Below, one piece after another: positions 1 to 64,000 of a stretch of DNA of 64,000 nucleotides. The translations under genes and the position numbers were made by a program. Below the pieces are notes generated by a model. That model did not search any database. It was given only the letters and a program-made list of their open reading frames with translations, and was not told where the DNA came from. Origin of the DNA: Sinomicrobium weinanense (GTDB taxonomy: Bacteria > Bacteroidota > Bacteroidia > Flavobacteriales > Flavobacteriaceae); NCBI RefSeq assembly GCF_018863395.1, contig NZ_JAHKRR010000002.1, positions 735,896 to 799,895 on the forward strand, written 5' to 3'. How positions within the stretch are numbered: position 1 is the first letter of the stretch; each line of letters begins with the position of its first letter.

Positions 1-89
1 TGATTTTCTTCTGTTATTTCCTTTTCCACCTCTCTCGACCGATATATTTTATTGGATGTAATGATATTACATTTCCATTATTATGGGTT

Positions 90-183
90 GGGGCGTAAAA
101 TATTACGCCCTTACTGTTTGATTGGGACGTAAAATATCACGTCCTTACTGTGGTGGGGGCTTAATGCATTACGCCCCTACGGT
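90..183. repeat. Three tandem copies of a short palindromic repeat
   Basis: Copies lie at 90-116, 124-150 and 156-183. Each is a hairpin of the form GGGGCGTAA-ATATTACGCCCC followed by TTACTG or CTACGG. A fourth, related copy (GGTGCAATGCATTGCACC, then CCTACGG) is at 1617-1642. Arms covary between copies (GGGGCG/CGCCC, GGGACG/CGTCC, GGTGCA/TGCACC), so the palindrome rather than the exact sequence is kept. The third copy overlaps the 3' end of the methionine synthase gene and supplies its stop codon. Bases 1-89 hold no gene that I can recognise. Confidence 0.8.
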
Positions 184-1179
184 TTCTGTGTTTTGTTTTC
201 GGGGGCTGTACCGGGCCGCTGCTTCTGCTATGAGGCGGATGTGTTCCGGGGTGGTCCCGCAACATCCCCCGATAATGTTTATCAGGTTGTCGTCCAGGTA
301 TTCCCTGATCAGGGCCTGCATTTCTTCCGGTGTCTGGTCATATTCTCCAAAGGCATTGGGCAGGCCTGCGTTGGGGTGTGCCGAAATATTGAGATCGGTA
401 TTCTGCCCCAGGCGCTTCAGGTAGGGTTTCAGCTGGTCGGCTCCGAGCGCACAGTTGAAACCTACGCTCAACAGCGGAATATGGGTAATGGATATCAAAA
501 AGGCCTCTACGGTCTGCCCGGAAAGGGTTCTCCCGGAAGCATCGGTAATAGTGCCGCTAACCATGACAGGGGTATCCAACCCCCGTTCTTCTTTCATTTC
601 TTCTATGGCAAAAAGTGCAGCCTTGGCATTCAGGGTATCGAAAATGGTCTCTACGAGAAGAATGTCTACCCCGCCATCCACAAGCGCTTCCACCTGTTGT
701 TTATATGCTGTTTTGAGTTCGTCGAAACTGACAGCTCTGTATCCCGGGTCGTTGACATCGGGCGACATGCTTGCCGTTTTGTTTGTGGGGCCAATGGCTC
801 CGGCGACAAACCTGGGCTTTTCCGGGTTTTTAGCGGTAAACTCATCAGCCACTTCACGGGCGATCCTGGCCGACTCGTAATTCAGCTCATAAACCAGGTC
901 TTCCATATAATAATCGGCCATGGCTATTGTAGTGCCCGAAAAAGTATTAGTCTCCACAATATCTGCCCCGACTTCGAAATAACTGGCATGGATCTCTGCA
1001 ATCGCTTTTGGCTGGGTTAATGACAACAGGTCGTTATTCCCTTTCAACGGGTGCGGATAGTCTTTGAAACGCTCTCCCCGGAAGTCTTCTTCCGTAAACT
1101 GGTATCTCTGGAGCATGGTTCCCATGGCCCCGTCCAGCACCAGTATCCTTTTTTGCAGTTCTTCTCTTAACGCACTCAT
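169..1179 (-). CDS. metH: Homocysteine S-methyltransferase half of a split cobalamin-dependent methionine synthase
   Basis: This 336-residue protein matches only the N-terminal homocysteine-binding module of MetH. It shows the GAMGT signature near residues 17-21 and the zinc-binding cysteines Cys243 (GFNCALG) and Cys306-Cys307 ([10 protein letters not shown]). Full MetH is about 1,230 residues. In many Flavobacteriaceae the remaining pterin, cobalamin and activation domains are a separate downstream gene, which would lie just left of this window. The product would transfer a methyl group from methylcobalamin, held by the partner, to homocysteine. The ATG at 1179 is well placed. A SAM-I riboswitch lies in the 5' leader. 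The last three residues (VGA) and the stop are encoded by a palindromic repeat. Confidence 0.93.
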
Positions 1180-1267
1180 AAGATGATACGGTTAATGACC
1201 GTCTTAGCTATAAATATCGGGCTTATAACGATCGGTTAAATTATAGAAAGTTATCAGGAAACAGGGG

Positions 1268-1288
1268 AAAAATACGGGAAGTATTTTT
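1268..1288 (-). terminator. Candidate expression-platform hairpin of the SAM riboswitch
   Basis: On the minus strand an 8-bp stem, AAAAATAC/GTATTTTT with a TTCCC loop, begins directly after the 3' strand of riboswitch helix P1. Its 3' arm ends in five T residues. The stem is AU-rich, so termination would be weak. It may instead be one side of a switch that exposes or hides downstream RNA. The position is seen in the sequence; the function is inferred. Confidence 0.45.
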
Positions 1289-1390
1289 GTCATCTGTCCC
1301 TGCCGATGCAGGGTAGAATTTAGCACCTTCTCCGCAGTGGAGGGTTGCTAAGGCTTCGCCGGGTCTAGTCCCTCTGCCTTTCTTGATAAC
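1289..1390 (-). ncRNA. SAM-I (S-box) riboswitch upstream of metH
   Basis: Read on the minus strand, this segment carries the conserved S-box core in order: TTATCAAGA, then GGCAGAGGGACTAG, the kink-turn and pseudoknot side with GAAGCC, then AGCAACC, then GGTGCTAAATTC, then a P4-like hairpin CCCTGC-ATCG-GCAGGG, and AGATGA. Helix P1 closes between GTTATC (1390-1385) and GATGAC (1294-1289), six base pairs including one G-U. S-box RNAs bind S-adenosylmethionine and repress methionine and SAM synthesis genes. The location in the leader of the MetH half fits that role exactly. The leader between P1 and the start codon is about 110 nt. Confidence 0.9.
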
Positions 1391-1616
1391 TTAATTCAAT
1401 AAATTTGACTTATGACTTCATGACTTACGACATATGACTTTTTTACATATCTTATGCCTTGCATCTTGTAGTCTTTACGTCTGAGCAATAAATCAGATTG
1501 CAAAGAAATGTAATACCTTTTTCTTTTGCAAGCGAATTGTTGTTTTTTATTGATAAACAGCCCTCCCCGGATATCCGGCAGGGCTGTTGTGCAATATATG
1601 TTCTAAGCGGATCATC

Positions 1617-1642
1617 GGTGCAATGCATTGCACCCCTACGGG
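1617..1642. repeat. Fourth copy of the palindromic repeat
   Basis: GGTGCAATGCATTGCACC followed by CCTACGG. It sits four bases beyond the end of the ferredoxin-NADP reductase gene and may form a hairpin after its stop codon. The rest of the 1391-1646 gap, upstream of the riboswitch, shows short repeats of the type TATGACTT but no gene. Confidence 0.7.
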
Positions 1643-1646
1643 TTGT

Positions 1647-2705
1647 TTATACCTCGATGGCCTTGATAACCTCTTTCTTGGCTTCTTTTTTGGTGCCGTC
1701 GAAACCTTGTATTCCGCCTACGGTGGTGTATTTCATAACATACCGTTTGTCCGGGAATATACGTTGGTAGGCACTCTGGCACATGATAGCAGCCTCGTGG
1801 AAACCGGAGAGGATCAGCTTTAGTTTTCCTTTATAGGTGTTGACGTCCCCTATGGCATATATGCCCGGGACATTGGTGGAATAATCATACGAATTGTCTA
1901 CCTTGATAGCATTCTTTTCGATTTCCAGTCCCCAGTTGGCAATAGGCCCCAGTTTGGGAGACAGTCCGAACAGAGGGATAAAATGGTCTGCTTCATGGAT
2001 AAATTCTCCCTCGTCTTTATGTCGTATCACTACAGAATTTAACTCGTTTTCACCGAGTAGCCCTACCACTTCGGCCTGGGTTATGAGGTTGACCTTTCCG
2101 AGTTTGGCCAGTTCTCCCACTTTTTCCACGGAATCCAGGGCCCCGCGAAATTCGTTCCTGCGGTGCACCAGGGTTACTTCAGATGCTACATCGGCCAGGA
2201 AAATAGACCAGTCGAGTGCAGAATCTCCTCCCCCGGCGATCACTACCTTCTTGTCCCGGTAAACTTCCGGGTCTTTTATCATATAAGATACACCCTTGTC
2301 TTCGTAGTTCGCAATATTGTCTATAAGAGGCTTCTTGGGCTCGAAAGACCCCAATCCTCCGGCGATAGCGATGACCGGGGCATGGTGTTTCGTACCTTTA
2401 TTGGTGGTAACGATAAACGTCCCATCTTCGAGCTTTTCAATGGTCTCGGCCCGTTCTCCCAGTGTAAATCCGGGGCTAAAGGGTTTTATCTGCTCCATCA
2501 GGTTATCCACCAGATCACCTGCTTTGATCTCAGGAAATCCGGGAATATCGTAAATGGGTTTTTTAGGATACAACTCCGAACATTGCCCTCCGGGTTGTGG
2601 AAGGGCATCTATTAAATGCGTCTTTAATTTTAACAACCCGGCCTCAAAAACCGTAAACAGACCTGTGGGTCCCGCTCCGATGATTAAAATATCCGTCTTT
2701 ATCAT
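1647..2705 (-). CDS. Ferredoxin/flavodoxin-NADP(+) reductase, thioredoxin-reductase-like type
   Basis: The protein has 352 residues and two Rossmann motifs: GAGPTG for FAD at 10-15 and GGGDSALDW for NADPH at 158-166, with the basic HRRNEFR segment at 181-187 that typically grips the NADP phosphate. A C-terminal YAIGDV motif contacts FAD. The CxxC redox pair of thioredoxin reductases is absent, which points to the YumC/FNR2 class. It is the last gene of a minus-strand group with sulfite reductase and siroheme synthesis, so it probably supplies electrons through ferredoxin to sulfite reductase. ATG at 2705 starts directly at the conserved MIKTDILIIGAG. Confidence 0.9.
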   Translation of the reverse strand: MIKTDILIIGAGPTGLFTVFEAGLLKLKTHLIDALPQPGGQCSELYPKKPIYDIPGFPEIKAGDLVDNLMEQIKPFSPGFTLGERAETIEKLEDGTFIVTTNKGTKHHAPVIAIAGGLGSFEPKKPLIDNIANYEDKGVSYMIKDPEVYRDKKVVIAGGGDSALDWSIFLADVASEVTLVHRRNEFRGALDSVEKVGELAKLGKVNLITQAEVVGLLGENELNSVVIRHKDEGEFIHEADHFIPLFGLSPKLGPIANWGLEIEKNAIKVDNSYDYSTNVPGIYAIGDVNTYKGKLKLILSGFHEAAIMCQSAYQRIFPDKRYVMKYTTVGGIQGFDGTKKEAKKEVIKAIEV

Positions 2706-2730
2706 TTTCTGTTTCTGTTATAATATTTAG

Positions 2731-2768
2731 TAGTGTTAATTTTTTCTTTTTCGTAGCAATTTTTTTTG
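2731..2768. repeat. 38-bp element shared with the dnaJ-rarA intergenic region
   Basis: The stretch beginning TAGTGTTAATTTTTT and ending near TAGCAATTTTTT recurs at 25756-25793 with two or three differences. Both copies are intergenic. On the minus strand the element reads as a run of Lys codons after a possible start (ATG in the second copy, ACG here), but neither copy leads into a real open frame. Function unknown. Confidence 0.6.
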
Positions 2769-2810
2769 GCGGAGGGAGGTTTATTTGGAGCCCCCCAAGA
2801 ATAAATTCAC

Positions 2811-3389
2811 TTAGCTTTTGTTAATGAATGACTTCGTTATATGATTCAGTTTTTCCACTTTATTTTCGAAATTTTCCCTGAGAGTGCTGCGGTATTGGTT
2901 CAGGTTTTCTACGAGTTCGTCAATATCGTCGGGGATGATCTCTTCGAAGAGCTGCCGCAATCTTTTGGCCATGGTGGGTGACTTTCCATTGGTGGATATA
3001 GCGATCTTTACATTACCCTTGGTAACAATTCCGCCGAGATAAAGATCGCACAGCTCCGGAGTATCGGCCACGTTGACCAGTATATTCCTTTCGCGGGCAT
3101 CCTCACATATCTGTTTGTTTACCTCCGGATCGTTAGTAGCAGCTATGACCAGATGTTTTTTATGCAACACATTGGTGGTATACGGTCTATGCAACAGGGG
3201 TACGCCATGTTCTTCTGCCAGTACCCTAACTTCTTCACTAAACTCCTCAGCCACTACGATCACCCTGGCATTGGGACTGGATTTCAGCATAAAGGACAAC
3301 TTTTCATAGCCTACATTCCCGGCCCCCACGATCAGCACATTGAGTTCGTGTAACTTCAGGAATACCGGGTATAGTTCGTTCTTTTTCAT
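2811..3389 (-). CDS. Precorrin-2 dehydrogenase / sirohydrochlorin ferrochelatase (Met8/CysG N-terminal type)
   Basis: At 192 residues it matches the stand-alone siroheme synthase module. The N-terminal NAD-binding motif VGAGNVG lies at residues 21-27, followed by the typical LCDLYLGGIV and ISTNGKSPTMAKRLR segments of the dimerisation and catalytic part. It would oxidise precorrin-2 with NAD+ and may insert iron to give siroheme, the cofactor of the sulfite reductase encoded two genes upstream. It lies 22 bp after the methyltransferase gene on the same strand, an operon-like spacing. Whether it carries both activities cannot be told from sequence alone. Confidence 0.9.
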   Translation of the reverse strand: MKKNELYPVFLKLHELNVLIVGAGNVGYEKLSFMLKSSPNARVIVVAEEFSEEVRVLAEEHGVPLLHRPYTTNVLHKKHLVIAATNDPEVNKQICEDARERNILVNVADTPELCDLYLGGIVTKGNVKIAISTNGKSPTMAKRLRQLFEEIIPDDIDELVENLNQYRSTLRENFENKVEKLNHITKSFINKS

Positions 3390-3411
3390 AGTATCTTTTC
3401 CCAGCGGGACA

Positions 3412-4215
3412 TTATCGTTTAAACAGTTTCACATTTTTCCCCTCCGGGCCGAATACATGCGGAGCCAGGGTATTCACTTCTTCATACAGTCCCCGGAGTT
3501 TTACACTTTGCCTTACAACCTCCCCTATCACAATAATAGCGGGTGATCCCAGCTTTTTATCACGGACTACCTCATCTATGGTATCTACGGTCCCGCAACC
3601 GAAATACTCATTGGCCGTAGTGCCATTCTGGATAACCGCTACGGGAACTTCGCCTTTTCCGGCTTTCCGGAACAGTTGCATGATCTGGTTGATCTTGCTC
3701 ATTCCCATCAGTATCACCACAGTGGCAGTAGACTGTGCGGCAAGCCGGACATCCCCGGACAGTTTCCCGGAAGATGTGGTGCCTGTTATCACCCAAAAAC
3801 TCTCGGCCACATGTCTTTTGGTCAGGGAAATACCCTGGTATGCGGGGACAGCCACAGAAGAGGTTATTCCGGGTACTGTTTCGGTCTCCACTCCAAAGCT
3901 CTCGGCATAATCGATCTCTTCAGTACCACGTCCGAAAATAAAGGGATCGCCCCCCTTGAGCCTCACCACCGTTCCGGATTCAAAAGCATGCTGCACGATA
4001 AGCTTGTTGATCTCTTCCTGCGAACGGGCGTGATATCCTTTTCGTTTTCCGACAAATATCTTCTTCGCTCCAGAGGCATGCTCCAGGATATCCCTGTTGA
4101 TCAGGGCATCATACAGCACTACATTTGCCGATTGCAATGCTTTTACCCCTTTCAGGGTAATAAGCTCTGCATCTCCCGGACCTGCTCCTACTAATATTAA
4201 TTTTGGTCTTTTCAT
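3412..4215 (-). CDS. cobA: Uroporphyrinogen-III C-methyltransferase
   Basis: A 267-residue SAM-dependent methyltransferase of the SUMT family. It shows GAGPGDAEL at 10-18, the RLKGGDPFIFGRG signature at 85-97 and VPGITSS near 114-120. It methylates uroporphyrinogen III at C2 and C7 to precorrin-2, the entry to siroheme. In Flavobacteriaceae this reaction is split from the dehydrogenase, whereas enterobacterial CysG fuses them. The gene sits between sulfite reductase and the Met8-like gene, so siroheme supply for sulfite reduction is the likely purpose. ATG at 4215. Confidence 0.95.
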   Translation of the reverse strand: MKRPKLILVGAGPGDAELITLKGVKALQSANVVLYDALINRDILEHASGAKKIFVGKRKGYHARSQEEINKLIVQHAFESGTVVRLKGGDPFIFGRGTEEIDYAESFGVETETVPGITSSVAVPAYQGISLTKRHVAESFWVITGTTSSGKLSGDVRLAAQSTATVVILMGMSKINQIMQLFRKAGKGEVPVAVIQNGTTANEYFGCGTVDTIDEVVRDKKLGSPAIIVIGEVVRQSVKLRGLYEEVNTLAPHVFGPEGKNVKLFKR

Positions 4216-4278
4216 GTATATCTAAAAACAGCCTGTCTATATAGATGGCCTTACCGCCAATCTCAAATATTTCTTATC

Positions 4279-6396
4279 TTAACTAGCCACCAGTTCCTGC
4301 TCCCTGTAGCTCTTGATCTGGTTAAAGAAAGACCGGGAATCGGCCAGGTATTTTTTTGCAAAATCTCCAGACGGCTCGTTTTTGTTGATCTGGTATACCA
4401 GGTCTGCAAAGGTCTTTCCTGCTTTCTTGTCCAGTTCTATTTTTCCTTCGTCTACAAACACTTCCTGGAACTGCTTTACAATCCCGGCATGGGTATTGGT
4501 CTTCTTGTTTTCAGACAACAACAGGGCCTTAGCAGTATTTATCAGTGCGGAATAAGCATGGTAAATACTATCTGACCAGCGCTGCTCCTCAATGGATTTT
4601 ATGGCATTGTCTATCTTTTCCTCGCTTTCGAACAGCAGGGTTGCTACCAGGTCTATGACCACACCGGCACATTCTCCCACACCAACTTCCTGTTTATAAT
4701 CTTCGGTATGCCCCCAATCCTTGAAGTCATCTTCGGTGAGGTTGTCCGTATCCGAAAGCGGTTTAAGGATCTCGTAAAAATACGTTTTTCCCTGTCTGTC
4801 GTAATAATCCAGAAAAGTTTCTTTGCTTTCCGCATGATCCTTAAAGTCGTCCAGGATAGTTCTCAGGGCCTGGGGACCTCGTTTACTGGGTATTTTTATC
4901 ACCTTATCAGCAAACCTTCCGTTCCCGTTACCCAGCACACCGCCTCCTAGCAATACCTGCAATGCGGGAGCCACCAGTTTTCCGGACCTTATGGACATGC
5001 CCTGGAAACCGATATGCGCCATCATGTGCTGCCCGCAGGCATTCATACAACCGCTTATTTTTATGGCTACATCCTTGTTATTCAGATATTCCGGGTATTC
5101 TTCCTTTAACACGCCTTCCAGCACTTCTGCTATCCCGGTACTGTTGGCGATTCCCAGGTTACAGGTATCGGTGCCGGGGCAGGCGGTAACATCTCCCGTG
5201 GTATTGTAGCCGGCATTGGTAAAGCCCAGTTTGCGCAGTTCTGTATAGAAGAATGGCAGCAGGTCTTCCCGGACATGACGTACCAGGATATTTTGCCTGA
5301 GGGAGAAACGCACTTCATTCCCTGCATAATCCCTAATCAGGTCGGCCAGCTTCCTGGCTTTGTCCGTATAAAAATCTCCCAGGAGTACTTTGATGCCGAT
5401 AGCGACAAACCCTTCCTGCTTTTGCGGGATGACATTGGTCTTTTTCCATCCTTCATAGGCTTTCTTATCTTCTATATCTACTTCGGGCACCTTTATATTT
5501 TCCAGGGTTTTCAATGCGGTGGCATGACCGTCAAATCCATCAGTGTTGATAGGATATTTATCGAAAGGCAATGCCTTTTGCTCCTCCTCCACAAGACGCA
5601 TAAACTCTTCTACCCCGACACTTTTTATCAGGAATTTCATCCGGGCTTTCATGCGCTTGGACCGTTCGCCGTAGCGGTCGAAAATACGGACCACACCTTC
5701 AATAAGCGGAATGAGGCGGTCTTCTTCCAGAAATTCATAGATCACATCGGCATGCCGGGGCTGTGATCCGAGCCCTCCTCCGAGCAATACCTTAAACCCC
5801 CGTTTTCCGTCTTTGATCCTGGGAATAAAACCCAGATCGTGCATATAACTCAATGCCGTGTCTTCATCAGAGGCAGAAAAAGATATTTTAAACTTACGCC
5901 CCATTTCCTGCCCTATGGGGTTCCTCAACATATACCGGAAAGTGGCATCGGCATACGGAGTAACATCAAAGGGTTCGTCAACATCAATTCCTGCGGTTTC
6001 ACTTCCCGTAACATTACGTACAGTATTACCACAGGCCTCCCGGATGGTCACATCGTCTTTTGACAGTTCTGCCCACAATTCGGGGGTCCTGTCCAGGTTT
6101 ACATAGTGGATCTGTATGTCCTGCCTGGTGGTTATGTGCAGGCGTCCGGTAGAATATTCGTCAGAAACATCAGCTATACGATGTAACTGTTCGCTCGTCA
6201 CCTTTCCGTAAGGCAACTTTATACGTATCATCTGCACCCCCGGCTGCCGCTGACCATAGATCCCCCTGGCCAGGCGCAGGCTCTTGAAGCGCTCTTCATC
6301 CGTTTTCCCTTCGCGGAACAAACGTATTTTTCGTTCCAGTTCAATGATCTCTTTTTCAACAACGGGATTTTCTATTTCTGTTCTAAAGCTCTGCAT
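4279..6396 (-). CDS. Ferredoxin-type sulfite (nitrite) reductase with a C-terminal HEPN domain
   Basis: Residues 1 to about 575 are a siroheme/4Fe-4S reductase with two ferrodoxin-like half repeats. The cluster ligands are visible as Cys406-x5-Cys412 (ACPGTDTC) and Cys450-x3-Cys454 (GCMNAC). GRLHITTRQDIQ at 84-95 and TVRNVTG at 125-131 belong to the siroheme pocket. The last 125 residues (about 578-700) form a helical HEPN-like domain (RWSDSIYHAYSALINTAKALL), which ordinary reductases lack. The reaction is probably six-electron reduction of sulfite to sulfide, because the gene neighbours are siroheme and FNR genes and metH lies downstream; nitrite remains possible. The role of the HEPN part is unknown. 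Confidence 0.92.
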   Translation of the reverse strand: MQSFRTEIENPVVEKEIIELERKIRLFREGKTDEERFKSLRLARGIYGQRQPGVQMIRIKLPYGKVTSEQLHRIADVSDEYSTGRLHITTRQDIQIHYVNLDRTPELWAELSKDDVTIREACGNTVRNVTGSETAGIDVDEPFDVTPYADATFRYMLRNPIGQEMGRKFKISFSASDEDTALSYMHDLGFIPRIKDGKRGFKVLLGGGLGSQPRHADVIYEFLEEDRLIPLIEGVVRIFDRYGERSKRMKARMKFLIKSVGVEEFMRLVEEEQKALPFDKYPINTDGFDGHATALKTLENIKVPEVDIEDKKAYEGWKKTNVIPQKQEGFVAIGIKVLLGDFYTDKARKLADLIRDYAGNEVRFSLRQNILVRHVREDLLPFFYTELRKLGFTNAGYNTTGDVTACPGTDTCNLGIANSTGIAEVLEGVLKEEYPEYLNNKDVAIKISGCMNACGQHMMAHIGFQGMSIRSGKLVAPALQVLLGGGVLGNGNGRFADKVIKIPSKRGPQALRTILDDFKDHAESKETFLDYYDRQGKTYFYEILKPLSDTDNLTEDDFKDWGHTEDYKQEVGVGECAGVVIDLVATLLFESEEKIDNAIKSIEEQRWSDSIYHAYSALINTAKALLLSENKKTNTHAGIVKQFQEVFVDEGKIELDKKAGKTFADLVYQINKNEPSGDFAKKYLADSRSFFNQIKSYREQELVAS

Positions 6397-6447
6397 CTCT
6401 ATTAGTCTATTTAGTCGATAGGTTAATGGGTTTTAAATGCAAATGTA
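6397..6447 (-). promoter_or_regulatory. Promoter -7 box and candidate operator for the sulfite reductase operon
   Basis: On the minus strand TACATTTG (6447-6440) matches the Bacteroidota -7 consensus TAnnTTTG exactly; no clear -33 TTG is at the expected spacing. The short leader between it and the ATG contains CTATCGACTAAATAGACTAATAG (written here as arms: CTAT ... ATAG at the ends, with a GACTAA/GACTAA direct repeat inside). Its place at the expected transcription start suggests a repressor site. The rest of the 6448-6721 gap holds no recognisable gene. Confidence 0.5.
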
Positions 6448-6721
6448 TGATATAATTCTTTATAATCTATGGATTTACTAGATTTTTTTATTACACCCTC
6501 CGGAAAAATAGTTAATTGGCTCAGATTGATAGAGAGCAACAGAGGCAATAAATGAGGTTTGGCGATCGGGAGAAACCGAAATGCTAATGCACCAATTTAA
6601 TCATAGCGCTCAATCCGCAGAGCTGAAAATAAAGTCGATTGTCCATACTTTTACCCAATCCCAGGGAAAAATTCCCTGACATTCCTGTACAGTATTGTCA
6701 TTTTTTGATTATTTTTCGTCC

Positions 6722-7396
6722 ATGAACATAATAATTTCCGCCCTGGCGCCAGTTGCCGCTGTTATTATTTATATCTACATCAAGGACAAGTACGAGAAAG
6801 AGCCGTTACGTCTGCTTTTTTTCAGTTTTGTCCTGGGGGCCGTAGCCAGTATTATTATTACCACCATTATTTCGATGGTATACCAGACCATGCTCCCCTT
6901 ACCGGATAATTACAACATATGGCAACAATTCATAAAGGCCTTCCTGGTAGTTGGGCTTACCGAAGAATTCAGCAAATATGTCATTGTTCGTTATTTTGCC
7001 CAGCCCAATAAGGCTTTTAACGAACCTTTTGACGGGATTGTCTATGCGGTAATGGTATCTATGGGTTTTGCGGCAACCGAGAACATTTTCTATGTACTCG
7101 AAGGAGGTTATGAAGTGGCATTGCTAAGAGCTTTTACAGCAGTTCCCGCCCATGCCACTTTTGGTGTGCTCATGGGATATTTTATGGGAAAAGCCAAATT
7201 TTCCCGCAACAAGGCTGTGCTCAATTTATGCGGATTGTTTCTGGCCGCCATATTTCACGGAGCTTACGACTTTTTCCTGTTTATAAACTTTATTCCGGGA
7301 ACATGGACCGGGGCCGTCATATCACTTGCTATCGGTCTCTTTTTGTCCCGAAAGGTCATAAAAAAACACCAGACCAATTCCCGGTTTAAGCTCTAA
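6722..7396 (+). CDS. PrsW-family intramembrane metalloprotease
   Basis: The protein is a 224-residue, strongly hydrophobic membrane protein with about seven or eight predicted helices. It has the PrsW/CPBP-like motifs in order: EEFSKY (the paired Glu near residues 81-82), ATENIFY, HATFGVLMGY and HGAYDF. In Bacillus, PrsW cleaves an anti-sigma factor within the membrane. No anti-sigma gene is near here, so the substrate is unknown. I place the start at the ATG at 6722 rather than an upstream in-frame TTG at 6695, because the first helix begins immediately after it. It is divergent from the sulfite reductase operon. Confidence 0.85.
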   Translation: MNIIISALAPVAAVIIYIYIKDKYEKEPLRLLFFSFVLGAVASIIITTIISMVYQTMLPLPDNYNIWQQFIKAFLVVGLTEEFSKYVIVRYFAQPNKAFNEPFDGIVYAVMVSMGFAATENIFYVLEGGYEVALLRAFTAVPAHATFGVLMGYFMGKAKFSRNKAVLNLCGLFLAAIFHGAYDFFLFINFIPGTWTGAVISLAIGLFLSRKVIKKHQTNSRFKL

Positions 7397-7573
7397 TACA
7401 GAAGAATTTATCTGTTATTTTTTATTTGTTTTCAATAGGTCAGATAGAATGCCCTAAGAACATTATCGATCGATTTGACATTTGATAAATGGGCATTTCA
7501 TATCTTTATACCAGCACTCAACATTTCCAGGCCACTCCTACCCCGCAATGTGTATGCTAATAATTGATTGTCT

Positions 7574-8065
7574 ATGGACAAAACATATAAAGTAAAGGTT
7601 AACAATACCTTCGATTTTGTGATCGACACCCGTAACACGGCTCTTCCCGATATGATCAAAACCGGACAGGGTTCCTATCACATTCTGAAAAATCACCAGT
7701 CCCTCAACGCGGAAATACTGGAAACGGATTTTCTACGCAAAACCTATACGGTCAGCCTGGATGGTGAGATCTACACCGTAAAAATATCGGATGCCCTGGA
7801 CCAGCTCATCGAAGACATGGGGTTTGCCCGGGGGGAAGCCGGGCATGTCTCCGAAATTACAGCCCCGATGCCAGGCCTTGTCCTGGACATACAGGCGGAA
7901 ACGGGACAGCATGTTGAGGAAAACGATACCCTGATCGTACTGGAGGCCATGAAAATGGAAAATATCATCCTTTCGCCCCGCAGCGGCCTTATTAAATCCA
8001 TAATGGTGGCCCGGGGAGATGCTGTGGACAAAGACCAGTTGCTGATAGCATTTGAAGAAGGATAA
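7574..8065 (+). CDS. Biotin carboxyl carrier subunit of acyl-CoA carboxylase
   Basis: A 163-residue protein with a C-terminal biotinyl domain. The biotinylated lysine is in EAMKMEN (about residue 127), preceded by the APMPGLV turn. The first 90 residues are a beta-rich segment of the kind found in the alpha subunits of propionyl-CoA carboxylases. It precedes the biotin carboxylase and carboxyltransferase genes, so the three encode one complex. ATG at 7574 is chosen over the in-frame TTG six bases earlier. Confidence 0.93.
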   Translation: MDKTYKVKVNNTFDFVIDTRNTALPDMIKTGQGSYHILKNHQSLNAEILETDFLRKTYTVSLDGEIYTVKISDALDQLIEDMGFARGEAGHVSEITAPMPGLVLDIQAETGQHVEENDTLIVLEAMKMENIILSPRSGLIKSIMVARGDAVDKDQLLIAFEEG

Positions 8066-8159
8066 CTATAAAACAACCCATATGAGCGTACGTCCTATCC
8101 TTCGTACCAGAACTACCAATACAACAAAAGATGTCATTGTTTAACCTAAACTTTTTGGG

Positions 8160-9608
8160 GTGAAAAAAATATTGATAGCTAACCGGGGAGAAATTGCTAT
8201 CCGCGTGATGCGTACAGCACAAAAAATGGGCATTGCCACCGTTGCCGTTTATTCAGAAGCGGACAGGGACTCCCCTCACGTAAGATATGCAGATGAAGCG
8301 GTTTGCATCGGGGAAGCTGCCCCGGAAAAATCATACCTCGCCGCCGATACTATTATCCGGGTTGCCAGAGAACTGGGAGCAGATGCCATCCATCCGGGAT
8401 ATGGCTTTCTGAGTGAAAATGCTGGATTTGCGGAAAAAGCAGAGGCCAATAACATCACTTTTATAGGCCCGAAGTCCCGATCCATCAGGGTCATGGGCAG
8501 TAAACTGGCCGCCAAGGAAACTGTAAAAGCCTATAACATTCCTATGGTTCCGGGAACGGACAAAGCCATTACCGATATTGAGCACGCCAAACGTATTGCC
8601 GGGGACATCGGCTACCCGATACTGATCAAAGCATCGGCCGGGGGCGGTGGAAAGGGAATGCGCGTGGTGGAAACCGAAAAAGACCTGGAGTCGCAAATGA
8701 AACGGGCAGTGAGCGAAGCCACATCTTCCTTCGGGGACGGTGCTGTTTTTATCGAAAAATATATTGCCTCGCCCAGGCATGTGGAGATCCAGGTCATGGC
8801 AGATAACCACGGCAATATCATCCACCTTTTTGAACGCGAGTGTAGCATACAGCGCAGGCACCAGAAAGTGATCGAGGAAGCTCCTTCTGTTATCCTTACA
8901 CCGGAACTTCGCTCTGCGATGGGTGAAGCTGCCGTAAAAGTGGCCAGGGCCTGTGATTATACAGGTGCCGGTACCGTGGAGTTCCTGCTGGACGAGAACC
9001 GGAACTTCTACTTCCTGGAAATGAACACCCGCCTCCAGGTGGAACACCCTGTAACGGAACTGATCACAGGCACCGACCTGGTAGAATTACAGATAAGGGT
9101 AGCCCGGAATGAGCCACTTCCCCTGAAACAGGATGACCTTCAAATCCGGGGACACGCCCTGGAGCTTCGGGTATATGCCGAAGACCCTCTGAACGATTTT
9201 CTCCCCAGCGTGGGAAACCTGGAACGTTATGATCTCCCTTCCGGCAAAGGAATTCGTGTAGACAACGGTTTTGAGGCCGGCATGGATATTCCCATATATT
9301 ACGACCCCATGCTGGCCAAACTTATCTCTTATGGCCAAACCCGGGAGGAAGCCATACAGACTATGATAGCTGCGATTGACAGATATACGGTAAAAGGCGT
9401 GGAAACTACTCTGCCTTTCGGGAAATTCGTATGCCGGAGCGAGGCTTTCCGTTCCGGGAATTTTAACACCCATTTTGTCCGGGAACACTATGCCCCCGAA
9501 GCCTTGCTTGCGGAACGGGAAGCCACTGCCAGAACCGCTGCCTTGCTGGCTGTAAAACAATATACCGAAGACCTTAAAAAATTGCGCCTTCCGGGAATGA
9601 GAAAGTGA
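8160..9608 (+). CDS. accC: Biotin carboxylase subunit of acyl-CoA carboxylase
   Basis: The 482-residue protein begins MKKILIANRGEIA, the usual start of biotin carboxylases, and uses a GTG codon. ATP-grasp features include the glycine-rich ASAGGGGKGMR loop, ERECSIQRRHQK, FLEMNTRLQVEHPVTE and the C-terminal biotin carboxylase domain. It carboxylates the biotin on the neighbouring carrier with ATP and bicarbonate. It is about 30 residues longer than E. coli AccC, as is usual for the Bacteroidota form that partners a PccB-like subunit. The final codons (ATGAGAAAGTGA) are part of an 8-bp tandem repeat that continues into the spacer. Confidence 0.95.
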   Translation: MKKILIANRGEIAIRVMRTAQKMGIATVAVYSEADRDSPHVRYADEAVCIGEAAPEKSYLAADTIIRVARELGADAIHPGYGFLSENAGFAEKAEANNITFIGPKSRSIRVMGSKLAAKETVKAYNIPMVPGTDKAITDIEHAKRIAGDIGYPILIKASAGGGGKGMRVVETEKDLESQMKRAVSEATSSFGDGAVFIEKYIASPRHVEIQVMADNHGNIIHLFERECSIQRRHQKVIEEAPSVILTPELRSAMGEAAVKVARACDYTGAGTVEFLLDENRNFYFLEMNTRLQVEHPVTELITGTDLVELQIRVARNEPLPLKQDDLQIRGHALELRVYAEDPLNDFLPSVGNLERYDLPSGKGIRVDNGFEAGMDIPIYYDPMLAKLISYGQTREEAIQTMIAAIDRYTVKGVETTLPFGKFVCRSEAFRSGNFNTHFVREHYAPEALLAEREATARTAALLAVKQYTEDLKKLRLPGMRK

Positions 9609-9645
9609 GAAAGTGAGAAAGCGAGAAAGCGAGAAAGTGAGAGGA
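9596..9645 (+). repeat. 8-bp tandem repeat at the accC stop codon
   Basis: About five imperfect copies of GAGAAAGT/GAGAAAGC run from the last codons of accC into the spacer before the carboxyltransferase gene. Slippage here could alter the last residues of AccC or the spacing to the next gene. Confidence 0.8.
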
Positions 9646-9685
9646 TGGGAGAGGTGAGATAACATAAAACCTAAACGTTTAAATT

Positions 9686-11227
9686 ATGAGCTCCAGAATA
9701 AAAGACCTGAACGACAAACTGGCCCAGGCCTACCTCGGGGGTGGCCCTGAACGGATAGAAAAGCAACATCAAAAGAAAAAGCTGACTGCCAGGGAACGGG
9801 TAGCCTACCTCCTGGACAACGGTTCTTTTGAGGAGATCGGGGCGCTTGTCATCCACCGCACCAAGGATTTCGGGATGGAGAAACAACAGTATTACGGTGA
9901 CGGGGTGGTTACCGGCTATGGCACCATCAACGGAAGGCCTGTCTATGTCTTTGCGCAGGATTTTACTGTGTTTGGCGGTGCATTGTCAGAGACCCATGCA
10001 GAGAAGATCTGTAAGATCATGGACCTGGCCGTAAAATCGGGCGTCCCTGTAATCGGGCTGAACGATTCCGGAGGTGCACGTATCCAGGAAGGGGTCCGTT
10101 CACTGGGGGGATATGCGGATATATTTCACAGGAATGTACAGGCCTCGGGGGTAATACCACAGATCTCGGCCATTATGGGGCCCTGTGCCGGTGGTGCCGT
10201 TTATTCGCCTGCCATTACAGATTTCACCATTATGGTAGAGGACACCAGTTATATGTTCGTTACCGGGCCCAATGTGGTAAAAACCGTGACCAACGAAAAT
10301 GTAACTTCCGAAGAACTGGGAGGTGCCAGTGCCCATGCCTCCAAATCGGGAGTGGCCCATATCACCTCATCCAACGATGCCGAATGCCTGGACGATATCA
10401 AAAAACTCCTGGACTACCTCCCGCAAAACCACGGGGAAAAACCGTTGAAACTGCCTTTTGAGCCCGGGGACGAAATCAGGGACAGCCTGCTCTCCATTAT
10501 TCCGGATCAGCCCAATAAGCCCTATGATATGCACGAGGTTATCTCCGGGATCATTGATAAAGATTCTTTTTATGAGATCCATAAAGACTATGCGAAAAAT
10601 ATCATCACGGGATTTGCCAGGCTGGGCGGGCGCAGCATTGGCATAGTGGCCAACCAGCCCATGTTCCTCGCCGGGGTGCTAGATGTAAACAGTTCTAAAA
10701 AAGCCGCCCGTTTTGTACGGTTTTGCGATAGCTTTAATATTCCGCTACTGGTATTGGTAGACGTACCGGGATTTTTGCCGGGAACGGACCAGGAATGGAA
10801 CGGTATCATCTCCAACGGGGCCAAACTGCTCTATGCACTCAGTGAAGCCACCGTTCCGAAGATAACGGTCATTACCCGGAAAGCCTATGGCGGGGCCTAT
10901 GATGTGATGAACTCCAAACACATTGGCGCGGATATGAACTTCGCCTGGCCCAGTGCCGAAATTGCCGTTATGGGCGCCAAGGGAGCGGCCGAGATCATCT
11001 TTAAAAAAGAGATCTCCGATGCCGAAGACCCGGATGCCAAACTTAAGGAAAAGGAAACCGAATATGCCGAACTCTTTGCCAATCCCTACATCGCCGCCAA
11101 CCGCGGATTTATAGACGAAGTGATCCTCCCGCAATATACCAGGCGAAAACTCCTCAAGGTGTTTGCCATGTTGGAGAACAAGCAGATGCAAGGGCCTAAG
11201 CGGAAGCATGGGAATATTCCGTTGTAA
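9686..11227 (+). CDS. pccB: Acyl-CoA (probably propionyl-CoA) carboxyltransferase beta subunit
   Basis: A 513-residue carboxyltransferase with two crotonase-like halves. Oxyanion segments are GPCAGGAVY (165-173) and GGAY (402-405). The residue after GGAY is Asp406 (GGAYDVM). In Streptomyces carboxylases Asp at this place goes with propionyl-CoA and Ile with acetyl-CoA preference, so propionyl-CoA is the likely substrate, giving methylmalonyl-CoA. It is third in the carrier, biotin carboxylase, carboxyltransferase group, 78 bp after accC. ATG at 9686 begins the conserved N-terminus. It ends four bases before the end of the convergent hydroxylase gene. Confidence 0.93.
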
Positions 11228-11231
11228 AACT

Positions 11232-12992
11232 TCACACCTCCATCCTGGCATTATCCACTAAGCTGATCCCGTCGCCGATCAAATGAGCAATTCCGGGCGA
11301 TGCTGCCTTGATCTTGTCCAGGTGCAGTAATATCTCCCGGGCAAGGGCATCGTCTCCCTGGTCTATTGCCAGTTCGTACAATTCTACCGACAGGAGCCAG
11401 TCTTTCGGATAGTTGGCCCTGACACTTTCGAAGATGCCCGGCAGGGCCGTGGCGATCTCCCGGCCTTCCCTGATATCCCGTACATTCTGATAAAGAGCCT
11501 CCAGGGCAAGCTGTTCTTTTGATTTTTTTATCTTGATGGTCCCTTCGGAAGGCACATGGGTGATCAGGTCAAAACTACCGGCATCGGCAGGGCCGGAAAA
11601 GGCGGATACCACGTTTTTACCTACGGCCATATCATATGTACCCCATTCCGGTTTAAAGAGTATTTTGTCTCCGTAAGTTACCGTACAGTTCTTAAAACTG
11701 ATAAGGATGATCTTGCCCTGCAGGTTCCGGGTTCCGGTGATAATATCTCCCGTAACTTCTATACCGCCTTCAAATTCGAGGGTTGCCCTTTCTCCTTCGT
11801 AGATATTGTATGCTTTCAGGTCGCGCGGGCTCATATCCTCAATGGCAAGGTTGATCCCCTTTAACCTGCCTACCGGACTTCCGAATCCTTCGGCATGATA
11901 GTCCGTTCCGTGTCCTACCAGTTCTTTTTCGCGATAAGACAGGGCTGTTTTTCCCTTTGTCTGCAGGTAAATGGGGCTGCCTTCGTATTCTATCACCTCA
12001 GTAAACATCCCGGACACCTGGAGTCCTGTACTCAGTTCGGCCGTACCCAGCGCATCGGAAGCTATCAGTTTCTTAATGCCTCGCAATCCGCCCGTGCGAA
12101 GGGCCATGGTATTGGCAAATTCTTCGAGTACAAGGCTTAAGTGTGCAAAATCGGGGGTAACATACAGCTGGGGCTGTGGTTTGGTAATGTCAAATTCCTG
12201 GTAGGCTGCTTCTATGGTGTAAGGGAGTTTTTTTACGTGGTCTGTCATACACCAGGTACTTTCTCCTATGGAAGACAACAAGCCTGCCCCGTATATTTTG
12301 GGATGATCCACGCTGCCTATTAAACCGTATTCCACAGTCCACCAGTGCAGGTTTCGAATGAGTGCCATTTCACTGGGCTCTCCCATATTTTTTTGCAGTT
12401 CATCCACCTTTTTCTCCGCTTCCTCAATTTCTGTATCCGGCGTACCCGGAGCTTCCTTGATGATGGACAGGTGCCTGATAGCTTCGTACATTTCATAGTC
12501 CCTGGCACTGGAAATGGCCTTACAGCCTATTTCCCCGAACCTCCGGAGATATTCGGCATATTCCGGGTTGGCGATAATGGGGGCATGTCCGGCGCCTTCG
12601 TGGATGATGTCCGGTGCAGGGGTGTATTCGATATGTTCCAGCTGTCGTATGTCGGATGCGATGACCAGCACGTTATATGCCTGGAATTCCATGAAAGCGG
12701 CGGGGGGAATAAAACCATCCACAGCCACAGCAGCCCAGCCGATTTCTTCCAGGATACGGTTCATGCCGTACATATTGGGAATGCTATCTATGGAGATCCC
12801 GGTCTGCTTCAGCCCGTCCAGGTAGGAAGCATGGGCTACTTTACTGAGATAATCCACATTTTTGCGCATCACATAGCGCCAGACCGCCTGGTTTATTGCA
12901 GAGTAGCTTTCGTAGCTCTGGGGTTTTACGAACTGCTTTAAGTGCGCGGGCAGCTTGTCTAATATGGGATTGCTTTCGTACGCCGGTGTCAT
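11232..12992 (-). CDS. Pterin-dependent aromatic amino acid hydroxylase with long C-terminal extension
   Basis: The N-terminal 310 or so residues match phenylalanine 4-monooxygenase. The iron-binding facial triad is clear: His131 and His136 (HEGAGH) and Glu221 (TVEYGLIG). Bacterial PhhA is about 265-300 residues, but this protein has 586. The remaining 270 residues are a beta-rich stretch followed by a helical end that I do not recognise; similar long forms occur in other Bacteroidota. It would hydroxylate phenylalanine or a related substrate using tetrahydropterin and O2. It stands alone on its strand, with a promoter box about 30 bp upstream. Confidence 0.9.
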   Translation of the reverse strand: MTPAYESNPILDKLPAHLKQFVKPQSYESYSAINQAVWRYVMRKNVDYLSKVAHASYLDGLKQTGISIDSIPNMYGMNRILEEIGWAAVAVDGFIPPAAFMEFQAYNVLVIASDIRQLEHIEYTPAPDIIHEGAGHAPIIANPEYAEYLRRFGEIGCKAISSARDYEMYEAIRHLSIIKEAPGTPDTEIEEAEKKVDELQKNMGEPSEMALIRNLHWWTVEYGLIGSVDHPKIYGAGLLSSIGESTWCMTDHVKKLPYTIEAAYQEFDITKPQPQLYVTPDFAHLSLVLEEFANTMALRTGGLRGIKKLIASDALGTAELSTGLQVSGMFTEVIEYEGSPIYLQTKGKTALSYREKELVGHGTDYHAEGFGSPVGRLKGINLAIEDMSPRDLKAYNIYEGERATLEFEGGIEVTGDIITGTRNLQGKIILISFKNCTVTYGDKILFKPEWGTYDMAVGKNVVSAFSGPADAGSFDLITHVPSEGTIKIKKSKEQLALEALYQNVRDIREGREIATALPGIFESVRANYPKDWLLSVELYELAIDQGDDALAREILLHLDKIKAASPGIAHLIGDGISLVDNARMEV

Positions 12993-13020
12993 CGTGTTTT
13001 TTTATATTTTCCGTTATAAA

Positions 13021-13028
13021 CAAATTTA
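13021..13028 (-). promoter_or_regulatory. Promoter -7 box for the aromatic amino acid hydroxylase
   Basis: TAAATTTG on the minus strand matches TAnnTTTG exactly, 28 bp before the ATG. No good -33 TTG was found at 19-21 bp. Confidence 0.5.
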
Positions 13029-13082
13029 CGAAAAATAGCAGACACCTTCGGCTATACCCATCAGATAAATACGATCACCTCG

Positions 13083-13131
13083 CAGAGACGCACGGCCCCT
13101 TCACGTTGAGACGCACAGCCGTGCGTCTCAA
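13083..13131. repeat. Palindromic repeat of the AGACGCAC family
   Basis: A perfect 11-bp inverted repeat, TTGAGACGCAC (13106-13116) and GTGCGTCTCAA (13121-13131), preceded by a half copy GAGACGCACGGCC. A further copy, AGACGCACGGCTGTGCATCT, is at 61831-61852 between trpG and trpD. Confidence 0.8.
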
Positions 13132-13145
13132 CAGGATATACCTAT

Positions 13146-13835
13146 TTAAATGCCCTTAGCATTTAAATACATTGAATGCTTCGTGGCACGAAGCATTTCC
13201 CTTTTTCCGGGAGGGCCTGGCAGGCGTTCTACCGTAAACCCTACGGCCTGCATGGCCCTGCGTACGCTTCCCTTGGCAGAATATGTGACCAGCACTCCCC
13301 CATCCTTCAGGGCTGTATACATTTTGGAAAAAATTTCCTCAGTCCACAGTTCCGGTTGTACCCTGGGGCCGAAAGCATCGAAATAAACCAGGTTGAACTT
13401 TTCTTTATCTTCAATATCCGTAAAAGACTGTTTTCTCTTGGTAAGCACAAACTCCCCGGATATACGGTGTGTTTCTTCCCAGGAAACCGCATGCATTTTT
13501 TCAAAAAGGTGCGACTGCTGTCCAGCCTCCAATTCCTTTACATAATTGAGCTCTTGCAGCTCTTCGGCGGAGACCGGGTAAGCCTCCACTCCGGTATAAT
13601 TTAGCTTCAGTTTGTGTTTTTCAGCTTCCAGAAGTGTAATAAAGGCATTAAGCCCCGTACCAAAACCGATTTCCAGCACAGAGATCCCTCCCCTGGGAAA
13701 CACAGCCAGGCCGTTCTTAATAAATACATGATATGCTTCCTGTATGGCCCCGTGAACAGAATGATAGTGCTCATCCCATTCTTCAAGGTGAATGGTCGTG
13801 GAACCATCGGCCGTTTTTATGATCTTTCTTTTCAA
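13146..13835 (-). CDS. mnmD: tRNA 5-methylaminomethyl-2-thiouridine methyltransferase
   Basis: The 229-residue protein matches the stand-alone MnmD methyltransferase domain (N-terminal half of E. coli MnmC). The SAM-binding motif is VLEIGFGTGLNA (near 51-62) and the active-site strand is NLVYFDAFGPRVQPELW. It would add the final methyl group to the wobble uridine of several tRNAs. The oxidase half of MnmC is absent, as in other Bacteroidota. The gene follows the DUF4920 lipoprotein gene with a 21-bp spacer on the same strand. Confidence 0.9.
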   Translation of the reverse strand: MKRKIIKTADGSTTIHLEEWDEHYHSVHGAIQEAYHVFIKNGLAVFPRGGISVLEIGFGTGLNAFITLLEAEKHKLKLNYTGVEAYPVSAEELQELNYVKELEAGQQSHLFEKMHAVSWEETHRISGEFVLTKRKQSFTDIEDKEKFNLVYFDAFGPRVQPELWTEEIFSKMYTALKDGGVLVTYSAKGSVRRAMQAVGFTVERLPGPPGKREMLRATKHSMYLNAKGI

Positions 13836-13856
13836 GGGATTATCGGGTTATTTTAC

Positions 13857-14348
13857 CTATTGTTTAATCAGTACCCCATGGGCTTCAACCGCATAAGTGA
13901 TCTCAGGCTCGGTGATCTGTGCGATCTCTTCTTCAGATTTCCCGGCATCTTCGGCATAGTGTTTCAGGTCTTTCACAGGCATTTTTTCTACATAGGCCTT
14001 TCCTTCCATAACAACCTCTCCGGACGCATCGGTAGGCACAAAAAAGCCATAATCCTTAAACCGCACCATGGCTTGCCGGCCGTCGGTGAGCTCCACTTTC
14101 ATCCAGCATCCTTTTTTGGGGCACACCTCTATGATCCTGGATGTAAATTTTACAGGGATAGTATCTCCTTTTTCCAGTTGCGCAAATCTGTTATCCATAT
14201 CCCGGGTTTCCCATTTTCCGGACAAGGTTATAGAGTCTCCGAAAGACGCATAAGCCTCATTCTCCACCGGCTTTTTTACCTCCTGTTTACAGCCGGAGAG
14301 AACCATCACTGACAATATTGTTGAAAATTTCGCAATTAACAGCTTCAT
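13857..14348 (-). CDS. DUF4920 lipoprotein
   Basis: A 163-residue protein with a lipoprotein signal (LSVMVLSGC, lipid-modified Cys about 20). The mature part carries the family segment EVCPKKGCWMKVEL, with two cysteines that could bind metal or form a disulfide, and VRFKDYGFFVP. Function unknown; the family is common in Bacteroidota and is anchored in the periplasm or outer membrane. It is divergent from ilvE. Confidence 0.85.
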   Translation of the reverse strand: MKLLIAKFSTILSVMVLSGCKQEVKKPVENEAYASFGDSITLSGKWETRDMDNRFAQLEKGDTIPVKFTSRIIEVCPKKGCWMKVELTDGRQAMVRFKDYGFFVPTDASGEVVMEGKAYVEKMPVKDLKHYAEDAGKSEEEIAQITEPEITYAVEAHGVLIKQ

Positions 14349-14478
14349 ACTTTATTTTTTTAAGGATTTGAATAAAAAAATGCCTTTACACAGCTCTAAA
14401 ATAAATGAATTTTATGTGATTTTTTAATTCCGAATACGTATTTATTTAATTACCTTAGCTATAAAATTTAATTTGACC

Positions 14479-15549
14479 ATGAAGACAGAAGAAGTTACTC
14501 CTATCAAGATTGAAAAAACAACCAGTTCCAGGATCGGACAAGTGGATTTTGACAAGCTCGTTTTCGGAAGCGTGTTTACCGATCATATGTTCGTCTGCGA
14601 CTATGTAGACGGCCGCTGGGAAACTCCTCAGATCATACCATATCAACCGCTGACACTCGATCCCTCCGCGAGGGTATTCCACTATGCCCAGGCTGTTTTT
14701 GAAGGGATGAAGGCCTACAGGGATGACAATGACGGGATATGGCTTTTTCGTCCTGATGAGAATTTCAAAAGGATCAACAGATCTTCTGAGCGTATGGCGA
14801 TGCCCGTATTTCCGGAAGAATACTTTTTTGAAGGTGTAAAGACCCTGCTCAAACTGGATGAGGAATGGATCAGGAAAGGAGAAGGAAATTCGTTGTACAT
14901 CCGTCCGTTCGTGATCGCTACGGAGCCCAGTGTTATGGCCTCCCCTTCCAATCAATACAAGTTTGTTATCATATGCTCGCCTGCCCAGTCTTATTACGGA
15001 GGTGAGGTACGTGTAAAAATAGCCGATCATTACAGCCGGGCCGCTTCAGGAGGAATCGGATATGCCAAGGCGGCAGCCAATTACGGTGCACAGTTCTACC
15101 CTACCAGCCTGGCCCAGAAGGAAGGATACCAGCAGGTGATCTGGACCGACGCCAATACACACGAATACCTGGAAGAAGCAGGCACAATGAACGTCTTTTT
15201 CCGTATAGGAGACACACTCCTCACAGCCCCTACCAACGACAGGATACTGGACGGGGTTACCCGTAAAAGTGTTATTGCCATAGCAGAGGCCAACGGTATA
15301 AAAGTAGAGGTAAGGCCGGTAAAAGTCAGTGAGATCATCGCCGCAGCCAAAGACGGAAGCCTCAAAGAGATATTCGGCAGCGGTACGGCAGCCGTGATCA
15401 ACCCGGTAGCCGGGTTCGGATACGGGGACGAGAAGTTTGAACTTCCGAAAATGGACAAGCCTTATGCTTCCATGATCAAAAAACTCATTGTCGACATCCA
15501 GTATAACAAAGCGGAAGATCCGTACGGGTGGCGTTATAAAGTAGAATAG
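14479..15549 (+). CDS. ilvE: Branched-chain amino acid aminotransferase
   Basis: A 356-residue class IV aminotransferase of the long (BCAT-like) type. It has FEGMKAYR near the start, the PLP-lysine region GGIGYAKAAANYG and the phosphate-binding EAGTMNVFF and FGSGTAAVI loops. It makes or breaks down leucine, isoleucine and valine with 2-oxoglutarate. ATG at 14479 is preferred over the in-frame TTG six bases upstream. No other branched-chain genes are nearby. A long inverted repeat follows the stop codon. Confidence 0.95.
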   Translation: MKTEEVTPIKIEKTTSSRIGQVDFDKLVFGSVFTDHMFVCDYVDGRWETPQIIPYQPLTLDPSARVFHYAQAVFEGMKAYRDDNDGIWLFRPDENFKRINRSSERMAMPVFPEEYFFEGVKTLLKLDEEWIRKGEGNSLYIRPFVIATEPSVMASPSNQYKFVIICSPAQSYYGGEVRVKIADHYSRAASGGIGYAKAAANYGAQFYPTSLAQKEGYQQVIWTDANTHEYLEEAGTMNVFFRIGDTLLTAPTNDRILDGVTRKSVIAIAEANGIKVEVRPVKVSEIIAAAKDGSLKEIFGSGTAAVINPVAGFGYGDEKFELPKMDKPYASMIKKLIVDIQYNKAEDPYGWRYKVE

Positions 15550-15557
15550 ACCATTGT

Positions 15558-15616
15558 CCGTTAGCAGTCAGCAGCCGCTTGTCGAACCAAGTGGAAGCAT
15601 TGCTGACTGCTAACGG
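15558..15616. terminator. 16-bp perfect inverted repeat between convergent genes
   Basis: CCGTTAGCAGTCAGCA (15558-15573) pairs perfectly with TGCTGACTGCTAACGG (15601-15616); the loop contains a second stem, CCGCTTG/CAAGTGG. It separates the 3' ends of ilvE and the MazG-like gene and could end transcription from both sides, though no long T-run follows. The arms contain a TTAGCAG TCAGCAG heptamer pair, like other repeats in this window. Confidence 0.6.
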
Positions 15617-15629
15617 CCCATTAACTGTT

Positions 15630-16016
15630 TTATTCTTCCAGCACTTTGGTAATATCCGGTTTAAAATAGTTTGGCCCTTTCATAACCTTGCCATCTTCCC
15701 GGTAAATAGGCTTGCCTTCCTCGCTCAGTTTACTCATATTGCTTCGTTGTATTTCCTCGAACACTTCTTCTATTTTGTGTTGCAATCCGTGTTCCAGTAT
15801 AGTGCCACACAAAATATACAACATATCACCCAATGCATCGGCCACTTCCACAAGGTCGTTATTCTTTGCGGCTTCCAGGTATTCCTCATTTTCTTCCGCC
15901 ATGAGGTTAAAACGCAGGTTTATTTTGTCTTCTCCCAGGTCTGTTGTAGGATCAGGAGCTATTCCCAATCCGAATGCCTGATGAAATTCGGCTACCGCCT
16001 CCAGTTTTCTCTTCAT
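15630..16016 (-). CDS. MazG-like nucleoside triphosphate pyrophosphohydrolase
   Basis: A 128-residue all-alpha NTP pyrophosphatase. The metal-binding acidic residues appear as AEENEEYLEA (near 40-49) and EVADALGDMLY (near 57-67), the EExxE and ExxD pattern of the MazG/HisE superfamily. The substrate is not evident; proteins of this size act on house-cleaning or phage nucleotides. It is single, convergent with ilvE, and preceded by a block of short repeats. Confidence 0.85.
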   Translation of the reverse strand: MKRKLEAVAEFHQAFGLGIAPDPTTDLGEDKINLRFNLMAEENEEYLEAAKNNDLVEVADALGDMLYILCGTILEHGLQHKIEEVFEEIQRSNMSKLSEEGKPIYREDGKVMKGPNYFKPDITKVLEE

Positions 16017-16030
16017 TGTTATTATCTGTT

Positions 16031-16126
16031 TTATTCGGTATTCAGTATTCGGTAATCGGTAGTCCGTAATTTAAAAACCGAACACCGAACACCGAATACT
16101 GAATACCGGTTACTGCCTACCGATAA
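16031..16126. repeat. Inverted array of 7-bp units
   Basis: The left arm repeats TTCGGTA, TTCAGTA and variants; the right arm repeats the complement (CCGAACA, CCGAATA, CTGAATA). It can fold into a long imperfect hairpin. A related element lies at 55721-55832. Confidence 0.75.
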
Positions 16127-16155
16127 ATTGGTTATTTTTGCCTAAAATTAAATAT

Positions 16156-16344
16156 ATGTTCACAACAGGACAACTCATATTTGCCCTTTTTTTCTTCGTC
16201 GCTTTTGCCCTGGTGGTTTTCTTCAGTTACAGAAAGGACAAAAAGCTGCATGCCAGGCATTATACCGGGAGTATTAAGATCTTAATAGGTTTTATCCTCT
16301 TTCTCATTATCCTGCTCCTGCTAAAAGGTTGGATAAAGTCTTAA
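16156..16344 (+). CDS. Small membrane protein, two helices
   Basis: A 62-residue protein with hydrophobic helices at about 5-25 and 40-58, joined by a basic segment (SYRKDKKLHARHYTG). I do not recognise the family with certainty; small proteins like this are common in Flavobacteriaceae. ATG at 16156 directly precedes the first helix. Its stop overlaps no other gene, and another small membrane protein follows. Confidence 0.55.
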   Translation: MFTTGQLIFALFFFVAFALVVFFSYRKDKKLHARHYTGSIKILIGFILFLIILLLLKGWIKS

Positions 16345-16472
16345 TGATCATCTCAAAAACAGGAGCTATTTTAACATTCGGGCTATACACTCAGCCGTTT
16401 TTTGCGCCTTTGAACTGCCGTTTTTATAAAAAAAGTTATACATTAGCGTCGTGGTTTAAAAAAATAAAAGCA

Positions 16473-16649
16473 ATGATTACATTTTTTGGTGTATTATCTT
16501 CGCTTCTTCTTATTAATGTCATCCTTTTGATATTTAGCATTAATAAGACAGAAAAGAAGACTAAAAAGCCTTTTCGGTTCTACCCCGAAAAGCCCGAAGA
16601 GAGCCTTACTTCTCATTTTAATATCAAAAACTACAAAGAAGCGGTATAG
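16473..16649 (+). CDS. Small hypothetical protein with one membrane helix
   Basis: Starting at the ATG at 16473, the product is 58 residues: one N-terminal helix (about 1-22), a lysine-rich stretch, then a short hydrophilic tail. The frame is open further upstream (from 16329), but that part looks non-coding and overlaps the previous gene. No family recognised; confidence is limited by its size. Confidence 0.45.
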   Translation: MITFFGVLSSLLLINVILLIFSINKTEKKTKKPFRFYPEKPEESLTSHFNIKNYKEAV

Positions 16650-16788
16650 TAGTCGTTTCTCCCGTCAACGGGGAGTTTTGGTAATATTTAGTTACTCGTT
16701 TTTCAGTATTCGGAAAATGAGGAGGATTTCCTATGTGTAAATCTTTGTGTTATTATGTAAATTAGCATCATTGCAAACAAGAGAAATC

Positions 16789-17832
16789 ATGAAAATCCTG
16801 AAATATCTTTTTTTCCTCATTCTTATATTGGTTATAGGCATTAGTATTTATATTGCCATACAACCTTCTTCCTATCGCGTTTCCCGGACACAGGTCGTAA
16901 AAGCACATTCTCCCGTAGTATACAACTATGTCCAGGACCTGAAAAACTGGAAAAACTGGATCCCCTGGCTGGAAAAGGATCCGGATATGGCTATTAAATA
17001 CGGAGAGACTACCACAGGGATCGGTGCCAGTTACAGCTGGATAGGAGAAAAAATGAACGGAAAACTGGAAACCACAGCGGCTACCCCATTCACCAACCTG
17101 GATCAGGAACTCACCTATGAAAAACGCCCTCCCTCTGAAGTTTCCTGGACCTTCGAACCGGAAGAAAACGCTACCAAAGTAACATGGGAGATCAGTGGTG
17201 ACCTTGACTTTATGTCCAAGGCCTATATCCTTTATAAGGGGAATATGGAACAAAATATCGGCCCTGAGCTGGAGAGAGGGCTCAAAAAACTGGACAGTGT
17301 GATCCTCGAAGATATCAAAAAATACAGCATAGAGATCGATGGTATTACGGAACACAGCGGGGGTTTTTACCTTTACACCACTACCTCCAGTAAAATTTCC
17401 GACAGCCGGAAAAAAATCCCGGAACGCATTCGCGTCATAGAAAAATACATTACAGCCCATAATATCACCAATGTTGGGACCCCGTTTACCTATTACCATT
17501 CGAGGGATGAAGAAAACAACGCCATGATATTTTCCAACGGGGTCTTAACCTCAGCCAGGATCATAACCGATCCGGAGAGCGACATACTCACCGGCCAAAT
17601 AGCCCCTTTCCGCGCATTGAAACTAACCCTTACCGGAGACACAAAAAACCTGAAAGAAGCCTGGGACAGTGCTTTTGCCTACCTTGCCGAACGCCAGATA
17701 GCACAGGACTCCACAGGGCCATACCTGGAATTTTACCTGTCTGATGCATCCAAAACCCTCAACCCGGCCAAATGGGTTACCGAGATCTACGTACCCGTGT
17801 CCGAACTCAACATCCCTCCTATTGTAGAATAG
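16789..17832 (+). CDS. Membrane-anchored SRPBCC-fold protein with a GyrI-like effector domain
   Basis: A 347-residue protein. A single N-terminal helix (about 5-25) is followed by a START/SRPBCC-like domain (about 30-175, VYNYVQDLKNWKNWIPW) and a second domain (about 185-345) resembling the GyrI/AraC effector-binding fold, ending in WVTEIYVPV. Such proteins probably bind small hydrophobic ligands; the actual ligand is unknown. ATG at 16789 is chosen because the helix follows at once; an in-frame start 14 codons earlier is less likely. It stands alone. Confidence 0.75.
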   Translation: MKILKYLFFLILILVIGISIYIAIQPSSYRVSRTQVVKAHSPVVYNYVQDLKNWKNWIPWLEKDPDMAIKYGETTTGIGASYSWIGEKMNGKLETTAATPFTNLDQELTYEKRPPSEVSWTFEPEENATKVTWEISGDLDFMSKAYILYKGNMEQNIGPELERGLKKLDSVILEDIKKYSIEIDGITEHSGGFYLYTTTSSKISDSRKKIPERIRVIEKYITAHNITNVGTPFTYYHSRDEENNAMIFSNGVLTSARIITDPESDILTGQIAPFRALKLTLTGDTKNLKEAWDSAFAYLAERQIAQDSTGPYLEFYLSDASKTLNPAKWVTEIYVPVSELNIPPIVE

Positions 17833-17916
17833 CATACTACAGCTGATATCGATCAAATCCGGCATTTTTTTATACGAATAGTACATGAAGGTGTCTTCTA
17901 TAAAATAGCATTTGCG

Positions 17917-18064
17917 TCAACCTGAACTTTTACCCTGAGCTTGCTTGCACTGAGCCCTTCGGTAGACTCAGGATAAACTTAAGCCGAAGTGTCGAAGGGT
18001 TGTTTCAGGTTCTCATCCCGGTCGTCTGATCAACAGGATGGGATGCTGAAACAAGCATGACGGG
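17917..18064. repeat. Fold-back repeat of the CCCTGAG/CGAAGGG family
   Basis: This intergenic element contains ACCCTGAGC, GAGCCCTTCGG, CCGAAG and TCGAAGGGTTGTTTCAG. Its core hairpin pairs TGTTTCAGGTTCTCATCC (from 18001) with GGATGGGATGCTGAAACA. Related copies are at 21323-21500, 24377-24407 and 42385-42407. Confidence 0.75.
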
Positions 18065-18438
18065 TTGTAAAACTTTTAGAAGATATTTTCTTTTATTCTC
18101 CCCCGACTCTTTTTTCCGGAACTTAAACATCTCTTCAGGGAGACTTTCAAAATTACCAAAAGCGATTGCTTTTGAGGTACACCTGTACTCTAAACTACCC
18201 GATAAGCCTTCCGAAACTTTCCGAAAACGTTTTCGATTTTCCCTTTCTGTTTCAAAAAACCCTGTTCTCAACCACAAAAAAATATAGAGTTGTCATTTTT
18301 TATATATTTTTTAGACATTACCCCCTATTTTAAATGGGGTATAAATGAAATATATTTAAAAATTAAAACATTTAGTATGTTTTAGTAAGGGGTGATTTGT
18401 ATTTAATATAAATTTAACATTCTTAAAATTTAATCCTT
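18065..18438. promoter_or_regulatory. Upstream region of glnK with two palindromes
   Basis: No convincing gene lies here; two overlapping opposite open frames of 76-90 codons look spurious. Two features stand out. CGAAAACGTTTTCG (18222-18235) is a perfect 14-bp palindrome of the LacI-operator style. TACCCC (18319-18324) and GGGGTA (18336-18341), separated by 11 bp, form an interrupted palindrome about 100 bp before glnK. Either could be a regulator site; the second is better placed for glnK-amtB control. The final 100 bp are AT-rich. Confidence 0.4.
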
Positions 18439-18777
18439 ATGAAAAAAATAGAAGCAATTATCAGAAAGTCAAAATTTGACGATGTAAAGGAAGCCCTGCA
18501 CCAGGTTGGAGTGAATTTTTTCAGCTATTGGGATGTTACCGGACTGGGCAATGAAAAACAGGGCCATGTATACAGGGGAGTCACTTACAGTACTGCCGAT
18601 ATACAAAGAAGGTACCTGTCTATCGTGGTGTCTGATGAGTTTGCAGACAAAGCCGTAGAGGCCATTCTGGATGCTGCAGGTACAGGAAGTGTAGGCGACG
18701 GAAAAATATTCATATCGCCGGTAGAAGAAACCTATCGTATCCGTACACGCGAAAAAGGAAAAACCTCGCTCAATTAA
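18439..18777 (+). CDS. glnK: PII nitrogen regulatory protein
   Basis: A 112-residue PII protein. The N-terminus MKKIEAIIRKSKFDDVKEAL and the B-loop region GTGSVGDGKIFISPVE, with ATP-contacting residues, are conserved. The T-loop reads GNEKQGHVYRGVTYSTAD, with Tyr at the usual uridylylation place. It senses 2-oxoglutarate and ATP/ADP and plugs the ammonium channel. Its position 56 bp before amtB supports the name GlnK. The typical operon of Bacteroidota continues with a porin. Confidence 0.95.
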   Translation: MKKIEAIIRKSKFDDVKEALHQVGVNFFSYWDVTGLGNEKQGHVYRGVTYSTADIQRRYLSIVVSDEFADKAVEAILDAAGTGSVGDGKIFISPVEETYRIRTREKGKTSLN

Positions 18778-18832
18778 ATGAATGAACAAACAAAACTAAC
18801 CGACAACGCAAACAATTTAAAGAAAACAAGTT

Positions 18833-20077
18833 ATGGAAGAAATTTTATTGACAACCAATAATATATGGATGATGGTGTGTACCGGACTGGTATTCTTCAT
18901 GCACTTAGGATTTTCCTTTCTGGAGATAGGGCTCACCCGGCAGAAAAACACCATAAACATTCTCTTCAAAAATGTATTTATTATATGTGCCGGCCTGTTG
19001 CTCTACTGCCTTATAGGTTTTAACCTGATGTATCCCGGAAGTTTCATAGGAGGAATCCTTCCCGATTATTTTATCAACCTCTTCGGGCTTTCACTCCCCG
19101 AAGACGGGTTAACTACGGCCTATGCAGACGGGGGGTACACCTACTGGACCGACTTCCTCTTTCAGGGCATGTTTGCTGCCACTGCCGCTACTATTGTATC
19201 CGGTGCAGTGGCCGAAAGGGTGAAAATAGGCAGTTTTATGCTTTTTTCCGTGATCTATGTCGGTATTGTATATCCTATTGCAGGTTCCTGGAAATGGGGC
19301 GGCGGGTTCCTCGAAGAGTGGGGGTTCTATGACTTTGCCGGTTCTACCCTGGTACACTCTGTCGGCGGATGGGCCGCCATAGTAGCTGTATATCTGCTCG
19401 GAGCCCGAATAGGCAAATTCGGAAAGGACGGAAAAGTCAATGCCCTGCCCGGCCATAACATTCCCATGGCCACAGCCGGAGTTCTTATTCTCTGGCTGGG
19501 ATGGTTCGGCTTTAACGGCGGTTCAGTACTTTCTGCCGATCCGGGGGCAACCTCGCTCACTCTTGTAACCACCTGCCTTGCTGCAGCTGCCGGGGGTGTG
19601 TCGTCCTTTGTCTTCTCTTCCATTCGCTATAAAAACTACGACCTTACCATGTTCCTCAATGGTATCCTGGGCGGATTGGTAGGTATCACCGCAGGGGCAG
19701 ACCAGATGTCTCCGACAGATGCCATTATTATCGGTATCGTGGCAGGGGTGATCATCGTTCTGGGTGTGGCCTTTATCGACAGGTTGAAACTGGACGATCC
19801 GGTGGGCGCCATAGCCGTTCACCTCCTATGCGGAATATGGGGGACCCTCGCCGTTGGTATCTTCGGTGCAATGGCCGGCTTTAATCAGTTCCTGATACAA
19901 CTTGCAGGAGTAGCCATTATAGGTGCTTTCTGTATTATATCGGCCTTTATTATACTGACCATCATAAAGAAAACCATAGGGTTGCGTGTTACCAGGGATG
20001 AAGAACTCGAGGGGCTCGACCTTCACGAACACGGTGGTATGGAGGCTTATCCCGATTTCAGGATGAACCAGCACTAA
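18833..20077 (+). CDS. amtB: Ammonium transporter
   Basis: A 414-residue inner-membrane channel of the Amt/Rh family with about 11 helices. The conserved pore histidines occur in LVHSVGGWAA (near 167) and AVHLLCGIWGT (near 327); the family signature DFAGSTLVHSVGG is intact. It carries ammonium and is gated by the neighbouring PII protein. The C-terminal tail has the usual GLDLHEHGGMEAY sequence seen in regulated Amt proteins. Confidence 0.95.
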   Translation: MEEILLTTNNIWMMVCTGLVFFMHLGFSFLEIGLTRQKNTINILFKNVFIICAGLLLYCLIGFNLMYPGSFIGGILPDYFINLFGLSLPEDGLTTAYADGGYTYWTDFLFQGMFAATAATIVSGAVAERVKIGSFMLFSVIYVGIVYPIAGSWKWGGGFLEEWGFYDFAGSTLVHSVGGWAAIVAVYLLGARIGKFGKDGKVNALPGHNIPMATAGVLILWLGWFGFNGGSVLSADPGATSLTLVTTCLAAAAGGVSSFVFSSIRYKNYDLTMFLNGILGGLVGITAGADQMSPTDAIIIGIVAGVIIVLGVAFIDRLKLDDPVGAIAVHLLCGIWGTLAVGIFGAMAGFNQFLIQLAGVAIIGAFCIISAFIILTIIKKTIGLRVTRDEELEGLDLHEHGGMEAYPDFRMNQH

Positions 20078-20116
20078 ACCAAAACCAGGACAATAACCGA
20101 AGGTTGAAAAGAGAAA

Positions 20117-20142
20117 GCGGAGCGTTCTGCCAAACGCTCCGC
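20117..20142 (+). terminator. 10-bp hairpin between amtB and the porin
   Basis: GCGGAGCGTT (20117-20126) and AACGCTCCGC (20133-20142) form a perfect stem with a 6-nt loop, 40 bp after amtB. No T-run follows, so it is more likely an RNA-stability or partial termination hairpin that lowers expression of the porin relative to amtB. Confidence 0.55.
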
Positions 20143-20227
20143 AAATAATCCTCATTCATTCAAAAGGTTCTCAGTGTTGCTCAACACACAAAAAATCAGT
20201 CAGAATTAAACAACTAATCCTTTTACT

Positions 20228-21295
20228 ATGAAATCGATTACTATGACAAAGTTCGTAAAAAAAGTACTTTTTGCCCTGGTGGCGCTTATAAATTTAACTG
20301 TCCTTGCCCAGGAAGACAAGAAATTCCGGATAAGTGGCAGTGTAGATGGCTATTACCGCTATAATTTTTCAGACGAACAGCGACAGGCACCGGCTTCTTC
20401 CTTTGCCAACGATCCCGGGTTTGCCCTGGGTATGGCCAATATAATTGCTTCTTACGAGTCCGAAAAAGTAGGTTTTGTTGCCGACCTCGTGTTCGGGCCA
20501 CGTGGGGAAGATGCCGTTTTCCTGTCCACCGGTTCCTCCAATATTGTCAACCAGTTGTATGTGTACTGGACCGTCAGCGATGCCGTTACCCTTACTTTTG
20601 GAAATTTCAACACCTTCCTGGGATATGAAGTGATCTCTCCTACCGGGAACTTCAACTACTCCACTTCCTATATGTTTTCTTACGGGCCATTTTCCCATAC
20701 CGGACTTAAGGCAGATTTCAGCCTGTCCGACAACTGGTCTGCCATGCTGGCTGTTATGAATCCCACCGATTATACAGAATACAACCCGGCGGGGGTTTAT
20801 ACTTTTGGTGCACAGATCGGGTATGAAACCGAAAAGGGAGGCACGTGGTTTAACGCTATTTACGGAAAACAATATGATGGTGAAGCCATAAATGAAGAAG
20901 CTACCTTCCAGATAGACCTCACCACCGGGTATGACCTGACAGACATGTTCTATCTCGGACTTAACGCCACTTATAACGAAACCAAGGATGCCGGCGGATT
21001 CTACGGGATTGCCCTCTACCCCCAGATAAAGACAACCGAAAGTTTTGCCCTCGGGCTCAGAGCTGAATACTTCAAGGAGCTGGATGACGGCAGCCCTGTT
21101 TACGGACCGGATGTGGAAACCTTCGATTTTACCCTTACCGGAAGCTACACCGTGGGCAACCTTATCCTAAAGCCCGAACTCCGGCTGGACAGTGTTTCCG
21201 AAGATGTGTTCTTTGATAAGGACAGTTACAAAACAGGTATACCGTCTGAAGGCAGCCTCGGCTCATTTGTCCTGGCGGCCATCTACAAATTTTAA
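20228..21295 (+). CDS. Outer-membrane beta-barrel porin linked to ammonium uptake
   Basis: A 355-residue protein with a signal peptide (FALVALINLTVLAQ, cleavage near residue 28) and alternating aromatic/polar strands ending in the aromatic C-terminus FVLAAIYKF, typical of outer-membrane barrels. It looks like the OmpL/BBP2-type porin that often follows amtB in Bacteroidota. The probable role is passage of small nitrogen compounds across the outer membrane; this is inferred from position. An alternative start is the ATG at 20243. Confidence 0.75.
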   Translation: MKSITMTKFVKKVLFALVALINLTVLAQEDKKFRISGSVDGYYRYNFSDEQRQAPASSFANDPGFALGMANIIASYESEKVGFVADLVFGPRGEDAVFLSTGSSNIVNQLYVYWTVSDAVTLTFGNFNTFLGYEVISPTGNFNYSTSYMFSYGPFSHTGLKADFSLSDNWSAMLAVMNPTDYTEYNPAGVYTFGAQIGYETEKGGTWFNAIYGKQYDGEAINEEATFQIDLTTGYDLTDMFYLGLNATYNETKDAGGFYGIALYPQIKTTESFALGLRAEYFKELDDGSPVYGPDVETFDFTLTGSYTVGNLILKPELRLDSVSEDVFFDKDSYKTGIPSEGSLGSFVLAAIYKF

Positions 21296-21322
21296 AATAT
21301 TTTTAAGGTTATTGGTATCTGC

Positions 21323-21500
21323 GGAGGATGCCCCCAAAAGTAATACATACGTCATGCTGAACTGTCACCCTGAGCACAGCCGAAGGGTTGTTTCAGCATC
21401 CCATCACCCTGATCGGACAATCGCTGATGACATCCTGAAACCATACTGAAATAAATTCAGTACAGCGTTGTGTAAGTATTACTTTTGGAGGGGCACCTCC
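21323..21500. mobile_element. MITE-like fold-back element with 28-bp terminal inverted repeats
   Basis: The left end GGAGGATGCCCCCAAAAGTA (from 21323) is repeated inverted at the right end (GTATTACTTTTGGAGGGG ... ACCTCC, to 21500) with a few mismatches over about 28 bp. Inside is a copy of the CCCTGAGC/CCGAAGGGTTGTTTCAG repeat and a small hairpin CTGAAATAAATTCAG. It has no coding capacity and lies between the convergent porin and DUF1684 genes. No clear target duplication was seen. It could alternatively be a large two-way terminator. Confidence 0.55.
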
Positions 21501-21531
21501 TTTTCCCTGGATCTGCCGTTAAAAAGGTATA

Positions 21532-22179
21532 TTATTGTCCTTCAAAAGCCTTCACCCCGGCCCTTACAGGAACAGACAGGGTATTTTCTTTCGGTACTAT
21601 GGGACAGGAGTATTTTTTGTTGTAGGCACAATAGGGATTATAGGCTTTATTGAAGTCCAGTACGATCTCATCGCCTTCGGGTATGCGGAGGTCCATATAC
21701 CTGCCTCCCCCGTAAGTCTCCTCCCCGTTCGTAGCGTCTGAAAAAGGCAGAAACAGGTAGTCTTCAAACCCTTCCCGGGTTATCAGCTCCTGGCTTTGAT
21801 AGACGTTGAGCCTGTATTCTTTACCGCCAATCCTGAAATACAGGATACCATACCGCACCTCTTCGGTTTCCCTGTCTGTCGTTGTAGGCATAAAAAAAGG
21901 GAGTTCTTCCGGGGTCCTCTCCAATTTTGCTTTTACTCTCAGGGTCGTATCGATCGGAAAAAATTCGAGCCCGCGGAAATGTTTACGGTCCCGGTCTTTT
22001 AAGGGCGATGTTTCCGGGTTCCTAAACTCTTCATTTAATTCCTGCTGAAACAGTTCTATACTCCCAACCGCACTTGTACTGTCTGCTGTTATAGTATGTT
22101 CCGTATCGCGATATCTTTTATCTCCTTTACAACCCGTTAAAAAAACGAGAAATGCCAATGTAACCAGCGTTGTTTTCAT
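21532..22179 (-). CDS. DUF1684 lipoprotein
   Basis: A 215-residue protein with a lipoprotein signal (TLAFLVFLTGC). The mature protein contains the DUF1684 signature GGRYMDLRI and DFNKAYNPYCAYNKKYSCP, with three closely placed cysteines. The molecular function of the family is unknown. I use the ATG at 22179, directly before the signal peptide, rather than the longer open frame. Confidence 0.85.
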   Translation of the reverse strand: MKTTLVTLAFLVFLTGCKGDKRYRDTEHTITADSTSAVGSIELFQQELNEEFRNPETSPLKDRDRKHFRGLEFFPIDTTLRVKAKLERTPEELPFFMPTTTDRETEEVRYGILYFRIGGKEYRLNVYQSQELITREGFEDYLFLPFSDATNGEETYGGGRYMDLRIPEGDEIVLDFNKAYNPYCAYNKKYSCPIVPKENTLSVPVRAGVKAFEGQ

Positions 22180-22417
22180 GTATTTGTTTTTAGGGCCCGA
22201 AGCCAGGGCAGAAACCCGAAATAGCATTGATTTGTATACTAAACTCCAAACCACCGATTTCGGACTTTTTCATAAGTTGTGGACTGTTTTTGTGTCCCTT
22301 GATATTTCCCGTTACAAAGCTATGATTTTATTTGCATTCCCGGGGCAAAAATAGCTTTTCCCTCACGCTGTGTTCCGCAAATATTGAGTAAGTTTGGCAT
22401 TTCAATCTTACCTCATT

Positions 22418-23641
22418 ATGCTTCGGTCACTCCTTAAAAAATATATCTCCTCCTTTGGGGGGTTTTCCAGGGAGATCTGGTTTCTTACCCTGATAACATT
22501 CATCAACCGGGCGGGGACCATGGTCTTGCCTTTCCTGTCCAAATATCTGAAGGAAGACCTTCACTTTTCCTACGGCCAGATCGGGTGGATCATGGTGTGT
22601 TTTGGTATAGGGTCTATGACCGGTTCCTGGCTGGGCGGTAAATTTTCGGATAAAATAGGGTTTTACAAGGTCATGGTCTTTAGCCTGTTTACCAGCGGGG
22701 TTCTCTTTTTTACCCTGCAATTCATCACCGGATTTTGGGGGCTCTGTGCGGCGATGTTCGTTATCATGACCATTTCCGATATGTTCCGCCCCGCTATGTT
22801 CGTTTCGCTCGGGGCTTACAGCAAACCCGGAAACAGGACCCGCGCCCTGACCCTGGTACGCCTGGCCATAAACCTCGGATTTGCTGCCGGTCCGGCCCTC
22901 GGTGGGCTTATTATCGTACAAATGGGATATGGCGGACTGTTCTGGATAGATGGCGCCACCTGTATTATAGCCATCCTGCTGTTCCGTGCCCTGGTGCCCG
23001 AAAAGAAAAAAAGTACCGAAGCCCCAGTGACCGACACAGTTGAAAAGGAGGGCAAACCGGTCTTTAAAGACAAACCCTACTGGGTATTCCTCTTTGTAAC
23101 CTTTGTTCTTGGCATGCTGTTCTTCCAGATCTTCACCACCCTGCCCATTTATCACAAGGAAGTATATGGTCTTACAGAACTTCAGACCGGGCTGCTCATG
23201 TCCCTTAACGGGCTGCTTATATTCGTTTTCGAAATGCCCATGGTCAGCTATATCGAAAAACGGAAAACGGCCAAAACCAGGCTTATTTTCCTGAGTACGA
23301 TACTCATGGCTACCAGCTTTTTTATACTGCTGTACCCCGGCTGGATCGGTGTACTGGTTATCAGCATGGTGATCATTACCCTGGGCGAAATGCTCGGTTT
23401 TCCCTATACCAATGCCTTTGCAATGAGCAGGGCCAGCAAAGGCCGGGAAGGACGTTACATGGCCCTCTATACCATGAGTTTTTCCCTGGCACACATATGG
23501 AGTGCTAAAACCGGTATGGAGATCATAGACCGTTGGGGATACAATGCCAACTGGTTTTTTATGGGGTCTCTGGGCCTGATCGCAGTGGCCTGTTCAATCC
23601 TGCTGCGGAACATGATAAACAAGGAGATACCACAGGGATAA
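22418..23641 (+). CDS. Major facilitator superfamily transporter
   Basis: A 407-residue, 12-helix membrane protein. The MFS loop 2-3 motif is visible as GSWLGGKFSDKIGFYK, and NRTRALTLVRLAINLGFAAGPALGG resembles the helix 5 motif of drug-proton antiporters. It resembles MdtH/YttB-like exporters; the substrate is unknown. ATG at 22418 begins MLRSLLKKYI just before the first helix. It is monocistronic on the plus strand. Confidence 0.85.
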   Translation: MLRSLLKKYISSFGGFSREIWFLTLITFINRAGTMVLPFLSKYLKEDLHFSYGQIGWIMVCFGIGSMTGSWLGGKFSDKIGFYKVMVFSLFTSGVLFFTLQFITGFWGLCAAMFVIMTISDMFRPAMFVSLGAYSKPGNRTRALTLVRLAINLGFAAGPALGGLIIVQMGYGGLFWIDGATCIIAILLFRALVPEKKKSTEAPVTDTVEKEGKPVFKDKPYWVFLFVTFVLGMLFFQIFTTLPIYHKEVYGLTELQTGLLMSLNGLLIFVFEMPMVSYIEKRKTAKTRLIFLSTILMATSFFILLYPGWIGVLVISMVIITLGEMLGFPYTNAFAMSRASKGREGRYMALYTMSFSLAHIWSAKTGMEIIDRWGYNANWFFMGSLGLIAVACSILLRNMINKEIPQG

Positions 23642-23750
23642 AGCTATGCCCATCTGACGGTCGTACCTTAGGGAGTTTCCAGGCTTCCCATAATGACATT
23701 TTGACATTCTAACCGAAGGCCCGGCTGCCGGAATATCCTCCTGTAATGTT

Positions 23751-23765
23751 TGGCAACACTTTTGC
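23751..23765 (+). promoter_or_regulatory. Sigma-54-like promoter upstream of grpE-dnaJ
   Basis: TGGCAACACTTTTGC carries the invariant GG and GC of sigma-54 promoters exactly 10 bp apart and is close to TGGCAC-N5-TTGC. It ends 33 bp before the grpE start. Flavobacteriaceae encode RpoN, so use is possible, but no activator site was identified. Confidence 0.45.
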
Positions 23766-23797
23766 GGTGTGAAAGCCGGTATAAATTATGTATACAA

Positions 23798-24376
23798 ATG
23801 GCAAAAAAGAACAAAAAGGAAGAAACCAATAATAATGATATTATGGCAGAAGAGCAAACCGCACCTGTCACCGAGGAAAAGGCAGAAACTCAGGAAGTTT
23901 CAGCAGAAGAACAGCTAAAAGAAGAGCTTGCCAAAGAGAAAGACAAGTTCCTGCGCCTCTTTGCCGAATTTGAAAACTACAAAAAAAGGACTGCCAAAGA
24001 GCGTATAGAGCTGTTTAAAACAGCAGGACAAGATGTCGTGTCTGCCATGCTGCCTATACTCGACGATTTTGACAGGGCCCTGGCTGAAATACAGAAGTCC
24101 GGCAACGACAACAACGGTGTTACGGAAGGAAAGAATGAGCTCCTGAAAGGTGTGGAACTCATCAACAATAAATTCAGGGAAGCCCTGAAAGGCAAAGGCC
24201 TCACCGAGATAGAAACAACACAAGGCGATGCATTTGATGCAGAGCTTCACGAAGCCATAACCCAGATTCCCGCCCCGTCGGACGACCTGAAAGGAAAGAT
24301 CATCGATGTGGTGGAAAAAGGGTATAAACTGGGAGAGAAGATCATAAGATATCCCAAGGTGGTTGTAGGACAATAA
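23798..24376 (+). CDS. grpE: Nucleotide exchange factor GrpE
   Basis: A 192-residue protein. The first 45 residues are charged and disordered (lysine, glutamate and asparagine rich), followed by a long helix (about 45-100, RLFAEFENYKKRTAKER) and the C-terminal beta-wing with DAELHEAI and VVEKGYKLGEKIIRYPKVVVGQ. It releases ADP from DnaK. dnaJ follows 95 bp downstream; dnaK is not in this window. ATG at 23798 gives the usual short lysine-rich start. Confidence 0.95.
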   Translation: MAKKNKKEETNNNDIMAEEQTAPVTEEKAETQEVSAEEQLKEELAKEKDKFLRLFAEFENYKKRTAKERIELFKTAGQDVVSAMLPILDDFDRALAEIQKSGNDNNGVTEGKNELLKGVELINNKFREALKGKGLTEIETTQGDAFDAELHEAITQIPAPSDDLKGKIIDVVEKGYKLGEKIIRYPKVVVGQ

Positions 24377-24460
24377 TCCCCTTCGACTCCGCTCAGGGAC
24401 CGGTTTCTTTCAAGTCCCCCTAAACCGATTCTATTCGGTTGCCGAGCGAAGCCGAGGCAA
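24377..24460. repeat. Repeat fragments between grpE and dnaJ
   Basis: CCCCTTCGACTCCGCTCAGGG (24380-24400) is an inverted copy of the CCCTGAG/CGAAGGG repeat core. It is followed by the hairpin AACCGA/TCGGTT (24423-24440) and by GCCGAGCGAAGCCGAGGC (24441-24458), which shares 15 bp (CGAGYGAAGCCGAGG) with the 3' end of rarA. Confidence 0.65.
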
Positions 24461-24471
24461 AAATGGAACAC

Positions 24472-25593
24472 ATGAAAGACGATTATTACGAAATACTGGG
24501 AGTAGATAAGGGTGCTTCGGCCGCGGAAATAAAAAAGGCCTACCGTAAAAAGGCCATACAGCATCACCCCGACAAAAACCCGGGAGATACTCATGCCGAA
24601 GAAATGTTTAAGAAATCGGCAGAAGCCTATGAAGTACTGAGCGACCCCGATAAACGTGCCCGCTATGACCAGTACGGTCACGCTGCTTTTGACGGCAATG
24701 GCGGATTTGGCGGGGGTGGCATGAACATGGATGACATCTTCAGCCAGTTTGGCGATATCTTCGGAAGTGCCTTTGGCGGTGGATTCAGCGGCTTTGGAGG
24801 TGGTTTTGGCGGCGGTCAGCGCCGTGTCAAGGGAAGTAACCTGAGGATCCATGTAAAGCTCTCCCTGGAAGAAATTGCCAGTGGGGTTGAAAAGAAAGTA
24901 AAAGTACGCAGAAAAGTACAGGCTTCCGGGGTTTCTTATAAAACCTGTCCTACCTGTCACGGTACCGGGCAGGTAACCCGTGTAACCAACACCATACTGG
25001 GAAGGATGCAGACTTCTGCCCCATGTAATGCCTGCGGTGGTTCCGGACAGGTCATTGACAAAAGACCCGCAGATGCCGATGCACAAGGCCTTAAAGTGGT
25101 TGAGGAAACCGTTTCTATCAGGATCCCTGCCGGGGTTGTAGACGGTATGCAACTGAAAGTCACCGGAAAAGGTAACGAAGCACCGGGCAACAACGGTATT
25201 CCGGGAGACCTGCTGGTAGCCATCGAGGAAATAGAACACAAAACCCTGAAACGAGAGGGAGACAATCTTCACTATGACCTGTATATCAGTGTTCCGGAGG
25301 CCGTACTCGGTTCCTCCAAGGAAATAGACGCTGTTACGGGCAAAGTAAGGATCAAGCTCGAAGCGGGAATTCAGTCAGGTAAGATATTGCGGCTAAGAGG
25401 CAAGGGTATACCGAGTATCAACGGTTACGGCAGTGGGGACCTGCTGGTCCACGTCAATGTATGGACCCCGAAAACGCTAAACAGGGAACAAAAAGAGTTC
25501 TTTGAACAAATGATTAACGACGAACATTTTACGCCCAAACCCGAGAAGAGTGACAAGTCTTTCTTTGAAAAAGTAAAGGACATGTTCTCCTAA
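24472..25593 (+). CDS. dnaJ: Chaperone DnaJ with half of the zinc-binding motifs
   Basis: A 373-residue type I J-protein: J-domain at 1-70 with HPD (HHPDKNPG), a Gly/Phe-rich linker (about 72-125), a zinc region and C-terminal substrate domains. Usual DnaJ has four CxxCxGxG motifs; here only two are present (CPTCHGTG and CNACGGSG, 22 residues apart). These match motifs 2 and 3 of E. coli DnaJ. Motif 1 is deleted and the place of motif 4 reads [10 protein letters not shown], with both cysteines replaced by Ala. So zinc centre II is kept and centre I lost. Start chosen at the ATG giving [11 protein letters not shown]. It partners DnaK and GrpE. Confidence 0.95.
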
Positions 25594-25615
25594 AGAACAA
25601 AACTTCAAAAAATAC

Positions 25616-25643
25616 AGCCGGAGCAAACAACTCCGGCTTTTTT
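25616..25643 (+). terminator. Rho-independent terminator after grpE-dnaJ
   Basis: AGCCGGAG (25616-25623) and CTCCGGCT (25631-25638) with a 7-nt loop, followed by six T residues, 23 bp after the dnaJ stop. Confidence 0.9.
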
Positions 25644-25728
25644 ATGGCCTGAAAACCTGAAATATACGGCTATGTAAAATATTTCACCCAAATTTTATTC
25701 AATTCTTAAAAATATCACAAAAAAAATG

Positions 25729-25835
25729 TATATTTGAAAACCCACTAAGAAATCTTAGTGTTAATTTTTTTCTTTTTCATAGCAATTTTTTCCCATCCTT
25801 GACGCCGATTAAGGATGGGTTTTGTTTTTCCCCTC
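25729..25835 (+). ncRNA. Candidate small RNA between dnaJ and rarA
   Basis: TATATTTG (25729-25736) is an exact Bacteroidota -7 box on the plus strand. About 55 bp downstream a strong hairpin, CCCATCCTT/AAGGATGGG (25792-25828), is followed by a T-rich run. Between them lie a small hairpin (ACTAAGA/TCTTAGT, 25744-25759) and the 38-bp element also found at 2731-2768. Together these could define an RNA of about 95 nt, antisense to the last codons of rarA. No -33 TTG is at ideal spacing, so this is only a candidate. Confidence 0.35.
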
Positions 25836-27128
25836 CCGGTTATCGAGTGAAGCCGAGGTATATTTATCGCCCCAACGCTTTTGCATAAACTCCTTTATAT
25901 TGTTTTCCCTGGCATTTTTTCCGGGAACATAAAACGAAGTCCCTTTAAGTTCATCCGGCAAAAATTCCTGGTCTACGAAATTCCCGGTATAATCGTGTGC
26001 ATACTTATATTTTTCGCCATAGCCCAGTTCTTTCATCAGTTTGGTGGGTGCATTCCGCAGGTGTAGGGGCACGGAAAGGTCGCCGGTCTGCCTCACGGCC
26101 TCCTGTGCCTTGTTGATAGCCATATAAGCGGTGTTGCTCTTAGGTGATGTAGCCAGGTATATAGCACACTGGCTCAGTATAATGCGAGATTCCGGGTAGC
26201 CGATAGTGGTCACCGCCTGAAAAGTATTATTAGCGATCACCAGTGCCGTGGGATTGGCTATACCAATATCTTCAGCGGCATGGATAAGCATCCGCCTGGC
26301 TATGAATTTTACATCCTCTCCCCCTTCGATCATACGGGCCAGCCAGTATACCGCCCCATTGGGATCGCTTCCGCGTATCGACTTTATGAAGGCCGATACA
26401 ATATCGTAATGTTGCTCACCGGTCTTGTCGTAACGTACCGTGTTTTTCTGTACCTTTTCCAGGACAAGATCATTGGTAACGGTCACCTCTTCCGTTCCTT
26501 CGGAATTGATGACCAGTTCAAAAATATTAAGCAATTTACGCCCGTCTCCCCCCGATAATCGCAACAGGGCTTCCGTTTCCTTTAAATTTATCTTCAGTTC
26601 CGACAGCACCGGGTCCTTTTCCATAGCCCGGTGCAGCAGGGCCTCCAGGTCTTCTTTATTAAAGGCATTGAGCACATAGACCTGGCAGCGCGAAAGCAGA
26701 GCGGGAATGACCTCAAAACTGGGATTTTCGGTAGTAGCCCCGATAAGGGTCACCCATCCTTTTTCTACTGCTCCGAGCAACGAATCCTGCTGGGATTTGC
26801 TGAAGCGATGTATCTCATCGATGAATAAAATAGGGTTTTTGGTCGTAAAAAGCCCTCCGCTCTTTTTCGCTTTTTCAATGACTTCCCTTACATCTTTTAC
26901 TCCGCTGCTAATGGCGCTAAGGGTATAAAAGGGCCTGTCGCTTTCATTCGCAATAATATTGGCCAGGGTGGTCTTCCCCGTCCCGGGAGGGCCCCAAAAG
27001 ATCAAAGAGGGGATCATACCCCTTTTTATCTGTTTGGTTAACGATCCTGTTTCTCCTACCAGATGCGACTGGCTAATGTAGTCTTCCAGGGTCCTTGGCC
27101 GTATTCGTTCTGCTAGTGGTTCATTCAT
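25809..27128 (-). CDS. rarA: Replication-associated recombination protein A (RarA/MgsA, AAA+ ATPase)
   Basis: A 439-residue clamp-loader-like ATPase. It has Walker A GPPGTGKTT (near 45-53), Walker B LFIDEIHRF, the sensor segment GATTENPSF and the RarA C-terminal tetramer domain. It acts at stalled replication forks. The last 17 residues (from about YTSASLDNREG) are encoded by a dispersed repeat (CGAGYGAAGCCGAGG) and the arm of a terminator-like hairpin; the family core appears to end at RWGDKY. ATG at 27128. Confidence 0.95.
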   Translation of the reverse strand: MNEPLAERIRPRTLEDYISQSHLVGETGSLTKQIKRGMIPSLIFWGPPGTGKTTLANIIANESDRPFYTLSAISSGVKDVREVIEKAKKSGGLFTTKNPILFIDEIHRFSKSQQDSLLGAVEKGWVTLIGATTENPSFEVIPALLSRCQVYVLNAFNKEDLEALLHRAMEKDPVLSELKINLKETEALLRLSGGDGRKLLNIFELVINSEGTEEVTVTNDLVLEKVQKNTVRYDKTGEQHYDIVSAFIKSIRGSDPNGAVYWLARMIEGGEDVKFIARRMLIHAAEDIGIANPTALVIANNTFQAVTTIGYPESRIILSQCAIYLATSPKSNTAYMAINKAQEAVRQTGDLSVPLHLRNAPTKLMKELGYGEKYKYAHDYTGNFVDQEFLPDELKGTSFYVPGKNARENNIKEFMQKRWGDKYTSASLDNREGKNKTHP

Positions 27129-27222
27129 GCCATAAAATTACTATATTTATTTTGATGACAATTTACCATGTTTCGGATTTTTGGCAACCTGTTTGCCAAT
27201 TGACTAATAAAAAAACAACCCC

Positions 27223-27912
27223 ATGCAAGACCACAAGGCTTTTCAGTTTTCACTGACCACTGTTCTGTATCCTTTTCTGTTCGTGGTACTGATCTGGACG
27301 GTATACTGGGTACAGATTAAATATGGCTATGACTTTACGGACTACGGAATACTTCCGCGCACCATCTCAGGCCTTAAAGGGATCGTATTCAGCCCTTTTC
27401 TTCACGGCTCAATAAAGCATCTCTATAACAACACTTTTCCCCTGCTTATCCTGGGAACTATACTCTTCTATTTTTACGTCCGGCAAAGTCCCCGGGTTAT
27501 CCTTTACGGTATTCTCCTCAGCGGTTTTCTCACCTGGATCATAGGCCGGGAGGCTTATCATATTGGTGCCAGCGGGCTTATATACGTATTCAGCAGTTTT
27601 ATATTTTTTAAGGGGATCTTTACAAAATATTATCGCCTTGTAGCACTTTCACTCCTGGTAGTATTTCTGTACGGGGGGTTGTTGTGGTATGTTTTTCCCA
27701 TCGATGAGGAGATTTCCTGGGAAGGGCACCTTTCCGGCCTGATCACCGGGTTTATCCTGGCGGTGTTTATCCGGGGGAACCTTCCTAAACCAGTAAAATA
27801 CGCCTGGGAAAGGGAAGATTACGACGAAGAGAACGACCCTTTTTTAAAGCATTTCGACGAAAACGGGAACTTTATAGAACATCCGGACCAGATCCCGGAA
27901 GAAGAAGATTAA
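27223..27912 (+). CDS. Rhomboid-family intramembrane serine protease
   Basis: A 229-residue membrane protein with six helices. The catalytic serine is in GASGLIY (near 117-120) and the histidine in WEGHLSGLITGF (near 170); HLYNNTFPLLILG matches the conserved helix 2 HxxxN region. The 35-residue C-terminal tail is strongly acidic (EDYDEENDPF, PEEED). Substrate unknown. It is divergent from rarA. Confidence 0.9.
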   Translation: MQDHKAFQFSLTTVLYPFLFVVLIWTVYWVQIKYGYDFTDYGILPRTISGLKGIVFSPFLHGSIKHLYNNTFPLLILGTILFYFYVRQSPRVILYGILLSGFLTWIIGREAYHIGASGLIYVFSSFIFFKGIFTKYYRLVALSLLVVFLYGGLLWYVFPIDEEISWEGHLSGLITGFILAVFIRGNLPKPVKYAWEREDYDEENDPFLKHFDENGNFIEHPDQIPEEED

Positions 27913-27953
27913 ATCGATAAAGGCCAGGCAAGGTCTTTTACCGGTCTAAAAGG

Positions 27954-28006
27954 TCCCGACTGCACTTGCAGATATATGTAGTAGTATCGGGCCAGTACAG
28001 TCGGGG
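27954..28006. terminator. Inverted repeat between convergent genes
   Basis: TCCCGACTG (27954-27962) and CAGTCGGGG (27998-28006) with a 35-nt loop, between the rhomboid gene and the secreted protein gene. It probably ends transcription from both sides, but the T-runs are weak. Confidence 0.45.
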
Positions 28007-28014
28007 AGGTCTCT

Positions 28015-28812
28015 TTAAAATTTGATCTTCAGCTCTTCTTCTATGCGCTCACCGCCTTCGTAATATTCGGCAATCCATTTTCCGTCTTTTTTGGTAAGCA
28101 TACCATTCTTATCCCTTATAATATAAACATTGTCAGCACTGGTCTTTTGCAAAACAAAAATCACTTTCGGACTGCTGTCCACCAGTTGGTAACCATTTTC
28201 CACAGGTTGTGCATACAATACCCCGTCGTTTTTAATCCCAGCCTTTCGGGCCACAGGAACAGGGTTCTCTGTTTTTTCCACCACTTTTGGCTGCTCGGTA
28301 GTCTGTTGCCGGGAGGGAGCTACGGAAGATGCCTGTGCCGGGGGTGCAGTCGCCGTAGCGCGGCTTGAGGACACGATAGATATGGAGGGATCGTAATTGT
28401 AATTCAATTCTTCCACAGATTTAAAGGCTTTGCGAAGCGCATCGTGATAGGCTGTCTTAAAATCCTTCTCCTTGCTCTTTCCTTCTTCGGAAGTAAAAAT
28501 CACTTCGCCCCTGCAATTGGTAAGTTCCACATTGAGCCTGGTAGTAAACATGTTCGAATTATCCTTGACATCGGCTTTCAGGGCCAGACAACTGTTTTCT
28601 TCAACCTCCGTAGTAAGATGGTTTGCGTAAACCGCCTTGAAATTGTATTTTTCAAAGAGAAACTTGGTCAGGGCATTGACCTGGTATTGGTTTTCCTTTT
28701 TGAGAAAATCGAACTTCTGGGGAACAATAACATATTTATAACCGTCAACACTGCTCTGAGCAGATCCCAACATTATACTGAACAAAGCGAAAACAAATAT
28801 TATTCTTTTCAT
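28015..28812 (-). CDS. Secreted hypothetical protein
   Basis: A 265-residue protein with a clear signal peptide (FVFALFSIMLGSAQ). Residues 25-130 form a mixed domain (YKYVIVPQKFDFLKKENQYQVNALTKFLF) resembling the N-terminal part of other flavobacterial envelope proteins. A Ser/Ala/Pro/Gln-rich linker (about 150-190) leads to a C-terminal repeat-like beta segment (YIIRDKNGMLTKKDGKWIAEYY). No family function recognised. The linker suggests two modules in the periplasm or outer surface. It has its own transcript; the region 28813-28980 upstream holds nothing I recognise. Confidence 0.75.
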   Translation of the reverse strand: MKRIIFVFALFSIMLGSAQSSVDGYKYVIVPQKFDFLKKENQYQVNALTKFLFEKYNFKAVYANHLTTEVEENSCLALKADVKDNSNMFTTRLNVELTNCRGEVIFTSEEGKSKEKDFKTAYHDALRKAFKSVEELNYNYDPSISIVSSSRATATAPPAQASSVAPSRQQTTEQPKVVEKTENPVPVARKAGIKNDGVLYAQPVENGYQLVDSSPKVIFVLQKTSADNVYIIRDKNGMLTKKDGKWIAEYYEGGERIEEELKIKF

Positions 28813-28990
28813 CGTTTTAATGAGTTTTTTAATTGAAAGAGTCCCAGGTTTCCGGGAACAGAGGTTTCGGTAAGAGAACTTTCAGCCCTCTCGCTCCTTC
28901 TATGTATCCTTCAGGCTTAACTATATTTTTGCTAAGTTCTGAAATTCTGTTCATATATCCATTAAAACCCGAAAAATTATATAGTTCAGG

Positions 28991-29025
28991 GACAAAAAAA
29001 GCCCCGGACTTTTAAAGTCCGGGGC
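28991..29025 (-). terminator. Terminator of the tRNA-tuf-rpoBC-DUF3467 operon
   Basis: On the minus strand GCCCCGGACTTT pairs with AAAGTCCGGGGC, then seven T residues follow. It begins 16 bp after the DUF3467 stop. Confidence 0.92.
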
Positions 29026-29040
29026 TTATTGTTTTACGGT

Positions 29041-29358
29041 TTACGCTTCTCCCGTCGGGCCGAAGTTCATCGGTATGGGAGGCTGTTCGTAATCCTTGAT
29101 CTCTCCATGAGCAGATTCAAAACGGCTGACATTGTCTGCAAGTGCCTTCAGAAAACGCTTGGCGTGCTGTGGGGTAAGTATAATACGGCTCTTTACTTTG
29201 GCTTTGGGAGCCCCGGGCATCATACTTATAAAATCCACAACGAATTCAGATACGGAATGGTTTATGATCGCCAGGTTAGAATATGTTCCTTCGGCAACAC
29301 TTTCGTCCAATTCGATATCTATCTGCTGATCTCGTTTAGGTTTGTTCTGATCACTCAT
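29041..29358 (-). CDS. DUF3467 protein at the end of the RNA polymerase operon
   Basis: A 105-residue cytosolic protein matching DUF3467, with YSNLAIINHSVSEFVVDFI and RIILTPQHAKRFLKALADN. It lies 78 bp after rpoC, before a strong terminator, so it is the last gene of the ribosome and RNA polymerase operon. This place is typical for Bacteroidota. Function unknown; the location suggests a link to transcription, but that is inference. Confidence 0.9.
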   Translation of the reverse strand: MSDQNKPKRDQQIDIELDESVAEGTYSNLAIINHSVSEFVVDFISMMPGAPKAKVKSRIILTPQHAKRFLKALADNVSRFESAHGEIKDYEQPPIPMNFGPTGEA

Positions 29359-29367
29359 GATTTTATA

Positions 29368-29428
29368 TTCAAAGTTTAAGGTTCAAAGTTCAAAGTTTAT
29401 TAGTCAAACCTTGAACCTTGAACTTTGG
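29368..29428. repeat. Heptamer inverted repeat between rpoC and DUF3467
   Basis: The left arm repeats TTCAAAG/GTTCAAAG units and the right arm their complement (CCTTGAA, CTTTGG). It can form a long hairpin in the operon mRNA. Similar elements lie at 37685-37775 and 42300-42350. Confidence 0.7.
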
Positions 29429-29436
29429 CCCTTAAA

Positions 29437-32400
29437 TTAATAAAGACTTGCTTCTTTCTTATTGCTCATTATTTCATCGTACTCTTCTTTAGAGCCTACG
29501 ATGATGTTGTCATAGTCGCGCATACCTGTTCCTGCTGGGATCTTGTGACCAACGATCACGTTTTCCTTCAGGCCTTCCAGTGTATCTACTTTACCGTTCA
29601 CTGCTGCTTCGTTCAGTACCTTGGTGGTTTCCTGGAATGAAGCGGCCGAGATGAACGACTTGGTTTGCAACGATGCTCTGGTAATACCCTGGAGTACCGG
29701 TGAAGCGGTAGCCGGGACCACATCCCTGGCCACAACCAGCTTCTTGTCTGCCCTTTTGAGGATAGAATTTTCATCCCTGAGCTGACGCAATGTAATGATC
29801 TGGCCGGGTTTGAGTGCGGTAGAGTCTCCTGCATCTTCAACAACTTTCTTACCGAACAGTTCGTCGTTCTCTTCGATAAAGTCGTCTTTATGAACGAGCT
29901 GTCCTTCGAGGAAGATGGTATCTCCGGGATCGTTGATCCTAACCTTACGCATCATCTGACGGACAACCACTTCAAAGTGTTTGTCATTGATCTTCACACC
30001 CTGTAGACGGTAGACTTCCTGTACTTCGTTAACCAGGTATTGCTGAACGGCAGACGGCCCTTTGATCTTGAGTATATCTTCGGGTGTCACAGAACCGTCA
30101 GACAGAGGCATTCCGGCCCTTACAAAGTCGTTTTCCTGTACTAGGATCTGGTTTGAAAGTTTTACGAGATACTTCTTCAATTCTCCCAGTTTGGACTCGA
30201 CAATGATCTCGCGGTTACCACGTTTTATCTTACCGAACGACACTACACCGTCGATCTCGGAAACAACGGCAGGGTTTGAGGGGTTCCGTGCTTCGAAAAG
30301 CTCGGTAACCCTGGGCAGACCACCGGTAATATCCCCGGCCTTGGCCGATTTACGCGGTATCTTAACCAGAACCTTACCTTCTTTGATCTTTTCACCGTCG
30401 TCTACCATGATGTGGGCTCCTACGGGTAAGTTGTACGAACGCAGGGTCTCTCCTTTACTGCCTTTAATAAGCAGCGTAGGAATGAGTTTCTTGTTCCTGG
30501 ATTCGGAGATCACTTTTTCCTGGAATCCGGTCTGTTCGTCGATCTCTACCTGATAGGTAATTCCCTGTTCTATATTTTCGTAAACGATGCTTCCGGAAAA
30601 TTCGGAAATGATCACCCCATTATAGGGATCCCACTGGCAGATTACATCATCCTTGCTTATCTTTTGTCCATCCTTGATGAATATCTGTGATCCATAAGGA
30701 ATGTTATTGGTACTCAATACGATACCGGTCTTTTTATCGGTGATCTTCACCTCCGAGGTTCGGGATATCACAACGTCGACTTTCTCTCCTTCCGAGTTCT
30801 CGCTCTTTACGATCTTGAGGTCTTCTATCGTAGCTACACCGTCGAATTTGGCCAGCAACTTGTTCTCTTCAGAAATGTTCCCGGCAATACCTCCTACGTG
30901 GAAGGTACGCAGTGTTAACTGTGTACCGGGCTCCCCGATAGACTGTGCTGCGATAACACCAACGGATTCTCCTCTTTGTACCATTTTCCCGGTGGCCAGG
31001 TTACGGCCGTAACATTTGGCACAGATACCTTGTTTGGCTTCACAGGTCAGGGCAGAGCGTACTTCCATACGTTCCAGCGGAGATGCGTCTATCTTTTTCA
31101 CCATCTCTTCGGTGATCTCTTCGCCCGAACTTACGAGTAGTTCTTCGGTGAGCGGATCGTAAACATCGTTCAGCGATACACGTCCGAGTATCCTTTCCCC
31201 GAGCGACTCCACAACCTCCTCGTTCTTTTTGAGGGCTTCTACTTCCACACCTCTCAGGGTACCGCAATCCTCGGTATTGATAATGACATCCTGGGAAACA
31301 TCCACCAGACGACGGGTCAGATAACCGGCATCGGCCGTTTTCAGGGCGGTATCGGCAAGACCTTTACGCGCACCGTGAGTGGAGATAAAGTATTCCAGGA
31401 TGGAAAGTCCTTCTTTAAAGTTGGACAGGATGGGGTTTTCAATAATCTCCCCTCCTCCTGCCGTAGATTTCTTCGGCTTGGCCATCAAACCACGCATTCC
31501 GGTAAGCTGTCGGATCTGTTCTTTGGATCCCCTCGCTCCGGAGTCGAGCATCATGTACACGGAGTTAAAGCCTTGCTTGTCCTCACGGATACGCTTCATG
31601 GCAAGTTCGGTAAGCATGGCATTGGTTGATGTCCACACATCGATCACCTGGTTATAACGTTCGTTATTGGTGATCAGACCCATGTTGTAGTTCATCATAA
31701 TGCCTTCTACCTGCTCATTGGCCTCACCGATCATCTGGTGTTTTTCTTTCGGGATAATAATATCTCCAAGGCTGAACGACAGTCCTCCCTGGAATGCCAT
31801 CCTGTACCCGGTATTCTTTATTTTATCCAGAAAGTCCGCCGTAGCAGGCACATTGGTCACTTTCAGTACGTAACCGATAATGTCACGCAGTGACTTCTTG
31901 GTAAGTACCGTATTGATGTAGCCTGCCTCTTCAGGGACTACTTCATTGAACAGTATCCTCCCTACGGTGGTTTCTATGATCTGGTTGACCAGTTCCCTAT
32001 CTTCATTAAAATCTTTTGTCCTTACCTTAACGATGGCATTGAGGTCCACTTTTTTCTCATTATAGGCAATGATCACCTCTTCCGGAGAGTAGAAGGTGAG
32101 CCCTTCTCCTTTTACGGGTTCTTCCGGAGTACTCCTTCGTTCCTTGGTCATATAGTACAGTCCGAGTACCATATCCTGTGAAGGTACGGTGATCGGCGAA
32201 CCATTGGCAGGGTTCAGGATATTATGAGAAGCCAGCATCAGTAACTGTGCTTCGAGTATGGCCTCGGGGCCCAGCGGCAGGTGTACCGCCATCTGGTCAC
32301 CATCAAAGTCGGCGTTGAATGCGGTACAGGCCAGCGGGTGCAGCTGAATGGCCTTTCCTTCTATCAGTTTGGGCTGGAAGGCCTGAATACCCAGCCTGTG

Positions 32401-33738
32401 CAGCGTAGGAGCCCGGTTGAGTAATACCGGGTGGCCTTTGATAACGTTGTCCAGGATATCCCAAACCACGGGTTCTTTTCTGTCTATGATCTTCTTGGCG
32501 GATTTTACGGTCTTTACAATACCCCTTTCGATCAGCTTACGGATTACGAAAGGCTTGTATATTTCCGCTGCCATGTCTTTCGGCAGACCGCACTCGTACA
32601 TTCTCAATTCCGGACCTACAACGATCACAGAACGTGCAGAATAGTCCACACGTTTACCGAGGAGGTTCTGACGGAAACGTCCCTGCTTTCCTTTAAGGGA
32701 GTCGGACAGGGATTTCAGCGGCCTGTTTGACTCGGTCTTCACCGCAGAAGACTTACGGGTATTGTCGAACAGGGAGTCCACAGATTCCTGGAGCATCCTC
32801 TTTTCGTTACGGAGGATTACTTCGGGCGCTTTGATCTCCATCAGTCTTTTCAGACGGTTATTCCTTATGATTACCCTTCGGTACAGGTCATTCAGGTCGG
32901 ATGTGGCAAAACGTCCTCCGTCCAGGGGTACCAGCGGCCGCAGTTCCGGCGGAATTACAGGGATTACTTTCAGGATCATCCATTCGGGTTTGTTCTCCCT
33001 GTTTTGCTGGGCCTCACGGAAGGCTTCCACGACCTGCAGCCTTTTGAGGGCTTCGGTCTTTCTTTGTTTTGAAGTTTCGTTATTGGCCTTATGGCGCAGG
33101 TCATAGGACAAAGCGTCCAGGTCTATCCTGTTCAGCAGTTCTATGATACACTCTGCCCCCATTTTGGCAATGAACTTGTTGGGGTCGGTGTCTTCCAGGT
33201 ACTGGTTGTCCTGCGGAAGGCTGTCCAGTATGTTCAGATATTCTTCTTCGGTGAGGAAATCCATTGACTGTACGGGTTCCCCTTCCGCGTTCTTGGCATT
33301 CCCGGGCTGTATAACCACATAGCGCTCGTAATAGATGATCATATCGAGCTTCTTGGAAGGCAGTCCCAGCAGGTACCCTATCTTGTTGGGCAGGGACCTG
33401 AAATACCATATATGTGCAATAGGAACTACGAGGTTGATGTGCCCAACGCGGTCCCTTCGTACTTTTTTCTCGGTAACTTCAACACCACACCGGTCGCATA
33501 CAATGCCTTTATACCTGATCCTCTTGTATTTTCCACAGGCACATTCATAATCCTTGACCGGACCGAAGATCCGTTCGCAAAACAACCCGTCACGTTCCGG
33601 TTTATGGGTCCGGTAGTTGATGGTTTCCGGCTTTAAAACCTCTCCGCGGGACTCCGCCAGGATAGACTCCGGTGATGCCAGGCCAATGGAGATCTTGTTA
33701 AATCTCGTTACTGTATTCTTATCTTTTCCTCTAGCCAT
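29437..33738 (-). CDS. rpoC: DNA-directed RNA polymerase subunit beta'
   Basis: A 1,433-residue beta' subunit. The N-terminal zinc site reads [20 protein letters not shown], the catalytic magnesium loop is NADFDGD and the second zinc site is [13 protein letters not shown]. The start is set at the ATG at 33738 ([10 protein letters not shown]); the frame is open 22 codons upstream into the spacer, which is not conserved. It follows rpoB by 88 bp. The C-terminal KKEASLY tail is short. Confidence 0.98.
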
Positions 33739-33826
33739 GATGTATGGTGATAATGAATTAAGTGTAATTTGGTACGGGTTTCCGGCGGATGGTCTGTGAA
33801 CCACCTGCCGGTCTCCGTGATATCAA

Positions 33827-36800
33827 TTATTCCTCCAGCCTGATGTCGAGTCCCAGGCCTTTGAGTTCGTGCATCAATACATTGAAGGATTCGGGCAGTC
33901 CGGGTTCCGGCATGGCCTCTCCTTTTACGATAGATTCGTAAGTCTTGGCCCTTCCGATCACATCGTCAGACTTCACGGTGAGGATCTCCCTCAGTGTGCT
34001 GGATGCTCCGTAGGCTTCCAGAGCCCATACTTCCATCTCTCCGAAACGTTGTCCTCCAAACTGTGCTTTACCACCGAGCGGTTGCTGTGTGATCAGCGAG
34101 TAAGGTCCGATAGAACGGGCGTGCATCTTATCGTCGATCATGTGGCCGAGTTTTATCATGTAGATAACTCCTACGGTCGCAGCCTGGTCAAAACGTTCTC
34201 CTGTGCCTCCGTCATAGAGGTGGGTATGTCCGAATCTCGGCACCCCGGCTTCGTCAGTATATTTGTTGATCTCATCCAGCGAAGCTCCGTCGAAAATAGG
34301 CGTTGCAAACTTCTTACCGAGTTTTTTACCTGCCCATCCGAGTACGGTTTCGTAGATCTGGCCAATGTTCATACGCGAAGGTACCCCCAGTGGGTTGAGC
34401 ACGATGTCTACCGGTGTACCGTCTTCGAGGAAAGGCATATCTTCCTGGCGAACGATACGGGCCACAATACCTTTGTTACCGTGGCGACCGGCCATCTTGT
34501 CTCCCACTTTCAGTTTACGTTTCTTAGCGATGTAGATCTTGGCCAGTTTCATAATACCGGCAGGAAGTTCATCTCCTACGGAAATGGTAAACTTGTCTCT
34601 TCGCAATGCTCCCTGAAGGTCATTCAGTTTGATCTTGTAATTGTGCAGCAGATCGGCGATCAGTGCATTGGTATGATCGTCTGTCGTCCAGGTTCCGCCT
34701 ACGAGGTGAGCAAAATCGTCCACCCCGTTGAGCATTTTCAGGGTGTATTTCTTCCCTTTCGGCAATACTTCCTCGCCGAGGTCGTTCAATACCCCTTGTG
34801 ATGTTTTTCCGTTTACGAGGGTAAACAGTTTTTCCACCAGTACACTCTTCAGGTCCTCGAACTTGGTGTTGTATTCCAACTCGAGTTTGGCGATATCCTC
34901 TTTATCTTTTGCTCTTTTGCGTTTATCTTTAAGCGCTCTGGCAAACAGTTTTTTGTCAATAACCACACCTCTCAGTGAAGGAGAAGCCTTGAGAGAAGCA
35001 TCTTTTACGTCCCCGGCCTTATCTCCGAAGATAGCTCTTAACAGCTTTTCTTCCGGTGTCGGGTCTGATTCTCCCTTAGGTGTGATCTTACCGATAAGGA
35101 TGTCACCGGGTTTTACTTCGGCACCGATCCTTATCATTCCCTGTTCATCGAGATCTTTTGTAGCTTCTTCGGAAACGTTCGGGATGTCGTTGGTAAGCTC
35201 TTCCGCTCCGAGTTTGGTATCCCTTACTTCGAGAGAGTACTCGTCGATATGGATAGAGGTAAAGATATCTTCCCTTACCACTTTTTCGGAGATCACTATC
35301 GCATCCTCAAAGTTATATCCTTTCCAGGGCATGAAGGCCACCTGCATGTTCCTTCCAAGGGCAAGTTCGCCCTGTTGGGTGGCGTATCCTTCACAAAGTA
35401 CCTGCCCTTTGGCAACCCTGTCCCCCTTTTTAACGATAGGTTTCAGGTTTATGGAAGTCCCCTGGTTTGTTTTTCTGAACTTGATGAGTTCGTAAGTCTT
35501 GGAATCATTGTCAAAACTTACCAGTCTATCTTCTTCTGTTCTGTCGTATTTAATGGTGATCTTCTGGGCATCTACATATTCTACCTCACCATCGCCTTCG
35601 GCATTGATCAGCACCCTGGAATCAGAGGCTACTCTTCTTTCCAGTCCGGTACCTACCACCGGTGCTTCGGGCCTTAAAATAGGAACAGCCTGGCGCATCA
35701 TGTTAGATCCCATGAGGGCACGGTTCGCATCATCGTGTTCCAGGAACGGGATTAGCGATGCGGATATAGACGCGATCTGATTGGGCGCTACGTCGGTGTA
35801 GTGCACCTGGGCCGGGTCTACTACCGGGAAATCGCCTTCTTCACGTGCAATAACCTTGTCTTTTAGTATAGTGCCATCCTCGTCCAGGGGGATATTCGCT
35901 TGTGCGATGAGTTTTTCTTCTTCTTCTTCCGCACTCAAATACCCGTATTCGGAAACATCTACTTTTCCGTTCTCTACTTTGCGGTAAGGGGTTTCAATGA
36001 AGCCCATGTTATTTACCTTCGCGAAAACGCTCAGCGAGGAGATCAGACCGATATTCGGCCCTTCGGGTGTTTCGATGGGGCAAAGGCGTCCGTAGTGTGT
36101 ATAGTGAACATCACGAACCTCGAATCCTGCTCTCTCCCTGGAAAGTCCGCCCGGTCCGAGTGCAGACAAACGTCTTTTGTGTGTAATTTCGGCCAACGGG
36201 TTGGTCTGGTCCATAAACTGGGACAACTGATTGGTACCGAAGAAAGAATTGATCACTGAAGACAGGGTCTTGGCATTGATAAGGTCTATCGGGGTAAACA
36301 CCTCGTTGTCCCTTACGTTCATCCGTTCGCGAATGGTCCTTGCCATACGGGCCAGACCTACGCCGAACTGTGCAGACAATTGTTCTCCAACTGTTCTCAC
36401 ACGCCTGTTAGACAGGTGATCGATATCATCCACCTCGGCCTTGGCGCTTATCAGCTCTATCAGGTATTTAATGATAGTGATGATATCTTCCTTGGTGAGG
36501 ATCTGTTTCTCCATATCGATATTGAGACCCAGCTTCTTGTTCATCCTGTACCGTCCCACTTCACCGAGATTGTATCGCTGATCGGAGAAGAACAGTTTGT
36601 CTATGATACCACGTGCGGTCTCCTCATCGGGCGGTTCCGCGTTACGCAGTTGTCTGTATATATGCTCTACCGCCTCTTTTTCGGAGTTGGTAGGGTCTTT
36701 TTGCAGTGTATTGTGAATTATCGCGTAGTCTGCAGTCTGGCTGTCTTCCTTGTGCAGGAGGATGGTTTTTACATCTGCATCGATAATCTCTTCTATATGG

Positions 36801-37636
36801 TCTTTTTCGAGTACGGTGTCCCTGTCGAGCACGATCTCGTTACGCTCGATAGAAACTACTTCGCCGGTATCTTCATCTACGAAATCCTCGTGCCATGTGT
36901 TCAGCACCCTTGCGGCGAGCTTTCTGCCCAGTACTTTTTTGAGCCCGGTCTTAGACACTTTCACTTCCTCGGCCAGGTCGAATATTTCGAGGATATCTTT
37001 ATCCCTTTCAAAACCTATGGCCCGGAACAGGGTAGTCACCGGTAATTTTTTCTTTCTGTCGATGTACGCGTACATCACGCTGTTGATATCGGTGGCAAAT
37101 TCTATCCAGGACCCTTTGAACGGGATTACCCTGGCAGAATAAAGTTTGGTTCCGTTGGCGTGGAAAGATTGTCCAAAGAATACTCCGGGGGAACGGTGCA
37201 ACTGCGAAACTACAACTCTTTCCGCTCCATTGATAACGAAGGTTCCACTCGGGGTCATATAAGGAATGGTGCCCAGGTAAACGTCCTGCACTATGGTCTC
37301 AAAGTCCTCGTGTTCCGGATCGGTACAATACAGTTTCAATCTGGCTTTCAAAGGAACACTATACGTTAACCCTCTTTCAATACATTCCTGAATGGTATAC
37401 CTGGGAGGGTCCACAAAATAATCTAAAAACTCTAATACAAACTGATTGCGTGTATCAGTAATCGGGAAGTTTTCCATGAAGGTGTTGTACAACCCTTCAC
37501 GTCCTCTTTCTTCAGATTTAGTTTCCAGCTGGAAGAAGTCCTGGAACGACTTGATCTGAATGTCCAAGAAATCCGGATAGTCCGGGGTGTTCTTGGCCGA
37601 GGCGAAACTTATTCTTTCAGTCTGATTTGTGAACAT
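33827..37636 (-). CDS. rpoB: DNA-directed RNA polymerase subunit beta
   Basis: A 1,269-residue beta subunit with the rifampicin region [20 protein letters not shown] and [11 protein letters not shown], the [12 protein letters not shown] loop and the C-terminal [19 protein letters not shown]. All rifampicin-contact residues look wild type. ATG at 37636 is preferred over the TTG one codon upstream. It lies 230 bp after rplL, a gap holding a repeat and a hairpin. Confidence 0.98.
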
Positions 37637-37684
37637 CAATGGACAAAATTTTGATTAAATAAAAGTAATATCAAGGCATATGGG

Positions 37685-37775
37685 ATTCAAAGTTTCAGGT
37701 TGCAAGTTGCAGGTTTCGGTTATAGGTTGTTACTCAAATAAACCCGCAACCTGTAACTTAAAACCTGTAACCTTT
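37685..37775. repeat. Heptamer inverted repeat between rplL and rpoB
   Basis: Left arm: CAAAGTTTCAGGTTGCAAG with TTGCAGGTTTCGG; right arm: AACCCGCAACCTGTAACTT and AACCTGTAACC. It could form an extended hairpin in the operon transcript. Confidence 0.7.
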
Positions 37776-37804
37776 AAAAACAGAATACACCTCATATGCA
37801 AAAG

Positions 37805-37844
37805 GGTTTAGGCCTAATTCGCGCAGGGCGAAAAGACCTAAACC
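37805..37844 (-). promoter_or_regulatory. Two-part hairpin downstream of rplL (possible attenuator or processing site)
   Basis: GGTTTAGG (37805-37812) pairs with CCTAAACC (37837-37844), and an inner stem TTCGC/GCGAA closes around GCAGG. No T-run follows on the minus strand. Hairpins between rplL and rpoB are known in other bacteria to lower rpoBC output relative to the stalk proteins; here the role is inferred. Confidence 0.5.
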
Positions 37845-37866
37845 AAGGCTTTAAAGCACGGCGAAC

Positions 37867-38244
37867 TTATTTAAGCTCAACCTCTGCTCCGGCTTCTTCC
37901 AAAGAAGATTTGATTCCTTCTGCTTCGTCTTTAGCAATTCCTTCTTTAATCGCTTTAGGAGCGCTATCAACGATCTCTTTAGCTTCTTTAAGTCCGAGAC
38001 CGGTAAGTTCTTTAACCAGCTTTACAACTGCCAGTTTAGATCCGCCTGCAGCTTTAAGGATTACGTCAAATTCAGACTTTTCTTCAGCAGCTTCTCCACC
38101 TCCGGCAGCAGCGCCACCAGCAACAGCTACTGCAGCAGCAGCAGGCTCAATGCCGTATTCTTCTTTCAGTATGTCAGCTAACTCGTTTACTTCTTTTACT
38201 GTTAAGTTAACCAATTGTTCTGCAAAATCTTTCAAATCTGCCAT
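37867..38244 (-). CDS. rplL: 50S ribosomal protein L7/L12
   Basis: A 125-residue stalk protein: N-terminal dimerisation helices, an Ala/Gly-rich hinge ([16 protein letters not shown], about 35-50) and the globular factor-binding domain ([32 protein letters not shown]). It recruits elongation factors to the ribosome. It lies 48 bp after rplJ. Confidence 0.98.
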
Positions 38245-38292
38245 TTCTATCGTTTTTAGAATTTTAAAATATAATTGTTTTTAAGTGCGTAC

Positions 38293-38811
38293 TTATTCCT
38301 TTTCTGATAAAGTCTTGAGGATACCTGCCAGTTTTCCGCCACCTGATTTAAGTCCGGAAATAACATTTTTAGCAGGCGATTGCAACAGTCCGATAATATC
38401 TCCGATAACTTCTTCTTTGGACTTGATGCTTACCAGCGCATCCAGTTGCTCATCTCCGATATAGATTGCCTCTTCGATAAATGCACCTTTCAGCAAGGGT
38501 TTTTCCGATTTTTTACGGAAATCCTTGATCAACTTGGCAGGCGCATTACCTGTTTCAGAAAACATCAGCGAAGTGTTGCCTTTTAAAGTAGAAGGCAATT
38601 CGCCAAAGTCTTTATCAGAAGCCTCCATTGCTTTGGCAAGCAATGTGTTTTTTACCACTGCAAGTTTTACATTAGCTTTAAAACACGCCCTACGCAAATT
38701 AGAGGTAGTTGCCGCATCCAAACCTGATATATCTGCGAGGTAGATATTGACATTATCCGCCAACTGTGCAGTTAAATCACTTATTACCGTTGCTTTTTCT
38801 TCTCTCGTCAT
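38293..38811 (-). CDS. rplJ: 50S ribosomal protein L10
   Basis: A 172-residue protein anchoring the L7/L12 dimers. It begins MTREEKATVISDLTAQL and carries the NTLLAKAM segment; the C-terminal helix (KLAGILKTLSEKE) binds L7/L12. It lies 26 bp after rplA, so there is little room for an L10 autoregulatory leader. Confidence 0.98.
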   Translation of the reverse strand: MTREEKATVISDLTAQLADNVNIYLADISGLDAATTSNLRRACFKANVKLAVVKNTLLAKAMEASDKDFGELPSTLKGNTSLMFSETGNAPAKLIKDFRKKSEKPLLKGAFIEEAIYIGDEQLDALVSIKSKEEVIGDIIGLLQSPAKNVISGLKSGGGKLAGILKTLSEKE

Positions 38812-38837
38812 GATTAAAAGAATTATTAACTACCAAA

Positions 38838-39527
38838 TTAAACTGCCTTAGGGTCTACAGGTACACTGGGACTCATTGTGCTAGACAAATGAATACTCTT
38901 AATATAAGTACCTTTAGCTGCAGTTGGTTTTAATTTTATTAGAGTTTGAATCAGCTCATTCGCGTTTCCGGCGATCTTCTCCGGAGTGAATGAGGCCTTG
39001 GCTATCGCAGTATGTACGATTCCGGTCTTGTCTACCTTAAAGTCGATCTTACCGGCTTTTACTTCGCCTACGGCTTTAGCCACATCCATGGTTACCGTAC
39101 CGGTCTTCGGGTTAGGCATCAGTCCGCGGGGTCCGAGAATACGTCCCAGGGGTCCGAGTTTACCCATAACGCTCGGCATGGTGATGATCACGTCAACGTC
39201 GGTCCAACCGTCTTTTATCTTTTGCAGATATTCGTCCAGGCCTACATAGTCCGCACCGGCTTCCTTGGCTTCGGCTTCCTTATCCGGAGTTACCAGCGCC
39301 AGAACCTTTACATCTTTACCTGTACCATGAGGAAGTGTTACCACGCCTCGTACCATTTGATTGGCTTTACGAGGGTCAACACCCAGCCTTACGGCGATAT
39401 CAACCGATGCATCAAATTTTACATTGGTTATCTCCTTTATTAAAGCGGAAGCCTCATTTACCGAATACAGCTTATTCTTGTCTATTTTAGCTACAGCTTC
39501 TTTTTGCTTTTTCGTCAATTTTGCCAT
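38838..39527 (-). CDS. rplA: 50S ribosomal protein L1
   Basis: A 229-residue L1 with the [15 protein letters not shown] and [11 protein letters not shown] signatures. It forms the mobile stalk near the E site and in many bacteria also represses its own operon. It follows rplK by 19 bp. Confidence 0.98.
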
Positions 39528-39546
39528 TTTCCTTGTCTTTTAAGAT

Positions 39547-39984
39547 TTAAAAAGGCCTCTCACCTGTAACCGTTAATCCCATAGACCTCGCAGTACCAGC
39601 TACCATGCTCATGGCAGACTCTACGGTAAATGCATTGAGATCCTGCATCTTGTCTTCGGCAATAGCTTTTACCTGATCCCAGGTAATGCTTGCCACTTTT
39701 TTACGGTTAGGTTCTCCGGAACCACTTTTAATCTTAGCCGCTTCCTTCAATTGAACTGCCGCCGGCGGTGTCTTTACAATAAAGTCGAACGACTTATCTT
39801 TGTATACCGTGATAACAACAGGCAATACTTTGCCCGCTTTGTCCTGTGTACGCGCATTAAACTGCTTACAGAACTCCATGATGTTAACTCCGGCAGCACC
39901 TAAAGCGGGTCCAACCGGTGGCGACGGATTCGCAGCACCTCCCCTAACTTGTAGTTTAACTACTTTACTTACTTCTTTTGCCAT
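39547..39984 (-). CDS. rplK: 50S ribosomal protein L11
   Basis: A 145-residue L11. The N-terminal [20 protein letters not shown] proline-rich segment and the C-terminal rRNA-binding [10 protein letters not shown] are intact. It binds the GTPase-associated centre of 23S rRNA. It lies 72 bp after nusG. Confidence 0.98.
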
Positions 39985-40056
39985 TGTTCAGAATTTAATC
40001 TCGGAAGCGCCTCACTAAAGGAAGCAAAAGACACTCCTATTTATATATGTAACACT

Positions 40057-40608
40057 TTAAATCTTCTCTACCTGCATATAGCTGAGCTCGAGTGGAGTTT
40101 TACGACCGAATATCTTCACCATCACTTCCAGCTTACGCTTTTCTTCATTTACTTTTTCGACCGTACCGTTAAAGCCGTTAAAAGGACCATCTATTACTTT
40201 GACTGTCTCGCCCACGGAATAAGGTATAACCACATTGTCTGTCTTTACCGATAACTCGTCCACTTTTCCAAGCATACGGTTCACTTCAGACTTACGCAAA
40301 GGCACAGGATCTCCGCCCTTAACTTCACCGAGAAAGCCTATAACACCGGTAATCGACTTTATAATATGAGCTATTTCCCCTCCCAGGTTGGCCTTGACCA
40401 TAACATATCCGGGAAAATAAACTCTTTCTTTATTTACTTTCTTTCCATTACGTATCTGGACTACCTTTTCGGTAGGCACGAGCACTTCATCCACATAATC
40501 GGAATATCCAAGGCGCGCTATCTCATTTTCAATATAAGATTTCACCTTGTTCTCCTGACCGCTCACCGCTCTTACCACATACCACTTTTTGACTAACGCT
40601 TCTGCCAT
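40057..40608 (-). CDS. nusG: Transcription termination/antitermination factor NusG
   Basis: A 183-residue NusG: NGN domain at 1-120 (KKWYVVRAVSGQENKVKSYI, ERVYFPGYVMV) and a C-terminal KOW domain (GETVKVIDGPFNGFNGTVEKV). It couples RNA polymerase to Rho or the ribosome. It lies 10 bp after secE. Confidence 0.97.
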   Translation of the reverse strand: MAEALVKKWYVVRAVSGQENKVKSYIENEIARLGYSDYVDEVLVPTEKVVQIRNGKKVNKERVYFPGYVMVKANLGGEIAHIIKSITGVIGFLGEVKGGDPVPLRKSEVNRMLGKVDELSVKTDNVVIPYSVGETVKVIDGPFNGFNGTVEKVNEEKRKLEVMVKIFGRKTPLELSYMQVEKI

Positions 40609-40618
40609 TGCAATCTAG

Positions 40619-40810
40619 TTAACTAAAATTAGCGTAATACAGCTTAATAAGTTCACCGAAAACAGTATCTACTCCCCATATAGCCAAAGAAAACAACATA
40701 GAAAAAGTTGCCACCACAACCATCAGCCTTTGCCCTTCGGCCCAGCTTGGCCAGGTAACATTGTTTTTTAACTCTGTAAACGACTCTTTTATATAACCTA
40801 TTATTGTCAT
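40619..40810 (-). CDS. secE: Preprotein translocase subunit SecE
   Basis: A 63-residue single-helix SecE: amphipathic part with FTELKNNVTWPSWAEGQ, then a membrane helix (about 28-55). It stabilises SecY. ATG at 40810 follows tRNA-Trp by 15 bp; the frame is open upstream only through the tRNA sequence. Confidence 0.96.
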   Translation of the reverse strand: MTIIGYIKESFTELKNNVTWPSWAEGQRLMVVVATFSMLFSLAIWGVDTVFGELIKLYYANFS

Positions 40811-40825
40811 CTTTTTTTCTCTTAG

Positions 40826-40896
40826 CACGGGTGGAGAGATTCGAACTCCCATCAACGGTTTTGGAGACCGCTATTCTACCCTTGAACTACACCCGT
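40826..40896 (-). tRNA. tRNA-Trp (CCA)
   Basis: 71-nt cloverleaf with acceptor stem ACGGGTG/CACCCGT, anticodon loop CTCCAAA with CCA, and T-arm GGGAGTTCGAATCTC. CCA is not encoded. It sits between tuf and secE, as in most bacteria. Confidence 0.97.
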
Positions 40897-40900
40897 TGGT

Positions 40901-40943
40901 AAAGCCGGAAGGTCCTAAATCAAAAAAGGCATCTTCCGGCTTT
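40901..40943 (-). promoter_or_regulatory. Hairpin between tuf and tRNA-Trp
   Basis: AAAGCCGGAAG (40901-40911) and CTTCCGGCTTT (40933-40943) form a perfect 11-bp stem just 4 bp from the 5' end of the tRNA. It may limit read-through from tuf or help release the tRNA. Confidence 0.6.
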
Positions 40944-40969
40944 GATTTTATAATTTTTCGACTGGAATA

Positions 40970-42157
40970 TTAGTCGAGTATTTCAGTAACCTGACCGGCA
41001 CCTACGGTTCTACCACCTTCACGGATAGCGAAACGCAGACCTACACTACAAGCTACAGGGTTGATCAGATCAACAGTGATCGTAAGGTTATCACCAGGCA
41101 TCACCATCTCTACCCCTTCTGGCAGTGTAATAGTTCCTGTTACGTCAGTAGTTCTCAGGTAGAACTGAGGACGATAGTTGTTGTGGAACGGAGTGTGACG
41201 ACCACCTTCTTCTTTTTTCAGAACGTATACCTCAGCCTTAAATTTAGTGTGAGGAGTCACAGAACCAGGCTTACAAATTACCATACCTCTTCTGATCTGA
41301 GTTTTTTCAATACCCCTCAGCAACAGACCTACGTTATCTCCGGCCTCACCTCTGTCGAGTATTTTACGGAACATCTCAACCCCAGTAATAGTAGAAGTCA
41401 ATTTCTCCGCACCCATACCAATAATATCTACAGCATCTCCGGTCTTGGCAACTCCGGTCTCAATACGTCCGGTAGCCACAGTACCACGTCCTGTAATAGT
41501 AAACACATCTTCGATAGGCATAAGGAAGTCCTTATCCACATCCCTTTGAGGCAACTCGATCCAGCTATCTACAGCTTCCATAAGCTCTAAAACTGTATCT
41601 ACCCACTTTTGCTCTCCATTAAGAGCCCCGAGAGCAGATCCCTGGATTACAGGCCCGTTATCTCCGTCGTACTCGTAAAAGCTCAACAGATCTCTAACTT
41701 CCATATCTACTAACTCCAACAACTCTTCATCATCTACCAAATCCACTTTGTTCAGGAACACTACAATTCTCGGCACACCTACCTGACGTCCAAGAAGGAT
41801 GTGCTCACGAGTTTGCGGCATAGGACCATCCGTAGCAGCAACAACGAGGATAGCTCCATCCATCTGAGCAGCACCGGTAACCATGTTCTTTACATAGTCG
41901 GCGTGACCAGGACAGTCAACGTGCGCGTAGTGACGGTTAGCTGTTTGATATTCTACGTGAGATGTATTAATTGTAATACCTCTTTCTTTTTCTTCCGGAG
42001 CGTTATCAATCTGATCAAAGCTTCTTGCTTCAGAAAAACCGGCATCCGCCAAAACTTTAGTAATAGCAGCGGTTAAAGTTGTTTTACCGTGATCCACGTG
42101 TCCAATAGTACCAATATTCAAGTGCGGTTTGGAACGATCAAAAGTTTCCTTTGCCAT
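40970..42157 (-). CDS. tuf: Elongation factor Tu
   Basis: A 395-residue EF-Tu with [16 protein letters not shown] and NKVDLVDD GTPase motifs and intact domains 2 and 3. It delivers aminoacyl-tRNA to the ribosome. It is the only tuf copy in this window and lies 55 bp after tRNA-Thr in the same transcript. The 40-residue Thr-to-effector region is normal. Confidence 0.98.
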
Positions 42158-42212
42158 GATGTAATAATTTAATCTTAGTTATATATTAGTGTTCAAATTT
42201 AAGTTCTCCGTG

Positions 42213-42284
42213 AGCCAACGACGGGATTTGAACCCGTGACCTCTTCCTTACCAAGGAAACGCTCTACCCCTGAGCTACGTCGGC
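42213..42284 (-). tRNA. tRNA-Thr (GGT)
   Basis: 72-nt cloverleaf; acceptor GCCGACG/CGTTGGC, anticodon loop TTGGTAA with GGT, T-arm ACGGGTTCAAATCCCGT. CCA not encoded. Confidence 0.96.
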
Positions 42285-42299
42285 ATGATTTGATTCAAT

Positions 42300-42407
42300 G
42301 CTCAAGGTTTAAAGTTCAAAGTTGGGCTTCAGAAGAAAACCCTGAACTTTAAATACCGAACACTTTTTGAGCGGGAGACGAGATTCCCTTCGGCTATACT
42401 CAGGGTA
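42300..42407. repeat. Repeat block with a 19-bp copy of the tRNA-Gly 3' end
   Basis: 42300-42350 holds heptamer-type inverted repeats (GGTTTAAAGTTCAAAG and CCTGAACTTTAAA). At 42368-42386, TGAGCGGGAGACGAGATTC repeats the 3' end of the adjacent tRNA-Gly gene with one change, but no tRNA body follows. It runs straight into CCCTTCGG...ACTCAGGGT, a copy of the CCCTGAG/CGAAGGG repeat. Confidence 0.65.
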
Positions 42408-42470
42408 AATTTCTCACCTTGCTCTTTCCAAGCAAACAATTTACGAAACATAAACACGTTTACTTTCTTG

Positions 42471-42543
42471 AGCGGGAGACGAGGTTCGAACTCGCGACAT
42501 TCAGCTTGGAAGGCTGACGCTCTACCAACTGAGCTACTCCCGC
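42471..42543 (-). tRNA. tRNA-Gly (TCC)
   Basis: 73-nt cloverleaf; acceptor GCGGGAG/CTCCCGC, anticodon loop CTTCCAA with TCC, T-arm GCGAGTTCGAACCTCGT region. CCA not encoded. Confidence 0.96.
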
Positions 42544-42668
42544 TTATTTAATTTTAGTTTCAAAATTCCATTTTTTTTCACAGAACAACAAATCACTTAC
42601 AACCCGCAAGAACATCTCTTATACAGAACCCCAAACATCACTCTATGAAAGCCCTGAATTTTGATACC

Positions 42669-42893
42669 GGCTTTTTCAGGACACCAGGATTACCTCACTA
42701 TCGCTCGGTGATCCGCAAGGGTGCCCCTTACTCAAAGTTTTCAAAACGCCGCCTTACAAAAACCTACCGGCTTTTTGATGTCAGCTTCTTCAGAACAACC
42801 AGGATTACCTCACTATCGCTCGGTGATCCGTAAGGGTGCCCCTTACTCAAAGTTTTCAAAACGCCGCCTTACAAAAACCTACCGGCTTTTGAC
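42669..42893. repeat. Two tandem copies of a 115-bp repeat between tRNA-Tyr and tRNA-Gly
   Basis: Copies start at about 42669 and 42784 and are nearly identical over about 92 bp, from CCAGGATTACCTCACTATCG to CTACCGGCTTTT. Each contains CAAAGTTTTCAAA, whose complement TTTGAAAACTTTG lies just before tRNA-Tyr (42903-42915), so the array can fold against the tRNA flank. Open frames over it look accidental. The rest of the 42544-42668 spacer shows nothing. Confidence 0.85.
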
Positions 42894-42915
42894 GCCGGCT
42901 TATTTGAAAACTTTG

Positions 42916-42998
42916 TGGGGAGAGCAGGATTCGAACCTGCGAAGGTAAAAACCAACAGATTTACAGTCTGTCCTCGTTGGCCGCTTGAGTATCTCCCC
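42916..42998 (-). tRNA. tRNA-Tyr (GTA)
   Basis: 83-nt class II tRNA with a long variable arm; acceptor GGGGAGA/TCTCCCC, anticodon loop CTGTAAA with GTA, T-arm CGCAGGTTCGAATCCTGC. First gene of the long minus-strand operon. Confidence 0.97.
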
Positions 42999-43042
42999 GC
43001 TTTAACTGCCTTCCGGAGCCGGCCCACAAAGGCCTGAAAACA

Positions 43043-43071
43043 ATAAAAAAAGCCCGTTATTTCTAACGGAC
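43043..43071 (-). terminator. Terminator after hpf, overlapping the tRNA operon start
   Basis: On the minus strand TCCGTTA-GAAA-TAACGGG, then seven T residues. It ends the xerC-hpf transcript. The promoter of the tRNA operon lies only 3 bp upstream. Confidence 0.85.
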
Positions 43072-43073
43072 TG

Positions 43074-43103
43074 CAAATGTATATATTTATTTTTTTATTC
43101 AAA
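43074..43103 (-). promoter_or_regulatory. Main promoter of the tRNA-tuf-nusG-rplKAJL-rpoBC operon
   Basis: TTTG (43103-43100), 18 bp, TACATTTG (43081-43074) on the minus strand: a near-perfect Bacteroidota promoter. The predicted start, near 43069, falls inside the preceding terminator hairpin. Confidence 0.75.
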
Positions 43104-43125
43104 ACATTTTTTCTGAATTTTTTGT

Positions 43126-43428
43126 CTATATATACGCCCTGAGTTTCTCTTTCCGTTTTAACAACACCCTCTCTAACGAACCTGCCGCGGTATCTATCCC
43201 CTCTTCAAATGTCTTACACTGTTTTTTCACTATAAACTCATCACCTGGCACATGGACTTTTACTTCTACCATCTTGTTTTCTTTTGCACTGGTATTCTCC
43301 ACTTTCAAATAAACATCGGAAGATACGATCCTGTCGTAATAATTGTCCAGCTTATCCATTCTTTTCTGAATGAAATCCACCAATTTTCCATCCGCATTAA
43401 AATTCACAGATTGCGTCTTAACTCTCAT
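43126..43428 (-). CDS. hpf: Ribosome hibernation-promoting factor, short form
   Basis: A 100-residue HPF/RaiA-type protein (MRVKTQSVNFNADGKLVDFI, with the conserved KTFEEGID segment and a lysine/arginine-rich end). It binds the small subunit and holds ribosomes inactive in stationary phase. The long C-terminal dimerisation domain is absent. It follows xerC by 192 bp and is ended by a clear terminator. Confidence 0.93.
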   Translation of the reverse strand: MRVKTQSVNFNADGKLVDFIQKRMDKLDNYYDRIVSSDVYLKVENTSAKENKMVEVKVHVPGDEFIVKKQCKTFEEGIDTAAGSLERVLLKRKEKLRAYI

Positions 43429-43620
43429 TGCATTAGGTATTAGATGAAACCACCCGTATTCCTATCCGTCCCTGCCGCCCTTACTGCTCCCCGATAGCTG
43501 ACCTGTTCCGGACAAACTCACTTCGAAAAAAAACAGGGGACCGTATGAGCTTTGATCATCTGTACCGGATAAAATACAAGTGCTTTCTGGGTTAAACATT
43601 AATTCGTCCGGCTGCGGGAA

Positions 43621-44511
43621 TTACTTCTTGTTCCTGGGGTGCGCTTCCCCATACACTTTCTTCAACTGCGCAATGCTGTTGTGCGTGTATACCTGTGTAG
43701 AAGCGAGACTGGAATGCCCTAATAGTTCCTTTACCGAATTCAGATCTGCGCCTTTATTAAGTATATGAGTCGCAAAGGTATGCCTTAAAATATGCGGACT
43801 CTTTTTCACCTTAAAAGACACCTCACTAAAATAACGATTTATTACCCGATAAACAAGTGTTTCGTAAATTTTATTCCCGTTTTTAACCAAAATTAAGATA
43901 TCCCCGGATGCTATTGTAGCCACTTCCTTTCTTTTTTCCAGATAGGCCTTTATAACACCTCTTAAATGCCGAAGCAAAGGAACAACCCTCTCTTTATTGC
44001 GCTTTCCCAATATTTTAATGGTACCCGCAGAAAAATCGATATCCCCCACCTTCAGGTTCATAAGTTCACTCCTTCGCATCCCGGTAGCATAGAACAACTC
44101 TATAACACACTGATCCCGGAGCCCTTCAAAATCGTCTTTATAGGAAATGACACGGAGCACGGCCTGCATTTCTTCTTCAGAAAAAGGCACCTCTACTTTT
44201 TTTGGCGTTTTCAGGGACTTGTGTTTGGCAAGCGGGTTTACCTTGATATCTTTTATCCGGACAAGAAATTTGTAGTAAGCATTCAAAGAGGCTATCTTGC
44301 GGTTTACTGTGCGGTTCGAAAGCCCGTCATCCACCAGCTTCACTATCCAGTTCCGGATCAGGGGATAGGCAGCCTCACGAATACCCTCCACATCATACTC
44401 AGACAAGCAGAAATCTGTAAAAAACTCCAGGTCCCTCTTATAAGCTCTTACTGTATGCGCCGAATAGTTTTTCTCCAGGCGAAGATATTCCAGAAAAGCG
44501 GAAACAGACAT
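43621..44511 (-). CDS. xerC: Tyrosine recombinase XerC (dimer resolution)
   Basis: A 296-residue tyrosine recombinase: N-terminal SAM-like domain (FLEYLRLEKNYSAHTVRAYKRDL) and C-terminal catalytic domain with Arg in ATGMRRSEL, HILRHTFATH, GHSS and the nucleophile in TQVYTH. The core-gene context and the single copy suggest the chromosome dimer recombinase rather than an integrase. ATG at 44511 is chosen over a TTG six codons earlier. Confidence 0.93.
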   Translation of the reverse strand: MSVSAFLEYLRLEKNYSAHTVRAYKRDLEFFTDFCLSEYDVEGIREAAYPLIRNWIVKLVDDGLSNRTVNRKIASLNAYYKFLVRIKDIKVNPLAKHKSLKTPKKVEVPFSEEEMQAVLRVISYKDDFEGLRDQCVIELFYATGMRRSELMNLKVGDIDFSAGTIKILGKRNKERVVPLLRHLRGVIKAYLEKRKEVATIASGDILILVKNGNKIYETLVYRVINRYFSEVSFKVKKSPHILRHTFATHILNKGADLNSVKELLGHSSLASTQVYTHNSIAQLKKVYGEAHPRNKK

Positions 44512-44530
44512 AAACAAACCTTTAGACAAA

Positions 44531-44538
44531 CAAAGTTA
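44531..44538 (-). promoter_or_regulatory. Promoter -7 box for xerC-hpf
   Basis: TAACTTTG on the minus strand matches TAnnTTTG exactly, 20 bp before the xerC ATG. The spacer 44539-44710 has short repeats such as AACTCCAAAACTCC but no gene. Confidence 0.5.
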
Positions 44539-44710
44539 CTAAACTTAAAATAAGGAATACAGAAAATGCCTTTCCCGACTTTTGACCGGGACAAGTACGA
44601 TCCTTTTTTACTACGTTTAAATCCTACACGTTTTGCAACTCCGAACTCCAAAACTCCAAAACTTTTGGGGCCGAGCTTAGAAAAGTATAACACAAGAAAG
44701 GCTGTACCAT

Positions 44711-44745
44711 AAAAAAACCTCCCGCATGTATAAATGCAGGAGGTT
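44711..44745 (-). terminator. Terminator after rpsU
   Basis: AACCTCC-GCAT pairs with ATGC-GGAGGTT on the minus strand, then seven T residues, 27 bp beyond the rpsU stop. Confidence 0.9.
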
Positions 44746-44771
44746 CTTATTTTATCCGAAACAGGAGAATA

Positions 44772-44966
44772 CTAGATATCTTCCTGATCCCTCAAATGCT
44801 GAATGTATTGTGCTTTCTGGATTTGCGATCTTCTCTTCACAGAAGGTTTTGTGAATTGCTGACGGGAACGCAGTTGACGCATTGTCCCTGTACGATCGAA
44901 CTTCCTTTTGAAACGCTTCAGCGCTCTGTCTATATTTTCGCCTTCTTTTATCGGTATTATTAACAT
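44772..44966 (-). CDS. rpsU: 30S ribosomal protein S21
   Basis: A 64-residue, very basic bS21 beginning MLIIPIKEGENIDRALKRFK. In Flavobacterium, bS21 helps hide the anti-Shine-Dalgarno tail of 16S rRNA, which explains why most mRNAs there lack Shine-Dalgarno sites. It has its own promoter and terminator. An unusually strong ribosome-binding site precedes it. Confidence 0.96.
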   Translation of the reverse strand: MLIIPIKEGENIDRALKRFKRKFDRTGTMRQLRSRQQFTKPSVKRRSQIQKAQYIQHLRDQEDI

Positions 44967-44970
44967 GTCT

Positions 44971-44984
44971 TAACCACCCCCTTT
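44971..44984 (-). promoter_or_regulatory. Extended Shine-Dalgarno sequence of rpsU
   Basis: AAAGGGGGTGGTTA, five bases before the ATG, can pair over about 12 positions with the 16S 3' tail (AAGGAGGTGATC complement), counting three G-U pairs. This stands out in a genome where such sites are rare, and fits autoregulation by bS21. Confidence 0.85.
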
Positions 44985-44996
44985 CATTTAGGATTG

Positions 44997-45028
44997 CAAA
45001 TGTACACCATTAATTTTAATATCTCCAA
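44997..45028 (-). promoter_or_regulatory. rpsU promoter
   Basis: TTG (45028-45026), 21 bp, TACATTTG (45004-44997) on the minus strand. Confidence 0.6.
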
Positions 45029-45117
45029 AATATTTTTATTTTTTACCAGGGGCATGCCTTACCCGAAACAAAGGCTCAACCCATAAAGACACACTATCGT
45101 GCACCTCAAACGTTTTG

Positions 45118-46281
45118 TTATTTCAGGATCTGCCTCGAAATAACCACTTTCTGTATCTCGGTTGTACCTTCTCCTATGGTACACAATTTGGAATCCCGGT
45201 AGAATTTTTCCACCGGAAAGTCCTTGATATAACCATACCCCCCGTGTATCTGTACAGCTTCGCTGGCTATCTTTACACAGGCCTCGGAAGCATACATCTT
45301 GGCCATAGCACTCACCTTGGTAATTTCACGGCCTGCATTCTTACCAAATGCCGCCTTGTGCAGTAACAGTTCCGACACCTCGATCTCGGTAGCCATATCC
45401 GCAAGTTTAAAGGATATTCCCTGGAACTCACAAATGGCTTTTCCGAATTGCTTTCTCTCTTTTGAATATTTCAATGCAGCTTCATAAGCTCCCTTGGCAG
45501 TTCCCAGAGACAGTGCCCCGATAGATATCCTTCCACCATCCAGGACTTTCATGGACTGTATAAACCCTTCTCCTACACTCCCCAGCCTGTTAGCATCGGG
45601 GATCCTGCAATTATCAAAAACCAGTTCGGCAGTTTCACTGGCACGCATCCCCAGCTTATCTTCTTTCTTACCACTGGAAAACCCGGGAGTCCCTCTCTCT
45701 ACCGCAAAGGCCGTCATCCCACGGGAATCCCCCTTTTCCCCGGTCCTGACGATCACAACGGCAATATCTCCGCTCCTTCCATGGGTGATAAAGTTTTTAG
45801 CCCCATTAAGCACCCATTCACCTCCTTCTTTTACAGCTGTGGTATTCATACCTCCGGCATCAGACCCCGTATTGTGTTCGGTAAGCCCCCAGGCACCGAT
45901 CCACTGTCCTGTGGCAAGTTTAGGCAGCCATTTCTGTTTTTGTTCTTCGTTAGCAAATTCGAGAATATGATTGGTGCAAAGCGAATTGTGCGCCGCTACG
46001 GAAAGACCTATGGAAGGGTCAACCCTCGATATTTCCTCAATGACCGCTATGTATTCGTGGTAGCCCAGCCCGGAACCTCCGTATTGCTCAGGAACCAAAA
46101 CCCCCATAAACCCCAGTTCCCCGGCTTTTTTGAATAACTCTACGGGGAATGTCTGCTTTTCATCCCACTCCATGACGTGAGGCCTTATAAACTGTTCCGC
46201 AAATTCCCTCGCGGAGGCCTTGACCATTTTCTGGGTCTCAGAATAGTCAAAGTTCATAGTGGTGTTTATATCGATATCCAT
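45118..46281 (-). CDS. Acyl-CoA dehydrogenase, short/medium-chain type
   Basis: A 387-residue flavoprotein: WGLTEHNTGSDAG and ITHGRSGDIAVV form the FAD/substrate region, MKVLDGGRISIGALSLG and QIHGGYGYIKDFP the C-terminal helices. The catalytic base position is Glu in IGEGTTEIQ, as in short-chain (butyryl-CoA type) enzymes. It would oxidise acyl-CoA to enoyl-CoA and pass electrons to ETF. The exact chain length cannot be told. Single gene; ATG at 46281, with ATG at 46257 as an alternative. Confidence 0.92.
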   Translation of the reverse strand: MDIDINTTMNFDYSETQKMVKASAREFAEQFIRPHVMEWDEKQTFPVELFKKAGELGFMGVLVPEQYGGSGLGYHEYIAVIEEISRVDPSIGLSVAAHNSLCTNHILEFANEEQKQKWLPKLATGQWIGAWGLTEHNTGSDAGGMNTTAVKEGGEWVLNGAKNFITHGRSGDIAVVIVRTGEKGDSRGMTAFAVERGTPGFSSGKKEDKLGMRASETAELVFDNCRIPDANRLGSVGEGFIQSMKVLDGGRISIGALSLGTAKGAYEAALKYSKERKQFGKAICEFQGISFKLADMATEIEVSELLLHKAAFGKNAGREITKVSAMAKMYASEACVKIASEAVQIHGGYGYIKDFPVEKFYRDSKLCTIGEGTTEIQKVVISRQILK

Positions 46282-46330
46282 TTAACGTATTATTTAATTA
46301 AATATATGATAATCAAGTTTTAAAGAACAA

Positions 46331-46361
46331 CAAAAATACGACGTTCAAATATATAAAACAA
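46331..46361 (-). promoter_or_regulatory. Promoter of the acyl-CoA dehydrogenase gene
   Basis: TTG (46361-46359), 20 bp, TATTTTTG (46338-46331) on the minus strand. A second exact -7 box, TATATTTG, is at 46353-46346. Confidence 0.5.
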
Positions 46362-46383
46362 GCTGAAAACCCTAAAATAAAGA

Positions 46384-46427
46384 TAAAAAAACAGGAGGCA
46401 GATTTCACAACCTCCTACACTTTTTTT
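46384..46427 (-). terminator. Terminator after the helix-hairpin-helix gene (bidirectional)
   Basis: AGGAGG (46393-46398) and CCTCCT (46411-46416) with T-rich runs on both outer sides. Confidence 0.7.
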
Positions 46428-46550
46428 CTATGGTATAACGACATAATCTGGCAGATATTTTCATACGGCCGGGTCATCCATTCCGAAAATCCGGATGGTC
46501 GTTACCGGCTTCCGTTTTTCTTTCCTTCATACGTATTTTACGCTATGCCA

Positions 46551-47417
46551 TTATTCCGTGGTCAAATATAGTTTAATTCTACGAATTTTTCCCGGAGAGA
46601 AATTTTCAATTTTACGGAGTTCATCTAACGATTTTATCTTTCCCGCCCTACTCCGGTAGGCTATTATCTTCCTTGCCTCTTCGCGGTTCAGGTATGCCAG
46701 GGAGGCCAATTCTTTGAGTGAAATTGAATTGATGTCCAGTTTCTGTATCACGGGTGGTTCGATCACTTCGAAGCGCTGTAAAGCTCTTTTTACAACTGTT
46801 GAATCCAGGCCATACACTTCATAGAGTTGTTCGCTCAGCGAGTATCCGCCGAGCAGGTCCCGGTATTTTACAATACGGGCAGATAGCTTCTCCCCTATTC
46901 CCGGCACACTCCTGAAGTCAGCTTCGACCGCATGGTTCAGGTCCTCTTTTTTAACAGCACTCCCGGCTTCCCGCACATAATCATCTGTCCTTGCTCCTCC
47001 GGATTTTCCCGAAAAAACGGGAAACCGGAAATAAGGAGATATTTTGCGCAACAGCGAATCGGAAACACCGGTTACCTCACCAAATTCTGAGGTTGTATTT
47101 ACAAATTTCCCCGCATTTCTGTACCGGTGCAACCTGTCAATTTCTTCTACGGTCATCCCCAGGACATATCCTTTATAGTCCGAAATATAATTGGGATTAA
47201 AGGGATATACGGTATCCTGACGACCACCTTCAACGGCTTTCAGTGAATCTATCTCTTTCTGAAACCCTTTCAGCACTTCATTTTTTCCGGTCTCCTCCGA
47301 AGGCCCTATAAAACCCAGGCCAAAATAAACGCCCTGCGCCAGTATAATGAGGAACAATAAAAAGAAAATCCCACTTCGCTCTCTTTTGTTGAAACGGAAG
47401 TGGGACAATATCTTCAT
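46551..47417 (-). CDS. Helix-hairpin-helix (ComEA-like) membrane-anchored protein
   Basis: A 288-residue protein with one N-terminal membrane helix (FFLLFLIILAQGVYFGLGF) and at least two helix-hairpin-helix regions: DFRSVPGIGEKLSARIVKYRDLLGG and DINSISLKELASLAYLNREEARKIIAYRS. The arrangement resembles ComEA-type DNA-binding proteins at the cell envelope, but a role in DNA uptake is not shown. The ATG at 47417 follows an in-frame GTG. It is downstream of the MetS-like gene on the same strand. Confidence 0.8.
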   Translation of the reverse strand: MKILSHFRFNKRERSGIFFLLFLIILAQGVYFGLGFIGPSEETGKNEVLKGFQKEIDSLKAVEGGRQDTVYPFNPNYISDYKGYVLGMTVEEIDRLHRYRNAGKFVNTTSEFGEVTGVSDSLLRKISPYFRFPVFSGKSGGARTDDYVREAGSAVKKEDLNHAVEADFRSVPGIGEKLSARIVKYRDLLGGYSLSEQLYEVYGLDSTVVKRALQRFEVIEPPVIQKLDINSISLKELASLAYLNREEARKIIAYRSRAGKIKSLDELRKIENFSPGKIRRIKLYLTTE

Positions 47418-47443
47418 CACGGAATATCTTTTAATGGCACGTA

Positions 47444-47590
47444 CTATTCCCGGGCCTCTTCATCATTTTCCGAAAAGGAATCCGGCTCCTGTTTAGGCGG
47501 AGTGGTCAGTACCCTGTAAAGGAAATAGCCCGCAATACAGGCTACGATGCCCTGGGCCAGTATCATCATTATCAATGCTGTTGTGTTCAT
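47444..47590 (-). CDS. MetS-like small subunit of an NSS-family transporter (48 residues)
   Basis: This short gene encodes one membrane helix starting MNTTALIMMILAQGIVA, then an acidic tail (SENDEEARE). The TTALIMMI start is the signature of MetS, the small partner of the Na+-coupled methionine/alanine transporter MetP described in Corynebacterium. Its ATG overlaps the transporter stop codon by four bases (ATGA), which points to translational coupling. It probably assists assembly or activity of the transporter. The gene is easily missed because of its size. Confidence 0.85.
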   Translation of the reverse strand: MNTTALIMMILAQGIVACIAGYFLYRVLTTPPKQEPDSFSENDEEARE

Positions 47591-49260
47591 ATGCTTGTTA
47601 CCCTCCCTTCTCTAACTCTTTTCTTATAGGACAAATATATCAATCCCAGTATAAATACCAACAAGACCAGTAATAGCCCCCTGGCCATACTCACCCAGAA
47701 CAGGGTATCCTGAAGCTGTTGGACCACTGCCGGGTCCGTAGCGGCAGCTATTTGTTCCTTGAGTCCGGCATTGCTGATCGTTTTTATAATGGACGAATTA
47801 TCCAGCGTCCAGCCATTCCCGGAAAACAGGCTCTTGATATTGCCCGACCAGTCATTGTCTTTGGGTGCAAATACAGTGCCAAGAAAAACCACAATCAGTA
47901 TTACGGGGGTTACGAATTTTATAATGTATTTATACACTTCCGGAATTTTAATATCCGACCCCATATTGATCTCCTTCCAGCCTTTTTTCAAACCGAACAC
48001 CCAGGAGAACAATATGGTTTCCATCATGGCAAAGAGCACCAGGCTCACTGTCCCTGCCCAGTAATCATATTCGTTAAAAACCCCGTAATTGAACAGGAAC
48101 ACGGTAGGCAGTCCCATAATAAGGGTGACCAGGCCAAAGCCTATGGCCCCTTTTTTCCGGTTCCAGTTAAACTCGTCCTGCATAAAGCTCACACAGGGCG
48201 TTCCCATCGCAAGGGAACTGGTTATCCCTGAAAAGAACAGCAACCCGAACCACATGACTCCTGCAACGGCAGCAAACACAGTACCCCATTGCTGGAAAAG
48301 ATAGGGCATGGTCTGAAAGGCCATTCCGAAACCTGCGTTTTCCCTGACCCAGTCCATCCCGAGGTATCCGGCAGCAATAGGTATAACAATAGAACTCCCT
48401 ATCACGACTTCGATAAACTCGTTCATAAAACCTGCTGAAACTGCGTTAAGCGCAATATCATCCTTACTTTTTACATAGGCGGCATAGCAGTGTACGGTCC
48501 CCATCCCTACGGAAAGGGTAAAGAATATCTGCCCGGCAGCAGCCATCCACACTTTCAGGTCGAGTATGGATTCGTATTGCGGTGTCCACAGAAAATTCAG
48601 TCCGTCCCACGCATTGGCATCAGGGAATATTTCAGAAGCGCCGCTTGTTCCCAGGGTAATTCCTCTTATGGCCAGCACTATACCGAAAAGGATCAGCAAA
48701 GGCATTCCGATCTTGGCCACTTTTTCCACACCCTGAAGCCCCTTGGACAGTACATATACATTAATAGACAGGCAGAGAATATAGAAAACAACGGCTTCGA
48801 AAGGGATTCCCGTAGTACTGTGCAGTACATCGGTATAGGAAACGAAAAAGTTAGCCACTTCCGTCTGGTCCATCCCATTGAAGGTGCCTCGCAGGGAGTG
48901 GAGCACATATGACATGGTCCAGGATTCGATATAGGCGTAATATGCAGCTACGGCTATGTTGGTAAATATTCCGAATACACCTATATATTTGAGTATTCTC
49001 CCCTTGGTCATCGTATCGAGGATATAAGGAGTACTGTGGTTACCAAACCTTCCTCCATATCTTCCGGAAGACCATTCTATGAATAGCAGCGGAATTCCCA
49101 TAAGAAGAAAACATACCAGGTATGGTATAATAAAAGCTCCTCCTCCGTTTTCCACTGCCTGTACCGGGAAGCGCAAAAAGTTCCCCAGTCCAACGGCATT
49201 TCCTGCCATGGCAAGAATAAGCCCAATCCTGGATCCCCAGGACTCTTTAGTCTTTGTCAT
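47587..49260 (-). CDS. Sodium-dependent amino acid transporter of the NSS/SNF family
   Basis: A 557-residue protein with about 12 helices. The unwound TM1 sodium and substrate site reads GNAVGLGNFLRFP (near 18-30). TM6 and TM8 regions (FFTLSVGMGTVHCYAAY, FSGITSSLAM) match the family. Together with the coupled MetS-like subunit it resembles MetP, so methionine or a small neutral amino acid is a fair guess. It lies 15 bp after the AGCS symporter gene. Start at ATG 49260; the upstream TTG is less likely. Confidence 0.92.
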   Translation of the reverse strand: MTKTKESWGSRIGLILAMAGNAVGLGNFLRFPVQAVENGGGAFIIPYLVCFLLMGIPLLFIEWSSGRYGGRFGNHSTPYILDTMTKGRILKYIGVFGIFTNIAVAAYYAYIESWTMSYVLHSLRGTFNGMDQTEVANFFVSYTDVLHSTTGIPFEAVVFYILCLSINVYVLSKGLQGVEKVAKIGMPLLILFGIVLAIRGITLGTSGASEIFPDANAWDGLNFLWTPQYESILDLKVWMAAAGQIFFTLSVGMGTVHCYAAYVKSKDDIALNAVSAGFMNEFIEVVIGSSIVIPIAAGYLGMDWVRENAGFGMAFQTMPYLFQQWGTVFAAVAGVMWFGLLFFSGITSSLAMGTPCVSFMQDEFNWNRKKGAIGFGLVTLIMGLPTVFLFNYGVFNEYDYWAGTVSLVLFAMMETILFSWVFGLKKGWKEINMGSDIKIPEVYKYIIKFVTPVILIVVFLGTVFAPKDNDWSGNIKSLFSGNGWTLDNSSIIKTISNAGLKEQIAAATDPAVVQQLQDTLFWVSMARGLLLVLLVFILGLIYLSYKKRVREGRVTSI

Positions 49261-49275
49261 GCTCAACAATAATGT

Positions 49276-51120
49276 TTAATCCTGCTGCTCACCAGCTCTA
49301 ACTGTCGCTTTTACCTGTTTTGGCTTCTTAAAAAGCTCATTCGCCCGTAGCTTGCGTATGTATTCTTTCATATCCTTGCGGACTTCACCAGACATAATAT
49401 ACAATCCGATAATATTAGGCAAGGCCATGGCAAGAAGCATCATATCCGAAAATTCGAGTACGGCACCCAAACTGATCGAAGCCCCCAAAACTACGAACAT
49501 TAAAAATAATATCTTATATACAAGCTCTACCTTTTTACTTTTTCCGAAAAGAAAAGTGGCAGCTCTCATTCCGTAATAAGACCATGAAATAGCTGTTGAG
49601 AAAGCAAAGAGGAATATTGCTATGGCCAGTACGTAAGGGAACCATGAAATAACACTTCCGAAGGCCTGGGAAGTCAGTTGCGCTCCGCCGAGCCCTTCTG
49701 ATTCGTGATAAACCCCCGTAAAGATCAGTACCAAAGCGGTCAGGGTACACACTACTATGGTATCTATAAATGGTTCCAAAAGCCCCACAAACCCTTCAGA
49801 TACCGGATTCCTGGTTTTCACCGTAGAGTGTGCTATGGCGGCAGACCCGACTCCGGCTTCATTAGAAAACGCCCCTCTTCTAAGGCCTTGTATCATAACA
49901 CCGACAAGCCCGCCTTTCAGGGCATCGGCGTTGAAGGCACCGTTAAAAATCTCGGTAAAAGCCTCTCCGACATGACTGATATTCAAAAATATGATCAGCA
50001 AAGCGGATGCCACATAGATCGAAGCCATCACAGGCACCACCTTACTGGTTACCTTGGCTATACTTTTTATACCACCGATGATCACGGCACCGACCATGAT
50101 GGCCATGATAACACCAAACCAGAAACCGTTACCTTCCAAAGCTGGGAACTGCCCCTGCATCTGGTCGAAGGCCTGGTTGGACTGGAACATGTTCCCGGCG
50201 CCAAAGGAAGCACCAATACACAACACTGCAAAGACTACGGCCAGGACTTTACCGAATTTTTCCATGCCACGGACCTTCAGTCCTTTTACCAGGTAGCTCA
50301 TAGGCCCTCCAAAAACCCTTCCGTCTTCTGTTACCTCCCGGTACTTCACTCCAAGAGAACATTCCACGAATTTGGAAGACATGCCCACGAATCCTGCGAG
50401 CATCATCCAAAAGGTAGCTCCGGGGCCTCCCAGGGATATAGCTATGGCCACCCCCGCGATATTTCCCAATCCCACAGTACCGGAAACGGCCGTCGCCAAC
50501 GCCTGGAAATGGGTTACCTGCCCGGGAGCATCGTGTTGGTCGTATTTTCCCCTGGCGAGCTGCAAGGAATGCCTGAAGCCTCTCAGGTTTATGAATCCCA
50601 TACGAAATGTAAAGAATATTCCCCCGATAACAAGCCATATTACAATAAAAGGTACAGCTGCCGTCATAGGATCACCATTGGGGTGCAAAAGCATCTCACC
50701 ATTGTCATCATAAATCACAGGATCGTATATACCCACCGCTGCAAAAGGGTCCCAAAACAAAACGGAACCAATTGCATCTACTATAGGTTGCGTGGTTCCG
50801 TTGAAAATTTCTGTGATGGACTTTGCCGGGATCTTGTATTCCTTAGTGACTGATAGTCCGGCAGCATCTGTGACCGTGACCTCGTATGGGATCCCTTCCG
50901 TAAGTCCGGAGGCCTTGTTCGACGCGAGGGGGGTGTCCTGGTCACTCCATTTATATGTATACGGTTCCTGCCCCCCTTCCACCTGTAATACGATCTGTCC
51001 GTCATTGATCACTTTTGATGGATTCTCCAGGGTTTCCCGTATTGCTAATTCCTGTGAAAATACTGTAAAAGAAGTTAGTGTTAGAAAAATAGAGAGAAAT
51101 TTATTTCTCATAAAATTCAT
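49276..51120 (-). CDS. Alanine/glycine:cation symporter with an N-terminal secreted Ig-like domain
   Basis: The 614-residue protein starts with a signal peptide (FLSIFLTLTSFTVFSQ), then an Ig-like segment (about 25-100, GGQEPYTYKWSDQDTPL, resembling SprB/PKD-type repeats). The AGCS transporter follows (about 105-600) with the family signature ATAVSGTVGLGNIAGVAIAI and GAFSNEAGVGSAAIAH. Most AGCS proteins have no extracytoplasmic domain. The extra part would face the periplasm and might bind substrate or peptidoglycan. The substrate is probably alanine or glycine. It begins the transcript that continues to the NSS transporter. Confidence 0.92.
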   Translation of the reverse strand: MNFMRNKFLSIFLTLTSFTVFSQELAIRETLENPSKVINDGQIVLQVEGGQEPYTYKWSDQDTPLASNKASGLTEGIPYEVTVTDAAGLSVTKEYKIPAKSITEIFNGTTQPIVDAIGSVLFWDPFAAVGIYDPVIYDDNGEMLLHPNGDPMTAAVPFIVIWLVIGGIFFTFRMGFINLRGFRHSLQLARGKYDQHDAPGQVTHFQALATAVSGTVGLGNIAGVAIAISLGGPGATFWMMLAGFVGMSSKFVECSLGVKYREVTEDGRVFGGPMSYLVKGLKVRGMEKFGKVLAVVFAVLCIGASFGAGNMFQSNQAFDQMQGQFPALEGNGFWFGVIMAIMVGAVIIGGIKSIAKVTSKVVPVMASIYVASALLIIFLNISHVGEAFTEIFNGAFNADALKGGLVGVMIQGLRRGAFSNEAGVGSAAIAHSTVKTRNPVSEGFVGLLEPFIDTIVVCTLTALVLIFTGVYHESEGLGGAQLTSQAFGSVISWFPYVLAIAIFLFAFSTAISWSYYGMRAATFLFGKSKKVELVYKILFLMFVVLGASISLGAVLEFSDMMLLAMALPNIIGLYIMSGEVRKDMKEYIRKLRANELFKKPKQVKATVRAGEQQD

Positions 51121-51223
51121 ATGTTTTAAAGATTAGTTTAGATTTAGTTTTATTGTCCGGAGCCGCAACATACTTGCATCGGGCCCAAGGTCTCAGGTTT
51201 AACAAAAGAAGGGGGCAATATCC

Positions 51224-51256
51224 AAAAAAAAAGGGTCTAAATCAAATTTTGACCCT
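51224..51256 (-). terminator. Terminator or attenuator in the AGCS leader
   Basis: On the minus strand AGGGTC (51256-51251) and GACCCT (51237-51232), then eight T residues. It could end transcripts coming from the PspC-like gene, or act as an attenuator about 105 bp upstream of the symporter. The rest of the 51121-51470 gap is AT-rich with nothing else recognised. Confidence 0.7.
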
Positions 51257-51470
51257 GATTTCGTTATTTAATCATCAAAAAAAGTTAAAAAAAATATTAA
51301 AAATGCTTTTTAAAAACATCGTAGAATAATGAAGTGACTTAAACGCTTTTCGTGGGCATTTCTAAAAAAACAGGCTCCTTAAAACAAAGGCCTATAATTA
51401 TGTACTTATAGAGATTTATGGTAACTTATAGTGATTTTTTGTAGTAAGCTGCAAACCACCTTTATTTTAT

Positions 51471-51698
51471 TTAAAGGTCAAAAACGGAAGTTCTCTTGGT
51501 ATAGACCATGTCTTTCAGTTTAAGTACAAAAGCCAGGGTAAGATAAACGCCAAACCATACACCAAAAGTGGCAAAAGACACATATATAAAGAACAACCGT
51601 ACGTTTTTGGCTTTCATCCCGAGCCTGTCGGCAAGACGGGAAGATACGGCAAAACCGTGCTTTTCAAAAAAATACCGGATGTTGTTCAATACTTTCAC
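51471..51698 (-). CDS. PspC-like small membrane protein
   Basis: A 75-residue protein: an amphipathic N-terminus (FEKHGFAVSSRLADRLGMKAKNVRLFFIY) and one membrane helix (about 35-58), typical of the PspC domain. In other bacteria PspC senses envelope stress; here no other psp genes are nearby, so the role is uncertain. It follows the DUF2851 gene on the same strand by 84 bp. Confidence 0.75.
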   Translation of the reverse strand: MKVLNNIRYFFEKHGFAVSSRLADRLGMKAKNVRLFFIYVSFATFGVWFGVYLTLAFVLKLKDMVYTKRTSVFDL

Positions 51699-51782
51699 GG
51701 GGATAAAAATAAAGATAATGTGTCAATTGTCCTATGAGATCATTTGATAATTGATGCATTGGCTTCTTAACTCATTGGCACA

Positions 51783-53060
51783 TTAATTTTTAAGAAGATG
51801 ATGCCCTATAACGCATTCCAGGCATCTGTTTTTGGAACAATAGGTATTGTACAATTGCAGCAGGGCCTGGCTTTCTCCGGCATTTCGGGCTTTTATTCCC
51901 GTTGTGGCAAAACGGTCTGTTACCCTGTTCTTTTCCGGCTTCAGGCTTTCCATGATCTCTAGTATGGCGGCATTCGCATCCCGGCCGGTATGACGGGCAT
52001 AGCAAAATTTCAGAGGGATCACCGTATTGATCATCAGCAGGTCTATAAAGTTCCCGCTAAGGTTTTTCGAACGTTTCTTTCCGGATACCTTACCAAAAAC
52101 ATAGTGGCGGTCCCAGTAAGCAGAAGCCGTACTGTCAAACAGGTCGTAAAATTCACGGATATGGCCTGCTTCCATCGCCGCAGCAAACAGCTTCCCCTGA
52201 TTAACGTAAAGGTTGGCAAGCTGCGACAACCGCAAAGTAGGAAAGTTGGCCGGACGCAGCTTGTGGAACAAAGGACGGATCACACCCGCTCCGGACAATT
52301 GATACTTTTTCTTTAAATAGATATATTCGCTGTGCAATTCCCCGGTATACGAATCCGGGACTTCTGTATTTTCCAGCAACCCGGCCTGGCCAAACAACAG
52401 GGCTTCGAGCTGAAGCAGGTCGCTCCGTACTTTTCTTACCGTATTGTAACTTATGGAATCGGCTATGCTCCTGAAAGACTCCCCATTGACTTTTAACCCG
52501 AAATTTTTTGTCAGATTTTTAAAGAATACGGCTTCCCAATCGTTCCGGGAACTTTCCAGATCTTGAAGAACAGCCAGGGACTTTTGTTCCAGTCTTTCGA
52601 AAAACAACCGTTCGAGGTAATTATCCCGCAAAAACGGGTCTACCTTCCCGATCTCCTTCTCACAATTTATAAAATCATAACTCCCTTTCAGCAAGCTGGT
52701 ATAATTGCGCCAAACCCCTTCAGGGACTACCGCTTTCAGTTCCAGTGCCGGAATAGCGGAATTGTCTTTCCGGAAAACGGGCATATCGTCTTCCCAAACC
52801 ACATGAAGCACCACATTGTCATAGGCCATATCCTTTTCGTGATGATGTACATACCAGTCTGAAGACTTCAGATGGATCTCCACATTGCCCGCCCATAATT
52901 GTCCGCCTATCCGGAGTTTAGCGTTAAAGAAATCGGGACCGGAGCTGCCATTGTGCTGTCCCGTGGCTATCACCTCTACCTTCTCCCGTGAAGAGGTGTA
53001 TAGCTCTTCCCTGTGGAATTTTTGAAATTTCCACAGGTAGTGCAAAAAGTCTTCCTTCAT
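51783..53060 (-). CDS. DUF2851 family protein
   Basis: A 425-residue protein starting MKEDFLHYLWKFQKFHREEL, with GPDFFNAKLRIGGQLWAGNVEIHLKSSDWYVHHHEKD: a conserved Asp/Glu/Lys/His set that resembles a restriction-endonuclease-like core. The end has a cysteine pair (CSKNRCLEC) that may bind metal. Widely found in Bacteroidota, function unknown. A nuclease role is only an inference from the PD-(D/E)xK-like pattern (GPDFFNA...EIHLK). Confidence 0.85.
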   Translation of the reverse strand: MKEDFLHYLWKFQKFHREELYTSSREKVEVIATGQHNGSSGPDFFNAKLRIGGQLWAGNVEIHLKSSDWYVHHHEKDMAYDNVVLHVVWEDDMPVFRKDNSAIPALELKAVVPEGVWRNYTSLLKGSYDFINCEKEIGKVDPFLRDNYLERLFFERLEQKSLAVLQDLESSRNDWEAVFFKNLTKNFGLKVNGESFRSIADSISYNTVRKVRSDLLQLEALLFGQAGLLENTEVPDSYTGELHSEYIYLKKKYQLSGAGVIRPLFHKLRPANFPTLRLSQLANLYVNQGKLFAAAMEAGHIREFYDLFDSTASAYWDRHYVFGKVSGKKRSKNLSGNFIDLLMINTVIPLKFCYARHTGRDANAAILEIMESLKPEKNRVTDRFATTGIKARNAGESQALLQLYNTYCSKNRCLECVIGHHLLKN

Positions 53061-53314
53061 ACCTTAAGTAAATACTGATTTATAAAGATCACGAACCAGG
53101 CAGCGTAGTTTAATTTGTTCGTAATCAGGTATAAATGTAAAGAATAAGGAAGGATTATACAAAAAATGGATTGACAGGAGATCGAATAAAGGTTAATGAA
53201 GATTGAATGCGGAATTTATTTTACCGCAAGTACATAAGGAGCAGCATAGGAATTAAAGGCATAGCCCATAACTCCAGGTGTTTTACGACCTACCCTATAA
53301 ATCCGTAAAAAAAG

Positions 53315-53360
53315 TTGTGTATTAAGAATTAAAAATTAACTTTGTATTTCAAAGTACTTT
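53315..53360 (+). promoter_or_regulatory. Promoter and palindromic operator of the membrane protein-regulator-creD operon
   Basis: TTG (53315-53317), 19 bp, TAACTTTG (53337-53344): a perfect Bacteroidota promoter. Immediately after it, at the predicted start, is the palindrome AAAGTACTTT (53351-53360), which extends to TTT-C-AAAGTACTTT-A-AAA. The same sequence recurs before creD. The rest of the 53061-53314 gap is AT-rich and empty. Confidence 0.75.
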
Positions 53361-53364
53361 AAAA

Positions 53365-53973
53365 ATGGACTCGAAAAAATACCTGGAGGACCTCAGTGAA
53401 ATAAAGGACCTGATGCAAAAGTCCTCCCGCTGTATATCCCTTAGTGGCCTGTCTGGTATACTCGCGGGGGTTTACGCCCTGATCGGGGCTGCAGTTGCCT
53501 ATATACTGGTCACCAATTCCGGGAGCCCATACCTTATTCTCGACGGATATATTTTCCGGCTCGTACTCCTCGACCTGTTCCTTGTTGCGTTTCTCAGCAT
53601 TGCTACCGCCATTTTTCTAAGCACCCGCAAAGCCCGGAAAAACGGAGAGAAAATCTGGGATACCTCCTCACGGCGACTCGTAATCAATTTTCTGATCCCG
53701 CTCGTGGCCGGGGGGCTTTATATTCTCATCATACTCGATCAGCAGAAATACGGGCAAACAGGGGCACTGATGCTTATATTTTACGGACTGGCCCTGGTCA
53801 ATGCCTCCAAATACAGTTTAGGCGACATCCGGTACCTGGGCTATACGGAGATCCTGCTAGGGCTTATCGCTGCACTGTTTCCCGGTTACGGGTTCTGGTT
53901 ATGGGTCATCGGGTTCGGTATTATGCACATCGTTTACGGGGCTTTCATGTATTTTAAATACGACAGGATATAG
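53365..53973 (+). CDS. Integral membrane protein of unknown function
   Basis: A 202-residue protein with a short soluble start (DSKKYLEDLSEIKDLMQKSSR) and six probable helices. It has no known active site. In Bacteroidota, similar proteins precede a winged-helix regulator and CreD, as here, so it probably belongs to an envelope-stress module. It lies 3 bp before the regulator gene, with no room for a separate promoter. Confidence 0.75.
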   Translation: MDSKKYLEDLSEIKDLMQKSSRCISLSGLSGILAGVYALIGAAVAYILVTNSGSPYLILDGYIFRLVLLDLFLVAFLSIATAIFLSTRKARKNGEKIWDTSSRRLVINFLIPLVAGGLYILIILDQQKYGQTGALMLIFYGLALVNASKYSLGDIRYLGYTEILLGLIAALFPGYGFWLWVIGFGIMHIVYGAFMYFKYDRI

Positions 53974-53976
53974 GTT

Positions 53977-54273
53977 TTGGGGATTATAAATAACATAAAC
54001 AAGGCATTTGATCACCGTGTCCGACTGGGCATTATGTCTGTATTGATGGTCAATGAATATGCAGATTTCAAAATGCTGAAAGAACTGCTCGACATTACCG
54101 ACGGCAACCTCGCCAGCCATGCCAAAGCCCTGGAGCAGGCCGGATATATTGTCGTCGAAAAAAGATTTATCGGCAAAAAGCCCAACACCCGCTACAAAGT
54201 CACCTCACCCGGAAGAAAAGCCTTTAAGGAACACCTCAGCGCCCTGGAACACCTCATAAACAGGAGCGAATAA
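53977..54273 (+). CDS. Winged-helix transcriptional regulator (HTH_34-like)
   Basis: A 98-residue winged helix: helix-turn-helix at about 18-60 (FKMLKELLDITDGNLASHAKALEQAGYI) and a wing with GKKPNTRYKVTSPGRKAF. It starts with TTG; the family motif FDHRVRLGIMSVL lies just after, so a later ATG would cut into the fold. It is the probable repressor acting at the two AAAGTACTTT palindromes, one before its own operon and one before creD. No ligand domain is present. Confidence 0.85.
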   Translation: MGIINNINKAFDHRVRLGIMSVLMVNEYADFKMLKELLDITDGNLASHAKALEQAGYIVVEKRFIGKKPNTRYKVTSPGRKAFKEHLSALEHLINRSE

Positions 54274-54286
54274 TTTTTTTATTCAT

Positions 54287-54310
54287 TTACTTTGAAATTC
54301 AAAGTACTTT
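54287..54310 (+). promoter_or_regulatory. Second promoter and operator, before creD
   Basis: TTACTTTG (54287-54294) is one mismatch from the -7 consensus. It is followed at the same distance as in the first site by TTCAAAGTACTTTAAAAA (palindrome core 54301-54310). This repeats the arrangement at 53337-53360 and suggests that creD has its own regulated start. Confidence 0.65.
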
Positions 54311-54324
54311 AAAAACAAAACAAC

Positions 54325-55701
54325 ATGGAAAATACTCAGAAAAACACCGGCAAAATCGGCCACTGGCTTAAAAACTCAATTACAGCAAGAATGTTTATGA
54401 TCGCTTTTTTGATCCTCGTTCTGCTCATTCCGCTTTCCTATATCCAGGACCTGATAAGCGAACGTTCGAAACGCAAAGAAGGGGTTGTAAAAGAAATCAG
54501 CGAAAAATGGGGCGGAGAGGTGCTGTTTTACGGACCTGTCCTGAAAGTGCCATACAAAACATTCCAGGAGAAAACGGTAACAGACCAGAATACGAAAAAA
54601 GTCTATACCGAAATCACTGAAAGCATTAACTATGCATATTTCTTTCCGGAAAACCTCGCCATAGACACCAGGATAGACCCGGAAGAAAAATATTACGGCA
54701 TCTATAAAACCTCTGTCTTTGAAAGTAAAATGGATATTTCGGGAGTCTTTACAAAGCCGGACTTCAGCGAGCAGGAGATCAGTGATGAGCATATACTGTG
54801 GGACAAGGCAAAAATCATCATCCGGACCTCGAACCTCAAAGGTGTTAATAACAAGCTACAAATAAACTTCAACGAAAACCATTACAATTTCGAGTCGAAG
54901 TACAGCGTAAAAGCAGGCCATGGCAACAGTTACACTCCCCTTCATACCGTGGAAAGCTCAGTGCTGCTGAAGGAAGACCTTCCGTTAAAATCCGGTACAG
55001 ATTTCCACCTGTCCCTTCACATAAAGGGGAGCCAGCAGATAAGTTTCGTTCCCGTTGGAAAGGAAACCACGGCAAAGATCTCCTCTCACTGGAAAACCGC
55101 CAATTTCTTCGGGGAATTTCTGCCGTATAACGAAAATAAGATCCACAAGGACGGCTTTGATGCAAGGTGGAAGGTTCTGGATATTAACAGGCCATTTTCT
55201 CAACAACATTTTAACCAGCTACCTGATCTCAATGAATTTGCTTTCGGAGTAAACTTTATGATCCCTGTGGATGAGTATCAGAAAAGCGACCGTTCTGCAA
55301 AATACGGTTTCCTGGTGATCAGTCTCACTTTTCTTATCTTCTTTCTTATACAGACTATGAGCAAAATAGGCATCCACCCGTTCCAGTATCTTATGATCGG
55401 CCTTGCGCTGACCATGTTCTATACCCTGCTGCTATCGATATCCGAACACAGCAATTTCTTCAGGGCCTACCTGGTGGCCGGGAGCTCAGTGGTTGCACTG
55501 ATTACGGTCTACTCTCACTCCATATTAAAGACCCGGAAATTTTCTGCCTTCATATTCCTTTCTCTAACCGTACTCTATTCCTTTATATATGTTATCATCC
55601 AACTGGAAAACTATGCGCTTTTGGTAGGAAGTATAGGCCTGTTCCTTATCCTGGCCACCGTGATGTTCATATCCAGAAAGGTGGATTGGGGCCACAGTTA
55701 A
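54325..55701 (+). CDS. creD: Cell envelope integrity protein CreD
   Basis: A 458-residue inner-membrane protein: one N-terminal helix, a large periplasmic domain (about 50-320) and five or six C-terminal helices. Family segments include AYFFPENLAIDTRIDPEEKYYGIYK and FTFLIFFLIQT-like helices with HPFQYLMIGLALTMFYTLLLSISEH. In Enterobacteria creD is induced by the CreBC system and affects colicin and beta-lactam sensitivity. Here control is instead by the neighbouring winged-helix protein. It ends in the inverted repeat shared with the rhodanese gene. Confidence 0.92.
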   Translation: MENTQKNTGKIGHWLKNSITARMFMIAFLILVLLIPLSYIQDLISERSKRKEGVVKEISEKWGGEVLFYGPVLKVPYKTFQEKTVTDQNTKKVYTEITESINYAYFFPENLAIDTRIDPEEKYYGIYKTSVFESKMDISGVFTKPDFSEQEISDEHILWDKAKIIIRTSNLKGVNNKLQINFNENHYNFESKYSVKAGHGNSYTPLHTVESSVLLKEDLPLKSGTDFHLSLHIKGSQQISFVPVGKETTAKISSHWKTANFFGEFLPYNENKIHKDGFDARWKVLDINRPFSQQHFNQLPDLNEFAFGVNFMIPVDEYQKSDRSAKYGFLVISLTFLIFFLIQTMSKIGIHPFQYLMIGLALTMFYTLLLSISEHSNFFRAYLVAGSSVVALITVYSHSILKTRKFSAFIFLSLTVLYSFIYVIIQLENYALLVGSIGLFLILATVMFISRKVDWGHS

Positions 55702-55720
55702 GCCTGTGGAAAGTGGTGGG

Positions 55721-55832
55721 TATTCAGTATTCGGTGACCTGAGGTCGGACCACGGCCCTGCCAATGACCGGCAAACCGGCAGGCAGTTTCGCTCAACAAC
55801 ACCGAATACTGATCACCGAATACCGGTTATTC
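55721..55832. repeat. Heptamer inverted repeat between convergent creD and rhodanese genes
   Basis: TATTCAGTATTCGGTGACC on the left matches the complement ACCGAATACTGATCACCGAA on the right, with a GC-rich centre (CCGGCAAACCGGC). It is closely related to the element at 16031-16126 and reaches into the last codons of the rhodanese gene. Confidence 0.7.
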
Positions 55833-56141
55833 CTCCACAGTCTCCCCTTCCCATTCCATAATACCTCCCAGCAGGTTATGTGCTTCTTCAAACCCAAGCT
55901 GGTTCATAATATTACAGGCCTGTGCACTTCTGGCACCGGAACGGCAATACACATAATAGGTTTTTGACTTGTCCAGCTTTTCCAGTTCGTCTATGAACCC
56001 CTGTCCCTGCCGGATGTCGATATTTATTGCGTTGGGAATATAGCCTTCTTCATACTCTTCTTCCGTACGGACATCCAGGATCACTGCATTGTTGTCGCTT
56101 TCCAGCTGTTCCGCCCATTCCTCTTGAATCAAATCTGCCAT
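55827..56141 (-). CDS. Rhodanese-like sulfurtransferase, single domain
   Basis: A 104-residue rhodanese. The active-site loop CRSGARS has its Cys at about residue 66, and VILDVRTEEEYEEGYIPNAINI is the usual N-terminal motif. It would carry a persulfide on the Cys; the physiological acceptor is unknown. Cytosolic, no signal peptide. The 56142-56358 spacer upstream has no gene. Confidence 0.9.
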   Translation of the reverse strand: MADLIQEEWAEQLESDNNAVILDVRTEEEYEEGYIPNAINIDIRQGQGFIDELEKLDKSKTYYVYCRSGARSAQACNIMNQLGFEEAHNLLGGIMEWEGETVEE

Positions 56142-56358
56142 AATTTTATTTTGTTATGCTTGTATAAAAATACACAAACTATTAATACTCAAAAGTCTGT
56201 ATAGACTTATTATCCTGTTTTAGTTATCAAATGCCCATTACGGACTTTCAAAATTACACAAAACTAAAAAATCCGGAGCCGTTAAGCCCGGATTATTTAT
56301 TGAATTGTTACGTTTATATCGGTGTTTTTACGCCAAACTGTATTATACTTTTTCCGTT

Positions 56359-56982
56359 TTATATTTTAATCCTGCAACCTATGGCCTTGGTGGTATTGAT
56401 TCTTATTTCCTTTCCACGGAGCATGGCATTCACCGCATCTTCCACATAACGGGTTTCCACAGAGGCTTCGTCCTGGTAATTATCGTCTATGGCCCCTATA
56501 TATTTCACCTCATTGCCCGCTTTCGTTTTTTCCAGGAGAAAGACATGGGGTGTTCTGGCCGCCCCGTATTTCGGGAATATTTTTTGTCCGTCATCCAGCA
56601 GGTAAGGGAAAGTAAACCCTTTTTCCTCCGCACGCACTTTCATGGCCTCAAAACCGTCTTTAGGAGATTTTTCCGGATTGTTGGGGTTTATAGCTATTAC
56701 CGGAACCCCTTGTTTCTTGTATTTCTGGTCCAGAGCTATGATCCTGTCTTCATAAGCCTGTGCATAAGGGCAGGTATTACAGGTAAATATTACAAGGTAT
56801 CCCCTGGCCTCCTTATAATCTGACAGAGACACCATTCTGCCGTCTACATTCTTCAGACTGAAATCCGTAGCCAGATCTCCTATCTCATATCCGTCGTCAT
56901 ACCCCGGCTCCCGGTCTTTAGCCGAAAGTGAGCTCATTGTGGCAACAATGGCCAGGAGTAATAAGGTTTTCATTGTTTTCAT
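56359..56982 (-). CDS. Secreted thioredoxin-fold (redoxin/AhpC-like) protein
   Basis: A 207-residue protein with a signal peptide (LLLLAIVATMSSLSA) and a peroxiredoxin-like fold: DFSLKNVDGRMVSLSDYKE, then FTCNTCPYAQAYEDR with a CxxC pair, and ARTPHVFLLE with the cis-Pro. It probably reduces or forms disulfides in the periplasm. Its ATG overlaps the TlpA-like gene stop by four bases, so the two are coupled. Unusual: the motif is CNTC, not CPHC. Confidence 0.85.
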   Translation of the reverse strand: MKTMKTLLLLAIVATMSSLSAKDREPGYDDGYEIGDLATDFSLKNVDGRMVSLSDYKEARGYLVIFTCNTCPYAQAYEDRIIALDQKYKKQGVPVIAINPNNPEKSPKDGFEAMKVRAEEKGFTFPYLLDDGQKIFPKYGAARTPHVFLLEKTKAGNEVKYIGAIDDNYQDEASVETRYVEDAVNAMLRGKEIRINTTKAIGCRIKI

Positions 56983-57539
56983 CGGTTGTCATTTAAAGTA
57001 TTCAGGTTGTTTTCCAGCTCTTCGTATGTCATGGACGACTCGTAAAAGGCCCGGTTTTCCTTGTTGTATATCAGGGTGGCCGGTATGGCGCCGGACCATT
57101 CTGTATTCACCTTGGGGATCCAGTCGTTCTGTTTGGGGTCGTTCAGTACCACGACCTTGGATCTCAGTTTCTTTTCCCGGAGAAAAGGAAGCAACTTCTT
57201 TTCCAGCATCCCGGGCATATCCAGGCTCACCAGTATCACCTCCACTCCTTTATCATTATATTCTTTTTGAAGTCTTTCAAAATAAGGCAATTCCGCAACA
57301 CAAGGCCTGCACCAGGTGGCCCAGAAATTAATCACATAGGTCTTATTATCCTTTATATATAAAAAACGTTCAAAACCTGCAAAATCGTATACATCCACCT
57401 TTATACTGTCGTTAGACACTATGTACTTGGGAGGAAAATCCGCCAGGCTCGTTTCCCCCGCTGCGGCTTTATCCTTCCCCGGATCTGTCTTGCAGAATGT
57501 TAAAATTACAAAAAATACACTAGTAACCAGTAGTTTCAT
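56979..57539 (-). CDS. TlpA-family disulfide reductase
   Basis: A 186-residue periplasmic thioredoxin-like protein: N-terminal signal (MKLLVTSVFFVILTFC, possibly a lipoprotein with Cys16), active site NFWATWCRPCVAELPYF with the WCxxC pair and SGAIPATLIYN with the cis-Pro. It keeps cysteines reduced for cytochrome or envelope protein maturation. ATG at 57539 is preferred to an upstream ATG at 57572 because it begins the signal. The overlapping redoxin gene follows. Confidence 0.88.
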   Translation of the reverse strand: MKLLVTSVFFVILTFCKTDPGKDKAAAGETSLADFPPKYIVSNDSIKVDVYDFAGFERFLYIKDNKTYVINFWATWCRPCVAELPYFERLQKEYNDKGVEVILVSLDMPGMLEKKLLPFLREKKLRSKVVVLNDPKQNDWIPKVNTEWSGAIPATLIYNKENRAFYESSMTYEELENNLNTLNDNR

Positions 57540-57637
57540 GTGCTTGTTTTTTAAGACATTAATCCCGTTCATACAGATAAAAATATAAACTCTTCCGTTC
57601 CATCCAGATCTTTTAACAAAAATTTATCAGATAAATA

Positions 57638-57708
57638 TTTGGGCGGAATGAAAAACTTATTATACATTTGTATGTACAAATATTGTACAGACAGATATTG
57701 TATAGACA
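57638..57708 (+). promoter_or_regulatory. marR promoter with palindromic and repeated operator
   Basis: TTTG (57638-57641), 21 bp, TACATTTG (57663-57670). The -7 box overlaps the palindrome TTTGTATGTACAAA (57667-57680). Two direct repeats follow, TATTGTACAGACA (57681-57693) and TATTGTATAGACA (57696-57708), ending at the start codon. This arrangement suits autorepression by MarR. Confidence 0.7.
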
Positions 57709-57709
57709 A

Positions 57710-58159
57710 ATGAGAATCGAAGATATTATCAAAACGGAAAAAATGCACAGTCACTCCAGGACTATTATAAACCTGATGTATACCGCAAATGAAATAAGCA
57801 GCAAAACTTCCGAAGCGATAAAACCATACGATATTTCCCTGCCCCAGTTCAATGTATTGCGTATCCTGAAGGGACAGAAAGGGAACCCCGCAAACCTGCA
57901 GACCATACAGGAACGCATGGTCGCGAGGACGAGCAACACCACCCGGATCGTGGACAAGCTGATAGATAAAGGACTGGTAAAGCGGATCCAATGCCCTCAA
58001 AACAGGCGAAAAGTGGAAATATTCATCACGGAAAGCGGTCTGGAACTGGTAGACAAAGTCAGTGTGGCCGTAACCCGTATTGAAAAACAGATCATAAAAG
58101 ACCTGAGTGAAAAAGAACTGGAAACATTCAATCACACCCTCGATACCCTGAGAAGTTAA
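57710..58159 (+). CDS. MarR-family transcriptional regulator
   Basis: A 149-residue winged helix with the central HTH (LPQFNVLRILKGQKGNPANLQTIQERMVARTSNTTRIVDKL) and a wing (RRKVEIFITESG), flanked by dimerisation helices. It lies 37 bp before a nitroreductase gene and one gene before yceI, a set often linked to quinone or electrophile stress. It probably binds the palindrome and repeats upstream. ATG at 57710 lies directly after them; a TTG 14 codons upstream would read through the operator. Confidence 0.9.
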   Translation: MRIEDIIKTEKMHSHSRTIINLMYTANEISSKTSEAIKPYDISLPQFNVLRILKGQKGNPANLQTIQERMVARTSNTTRIVDKLIDKGLVKRIQCPQNRRKVEIFITESGLELVDKVSVAVTRIEKQIIKDLSEKELETFNHTLDTLRS

Positions 58160-58196
58160 TAACAAATAAAAATAAACCTTAATAACTAAAACAAAA

Positions 58197-58829
58197 ATGA
58201 GTACGATAATCGAATCCCTCAACTGGAGGTATGCAACCAAAAAGTTCGACCCCAGTAAGAAAGTATCTGCGGAAGACCTGGCCACACTAAAAGAAGCCAT
58301 ACGTTTATCTGCATCATCTTATGGCCTACAACCCTATGAAGTGCTGGTCATCGAAGACCCGGAGATCCGCAAACAGCTGAAGGAAGTCTCCTGGGGGCAG
58401 CCACAGATCACAGATGCCTCACACCTCATTGTCTTTGCCAATAAGACCAATGTTACTGCAAAAGACACCGAGACTTATATGAATAACATCAGCAAGACGA
58501 GAAATATCCCGGTGGAAAGCCTGTCCGGTTTCAACGACATGATAAACAATACGGTGGTCACCCTGCCAGAGGACGTAAAAAACACCTGGACTGCCAAACA
58601 GACCTACCTTGCACTGGGAAGCCTGCTGGCAACCGCGGCCGAACTCCGTATCGATGCCTGCCCAATGGAGGGTTTTGACGCCGAAGGTTACAATAAAATA
58701 CTCGGATTGGACAAAAAAGGGCTCAACGCTGCGGTCATTGCCACGATCGGATACCGCTCCGAGGAGGATGATACCCAGCACTATGCCAAGGTAAGACGTA
58801 CAGCCGAAGAATTATTTACCACTTTATAA
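58197..58829 (+). CDS. NAD(P)H nitroreductase family protein (NfsB-like)
   Basis: A 210-residue FMN-dependent enzyme: LNWRYATKKFDPSKKVS, RLSASSYGLQPYEVLVI, TYLALGSLLATAAELRIDACPMEGFD and TIGYRSEEDD match the oxygen-insensitive nitroreductase/dihydropteridine reductase group. It reduces nitro compounds or quinones by two electrons. Co-transcribed with marR, so induction by quinones or similar compounds is likely. Confidence 0.92.
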   Translation: MSTIIESLNWRYATKKFDPSKKVSAEDLATLKEAIRLSASSYGLQPYEVLVIEDPEIRKQLKEVSWGQPQITDASHLIVFANKTNVTAKDTETYMNNISKTRNIPVESLSGFNDMINNTVVTLPEDVKNTWTAKQTYLALGSLLATAAELRIDACPMEGFDAEGYNKILGLDKKGLNAAVIATIGYRSEEDDTQHYAKVRRTAEELFTTL

Positions 58830-58863
58830 AATAAAAAACAGCAGAGGTTGAACAGAAATCATC

Positions 58864-58893
58864 TATTTTTGAAGCTATTCAAACCTGTACAGA
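58864..58893 (+). promoter_or_regulatory. Possible promoter and half operator for yceI
   Basis: TATTTTTG (58864-58871) fits the -7 consensus, and TGTACAGA about 15 bp later repeats the core of the sites upstream of marR. No good -33 element was seen. Confidence 0.4.
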
Positions 58894-58935
58894 TAACAAA
58901 AAAACATAAACATCAAATTTAACATTGAGAATAAC

Positions 58936-59514
58936 ATGAAAAACAAATTTGCAAAAGCAGTCCTGGCCCTGGTGGTCGCATTCAGCGCCACCGCATTTAC
59001 TTCCGTAGAGAAGGAAGAGAAAGAAGTAGACGTTAAAACCAGCAAAGTCACCTGGAAAGGGTATAAAGTTACCGGATCTCATGAAGGTACTGTAAACCTC
59101 CAAAAAGGTACACTTACCTTCGAAGGCGATAAATTAGCAGGAGGTGAGTTTGTCGTAGACATGGCCTCCCTGACCAGCACCGACCTGGAAGGAGAATACC
59201 AGGGTAAACTGAACGGTCACCTGAAATCTGACGACTTTTTCGGTGTGGAGGCACATCCTACCTCCAAATTGGTATTTACCGAAGTAAAATCCACGGGAAA
59301 AAATGCCTATGAAGTTACCGGTGACCTTACCATAAAAGGAAAAACACATCCCGTTACTTTTGAACTTTCCGTTTATGGCAACAAAGCCACCGGAGCTGTT
59401 AAAGTGGACAGGACTAAATATGATATTAAATACAAATCCGGGAATTTCTTCGAAAACCTGGGAGATAATATCATCTACGACGAATTCGATCTCGTAGTAG
59501 ATCTGAATTTCTAA
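58936..59514 (+). CDS. YceI-family lipocalin-like protein
   Basis: A 192-residue periplasmic protein with a signal peptide (AVLALVVAFSATAFTS). The mature part is the YceI barrel (VDVKTSKVTWKGYKVTGSH, GHLKSDDFFGVEAHPTSKLVF, DLTIKGKTHPVTFEL, FDLVVDLNF), which binds long isoprenoid chains such as ubiquinone-like molecules. The partner here may be a menaquinone derivative. It follows the nitroreductase gene by 106 bp and ends in a clear terminator. Confidence 0.93.
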   Translation: MKNKFAKAVLALVVAFSATAFTSVEKEEKEVDVKTSKVTWKGYKVTGSHEGTVNLQKGTLTFEGDKLAGGEFVVDMASLTSTDLEGEYQGKLNGHLKSDDFFGVEAHPTSKLVFTEVKSTGKNAYEVTGDLTIKGKTHPVTFELSVYGNKATGAVKVDRTKYDIKYKSGNFFENLGDNIIYDEFDLVVDLNF

Positions 59515-59551
59515 GTAAGGATCGGGAAAAAATAGCTATAAGAAAGAAATG

Positions 59552-59583
59552 AGGCTCCTTTTGACAAAAAAGGGGCCTTTTTT
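59552..59583 (+). terminator. Terminator after yceI
   Basis: AGGCTCCTTTT (59552-59562) and AAAAGGGGCCT (59568-59578), then T residues. Confidence 0.88.
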
Positions 59584-59623
59584 AATGAAGGGCTAAAAAA
59601 ATGTTATAAATTCCATTTACAGC

Positions 59624-59653
59624 TTGCAGGTTTCATTTTCCTTTCTATATTTG
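59624..59653 (+). promoter_or_regulatory. trp operon promoter
   Basis: TTG (59624-59626), exactly 19 bp, TATATTTG (59646-59653). The transcript should begin near 59658-59660, about 15 nt before the leader peptide start codon. Confidence 0.8.
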
Positions 59654-59674
59654 TATCTCGAAAATCAACGCGAA

Positions 59675-59731
59675 ATGCAACTTATTTTAAATATTGCCTG
59701 GTGGTGGAATAACTTACGTCAAAAGTCGTGA
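59675..59731 (+). CDS. trpL: trp leader peptide with three consecutive Trp codons
   Basis: The 18-codon frame reads MQLILNIAWWWNNLRQKS and ends TGA at 59729-59731. Codons 9-11 (59699-59707) are TGG-TGG-TGG, extreme for the rarest amino acid, and the frame lies between a perfect promoter and a terminator upstream of trpE. Ribosome stalling at these codons would signal low charged tRNA-Trp. The design matches the E. coli leader peptide in principle (there [14 protein letters not shown]) but has no sequence kinship. No Shine-Dalgarno site, as usual in this group. Confidence 0.88.
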   Translation: MQLILNIAWWWNNLRQKS

Positions 59732-59802
59732 GCTAGGGCACTATTAGGTTTTTTTAAAGTAAAAAAATATACAGGGCTTGTCATCACGACAAGCCTTTTT
59801 TT
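59713..59802 (+). promoter_or_regulatory. trp attenuator: pause hairpin, antiterminator and terminator
   Basis: Three mutually exclusive pairings are visible. Segments 1:2: CTTACG (59713-59718) with CGTGAG (59727-59732). Segments 2:3: GTCGTGA (59725-59731) with TCACGAC (59784-59790). Segments 3:4: the terminator GGCTTGTC (59775-59782) with GACAAGCC (59788-59795), then seven T residues. A ribosome stalled on the Trp codons covers segment 1, frees segment 2 to pair with 3 and prevents termination. A ribosome reaching the stop codon covers segment 2, so the terminator forms. Segment 3 overlaps the terminator loop and 3' arm. Confidence 0.85.
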
Positions 59803-59831
59803 GTTTTTAAGACTTTTTAATTTTATGTATA

Positions 59832-61226
59832 ATGATTCACCTGACCACAAACTACAAGCAGATCCTCGCGGATACCATAACCCCGGTAAGCGTATACCTC
59901 AAACTACGCGACAGGTATCCCAACAGCCTGTTACTGGAAGGTAGCGATTACCATGCCAGCGACAACAGTTTTTCTTATATATGCTGCAATCCCATAGCCA
60001 GCATTGAGATCAAAGACGAAACCATCACGGAGTCCTATCCCGACGGCAATACGAAAAAAACCGCGATCGACCGGGAAACCAACGTACCCGGGGCCATTCA
60101 TCAGTTTGCTGGCACTTTCAAATCGAAAGACAACGGGTTCAAATTTATCAACAAGGGGTTATTCGGTTACATTGCCTACGACGGGGTTCGTTATTTCGAA
60201 GATATTGAGATCACCCCGAAAGAAGGCTCCCTGGATATCCCCGATATCTATTACGCGGTTTATCAGAATATCATCGCCATAAATCACTTTAAGAACGAAG
60301 CCTATATCTTCTGTCACAGTGTAGACGGCACCAACAACATTCCCGAAATAGAACAACTGCTGCAATCCAAAAACTTTGCCACTTACAACTTTACAAAAAC
60401 AGGCGATCCGGTTTCCAACCTCACGGATGAAGAATACAAGCAAAACGTGGATTTTGCCAAGAAACATTGTCACAGGGGCGATGTGTTCCAGCTCGTATTG
60501 TCCAAAAGGTTCTCTCAGAAATTCAAGGGCGATGAATTTAATGTATACCGTGCCCTGAGGAGCATTAATCCCTCCCCTTACCTGTTCTTCTTTGACTATG
60601 GCAACTTTAAGATATTCGGTTCTTCGCCCGAAGCCCAACTGGTCATAAAAAACAGGAAAGCCGAGATCCATCCCATCGCAGGCACCTTCCGGCGTACAGG
60701 GAACGACGAGCAGGATACCATCCTGGCCAGGCAGCTTGCCGAAGACGCCAAAGAAAATGCCGAGCACGTGATGCTGGTAGATCTTGCCCGTAACGACCTC
60801 AGCCGCCACGGACATGAGGTAAAAGTAGAAACCTACCGGGAAGTGCAGTTCTTTTCGCATGTTATTCACCTGGTCTCCAAGGTCACGGGAAAACTGCACG
60901 ACCACGCCTCTACCATGCAGGTTGTGGCCGACACCTTCCCTGCCGGAACCCTGAGCGGCGCCCCGAAACACATGGCCATGCAACTCATAGACAAATACGA
61001 GAACTGCAATCGCGATTTCTATGGCGGGGCTATTGGCTTTATGGATTTCGACGGAAATTACAATCACGCCATCATGATACGTACCTTTCTGAGCAAGAAC
61101 CACCAACTGCATTATCAGGCCGGAGCGGGACTGGTATCCGAATCTAATCCGGAAAGTGAACTCCAGGAAGTGTACAACAAACTCGGGGCATTGAACAAAG
61201 CCCTAGACCTGGCTGAAAGTATATAA
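59832..61226 (+). CDS. trpE: Anthranilate synthase component I
   Basis: A 464-residue chorismate-using enzyme. The N-terminal allosteric part shows LLLEGSDYH, where LLES-type sequences bind tryptophan in other TrpE proteins. The catalytic part has HCHRGDVFQLVLSKRF, IAGTFRRTGNDEQDT, HVMLVDLARNDLSRHG and GTLSGAPKHMAMQLID. It makes anthranilate from chorismate with TrpG-supplied ammonia. It follows the attenuator by 30 bp. Confidence 0.96.
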   Translation: MIHLTTNYKQILADTITPVSVYLKLRDRYPNSLLLEGSDYHASDNSFSYICCNPIASIEIKDETITESYPDGNTKKTAIDRETNVPGAIHQFAGTFKSKDNGFKFINKGLFGYIAYDGVRYFEDIEITPKEGSLDIPDIYYAVYQNIIAINHFKNEAYIFCHSVDGTNNIPEIEQLLQSKNFATYNFTKTGDPVSNLTDEEYKQNVDFAKKHCHRGDVFQLVLSKRFSQKFKGDEFNVYRALRSINPSPYLFFFDYGNFKIFGSSPEAQLVIKNRKAEIHPIAGTFRRTGNDEQDTILARQLAEDAKENAEHVMLVDLARNDLSRHGHEVKVETYREVQFFSHVIHLVSKVTGKLHDHASTMQVVADTFPAGTLSGAPKHMAMQLIDKYENCNRDFYGGAIGFMDFDGNYNHAIMIRTFLSKNHQLHYQAGAGLVSESNPESELQEVYNKLGALNKALDLAESI

Positions 61227-61254
61227 AGACAACACAAATCAGAAACCGGAATCG

Positions 61255-61830
61255 ATGAAAACGAAAAAAATACTGGTCATAGACAATTACGATAGCTTTA
61301 CGTACAACCTTGTACATTATCTGGAAGACCTCGGGTGTGAAGTCACCGTAAAGCGCAACGACCAACTCGAACTGGAAGAAGCAGCTCCTTTTGACAAGAT
61401 ACTGCTCTCCCCCGGCCCCGGCATCCCGGACGAAGCCGGACTTTTAAAAGCCATTATCAAAAAATATGCCCCCACCAAAAGCATACTGGGTGTTTGCCTG
61501 GGTCAGCAGGCCATAGGCGAAGTCTTCGGCGGCAGGATCACCAACCTGAACAAGGTATATCACGGGGTAGCCACCAAAGTAAAGATCACCGTAGATGACG
61601 AACCCCTTTTTAACGGATTGGACAAAGAGATCGAAGTAGGCCGGTACCACTCCTGGGTGGTCGACCCCGAACTACCCGAGGTCCTGGAAGCCACTTCATT
61701 CGATGAAACAGGCCAGGTCATGTCCCTTCGCCACAAAGAATATGACGTAAAAGGCGTACAATATCACCCGGAGTCAGTGCTTACTCCGGACGGAAAGAAG
61801 ATATTAGAAAACTGGATCGATACCCCGTAA
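61255..61830 (+). CDS. trpG: Anthranilate synthase component II (glutamine amidotransferase)
   Basis: A 191-residue class I amidotransferase: LVIDNYDSFTYNLV at the start, nucleophile in GVCLGQQAIGEVFGG (Cys near 83), and His/Glu in QYHPESVLT. It transfers ammonia to TrpE. The start lies 28 bp after trpE. The nearby PabA/TrpG families are alike, but the trp operon position settles it. Confidence 0.95.
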   Translation: MKTKKILVIDNYDSFTYNLVHYLEDLGCEVTVKRNDQLELEEAAPFDKILLSPGPGIPDEAGLLKAIIKKYAPTKSILGVCLGQQAIGEVFGGRITNLNKVYHGVATKVKITVDDEPLFNGLDKEIEVGRYHSWVVDPELPEVLEATSFDETGQVMSLRHKEYDVKGVQYHPESVLTPDGKKILENWIDTP

Positions 61831-61852
61831 AGACGCACGGCTGTGCATCTCT
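61831..61852. repeat. AGACGCAC-family palindrome between trpG and trpD
   Basis: AGACGCACGGCTGTGCATCT, directly after the trpG stop codon; related to the element at 13083-13131. Confidence 0.7.
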
Positions 61853-61896
61853 ATCCGGAAAGCCTTTAGAATAAAAAAGATTTAAAATACCACAAA

Positions 61897-62889
61897 ATGA
61901 AAGCAATACTCAACAGGCTCATCAACCACGAAACCATCTCCAAGGAAGAGGCCAGGAACGTACTGGTCAATATTTCCCGGGGAGCATATAACACCAGTCA
62001 GATTGCTGCCTTCCTTACTGTTTATATGATGCGAAGCATCACGGTGGAAGAACTGGAAGGCTTCCGCGACGCCCTCCTGGAACTCTGTGTCGCCGTAGAC
62101 CTCGACGGATATGAGGCCATAGACCTCTGCGGTACCGGGGGCGACGGCAAGGATACTTTCAATATTTCCACCCTGGCATCTTTTATAACTGCAGGGGCCG
62201 GAATTCCCGTGGCTAAACACGGAAATTACGGGGTTTCGTCTAAATGCGGTTCCAGCAATGTCATGGAATTTCTCGGCATTAAATTTTCTAACGATATGGA
62301 TTTCATCAAACGCGCTATGGACGAAGCCCGTATCTGTGTTCTCCATGCCCCCCTGTTCCACCCTGCCATGAAAAACGTAGGGCCCATTCGTAAAGAGCTC
62401 GCCGTAAAGACCTTTTTCAACATGCTGGGGCCCATGGTAAACCCGGCATTTCCCAAAAACCAGATGGTAGGCGTTTTTAACCTGGAACTCGCCCGGATGT
62501 ACGGGTACCTCTATCAGAACACCGATAAAAACTATACCATTCTCCATGCCCTGGACGGCTACGACGAACTGTCCCTCACCGGGCCCGCCAAGGCCATCCG
62601 AAACCAGGTAGAACAGATGCTGACACCAGCAGATTTTGGCCTTGAATCCTTAAAGTCACAAGACATCAAAGGCGGAGATACCATAGAGGATTCGGCAACC
62701 ATATTTATGAATGTACTCCAGGGAAAAGGCACCGAAGCCCAGAACAACGTGGTCTGCGCCAATGCCGGAATGGCCATAGCCACCGTAAAAGACCTGCAAC
62801 CGAAGGAAGGTTTTGAAATAGCGAAAGAAAGCCTGTTTTCGGGCAAGGCTCTGGAAACGTTGAAGAAATTGCAGGAGATCAGCAGATAG
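61897..62889 (+). CDS. trpD: Anthranilate phosphoribosyltransferase
   Basis: A 330-residue enzyme with the PRPP loop CGTGGDGKDTFNIST (near 77-91), KHGNYGVSSKCGSSNVME and the GPMVNPAFPKNQMVGV segment. It joins anthranilate to PRPP. The second half of TrpD-TrpG fusions is absent here; both are separate. A tandem repeat array separates it from trpC. Confidence 0.96.
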   Translation: MKAILNRLINHETISKEEARNVLVNISRGAYNTSQIAAFLTVYMMRSITVEELEGFRDALLELCVAVDLDGYEAIDLCGTGGDGKDTFNISTLASFITAGAGIPVAKHGNYGVSSKCGSSNVMEFLGIKFSNDMDFIKRAMDEARICVLHAPLFHPAMKNVGPIRKELAVKTFFNMLGPMVNPAFPKNQMVGVFNLELARMYGYLYQNTDKNYTILHALDGYDELSLTGPAKAIRNQVEQMLTPADFGLESLKSQDIKGGDTIEDSATIFMNVLQGKGTEAQNNVVCANAGMAIATVKDLQPKEGFEIAKESLFSGKALETLKKLQEISR

Positions 62890-62890
62890 A

Positions 62891-62970
62891 GTAATCTTGA
62901 GACAGATGACCGGTGACGGATGACGGATGACAGATGACAGATGACAGATGACAGATGACAGATGACAGAT
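62891..62970 (+). repeat. 7-bp tandem repeat between trpD and trpC
   Basis: About eleven units of (A/G)GATGAC or CAGATGA run together, the last six nearly perfect (CAGATGA). Reverse-complement fragments (TCATCCACCATCTGTCA) lie at 63035-63052, so the spacer can fold. The remainder to 63138 contains ATCTAAAATCTAACATC-type repeats and no gene. Confidence 0.85.
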
Positions 62971-63138
62971 GAAAATAAAACCAACACACTAAAAACTCAA
63001 AATTATGAAAGCAAAATTCAAATCAGCCATCCGTCATCCACCATCTGTCAACAATACAATCTAAATCTATACATCACCCTTTACCGGGCCAACAAACACA
63101 TATCAACAAAAAATCTAACATCTAAAATCTAACATCTC

Positions 63139-63927
63139 ATGTCTAACATATTAGACAAAATAATAACAGATAAACGCAGGGAAGTAGCGCTCAAAAAAAA
63201 TATCATTCCCGTTTCACAACTGGAATCCTTCGCTTTGTTCAACCGGAAAACGGTTTCCCTGGCCAAAAACCTGAGCAACAGCCATACCGGAATCATCGCG
63301 GAACACAAAAGGCGCTCCCCTTCCCGCTCGGTCATTAACCAGGGTCTGAATGTGGCCGATATAGCACTGGGATATGAAAAAGCCGGGGTGTCCGGTATGT
63401 CGGTACTTACGGACGGGAAGTATTTCGGTGGTTCACTGGACGACCTGTTGCTCGCCAGGAGCGTTACCGGAATACCTCTCCTGCGCAAGGAGTTTATTAT
63501 AGACGAATACCAGCTCCTGGAAGCCAGGGCCCACGGTGCAGACGTCATTCTGCTGATCGCGGCGGTCCTCTCGAGAGAAGAAATAAAATCCCTGTCAGAA
63601 TTTGCCAAAAGCCTGTCCCTCGATGTACTTTTGGAGATCCATAACGAAGAAGAACTCCACAGATCGGTGATGCCGAGCCTGGACATGCTGGGGGTGAACA
63701 ACCGCAACCTGAAAACCTTTGAAGTAAGCATCGATACCAGCAAACAACTGGCAGAGATCATCCCCGATGATTTTGTAAAAGTATCGGAAAGCGGTATCAG
63801 TAATACCGAAGTGATCAGGGACCTACGCCAATACGGGTACAAAGGCTTCCTGGTGGGCGAAAATTTTATGAAAACCGAAGACCCGGGCCAAAGCGCCTCG
63901 GCCTTCATCAAAAAACTGGAAGAATAA
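63139..63927 (+). CDS. trpC: Indole-3-glycerol phosphate synthase
   Basis: A 262-residue TIM barrel: ILDKIITDKRREVALKK at the start, EHKRRSPSRS with the catalytic Lys, SVLTDGKYFGGSLDDL, LLRKEFIIDEYQ, MLGVNNRNLKTF and VSESGISN. It closes the indole ring. It is not fused to TrpF. It ends one base before the trpF start codon. Confidence 0.95.
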   Translation: MSNILDKIITDKRREVALKKNIIPVSQLESFALFNRKTVSLAKNLSNSHTGIIAEHKRRSPSRSVINQGLNVADIALGYEKAGVSGMSVLTDGKYFGGSLDDLLLARSVTGIPLLRKEFIIDEYQLLEARAHGADVILLIAAVLSREEIKSLSEFAKSLSLDVLLEIHNEEELHRSVMPSLDMLGVNNRNLKTFEVSIDTSKQLAEIIPDDFVKVSESGISNTEVIRDLRQYGYKGFLVGENFMKTEDPGQSASAFIKKLEE

Positions 63928-64000
63928 ATGTCGGATAATCATCTCAATAGAAGCAGTATGAAACCTAAGCTGAAAGTCTGCGGTATGAAATACCCCGACA
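63928..64000 (+). CDS. trpF: Phosphoribosylanthranilate isomerase, 5' part
   Basis: The first 24 codons are in the window. Translation from ATG 63928 gives MSDNHLNRSSMKPKLKVCG, then MKYPD; the KVCGM motif is the first strand and catalytic Cys of TrpF. A second ATG at 63958 (MKPKLKV) may be the true start. The gene is cut by the window edge. Confidence 0.85.
   Translation, partial: MSDNHLNRSSMKPKLKVCGMKYPD

Follow-up and report, generated by a model that had tools for sequence, protein, structure and literature searches.

A probable ribosome-mediated attenuator of the trp operon in Sinomicrobium weinanense, with a predicted antiterminator directed at the terminator apex

The leader that precedes the trp operon in the window (the whole 64,000-nucleotide stretch of Sinomicrobium weinanense DNA analysed here) is very probably a ribosome-mediated transcription attenuator of that operon and a homologue of the Rfam family RF01692 (Bacteroid-trp). 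As in attenuators of this kind, tandem Trp codons lie in a short frame and the stop codon falls at or near strand 2 (Table 1); mutually exclusive 1:2, 2:3 and terminator structures are indicated by folding predictions and comparative evidence, with an all-pairs covariation scan that is not significant. Ribosome-mediated trp attenuation was the proposal of the initial annotation of this DNA, and it stands as the best explanation in view of the predicted folds, conservation and compensatory changes; the element is, however, not new in kind, its layout is not simply the enterobacterial one, and a lack of Shine-Dalgarno sites is usual in the phylum. Beyond the window, the balance tips slightly towards a broader reading, in which the trp attenuators of Flavobacteriaceae would use the classical mechanism in a layout of their own: the antiterminator would catch the terminator's apical loop on its emergence from RNA polymerase, the decision would fall within the last 4-12 nt before completion of the hairpin, basal read-through would be kept low without a Trp repressor, and in part of the group translation of the leader frame would begin at the very first transcribed nucleotide.

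Table 1. Positions of the leader elements and trp genes in the window.
Feature	Position	Strand	Details
Predicted sigma-ABfr-type promoter	59624..59653	+	TTG 59624-59626, 19 nt, -7 box TATATTTG 59646-59653; read from the sequence
Predicted transcription start	59658..59659	+	4-5 nt past the -7 box; from the spacing published for F. johnsoniae (available text of PMC6847099)
Leader peptide frame	59675..59731	+	MQLILNIAWWWNNLRQKS and stop; ATG 59675, 18 codons + TGA; from the sequence and comparison of leaders
TGG x3, consecutive	59699..59707	+	also account for most of the 5' side of the lower 1:2 stem
1:2 (anti-antiterminator) hairpin	59696..59749	+	lower stem 59696-59706 : 59739-59749; upper stem CTTACG 59713-59718 : CGTGAG 59727-59732; -23.1 kcal/mol; part of the RF01692 structure
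Segment 2 (antiterminator strand)	59725..59731	+	GTCGTGA; 3' end = stop codon
Intrinsic terminator	59773..59802	+	10-pair stem 59773-59782 / 59788-59797, loop 59783-59787, T run to 59802; -15.0 kcal/mol; stem core GGCTTGTC 59775-59782 : GACAAGCC 59788-59795, then seven T
Segment 3	59784..59790	+	TCACGAC; terminator loop + first 3'-arm bases; 7 pairs with segment 2
trpE, anthranilate synthase component I	59832..61226	+	PF00425 1.6e-79, PF04715 4.9e-28
trpG, anthranilate synthase glutamine amidotransferase	61255..61830	+	PF00117 2e-50; name from operon position
trpD, anthranilate phosphoribosyltransferase	61897..62889	+	PF00591, PF02885; name from operon position
trpC, indole-3-glycerol phosphate synthase	63139..63927	+	PF00218 2.4e-78

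The individual parts claimed by the initial annotation, i.e., the promoter TTG-N19-TATATTTG, an 18-codon frame with three consecutive TGG codons, and three exclusive pairings with a T run before trpE, are all present at the positions it gave. The element as a whole is of a kind that is already known. RF01692 matches positions 59653..59782 (+) with 45.3 bits (E 4.4e-4 in a 701-base scan), just under the curated cut-off of 49, and the alignment is full length (model positions 1-131), including the Trp codons in the hairpin and GGCUUGUC. No other RF01692 match in the 5.36 Mb genome reaches E <= 0.001 and, as the family requires, this one sits upstream of tryptophan genes in a member of Bacteroidota. 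The enterobacterial Trp_leader model (RF00513) reaches 24 bits (E 0.019), short of its cut-off of 41. RF01692 was published in 2010, and a table in the available text of that article marks it 'y' as RNA, 'y' as cis-regulatory and 'n' as a switch (PMC2864571). A 2019 paper, in the text available, likens the family to the E. coli trp leader and locates one member upstream of the trp genes in F. psychrophilum, at the start of their operon (PMC6414381). Thus, the complete attenuator in a Flavobacteriaceae genome pointed out by the initial annotation belongs to a family with described homologues.

Matches to RF01692 occur in 6/6 genomes of the genus (5/6 over the cut-off) and in 141/199 sampled genomes of the family (122 over the cut-off), and the 27 matching genomes in a phylum sample of 247 comprise 26 from this family and one from another part of the class; the larger searches used stricter filters, which lose weak matches. 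No match was found in 58 genomes of the family, and 20 of these were examined: six have only weak TrpE matches and 14 a clear trpE. One of these 14 loci is cut by a contig end; 12 carry a leader that has a terminator and two or more Trp codons in a row, and L238 has no leader within 420 bases of trpE. The closest named TrpE proteins to that of the window are from Sinomicrobium (85-90% identical). For comparison, 144 leaders were assembled from the 141 family matches (that of the window included), less one at a contig end (G082), plus four more leaders of the genus; a crude pattern for the TrpE start is found in 107 of these 144 loci. A TAnnTTTG box lies within 90 nt 5' of the Trp run in 141 of them.

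Folding of the window leader yields a z-score of -6.0 against 200 dinucleotide shuffles, and a terminator search finds three terminator-like sites in 401 bases versus 0.4 expected from shuffles. Folded without a ribosome, the leader forms the 1:2 hairpin and the terminator. The six pairs by which the 1:2 hairpin had first been described are confirmed as its upper stem, and its extent is larger, since the 11 further pairs of the lower stem put the Trp codons in the 5' arm. With a ribosome placed on the third TGG, the antiterminator has a pair probability of 0.99-1.00 in transcripts ending at 59789-59795, dropping to 0.41 once the terminator is complete. If the ribosome is placed on the first TGG instead, re-formation of the upper six 1:2 pairs becomes possible and the antiterminator has disappeared by 59795; when this codon is in the A site, the modelled ribosome edge should lie near 59711 and leave 59713-59718 free. 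The edges used in these foldings are assumed from the textbook footprint of the ribosome. On this model, segment 2 would be freed best by a stall on the third TGG, which corrects the initial proposal of a stall over 59699-59707. The other part of that proposal, a ribosome at the stop codon hiding segment 2, agrees with the predicted fold, which is then the terminator.

The same three states are predicted in the other leaders compared. In 143/143 parsed leaders (the 144 less one with an unparsed terminator), a stall combined with a partly emerged 3' arm gives the antiterminator, and the stop-codon or ribosome-free state gives the terminator; in L142, the upper 1:2 stem is almost absent. When the complete terminator is exposed during the stall, it is favoured in 141/143 leaders, and therefore the antiterminator would have to act by timing. 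In the proposed mechanism, absence of translation would leave segment 2 held by the long 1:2 hairpin, with the terminator forming as well. Shortage of Trp-tRNA would stall the ribosome on TGG, opening the 1:2 hairpin and releasing GTCGTGA, which would then pair with the emerging terminator loop and the nascent 3' arm (TCACGAC). With TCACGAC captured, the terminator could not close and RNA polymerase would continue into trpEGDC.

The pairing partner of segment 2 is the point at which this scheme departs from the enterobacterial one. In the E. coli-type layout, the role of segment 3 falls to the terminator's 5' strand. An antiterminator of that kind, formed by segment 2 and the terminator 5' arm with the loop complementarity as a by-product, is an improbable reading of the leaders of the window's family. 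The layout itself is real: in a similar test, used as a control, the E. coli sequence fits the 5' arm (p 0.038) and not the apex (p 0.774), and in another family of the same order (f2) the 5' arm is the best partner in 7/7 tested leaders (p <= 0.05 in five, 0.052 and 0.072 in two). The f2 leaders (L298-L302 and L304-L306) carry WWW before trpE, and L302 was omitted from the 5'-arm test as near-identical to L300. Nevertheless, across 143 leaders of the window's family, segment 2 pairs with the 5' arm at -3.86 kcal/mol, no better than shuffled sequences (-4.40), with p <= 0.05 in 0, whereas it pairs with the apex (terminator loop plus three bases of the 5' arm and four of the 3' arm) at -10.14 kcal/mol versus -4.24 when shuffled, with p <= 0.05 in 132. 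A 5'-arm antiterminator is accordingly rejected for this family, while in f2 it is the better fit. The initial statement that the leader reproduces enterobacterial logic holds for the logic and not for the layout, as segment 3 comprises the terminator loop and the start of the 3' arm instead of the 5' arm.

Apex-directed pairing is also seen in leaders that were not selected by the model. In the 12 family leaders that it missed, the apex fits at p <= 0.05 in eight and at 0.056-0.086 in four. Pairing is kept with very different sequences in L236 (GGATTCAG:CTGAATCC) and L105 (GTCGCAAT:ATTGCGAC), and with quite different bases in L232 (GCGATGA:TCATCGC). Elsewhere in the order, outside the family, L303 and L307 fit the apex (p 0.002 and 0.004; GAGAAGC:GCTTCTC). 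L292, also outside the family, reaches only p 0.064 for the apex, against p 0.018 for the 3' arm, which is the better fit; L291 has no apex fit (p 0.216), and in L293, L294 and L296 no hairpin was accepted by the parser. The caught segment ends 4-12 nt ahead of the end of the terminator 3' arm (7 in the window), and such a late target would leave little time for accidental antitermination once the ribosome has moved off the stop codon. A search of open-access papers, including the available text of PMC11109978 and PMC11857589, found no leader-peptide attenuator described as having an antiterminator directed at the loop. The apex-directed antiterminator and a predicted leaderless subset (described below) are absent from the Rfam model and were not found in print; they are modest, testable details. 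As a separate observation, the exact terminator 5' arm GGCTTGTC recurs in 121/144 leaders, though the stem could drift freely, and only its loop-proximal bases take part in the pairing with segment 2.

Comparative tests of the proposed helices point in the same direction. When segment 2 is set against its own or a swapped apex, 0/2000 permutations are as good among the 144 leaders and 0/5000 within 19 variants; for the two 1:2 stems, 0/2000 are as good in each case, with 6/5000 for the upper stem within 11 variants. These swap tests ignore relatedness and use leaders selected by a model that holds the 1:2 hairpin and UGGUGG, the antiterminator lying outside that model. In a tree simulation limited to the seven antiterminator pairs, the observed pairing is reached in 5/400 runs, and the antiterminator shows six two-sided compensatory branches versus 0 in each of four slid controls. 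For the terminator, the tree-based null reaches the observed value in 0/400 simulations, with 17 compensatory branches. When all pairs are scanned for covariation against a pooled tree-based null, no pair is significant (best E 2.85), and non-pairs rank as high as the proposed pairs, because two clade-specific sequence types dominate; since the scan is swamped in this manner, tests limited to the proposed helices, along with the swap tests, were used instead. The check suggested at the outset, namely a conserved Trp run and covarying stems in relatives, thus comes out as a conserved run and as covariation in the proposed-helix tests, though not in the all-pairs scan.

A second alternative, slightly less probable still, is a conserved leader and terminator that answer to a protein or a metabolite, with the Trp frame being incidental. 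The support for the frame is comparative and predictive, drawn from sequence, which leaves some room for this reading. Against it, adjacent Trp codons are found in 144/144 leaders (three in 140 and two in the remaining four), a count biased by a search model that contains UGGUGG, and also in 12/13 readable trpE upstream regions that the model missed. Furthermore, the stop codon lies 15-39 nt past the first TGG in 144/144 leaders, and the 2010 table, in the text available, gives the motif an 'n' for switch (PMC2864571). No match to the TrpR or TRAP families is found in the genome, and control of the operon by either is rejected on that basis; coincidence as an explanation of the Trp codons is likewise rejected on conservation. 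Chance hairpins in AT-rich intergenic DNA have a negligible probability: the run TGGTGGTGG is by itself unremarkable (found in 41/100 shuffles of the window, with 0.49 expected per shuffled window), but the fold z-score, the conservation upstream of trpE and the compensatory changes in relatives speak against them.

Initiation on the leader frame, which was expected to take another route in an organism that mostly lacks Shine-Dalgarno sites, would follow the norm of the phylum; the scarcity of such sites is true and is not special to the leader. According to the available text of PMC6847099, Bacteroidota initiate without Shine-Dalgarno sequences, helped by A at -3, -6, -12 and -13 in A-rich, Kozak-like contexts. 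Where 12-25 nt separate the -7 box from the start codon (78 leaders), A is abundant upstream, occupying -3 in 54, and Shine-Dalgarno-like words occur in three; in the window, G stands at -3 and A from -11 to -14. Spacing from the -7 box to the start codon is bimodal in the 141 leaders with a box: exactly 5 nt in 25, at most 9 nt in 49 and 14-22 nt in 74. As the promoters of F. johnsoniae place 4-5 nt between box and start site (PMC6847099, available text), a spacing of 4-6 nt from box to codon implies a leaderless or nearly leaderless frame, and this is predicted from sequence for 29/141 family leaders (27 with ATG and two with GTG). The window leader, with a spacing of 21 nt and a predicted 5'UTR of about 16-17 nt, would not be leaderless.

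Short spacing is concentrated in certain genera. Among 80 named trpE loci, a leader is found in 75 (the search pattern finds none in L176, L182, L184, L212 and L222) and a spacing in 74, being exactly 5 nt in 19. The 5-nt spacing is mostly that of Allomuricauda, and also occurs in Eudoraea, Maribacter, Flagellimonas, Muriicola and Euzebyella; it is 7-8 nt in Arenibacter and mostly 16-18 nt in Flavobacterium, Aquimarina and Sinomicrobium. In family f2, all 8/8 leaders read have a spacing of 4-5 nt. The background for these proportions consists of published figures for two Flavobacterium species: 5.5% of F. psychrophilum mRNAs are leaderless; in F. johnsoniae, according to the available text of PMC6847099, leaders exceed 10 nt in 87% of the transcripts that have a probable promoter.

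Several known systems share features with the window leader. The RF01692 family, as presented in the available text of PMC2864571, resembles it in the Trp-codon frame, the long hairpin that holds these codons, GGCUUGUC, the location before trp genes and the phylum; unlike the description given here, the model ends at GGCUUGUC, and the terminator loop, 3' arm and antiterminator lie outside it. The E. coli trp leader likewise has Trp codons in strand 1, a stop codon near strand 2 and alternative 1:2, 2:3 and terminator pairings, but it carries two adjacent Trp codons instead of three and its antiterminator targets the 5' strand instead of the loop and 3' arm. Moreover, E. coli trp has a repressor (PMC1183508, available text), whereas the S. 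weinanense genome is without a TrpR match. In Sinorhizobium meliloti, trpL is a leaderless trp leader frame, as predicted for 29/141 family members, and the available text of PMC7298713 reports no transcriptional repression; however, this organism is an alphaproteobacterium and, unlike trpL, the window leader is not predicted to be leaderless. Pairing with a terminator loop has also been proposed for the fhsA motif, which differs in being a proposed one-carbon ligand sensor from other bacteria, with no Trp frame mentioned in the text available (PMC11109978).

The analysis links an RNA family that had been catalogued with little mechanistic detail to a specific, testable switch with three states, in a phylum that does not use Shine-Dalgarno initiation. 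Should the antiterminator indeed catch the loop, transcription and translation would have to be closely timed in Bacteroidota, and two antiterminator layouts for the same gene in families of one order would provide a natural experiment on the evolution of attenuators. Because the 5-nt spacing from promoter to start codon is sharp, a leader whose function is known offers a way to test leaderless initiation in the phylum.

Some minor features were noted alongside. A 12-pair terminator-like hairpin with a T run lies at 59551-59579, 3' of a YceI-family gene and just upstream of the trp promoter; this gene (58936-59514) directly precedes the trp leader, and similar coding ends seem, by eye, to precede the leader in L227, L230, L231 and L233. 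In L258 (genome G430, same class), the RF01692 match lies before what looks by eye like trpB instead of trpE, the W-W-W of the frame is replaced by Y-W-W, and the segment of this leader fits the terminator apex (p 0.024). L296 (genome G453, another family of the same order) carries two tandem leaders with WWW frames within about 300 bases upstream of trpE; as read by eye, a stretch resembling a hairpin and then a T run follow each of them.
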